From NCBI GenBank assembly GCA_026396535.1, contig JAPLWP010000005.1, positions 1 through 9,858 on the forward strand: a stretch of DNA of 9,858 nt, in the 5' to 3' direction. Made by a program: the position numbers and the translations under genes. A model generated the notes under the pieces. It was not told where the DNA came from, made no database searches, and saw only the letters and a list, made by a program, of their open reading frames with translations. Of the stretch, positions 1-9,858 are shown in pieces. The stretch's first letter is position 1. Each line of letters begins with the position of its first letter. The stretch is from Candidatus Magasanikiibacteriota bacterium. Its GTDB lineage: Bacteria; Patescibacteriota; Patescibacteriia; Magasanikbacterales; GWA2-37-8.

Positions 1-2
1 TC

Positions 3-182
3 GACGGCGACAACTGGAAGTGCACTGGTACCGGCGCAACCTCAATTCACGCGCTGAACCAGGACGACTTCTGCGGCTACGATTTGCAGTACGGTGCAAT
101 TGAAGCCCAGAACGCCGACATCGTCGAAGTCAACCACTTCCGCGGGCACAAGAACCAGTTGCTGGTCGAGTGCGTGCGCTAA
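3..182 (+). CDS. 3' end of an unrecognised gene in GC-rich DNA (5' truncated)
   Basis: An open frame enters from the left edge of the window and runs for 59 codons to a TAA stop. Codon third positions are strongly G or C (for example GAC, GGC, AAC, CTG, GTC, CGC), which is what a real gene in GC-rich DNA looks like and is quite unlike the AT-rich genes in the rest of the window. The visible C-terminal part contains three cysteines and ends in CVR. It has no membrane segment and no motif that I recognise, so I give no function. It converges on the giant minus-strand gene, and a strong hairpin (259-302) lies downstream. The GC content suggests a different source from its neighbours: foreign DNA, or an assembly chimera. 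The beginning of the gene is outside the window. Confidence 0.55.
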   Translation, partial: DGDNWKCTGTGATSIHALNQDDFCGYDLQYGAIEAQNADIVEVNHFRGHKNQLLVECVR

Positions 183-258
183 GGGGTGAAGAATGCAGAA
201 CTTCACCGCCGGCAAACGCCGGTCCTTCCGCGAGCCCCCAGCTCGCCCTCCTCCTCTC

Positions 259-302
259 GTGTCCGACTGCAACGGCGCCATTCCCCATGGCGCCGCGGAC
301 AC
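259..302 (+). terminator. Extended GC-rich hairpin at the GC-rich/AT-rich boundary
   Basis: A nine-base-pair inner stem, CGGCGCCAT (273-281) with ATGGCGCCG (287-295), closes a five-base loop TCCCC. It is capped by a seven-base-pair outer stem, GTGTCCG (259-265) with CGGACAC (296-302). The two stems abut on the 3' side and are separated by a seven-base bulge on the 5' side. The sequence that follows (TTCCTTAGG) is only weakly T-rich. The position 76 bases after the stop of the plus-strand partial gene fits a terminator or a structured 3' end. The weak T tract leaves other roles open, such as a transcript-protecting hairpin or a recombination or fold-back junction. The pairing is read directly from the sequence; the function is inferred. 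Confidence 0.5.
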
Positions 303-338
303 TTCCTTAGGATATTATTTATAGTATTTTGAGGAAAT

Positions 339-370
339 TAAAAAACTACAGTTTAAACTGTAGTTTTTTA
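339..370 (-). terminator. Perfectly palindromic intrinsic terminator of the giant gene
   Basis: A perfect 32-base palindrome begins 17 bases after the TAG stop of the giant gene (reading on the minus strand). Its half-site is TAAAAAACTACAGTTT. As RNA it forms an ACTACAG/CTGTAGT stem with a TTTAAA loop, preceded by an A run and followed by six U residues. This is the classical Rho-independent form. Because the sequence is fully self-complementary, it should work in both directions, so it can also stop transcription coming from the plus-strand gene on the left. It most likely ends the transcript of the giant gene. Confidence 0.85.
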
Positions 371-386
371 TTTTATAATCTTGTGA

Positions 387-3300
387 CTATTGCACTTTAT
401 TAACTGGCACTACTATTTTATATTTAAAAAACGTATTAGAATGAGCTTGTACAGAAACACTGGTAAACCTTTGTACATCATTACATTCTTCCCAACCTGT
501 CAAATTATTGCCATTATAACAGCTTTCTGTTCCGTCGTTAGCGCCAGTTATATTATCTTTACACACTCCATTACACCACCCCCAATTATCCAAAACCTGA
601 ACTTTTGGTTGGTAAACACAACAACCTGAATTCCCAGCATCCTGCCATTTCTTTTGTTCTGCACCTGTCAAAACATCACAAGTAGGATTCCATCTTGGAT
701 CATTTTTACCACTACAGCTATAGTAGAATGTAGAAGCGTAAGGGTGTAGGTCACAAGTCTTATTAAGGATATATCCAAACGAATCGGCCTTAGCTTCATC
801 AGCGGTACATTCTGGTAATAATTTACCAGAACATTCACTATCTAGAGAGCAAGGCACAGCTGATCCATTACATACTCCAGCTTTACACATACCACCTACA
901 AAATATCCGCGCTGATTCCACAAACTGCCCGGAGGAGTTGTTTTTATATCACTTGGATTTCCGGTATCTGGATCTATAACCACTCTTTTTACCGGCATAT
1001 GATTGGAATCGGCATTGTAGAAGAATTGGAAATTAGCTTCGTATGGTTTGGTGTCGATTATTACATTCTTGCTGTAAATATTATTTACATTAAAACCATC
1101 TTGGAAAATTTCCTGGCAGTTTCCTTTGGTATCACAACCACCTACTGGGTGCACTTGAGGCACTCTACTAGAAGGCACATGATTGTCTCCACTGTAATTT
1201 GTATCTATATTGGTGACATCCAAATCTTTATTACCCAGAGTCAATTTGTCATTAGCGATAGGGTCGCGGTATGACTGACTAGCATCATTAGAAAATATTT
1301 TAATACTGGAAGCAGGGATTTTGGAATATATTTGTAATAACAAACCCAAGGATTCTTTTACTTTGGTCAAAAGAGGCTTGTCGTTCGTTGGGGCTGTGGA
1401 GTTACTGTTTTTTGGTATACATTCTTTTATTGAATCACCTTCACAACTATTTTGATAACACGCTGTATCGTTGGAGCAACCGACAGTTGTACTTACCACA
1501 CCACCAAAACTACAGCTACCACTACATAAAAATCCGTGACTTTCACAATTACTACTGCCATTAGCTGGATTACAATCCAAGGCCACCTGTATAGTGCTCG
1601 TACTAGTACAAGAATTAGTACTTATATTACATACAGAGTCCTTACCAAAAGACGTTTTGCATTTTGCATCGTCTCCCGTACCGTCTGCTTTTTTACATTT
1701 ATATTGACAGACACTATTATTAACATGATTTGCACAGACAATATTTGGGTTGCAATTAACATCAGTAGAACAATTGGAATAAGAACCAAAACTCCAATTA
1801 TCATAAGCAAAGTTATTGGAAGGAGTATTTTTATATGTCATCAAACCAGAACCTTGTGGACACACAGCCGTACTGAGCGGTTGACCAAAAATTCCAGCGG
1901 CCTGGCAAGATCGCAACAAATAAATACTTGTTTGTGCGCCCTTTACTTGTTCATCACCCAGAAAAGCAAATGGGGAAGAAGTGGAACCATACGAATAATT
2001 TACTTTATTTTTAAACGCCACATCTACTCCCGATACATCCAAATTCTTAAAGTTACTTTTACTAAATTGCCACAATCTATCAGACCAAGTCGCTAGTTTA
2101 TTATCCATATTACTAAACTGCGCGTAAGCCTGACAGGCTACCTGGCGATCTTGGAAGCTGTAATATAATTTGGAAAACCAAGCGCCGTCGGCATAAGCTT
2201 TTGGTTCTTCAGGAATACAATGTACATAGCACCAATCTGGATCATAATTTTCACAACCCTTTACACCACTCATTGCCGCTTGTTCATTTTTAAATCCAGG
2301 ACCACACACAAGATTGTCATGCAAATGACCATCTTGACCAATCCATAAATTACAATCCTTGTCTGAATTATAGACGCTATATCCAGTATCATAACATTTA
2401 TCAAAACCAGTCACATTTGATCTATATAAATCAGAAGCCAAACAATACTTCGTACCCACCGGCAACTGAGCAGCAGCTTCTGGGTGATTATTATTGATAT
2501 CTATCGCACCCTCAATTAGATCAAGCGGCAACCAACTCATACAGGCATATTGTGGATTGTCTTTTGTACCACCCAAAATTCTGGACTTGTCATATTCCAA
2601 ACAAAAACCTTTCCAACCATAAAAGTCTTGGGTCTTTTTGTCTTTTACTTTGCAAGCACCTCCTGATTTTTCACAATCTCCCGGCACAGAATTTCCATTT
2701 GCATCCACTACCGGAGGATCACACTGCTCACTGTCTTTTGATCCACCCACACAGATGCCTTTATTTTTCTCCACATAATTTTTCTGTAGAGATGAATTAC
2801 TGTCTTGTGAGAAATATTTTATCATTGTCTTATCTCCAAATGTAGCCTTGGTATAATCACACTCACATTTGTAAGCGGTCTTATCACCAGGATTCAATAT
2901 AGTATCCCCGCTTTCAAAACATTTATTTAATTTGGCAAAATTTTGAGTATTGTTGAAAGCGACATTTGGGAAAGGAGAATCTTTTTCTGGATAAGCACGA
3001 CAGCCTTGGCCAATACCCGAAGCAGCAATATTGCTAGCCGTACCGGCATTGTCTTCCATACATAATCCGTTTATACATGTACCCTGACTCTGGGTACCAC
3101 AAGAATCTGTGGAAGTTGGAGACTTACAACTAAACTGATTGCCACCACCGGCACATTTGGTCAGATCACTGCCACAAGGAATTAATTTGAGCAATCTCCA
3201 ATCCGGCTCAGCGGAAGGTTTGGCGATATTAAACTGCCATAATTCTTCAATCGGGAAGCTGCCCAAAATGGACAGACCAACTAGATCCTTACCTTTCCAC

Positions 3301-6300
3301 GAGACATCACGAGAAGTGTATATTCCTTCGGTCAAAACTTTATTGGAATAATCACTTTGTCCGGTAATAAATTCAGCGCAGTTGGCCGACTGACCATTTG
3401 GATTACTAGCGGATGGTAATTTATCACAAAGACCGACAGCGCTACACTGAGAAACAAATTTATTTTGTTTGTCATCCCAACGATCGGTACTGGCTTTACA
3501 TTGGAGCCACTCCGCACATTCGCGATCTCTTTTTACAGAGATAATACGATTGGCATCTAGAGTACCACTATTATTTGGAACTACTTTAGTTATTTTGAAT
3601 ACATCGGATTGATTGTCTGTTACCGCGCTATCACTCTGCGCATAGGTAGCGGCAGTATTGTATAATTTATTTGGATTATCGGTTTGATCAAACAGAGCAC
3701 AGCCGGCTTTTTGACTGACTTGGCCCGAACAATCCCCTTCTGAAACTTTATTATTATCTAACAAATAATAGGCTTGGTCTTTGTCGGCATGATCTACAAA
3801 TTCTGAACAAGTGTCCTGCTGCGCTGGACATTCACCAACAAAATTCTGATAATTAGCAGTGTCACCAAATGACCATAGGTCATAATAGTTGCCACTCTTT
3901 TGGTAGTTTGGATAACAAGCTTCTTTATCTTTGTAATCTGCCAAACAAGTATTGCCACCGGAACAATCGGTATCAGTTGTACAATATGTGGTTGGATTAG
4001 CAATAGCTTTGGTGGTGCTGTTTCCACAGACACTTACACCTTTCCAAAACCAACCAGTCGTATTTTGTTTCGTAACTGGATCGGCAAAAGTTTGAAATGA
4101 ACAGATTTTATTCCCGCTTAGAGCTGGATCTTTGAAATAAGCACTACCTTTACTGGAATTATATTCATCACAACCTACAGCTTCTTTTTGACACAAAGTA
4201 CCACTCTGCGGATTGCCATTGGCATCAGCGCCACCTTCAAATTGATTTGGATCTATTTTCACAGTGGTGGTGACATATTTCACACCAGCTGGAGTATTGG
4301 TTTGTTTTCCGACCATGGTACAGCCTAGGTCGATAGCATTACAAGAGCTATGGTCACTACCATCGGCTACCAAATATATAGTAGTACTATTAGTACTATC
4401 GGCAGGCACAAAATAAGTAGAATCAGATGGAACTGGAGCCAAAGTATTATTTACTTTTCCAGCAGAAATTTCAGCACTGGTATGACCTTTTATATTTACA
4501 TAACAGCCGGACTTGCCCTGCTCTACCTGACAAGAATAAGTATCATTACCGATCTTGGCGACTGCCTTCACACCACCTGGAGCCGCTACTGGCAAGAAAA
4601 CATTATATACTCGCGGTCCGGTGTCACCGACTTTGTTGTATGTATCTTTGAAAGCAGTACAGCCGATAGCGCCATCACGACAGAGATAACTAAAATTGGT
4701 CAAATAATAAAGAGTATCGCCCAAACTATTTTTTGGACCATTATACGCTGTACAACCCAAAGCCGCACCCGGTAAATTATCGTTGAGATTGTCGTCACAA
4801 ATCGGATCTATCTGGAGAGAATTTTTTACCAAATAAATATAATCGGAAACTTTGGTCAAATGTAGATTGTCCAAGAATAAACTACCGGCTGACTGGAGAG
4901 TAAAGGTAAGATTATTGAGAGTAGAGGTATTGGAAGTTGGTAATTTGATATGGAACTTAAATAACTGCCAAGTATTATTGGCGCTAAAAATTCCGGCATT
5001 TACATTTTGACCGCCGTTGTTATTCATTCCTACTGAAATATTTATACCTGTACCTTTGGCCCAGAAAGACAGATCATAGCTCTGATCTGAAGCCTGATCC
5101 ACATCTTGAGCTACCACTGGGATAGATTTGGAAACAACAGCGTTTGTACCTACTACTTCCATAGAATGTTCACCAGCATGGTTGGATTCATTGGATTGAG
5201 CAATTGTACCTCCTTGTACTGTCCAACCATTTTGAGCAGTTACAGAAACAGGGTTTTCAAAGTTATCTATTGGGTTACTACTAGAAGCATTTAAAACTAT
5301 TGAACGAATATTATTGCCGTGATTACCTTTGTAAGCGCGACAAGAAACCGCGCTAGCAGAACAAGTCTTGCTGGCTCCAGCACTACTATCAATACCACCC
5401 GGCAAACCATAGTAATAACACGAACCATCTTTGAATTGACCATTACCAAAACATTGGCTGGCGGTGGCTAATTCTGGACTATTGATACGATACTGTGAAC
5501 AGTCAGCGGACACTACTACAGTATTTGGCATTAAAGCGTAATAAACTTTTCCCTGATCATCATTAAATTGGCGGCAGTCCGGATCGGCTAAATGATTTTT
5601 GTATAAACTTTCATTACATTTATATTGGTTGGCATAATCACGCTCTGCTTGATCTTTAAAGACAGTAAGCGGACTACCATCGGTATATTTTTGTAAAACA
5701 AATGCTTGCAATTGATAACCCCCTACTTTTGAACCTTCATAGGTATAGAAATTTTTCTGTTTGGTGTCGTCTGGTTTGATACAATTGCGTAACAAAGTAA
5801 AATTATCTACTTTTTCACCACCATTTTGAGAAGTTTCCATGTTGGTAAAGCTGGTACAGCCATCGTCCTGAGCACTACATTCGCTACCGGATTGATTGTT
5901 GTTGTATTTGGAAGGAGGAATAATATAGGACACTGGATTGCCGGCGGAATAAGTAGTAGGCATTTCTTGATAAGCGCTATAGCCTACACAGCGAGCATCA
6001 CACTGATCATTCCAAGCTGTCACTGTATTATTTTGTACTTGAGCTGGCGAAAATTTACCTGGGATAGCCGGAGCATCAGCATCATTTACATTTTTAAATT
6101 GTGCACAACCAACTTCGCTAGCAATACATACCTGAGCATAATCCTTACACTCGGCTTTTGGTGTCATCTTAATAATATCTGACAATGATTGTGGCCAGTT
6201 TACACCACTACTGACTACATCAGCATCATAACAATTGAGATAATCTGGAGCTTTTTTGAGATAAACTAAATTATCATTATTTGCCAATTTAAAAGCACTA

Positions 6301-8243
6301 CAACCGGCAGCGGAAGCATTACAAGAAGTTACTTTATTATTCAAATAAATATTATCATTGGCAGATAAACTAGCCGCGCCTGGAACGGTCCAACCACTAG
6401 CATTTTGATTGAGACTGTAAGCAGTACAGCCTACATTGCTCTGATCACAACTACCCGTATCCAAAGTACGATACAGATAAGAAAGCTGTTGACCCTGACT
6501 ATTGGTAAACGAACGACAAGTAGCATATTGCGCGTCACATTTATCCGCATCAAATTTCCATACATTTTTTTCGCGCACACAGTTGCCATATCCTAGACAA
6601 TTGCCGGTGCTATCACGACCCACACAGGTCTTGAGGTCCACACATTCTTGCAGACGATCCGGCACATCATTTCCGACCGAAGAAGGACCATATCCCAGAG
6701 CGTCACAACGAGTTTGTTCTAATTTGATAACCCAGTTTGGATCTACCAAATGACAGTAAGGGTAATTGGCAGGATCATAATTTACTCCCACTACACTACC
6801 TTGAGCATCTTTTTGATAACTACAATCATAAAATCTTTTTACCGCTTCTTCCAAAGTAGCTGGATGATCTGGATCGCTATTTTTGGCCGCAATTTCTAAA
6901 CCAAGCGGAAGAATACCAAGCTGTCTGAGCACTGCTACGTTGCTATAGCAATAATTATTTTTATCAAAACAATGTGGATCAGAATTCATGGATACATTAG
7001 TAGGAGGAATCAGTTTGCCGCTTCCGTGCAACCAACCTTTTTGAATAGCCTGCGCAATTGTAACCGGATCACCGTGTTTGGCTTCTTGAATAGCCTGCAC
7101 CAAACTCTGATCAGCACGACAGTTGTATAATCCGTGAGAATCACAGCTGCTGAGCTGAGCCAAAATATCATAATCATTTACCGTATTTAATTTTGGTGTC
7201 AAAAATTCATTAAACACTGCTTCCGCGGCCGCGCGGCCGGTGATCTCACTGCCAGCACTGTTTGGATTTTGTCCTGGAGTTGGACATTTACCACCAGTAA
7301 CACCGTCGATATTTACACAACCTACCCCAAATGGCAACATACCATTTTCTTTGAAATTCTTGAGCATTTGAGAAGACAGTGTGTTCAAGAAAATAGAAAG
7401 AGTGGAAGGAATAATTTCATAAGCACCAGATCCCATAGCGGCGCCAATCTGTGCTTGGCTTTTGTCGTTTTGTTTGTTTGGCGCGTTGGCTTTCATTTCA
7501 TCAGCAGTCACAGCGGCTGGTGTTTTGATACGATTATCAATCAAACCGGTCACTGCTTTGAATCCGCCACCTTCAGCACGAGTAGCTTTGGCATCCTCAG
7601 TCTGTTGCAAATACAAGCGGTCAATTTTTTCACTAGTTTTAATATTAATACCCAAATCACTGTCATCTACTTTCAAAGAGGTAGCAAAAATTTTACTTGG
7701 ATCTATACCATTATTATAAACACTGCTCGCAGCATTCCCCCAGTTTTTGGCAAAAGTTGTTAGATTACAAGCTGGTTTTGGTGGATTGGCGCCATAATTA
7801 TAATGCAAACCAATTCTCAAAGCCAAATCAATTTTAACATCCGGAATTTTACATAAATCCAAACCAAAAGTTTTTCCAAAACTATCAATAGCGGCACCGG
7901 CTGCGTCATTACCCACATTTTTCAAATAACTACCGACACTATTGGTGTGAGCAAAAGGAGACTGACCTTTGCCACCAGCGGCAAGCCACACCGCGCTATC
8001 GTAGGCGACTTTACGCAAAAAATAACCAACGGCTTGTTGGGCGGCATTCATTACGGCAATCTTCCAACCATTTTTAATAACTGTAAAAATACTTTCAGCT
8101 TGAGCCTGAGCATCGGCTATCACTGTCACCGGCAACTGAGCCTGCGCTGGCTGGGCGGAAAAAATAAATTCTGTAAATGAAGAAAAAACAAATAAAGTCA
8201 AAAGCACCGCGACTGCAAATTTTTTTGTTTTTCTAAAAAACAT
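387..8243 (-). CDS. Giant cysteine-rich secreted protein with C-x6-C repeats (2618 aa)
   Basis: I do not recognise this gene as a named family; it resembles the very large cysteine-rich secreted proteins of Patescibacteria. Residues 1-35 form a signal peptide (basic FRKTKK start, long hydrophobic core, AQA cleavage site before Q36). A helical domain with few cysteines covers about 50-300. Cysteines are then frequent to the C-terminus: about 120 in all by hand count, an even number, close to 4.6%. Ten C-x6-C pairs lie between 569 and 1479. A carbohydrate-binding-module-like jelly roll sits at about 993-1132, small multi-cysteine modules at about 1406-1443, 1697-1728, 2158-2275 and 2453-2479, and a PKD/Ig-like domain at about 2395-2615. 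There is no C-terminal membrane anchor, LPXTG motif or recognisable enzyme centre. The frame is uninterrupted. The start ATG is eight bases after the upstream stop and lacks a clear Shine-Dalgarno, so translation may be coupled. A disulfide-stabilised surface or attachment role is inferred. Confidence 0.9.
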   Translation of the reverse strand: MFFRKTKKFAVAVLLTLFVFSSFTEFIFSAQPAQAQLPVTVIADAQAQAESIFTVIKNGWKIAVMNAAQQAVGYFLRKVAYDSAVWLAAGGKGQSPFAHTNSVGSYLKNVGNDAAGAAIDSFGKTFGLDLCKIPDVKIDLALRIGLHYNYGANPPKPACNLTTFAKNWGNAASSVYNNGIDPSKIFATSLKVDDSDLGINIKTSEKIDRLYLQQTEDAKATRAEGGGFKAVTGLIDNRIKTPAAVTADEMKANAPNKQNDKSQAQIGAAMGSGAYEIIPSTLSIFLNTLSSQMLKNFKENGMLPFGVGCVNIDGVTGGKCPTPGQNPNSAGSEITGRAAAEAVFNEFLTPKLNTVNDYDILAQLSSCDSHGLYNCRADQSLVQAIQEAKHGDPVTIAQAIQKGWLHGSGKLIPPTNVSMNSDPHCFDKNNYCYSNVAVLRQLGILPLGLEIAAKNSDPDHPATLEEAVKRFYDCSYQKDAQGSVVGVNYDPANYPYCHLVDPNWVIKLEQTRCDALGYGPSSVGNDVPDRLQECVDLKTCVGRDSTGNCLGYGNCVREKNVWKFDADKCDAQYATCRSFTNSQGQQLSYLYRTLDTGSCDQSNVGCTAYSLNQNASGWTVPGAASLSANDNIYLNNKVTSCNASAAGCSAFKLANNDNLVYLKKAPDYLNCYDADVVSSGVNWPQSLSDIIKMTPKAECKDYAQVCIASEVGCAQFKNVNDADAPAIPGKFSPAQVQNNTVTAWNDQCDARCVGYSAYQEMPTTYSAGNPVSYIIPPSKYNNNQSGSECSAQDDGCTSFTNMETSQNGGEKVDNFTLLRNCIKPDDTKQKNFYTYEGSKVGGYQLQAFVLQKYTDGSPLTVFKDQAERDYANQYKCNESLYKNHLADPDCRQFNDDQGKVYYALMPNTVVVSADCSQYRINSPELATASQCFGNGQFKDGSCYYYGLPGGIDSSAGASKTCSASAVSCRAYKGNHGNNIRSIVLNASSSNPIDNFENPVSVTAQNGWTVQGGTIAQSNESNHAGEHSMEVVGTNAVVSKSIPVVAQDVDQASDQSYDLSFWAKGTGINISVGMNNNGGQNVNAGIFSANNTWQLFKFHIKLPTSNTSTLNNLTFTLQSAGSLFLDNLHLTKVSDYIYLVKNSLQIDPICDDNLNDNLPGAALGCTAYNGPKNSLGDTLYYLTNFSYLCRDGAIGCTAFKDTYNKVGDTGPRVYNVFLPVAAPGGVKAVAKIGNDTYSCQVEQGKSGCYVNIKGHTSAEISAGKVNNTLAPVPSDSTYFVPADSTNSTTIYLVADGSDHSSCNAIDLGCTMVGKQTNTPAGVKYVTTTVKIDPNQFEGGADANGNPQSGTLCQKEAVGCDEYNSSKGSAYFKDPALSGNKICSFQTFADPVTKQNTTGWFWKGVSVCGNSTTKAIANPTTYCTTDTDCSGGNTCLADYKDKEACYPNYQKSGNYYDLWSFGDTANYQNFVGECPAQQDTCSEFVDHADKDQAYYLLDNNKVSEGDCSGQVSQKAGCALFDQTDNPNKLYNTAATYAQSDSAVTDNQSDVFKITKVVPNNSGTLDANRIISVKRDRECAEWLQCKASTDRWDDKQNKFVSQCSAVGLCDKLPSASNPNGQSANCAEFITGQSDYSNKVLTEGIYTSRDVSWKGKDLVGLSILGSFPIEELWQFNIAKPSAEPDWRLLKLIPCGSDLTKCAGGGNQFSCKSPTSTDSCGTQSQGTCINGLCMEDNAGTASNIAASGIGQGCRAYPEKDSPFPNVAFNNTQNFAKLNKCFESGDTILNPGDKTAYKCECDYTKATFGDKTMIKYFSQDSNSSLQKNYVEKNKGICVGGSKDSEQCDPPVVDANGNSVPGDCEKSGGACKVKDKKTQDFYGWKGFCLEYDKSRILGGTKDNPQYACMSWLPLDLIEGAIDINNNHPEAAAQLPVGTKYCLASDLYRSNVTGFDKCYDTGYSVYNSDKDCNLWIGQDGHLHDNLVCGPGFKNEQAAMSGVKGCENYDPDWCYVHCIPEEPKAYADGAWFSKLYYSFQDRQVACQAYAQFSNMDNKLATWSDRLWQFSKSNFKNLDVSGVDVAFKNKVNYSYGSTSSPFAFLGDEQVKGAQTSIYLLRSCQAAGIFGQPLSTAVCPQGSGLMTYKNTPSNNFAYDNWSFGSYSNCSTDVNCNPNIVCANHVNNSVCQYKCKKADGTGDDAKCKTSFGKDSVCNISTNSCTSTSTIQVALDCNPANGSSNCESHGFLCSGSCSFGGVVSTTVGCSNDTACYQNSCEGDSIKECIPKNSNSTAPTNDKPLLTKVKESLGLLLQIYSKIPASSIKIFSNDASQSYRDPIANDKLTLGNKDLDVTNIDTNYSGDNHVPSSRVPQVHPVGGCDTKGNCQEIFQDGFNVNNIYSKNVIIDTKPYEANFQFFYNADSNHMPVKRVVIDPDTGNPSDIKTTPPGSLWNQRGYFVGGMCKAGVCNGSAVPCSLDSECSGKLLPECTADEAKADSFGYILNKTCDLHPYASTFYYSCSGKNDPRWNPTCDVLTGAEQKKWQDAGNSGCCVYQPKVQVLDNWGWCNGVCKDNITGANDGTESCYNGNNLTGWEECNDVQRFTSVSVQAHSNTFFKYKIVVPVNKVQ
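399..1061 (-). other. PKD/Ig-like C-terminal domain with a cysteine-rich insertion (residues about 2395-2615)
   Basis: The ends of this region look like the two halves of one Ig-like (PKD-type) beta sandwich. The first half has strands around ANFQFFYNADSNHMPVKRVV followed by DPDTGNP where PKD domains carry the W-G-D-G turn. The second half has PKVQVLDNWGW, like the V-x-V-x-D-N-x-G strand of PKD domains, and a final FKYKIVVP strand. Between and around them are about 14 cysteines, including C-x4-C-x6-C-x5-C at 2453-2471, and a CC pair at 2541-2542. There is no membrane anchor after the last strand. PKD domains are common in surface proteins. The assignment rests on pattern reading only. Confidence 0.4.
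1419..1772 (-). other. Densest cysteine cluster of the giant protein (residues 2158-2275)
   Basis: Sixteen cysteines occur in 118 residues, the highest density in the protein. At least two units share the pattern C-x2-D-x2-C: CSTDVNCNPNIVC near 2158-2170 and CSNDTACYQNSC near 2256-2267. The stretch between is rich in S, N and G with few hydrophobic residues, as expected for a string of small disulfide-held loops. It separates the middle of the protein from the C-terminal domain and may act as a rigid linker; that is inference. Confidence 0.5.
3060..3155 (-). other. Small multi-cysteine module 2 of the giant protein (residues 1697-1728)
   Basis: Cysteines at 1697, 1706, 1715, 1723 and 1728 are spaced at five to nine residues, with a GTCINGLC ending typical of small disulfide-rich modules. 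It follows a tryptophan-bearing stretch (about 1649-1682) that includes FPIEELWQF and PDWRLLKLIPC. I see no enzymatic motif. It is likely a structural element of the extracellular stalk. Confidence 0.4.
3915..4028 (-). other. Small multi-cysteine module 1 of the giant protein (residues 1406-1443)
   Basis: Five cysteines lie within 38 residues, including the string CTTDTDCSGGNTC. The C-x-x-D-x-D-C-x-G-G-x-x-C form resembles small disulfide-rich modules found in extracellular proteins of bacteria and animals. It interrupts the C-x6-C array between the copies at 1351/1358 and 1472/1479. It is probably a compact disulfide-bonded loop; no ligand can be deduced. Confidence 0.45.
4848..5267 (-). other. 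Carbohydrate-binding-module-like jelly roll inside the giant protein (residues about 993-1132)
   Basis: This roughly 140-residue block has no cysteine, although cysteines are dense on both sides, and it reads as a separate beta-sandwich. It has the pattern of CBM4/9-type modules: an opening NFENP, then GWTVQGGTIAQ, a SNHAGEHSMEV segment (the usual G-x-x-S/A-hydrophobic element), a LSFWAKG strand, a WQLFKFHIKLP strand, and a closing LFLDNLHL strand. Tryptophans at about 1007, 1061 and 1092 could line a ligand site. It lies between the repeat copies at 961/968 and 1149/1164. In known families such modules bind polysaccharides or act as structural spacers; sugar binding here is inference. Confidence 0.6.
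7794..8096 (-). other. Helical N-terminal domain of the giant protein (residues about 50-150)
   Basis: The stretch following the signal peptide is alanine- and glycine-rich and mostly helix-forming. It contains the recognisable string AYDSAVWLAAGGKGQSPF near residues 80-97 and a second helix with NDAAGAAIDSF near 112-122. Cysteine is almost absent here (only C131 and C159 before residue 300), in contrast to the rest of the protein. From memory, similar strings occur at the N-terminus of large secreted proteins in other candidate-phyla genomes, but I could not check this. The domain may serve anchoring or assembly at the cell surface; that is a guess based on position only. Confidence 0.4.
8139..8243 (-). 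other. Signal peptide of the giant protein (residues 1-35)
   Basis: The first 35 residues have the three parts of a Sec signal peptide: a basic start with R4, K5, K7 and K8, a long hydrophobic core from about residue 9 to 30, and an A-Q-A motif at 33-35 that predicts cleavage before Q36. There is no lipobox cysteine, so the protein is not a lipoprotein, and no twin-arginine motif. The mature protein should therefore be exported unfolded and form its disulfides outside the membrane. Confidence 0.85.
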
Positions 8244-8251
8244 ATTAGGGA

Positions 8252-8896
8252 CTATTTCTTAGGAGATGAACTAGTTGAATTATTTAAATTTTGAACATTA
8301 GTAGCGGCAGTATTTGGATTCATCATCTCCTGTACCATCTGCATCAGTTCGGTGTCACTATATTTGTCTACAATTTCTTTTTTTACACCCGCACCTATCA
8401 GCATGGCGCGCACCTGGACCGGATCCTTGATAGCTTTCTCTAGATCAGCGGCTGGAGCTGTCGCTGGCGCTCTTAAATCAGCCGGAGTGGCAGAAACGGT
8501 GCTAGTAGCGGCCACTTCAGTAGCTTGCATAGATTGACTACAGTCGGTACCTTCAGCACATAGCGGATTAGTCTTGCTTTGAATTTCTTTTCCATCTAGA
8601 ATGCCGTCCCCATCGGTGTCTGGCAAATAAGGACTAGTACCATAAACATACAACTCATCAAAATCACTGAGATTGTCACGATCAGTATCACGAAAACGCA
8701 AAGCGTCTACAGTATCTACCTGATCTTTTATGGAAGCGGAAATTTCTTTGTTGAGAGCAAAACGATTATAAATATTATTTCGAATCTGGAGCATGCCCAA
8801 ACCAATCGCTAAAATAGCAAAAGCCAACAGTAAGACAAAACCAATCTTCTGTTCTTTAGTCAAGATTGAGCTAATGGTATTTTGGCTTTCAGCCAT
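8252..8896 (-). CDS. Single-pass membrane protein with two TSP3-type calcium-binding loops (214 aa)
   Basis: The protein begins with a short polar tail, then one hydrophobic segment (about residues 18-38, GFVLLLAFAILAIGLGMLQI) that should anchor it in the membrane, with the rest probably outside. Two aspartate-rich loops follow: D70-T-D-R-D-N-L-S-D-F-D-E81 and D93-T-D-G-D-G-I-L-D-G-K-E104. They match thrombospondin type 3 repeats, which bind calcium through the aspartates. Two cysteines (113, 119) may form a disulfide. An A/T/P-rich linker (about 121-152) leads to a helical C-terminal part (about 153-192) and an N/S-rich tail. No enzymatic function is visible. It ends eight bases before the giant gene and probably shares its transcript, so it could be a membrane partner or anchor for the giant protein; this is inferred from position. 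The start codon has no clear Shine-Dalgarno but lies just below a good promoter. Confidence 0.85.
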   Translation of the reverse strand: MAESQNTISSILTKEQKIGFVLLLAFAILAIGLGMLQIRNNIYNRFALNKEISASIKDQVDTVDALRFRDTDRDNLSDFDELYVYGTSPYLPDTDGDGILDGKEIQSKTNPLCAEGTDCSQSMQATEVAATSTVSATPADLRAPATAPAADLEKAIKDPVQVRAMLIGAGVKKEIVDKYSDTELMQMVQEMMNPNTAATNVQNLNNSTSSSPKK

Positions 8897-8915
8897 AACC
8901 GAAATTATTTTATTA

Positions 8916-8924
8916 ATTATACCA
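8916..8924 (-). promoter_or_regulatory. Extended -10 promoter for the TSP3 protein and giant gene
   Basis: On the minus strand the sequence reads TGGTATAAT, a perfect extended -10 element (TG-n-TATAAT). A -35 element at the usual spacing would fall at 8944-8939 (TTATAA), which matches the consensus poorly, as is common for extended -10 promoters. Initiation about seven bases downstream would leave a leader of only about 13 bases before the ATG at 8896, without a Shine-Dalgarno. This would let the two surface-protein genes be transcribed independently of rsmA. Confidence 0.55.
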
Positions 8925-8930
8925 CAGAAA

Positions 8931-8949
8931 CCACATTATTATAATGTGG
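8931..8949 (-). repeat. Inverted repeat around the rsmA stop codon
   Basis: Two nine-base arms, CCACATTAT and ATAATGTGG, flank a single central base. The rsmA stop codon lies at the centre. There is no T run after the hairpin on the minus strand (TTTCTGTGG follows), so it is a poor terminator. It overlaps the position of the -35 region of the promoter at 8916-8924, so it could be a protein-binding operator, or a hairpin that marks the 3' end of the rsmA transcript. The symmetry is certain; the role is not. Confidence 0.5.
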
Positions 8950-9805
8950 ATATCTTTGCTAACTTTTCCCAATCTTCTACCGATAGCTCCTGGGCGCGCA
9001 CGGTACCACTAAAGCCCATATTTTTGAGAGCAACTTTGAGAGCCTCTTTGTTTTGTTTGCCAAAAAAAGGCAATAAATTTTTGATTAGAAGTTTGCGTTT
9101 CTGAGCAAAACCGATTTTTACCATTTGGAAGAATTTTTTATTGAATTCGGTATCTGGACGAGGTTTATTTACTACCACTTTTATCACCGCTGAATCCACG
9201 GCTGGAGATGGCCAAAAATTATTACGCTTTACCTCACCTGCAATCTCAGCCTGACCAAAATACTGCACAGCAATGGCCAATACGGACATATCCCCGGGCT
9301 TAGCACAAATACGGTCAGCTACTTCCTTTTGGACCATCAGGGTCATTTCTTTTGGTTTATTGGCCAAATCTTCCAAAAATAATTTTAAAACCGGTGAAGT
9401 AATTTGATATGGCAAATTGGAAACTACTTTGTAATTTTTTGGAAAAATTTTTGGATCAGCGCGCAATACATTGCCCCAAATGATTTCAAAATTATCTTCT
9501 TGGGTTTGGGCAAGTCTGGAGCTGATTTCCTGCCAATATGATTCAAGCTTTTTTTCAATTTCAAAAGCGAATAATTTTTTTACTTTAGCGGCCAGATCCA
9601 GAGTGAGAATACCAAATCCCGGACCAACTTCAATCACAGTGTCCTTTTTGGTTACACCGCTGACTGCAATAATCATATCGATCACTTCCGGATTGATGAG
9701 ATAGTTTTGTCCGTATTCTTTGGATGGCCGTAGTTGAAATTTCGCGCAAAGATGTTTGAGATAATCAACATTAAAAAGTTTTTCATTCATACTATATTTG
9801 TACAT
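8939..9805 (-). CDS. rsmA: 16S rRNA (adenine1518-N6/adenine1519-N6)-dimethyltransferase RsmA (KsgA)
   Basis: RsmA uses S-adenosylmethionine to dimethylate two neighbouring adenines in the 3' hairpin of 16S rRNA, a late step in small-subunit assembly in the cytoplasm. The 288-residue length is normal. All family motifs are visible: K29-E-Y-G-Q-N-Y-L near the N-terminus, the cofactor loop VIEVGPGFGILT (57-68), the acidic residue in FEIEK (E82 or E84) for the ribose, the catalytic NLPYQIT (130-136), FWPSPAVDSAVI (197-208), and FAQKRKLLIKNL (233-244), where many relatives have QRRK. The C-terminal helical part ends with QELSVEDWEKLA. The ATG at 9805 is chosen because AAGGTGG lies five bases before it; a second ATG at 9790 has no such site. 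The gene lies upstream of, and in the same direction as, the two surface-protein genes, but a separate promoter follows it. Loss of this enzyme is known in other bacteria to give kasugamycin resistance. Confidence 0.97.
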   Translation of the reverse strand: MYKYSMNEKLFNVDYLKHLCAKFQLRPSKEYGQNYLINPEVIDMIIAVSGVTKKDTVIEVGPGFGILTLDLAAKVKKLFAFEIEKKLESYWQEISSRLAQTQEDNFEIIWGNVLRADPKIFPKNYKVVSNLPYQITSPVLKLFLEDLANKPKEMTLMVQKEVADRICAKPGDMSVLAIAVQYFGQAEIAGEVKRNNFWPSPAVDSAVIKVVVNKPRPDTEFNKKFFQMVKIGFAQKRKLLIKNLLPFFGKQNKEALKVALKNMGFSGTVRAQELSVEDWEKLAKISTL

Positions 9806-9810
9806 TCAAT

Positions 9811-9817
9811 CCACCTT
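9811..9817 (-). promoter_or_regulatory. Ribosome binding site of rsmA
   Basis: AAGGTGG on the minus strand is five bases before the ATG at 9805. It decides the start of rsmA in favour of MYKYSMNEK over the internal ATG at 9790. It is the only clear Shine-Dalgarno sequence in front of any of the three minus-strand genes. Confidence 0.75.
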
Positions 9818-9858
9818 GTCTTAACATTTGTATTTTATTACCCATAGCCGATACAATG

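Follow-up and report, generated by a model that had tools for sequence, protein, structure and literature searches.

Results

The giant gene and its product

The window, i.e. the whole stretch of DNA that was analysed, is an entire contig of 9858 bases from a genome of 870 kb that is 88% complete. All features given below are encoded on its minus strand. The rsmA/ksgA gene (8939..9805, TIGR00755 with 233 bits) is the first gene of a conserved neighbourhood. A gene for a TSP3-repeat protein of 214 aa with one hydrophobic segment (8252..8896, Pfam TSP3_bac, E 5.7e-6) ends 8 bp upstream of the start codon of a giant gene (387..8243). The giant gene is one open reading frame in this genome and encodes 2618 aa, 120 of them cysteines. 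Across the 28 proteins of alignment A1, the size ranged from 2186 to 3130 aa.

Residues 1–35 (8139..8243) were predicted to be a Sec signal peptide, with an AQA-Q cleavage site assigned by eye. This was the only segment of the whole protein with a 19-residue Kyte-Doolittle mean above 1.6, and no strongly hydrophobic segment was found beyond it on that scale. The N-terminal region (residues 36–560, 6564..8138) is delimited by alignment A3 and has class-wide profile matches. It includes a core (residues 74–256, 7476..8024) that aligned in hhalign with short proteins from type IV secretion system (T4SS) operons of other patescibacterial classes. The C-terminal domain (residues 2351–2618, 390..1193) was defined from the conservation profile of 68 proteins, in which it is conserved and preceded by a variable stretch, and it was also matched separately in relatives. 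No enzyme family was found over the cut-off in the window protein (Pfam, NCBIfam).

Several observations concern other parts of the giant and its relatives. Mean column conservation was 0.03–0.04 at residues 2101–2300 (1344–1943), which are flanked by conserved parts. Such low values reflect fast change or poor alignment, as would be expected of a part facing a varying partner. A second cysteine motif, C-x2-D-x2-C-x4-7-C, occurs at residues 1421–1433, 2158–2170, 2256–2267 and 2465–2479 (window 807–1772 and 3945–3983), hence in the C-terminal part and under a weak DX match described below; it may be a separate repeat family. The homologue P0117 (3130 aa, 166 cysteines) has 27 C-x5-C pairs compared with 8–16 in the other 27 aligned proteins, which by its sequence is an expansion of another cysteine spacing. 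In one near genome there is a further, incomplete relative of the giant (G009:C23:82-2508, a 1578-aa frame), and another has a 210-aa frame matching the C-terminal domain only (G019:C2:1534-2055).

The C-x6-C repeat

An earlier note, made from the letters of the window, had described a repeat of cysteine pairs at 3699..6539. Residues 569–1515 correspond exactly to this span (6539–3699, minus strand) and sit within the single open frame of the giant (8243 to 387). The ten copies with six residues between the cysteines were recovered as ten non-overlapping C-x6-C units. They are named here by their first residue: 569–576 (6516..6539), 599–606 (6426..6449), 641–648 (6300..6323), 706–713 (6105..6128), 789–796 (5856..5879), 961–968 (5340..5363), 1188–1195 (4659..4682), 1301–1308 (4320..4343, the weakest among the ten), 1351–1358 (4170..4193) and 1472–1479 (3807..3830). 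An eleventh pair, 699–706, uses a cysteine of unit 706. As two of the eleven pairs have Cys706 in common, the number of units is ten. In residues 560–1540, the 11 pairs compare with a mean of 1.34 and a maximum of 7 in 5000 shuffles.

The earlier note had also counted at least three looser copies, and four were seen. These are 748–752 with C-x3-C spacing (5988..6002; both cysteines and the spacing kept in 68 of 68 proteins, no unit-HMM score), 876–890 with a long inner loop (5574..5618; cysteines in 68/68, −3.2 bits), 1149–1164 (4752..4799; 67/68, 4.2 bits) and 1505–1515 (3699..3731; 67/68, −1.2 bits). The looser units are thus kept in 67–68 of 68 proteins, but the unit HMM gives them low scores or none.

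Each unit was scored with a profile built from the other units, with neighbours within 38 residues excluded, and compared with 200 cysteine-preserving shuffles. Nine of the ten units outscored all 200 shuffles. The weak point was unit 1301, as 4 of the 200 shuffles attained its score. The giant has six further C-x6-C pairs; five had no match to the unit profile and one scored −2.8 bits at best. Profile–profile comparison was done with 20 repeat windows and 11 control windows from the 28-sequence alignment. Many non-overlapping unit pairs matched each other at a probability of 50–88% (e.g. 641/789 at 86%, 1188/1351 at 88%, 789/1351 at 72% and 599/1351 at 63%). No non-overlapping control window exceeded 16% when compared with the repeat windows. 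Units 1301, 1472 and 961 matched few other units. At the sequence level, these comparisons establish that at least ten C-x6-C units belong to one kind.

The earlier note could name no family with this spacing, and none emerged from the databases searched. Whole-protein scans with Pfam and NCBIfam gave no significant match to the repeat, and none of the known cysteine repeat families (EGF, TNFR, DX etc.) exceeded the cut-off in the repeat region. The sole weak family match was PF01666 (DX, E 0.017, below the cut-off) at residues 1409–1446, outside the units. When PDB sequences were compared with the whole protein, nothing over the cut-off covered the repeat; the best PDB match of the unit profile had an E of 1.1.

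Conservation of the units and their linkers

The 78 loci yielded 77 forward giant frames. Of these, 67 were longer than 1800 aa and were aligned with the window protein, and ten shorter frames were left out. All twenty cysteines of the ten units are cysteines in 67 of 67 homologues. The inner spacing is six in 65–68 of the 68 proteins for each of the ten units, while the linkers between the units vary from 19 to 302 residues, which bears out the irregular loops that had been described. As the inner spacing is constant and the linkers vary in length, the unit appears fixed and the linkers free. The aromatic residue at +3 after the second cysteine was found as counted before, in nine of ten copies of the window protein (the exception is unit 1301, with V). 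Across the 68 aligned proteins it is poorly conserved in three of the units (641: 32/68; 1188: 40/68; 1301: 14/68).

Predicted structure of the repeat

The AlphaFold model had a mean pLDDT of 86.9. The earlier note had asked whether each pair closes the same small fold. In this model, a helix between the cysteines and a strand after the second cysteine were predicted in 10/10 units, and a clear second strand in nine. In unit 599, only two-residue bridges are modelled where the second strand is expected. The predicted unit is therefore cysteine, short helix, cysteine and strand, with a second strand in 9/10. The aromatic strand that had been placed in front of each unit is, in several units of the model, the second hairpin strand of the previous unit (DSSP line).

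In structure searches with the whole model (Foldseek and VIA), the match lists were filled by the jelly roll, and the absence of the repeat fold there is no evidence of a new fold. A second model of residues 36–985 was poor (mean pLDDT 67, pTM 0.36), and Foldseek gave no match to it at E ≤ 0.001. The whole-model searches also gave long alignments to Vip3, to GH101 and to proteins named as phage tail proteins, which were rejected (TM-score to the query ≤0.14, rmsd >20).

Jelly-roll domains in the linkers

One loop had been said to hold a whole jelly-roll domain, and the model agrees: residues 974–1134 (4842..5324) are predicted to adopt a carbohydrate-binding-module (CBM)-like jelly roll resembling CBM_4_9. 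It is housed in linker 968–1149. All 67 homologues fill 60% or more of its columns, so it is not an odd insertion. In Pfam, the window protein had no CBM match at E ≤ 1, and the gathering score was not reached.

Linker 648–699, after unit 641, is either 31–72 or 200–295 residues long. In 34 of the 68 aligned proteins (e.g. L055, L073 and L093) it contains a second CBM-like jelly roll, which is absent from the window protein. The second jelly roll matched the first in hhalign at 97% (E 4.6e-11), and three control regions reached at most 0.6%. In L073 and L055 it was missed by Pfam and found by profile comparison. PF02018 was over the cut-off in one of three scanned proteins (L093) and was precomputed for 18 of the 120 homologues listed. 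Compared with CBM_4_9, CBM22 and CBM29, the jelly roll of the giant has a CBM-like fold but is a module within a cysteine-rich scaffold. CBM-like folds do not have to bind sugar, and the sugar binding of this predicted domain is putative.

Variable cysteine pairs and probable oxidation

Six pairs of variable cysteines were jointly present or absent in all 68 proteins (671–699, 1238–1247, 309–320, 1775–1793, 1748–1795 and 2497–2557). Other variable pairs were less strict: 474–497 had one single cysteine and 425–432, itself a C-x6-C pair, had three. In several cases, the joint loss results from deletion of the entire segment. Because of these deletions and the less strict pairs, joint loss was counted as support only.

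Thioredoxin_4, which we take to be DsbA-like, was found in 37 of 37 near genomes and in 9 of 14 control genomes. VKOR was found in 22 of 37 near and 3 of 14 control genomes; it was not found in the other 15 near genomes, the genome of the window among them. Given the paired variable cysteines and the presence of Thioredoxin_4 and VKOR, oxidation of the cysteines of the giant is likely. We infer that each cysteine pair of the repeat bonds within its own unit.

Distribution among genomes

The search gave 251 homologous proteins. Among the 120 listed, the named close homologues were mostly from Magasanikbacteria, Uhrbacteria and Falkowbacteria, and a few were labelled otherwise (e.g. Kaiserbacteria, Paceibacter and Udaeobacter). 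The three former groups presumably belong to the GTDB class ABY1. In the counts below, the class is that of the genome of the window, as grouped in the genome samples. A whole-protein match was present in 56 of 57 near genomes, own genome included. The N-terminal profile A3 matched in 170 of 191 class genomes (153 of the 165 better ones). Phylum-wide, it matched in 42 of 379 genomes, of which 33 belong to the class; the nine others had E values of 1e-12 to 3e-4.

Of 239 phylum genomes, 21 had a match to the unit profile A5; 18 of these belong to the class and three do not. The class genomes had 5–10 matches each, always inside the giant frame. The three matches outside the class (E 0.0016–0.009) lay in frames with stops and were rejected as noise; an open-frame match outside the class was not found in the 239 genomes. 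As matches are limited to giant frames of the class, the repeat looks confined to the giant in this class among the patescibacterial genomes sampled.

Gene neighbourhood

The count of upstream genes covered the 72 loci that extend 1.5 kb or more upstream of the giant. A TSP3-like gene was found upstream in 68 loci, directly adjacent in 64, and ksgA in 60. TSP3 repeats bind calcium, and the TSP3 protein is, judging from its sequence and place, likely a calcium-binding partner of the giant. It is nearly as constant as the giant itself and also occurs at the same place in other classes, where two of the proteins (L114 and L117) have four TSP3 stretches.

The count of downstream genes covered the 39 loci that extend 8 kb or more beyond the giant. 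The giant was encoded with a VirB6-like gene in 25 of these loci (19 within 2.8 kb, six at 5.6–8.2 kb), with PrgI in 16 and with VirB4 in 14; as the genes were grouped in BLAST clusters, these counts are lower bounds. No VirB6-like gene was within reach in the other 14 loci, eight of which are named Uhrbacteria. Pfam named one PrgI member (PF12666) and two VirB4 members (PF19044). Two VirB6-like members that were scanned had no Pfam match of their own. The VirB6-like cluster 6 matched a seven-member set from other classes in hhalign with E 3.5e-60, and the L113 member of that set passes PF04610 (TrbL). A control membrane cluster reached 0.3% against the same set.

The giant and PrgI were both present in 34 near genomes. 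In 15 of these they share a contig, separated by no more than about 16 kb; in the other 19 they were on different contigs, in at least one case (G011) on two long ones. G017 had PrgI and no match to the giant. In the genome of the window (88% complete), PrgI was not found, and VirB6-like sequence was present only as a C-terminal piece at the start of contig 7.

Further frames were seen in these regions. Proteins of unknown family (clusters 27, 23 and 10) lie between VirB6 and PrgI at L022:23174-26353 and L025:21951-22925; three members of these clusters had no Pfam match over the cut-off. Three frames follow the VirB6 piece in the genome of the window (L119).

The N-terminal domain in other classes

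In the nine genomes of other classes that were matched, the frames were 280–886 aa long. Eight of the nine loci were examined. Their eight proteins with the N-terminal core comprise 344–880 aa and have 4–8 cysteines. The N-domain profiles of giants and short proteins matched at 98.5% in hhalign (E 1.8e-15, 168 columns), and the short-protein profile retrieved the giant of the window at E 4.6e-11. The short-homologue profile found nine proteins in a large database, among them the sequence that forms its first row, and matched in 18 of 239 genomes, the genome of the window included. In sequence terms, the N-domain is a fast-diverging one.

A VirB6-like gene follows the short N-domain protein directly in six of the eight loci. 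In L110, one gene of 342 aa lies in between; in L115, the next frame is 1085 aa long. KsgA, TSP3, PrgI, TrsD-like and VirB4 neighbours were read from translations where the locus extends far enough; L112 and L117 are truncated. Pfam scans of neighbours covered L113, L114 and L117. PrgI, TrbL, VirB4 and KsgA passed in L113, where the membrane protein had no match; TSP3 passed in L114 and L117, and TrbL was below the cut-off in L114. The L110 protein (P0121) is from Parcubacteria bacterium C7867-005, and P0123 is from a Zambryskibacteria bacterium.

As the short homologues were chosen by the giant profile, their sequence match is not fully independent; the gene order is. Together, sequence match and gene order demonstrate homology between the N-terminal domain of the giant and shorter proteins that occupy the corresponding operon position in other classes. 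A short protein such as P0121 has the core and the operon place in common with the giant, but is small (280–886 aa), has 4–8 cysteines and gave no open-frame match to the unit profile in the 239 genomes.

Discussion

We propose that the giant is a secreted cysteine-rich surface scaffold by which the T4SS meets the host cell. The probability of this reading is put at slightly above one half (about 0.52). Because the gene is often near T4SS genes, this predicted surface part would likely touch the host cell. After Sec export, each cysteine pair would close its own unit as a disulfide. The N-terminal domain would dock at the T4SS, with VirB6 and the TSP3 membrane protein as candidate partners; since the N-terminal region is the part common to the classes, it points to docking there. 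A stiff chain of units would then hold the jelly rolls and the C-terminal domain outward, where they would bind host glycans. From these data we infer T4SS docking, a stiff outward scaffold with the shape of a rod, a location at the surface and a role in adhesion or host binding. The earlier note had proposed a disulfide-clamped rod; the neighbouring T4SS genes, the spread through the class and the N-domain homologues of other classes were not part of it.

A more far-reaching version is put forward tentatively, at less than even odds. According to it, the T4SS of the class may have its own outer organ: the short N-domain protein of the phylum would have grown into a disulfide-clamped mast of 2,000–4,000 residues with an undescribed repeat fold. 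This mast would present glycan-binding jelly rolls to the host and thereby take over the task of a conjugative pilus or adhesin.

Two known proteins invite comparison. PrgB of pCF10 is a surface adhesin of a Gram-positive conjugation system, and the giant would share its role, i.e. that of a large surface protein beside a FATA-type T4SS promoting contact. No adhesin model was over the cut-off on the giant in Pfam and NCBIfam scans. TraN, the mating-pair stabilisation protein of F-like plasmids, is an outer-membrane protein of ~600 aa. It is likewise cysteine-rich and T4SS-encoded and has the contact role proposed here, but the giant had no TraN match (Pfam, NCBIfam).

According to the available text of a survey (PMC12102498), Patescibacteria have a T4SS of the Gram-positive FATA type. 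In most classes KsgA is abundant in the vicinity of virB4, while comF, recG and radA are named for ABY1. The same text ascribes host adhesion to type IV pili and reports that adhesins such as PrgB were not detected in Patescibacteria; within the class, the giant would fill the place of this surface adhesin. The terms 'giant' and 'large protein' do not occur in its main text, where 'cysteine' refers solely to a peptidase domain. In Southlakia epibionticum, T4SS and type IV pili are essential, as are proteins with glycan-binding-type domains, as far as the accessible part of PMC10633639 states. In the consulted parts of both papers (PMC12102498 and PMC10633639), type IV pili are already credited with the attachment of Saccharibacteria to their hosts, so there need not be a further adhesin.

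Large cysteine-rich exported proteins with a proposed attachment role have been described in Peribacteria. The excerpts of PMC4736985 give twenty proteins of one lineage with 7.2% cysteine and an average of 1655 aa, weakly similar to Myxococcus repeats and pappalysin-1, and report no link to a T4SS. By these descriptions, both they and the giant are patescibacterial, large and rich in cysteine, with a signal peptide and a proposed role in attachment. The giant, however, is one class-wide gene near T4SS genes and has the C-x6-C unit. Other partly available sources describe a cysteine-rich secreted protein that neighbours CRISPR (PMC6509639) and patescibacterial membrane families of unknown function in contexts including virB6 (PMC10849945). 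Cysteine-rich attachment proteins of Patescibacteria are therefore already in print. The giant gene, its repeat and its T4SS place were not found in the literature searched, which covered few subscription papers and no bioRxiv.

The main rival to a T4SS-associated scaffold is a general coat or adhesin, which would have the ksgA–TSP3 operon by inheritance and do no work with the T4SS. The 14 of 39 loci without a VirB6-like gene in the flank and the six with one at 5.6–8.2 kb favour this rival, and the Peribacteria proteins (PMC4736985, in the text available) are a precedent for attachment proteins with no T4SS link. The shorter N-domain homologues of other classes, however, keep the T4SS operon order, and we consider this alternative unlikely. 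Glycan capture is improbable. The jelly rolls would bind polysaccharide of the host or the environment for feeding, with no role in contact, but the jelly roll is a small fraction of the 2618 residues, the window protein matched no enzyme family over the cut-off, and the conserved genes closest to the giant are those for KsgA, TSP3 and the T4SS.

It is very improbable that the giant is itself a substrate of the T4SS and passed into the host as an effector. The operon linkage and the variable stretch near the C-terminus would be compatible with this, but the Sec-type signal peptide and the many conserved, partly pair-wise kept cysteines suit surface export and oxidation rather than transfer out of the cytoplasm, and the N-terminal core is common to proteins of 344–880 aa in other classes. 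That the pairs form no single family and are similarly spaced by separate origin is the least probable of all: the rows of other units have 6–27% identity to the first row, unit 1301 is weak and three units match few others, but nine units beat the shuffles that six other C-x6-C pairs fail, and the predicted local structure is common to all ten.

Little is settled about the way in which Patescibacteria attach to their hosts, and the T4SS is essential in the one species with genetics. The giant is a concrete candidate for the host-contact part: it is class-wide, has a countable repeat and glycan-binding-like modules, and is often encoded near T4SS genes. The C-x6-C repeat is a candidate new protein family. 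Through its shorter homologues in other classes, the N-terminal domain can be tested as a shared component of the T4SS.
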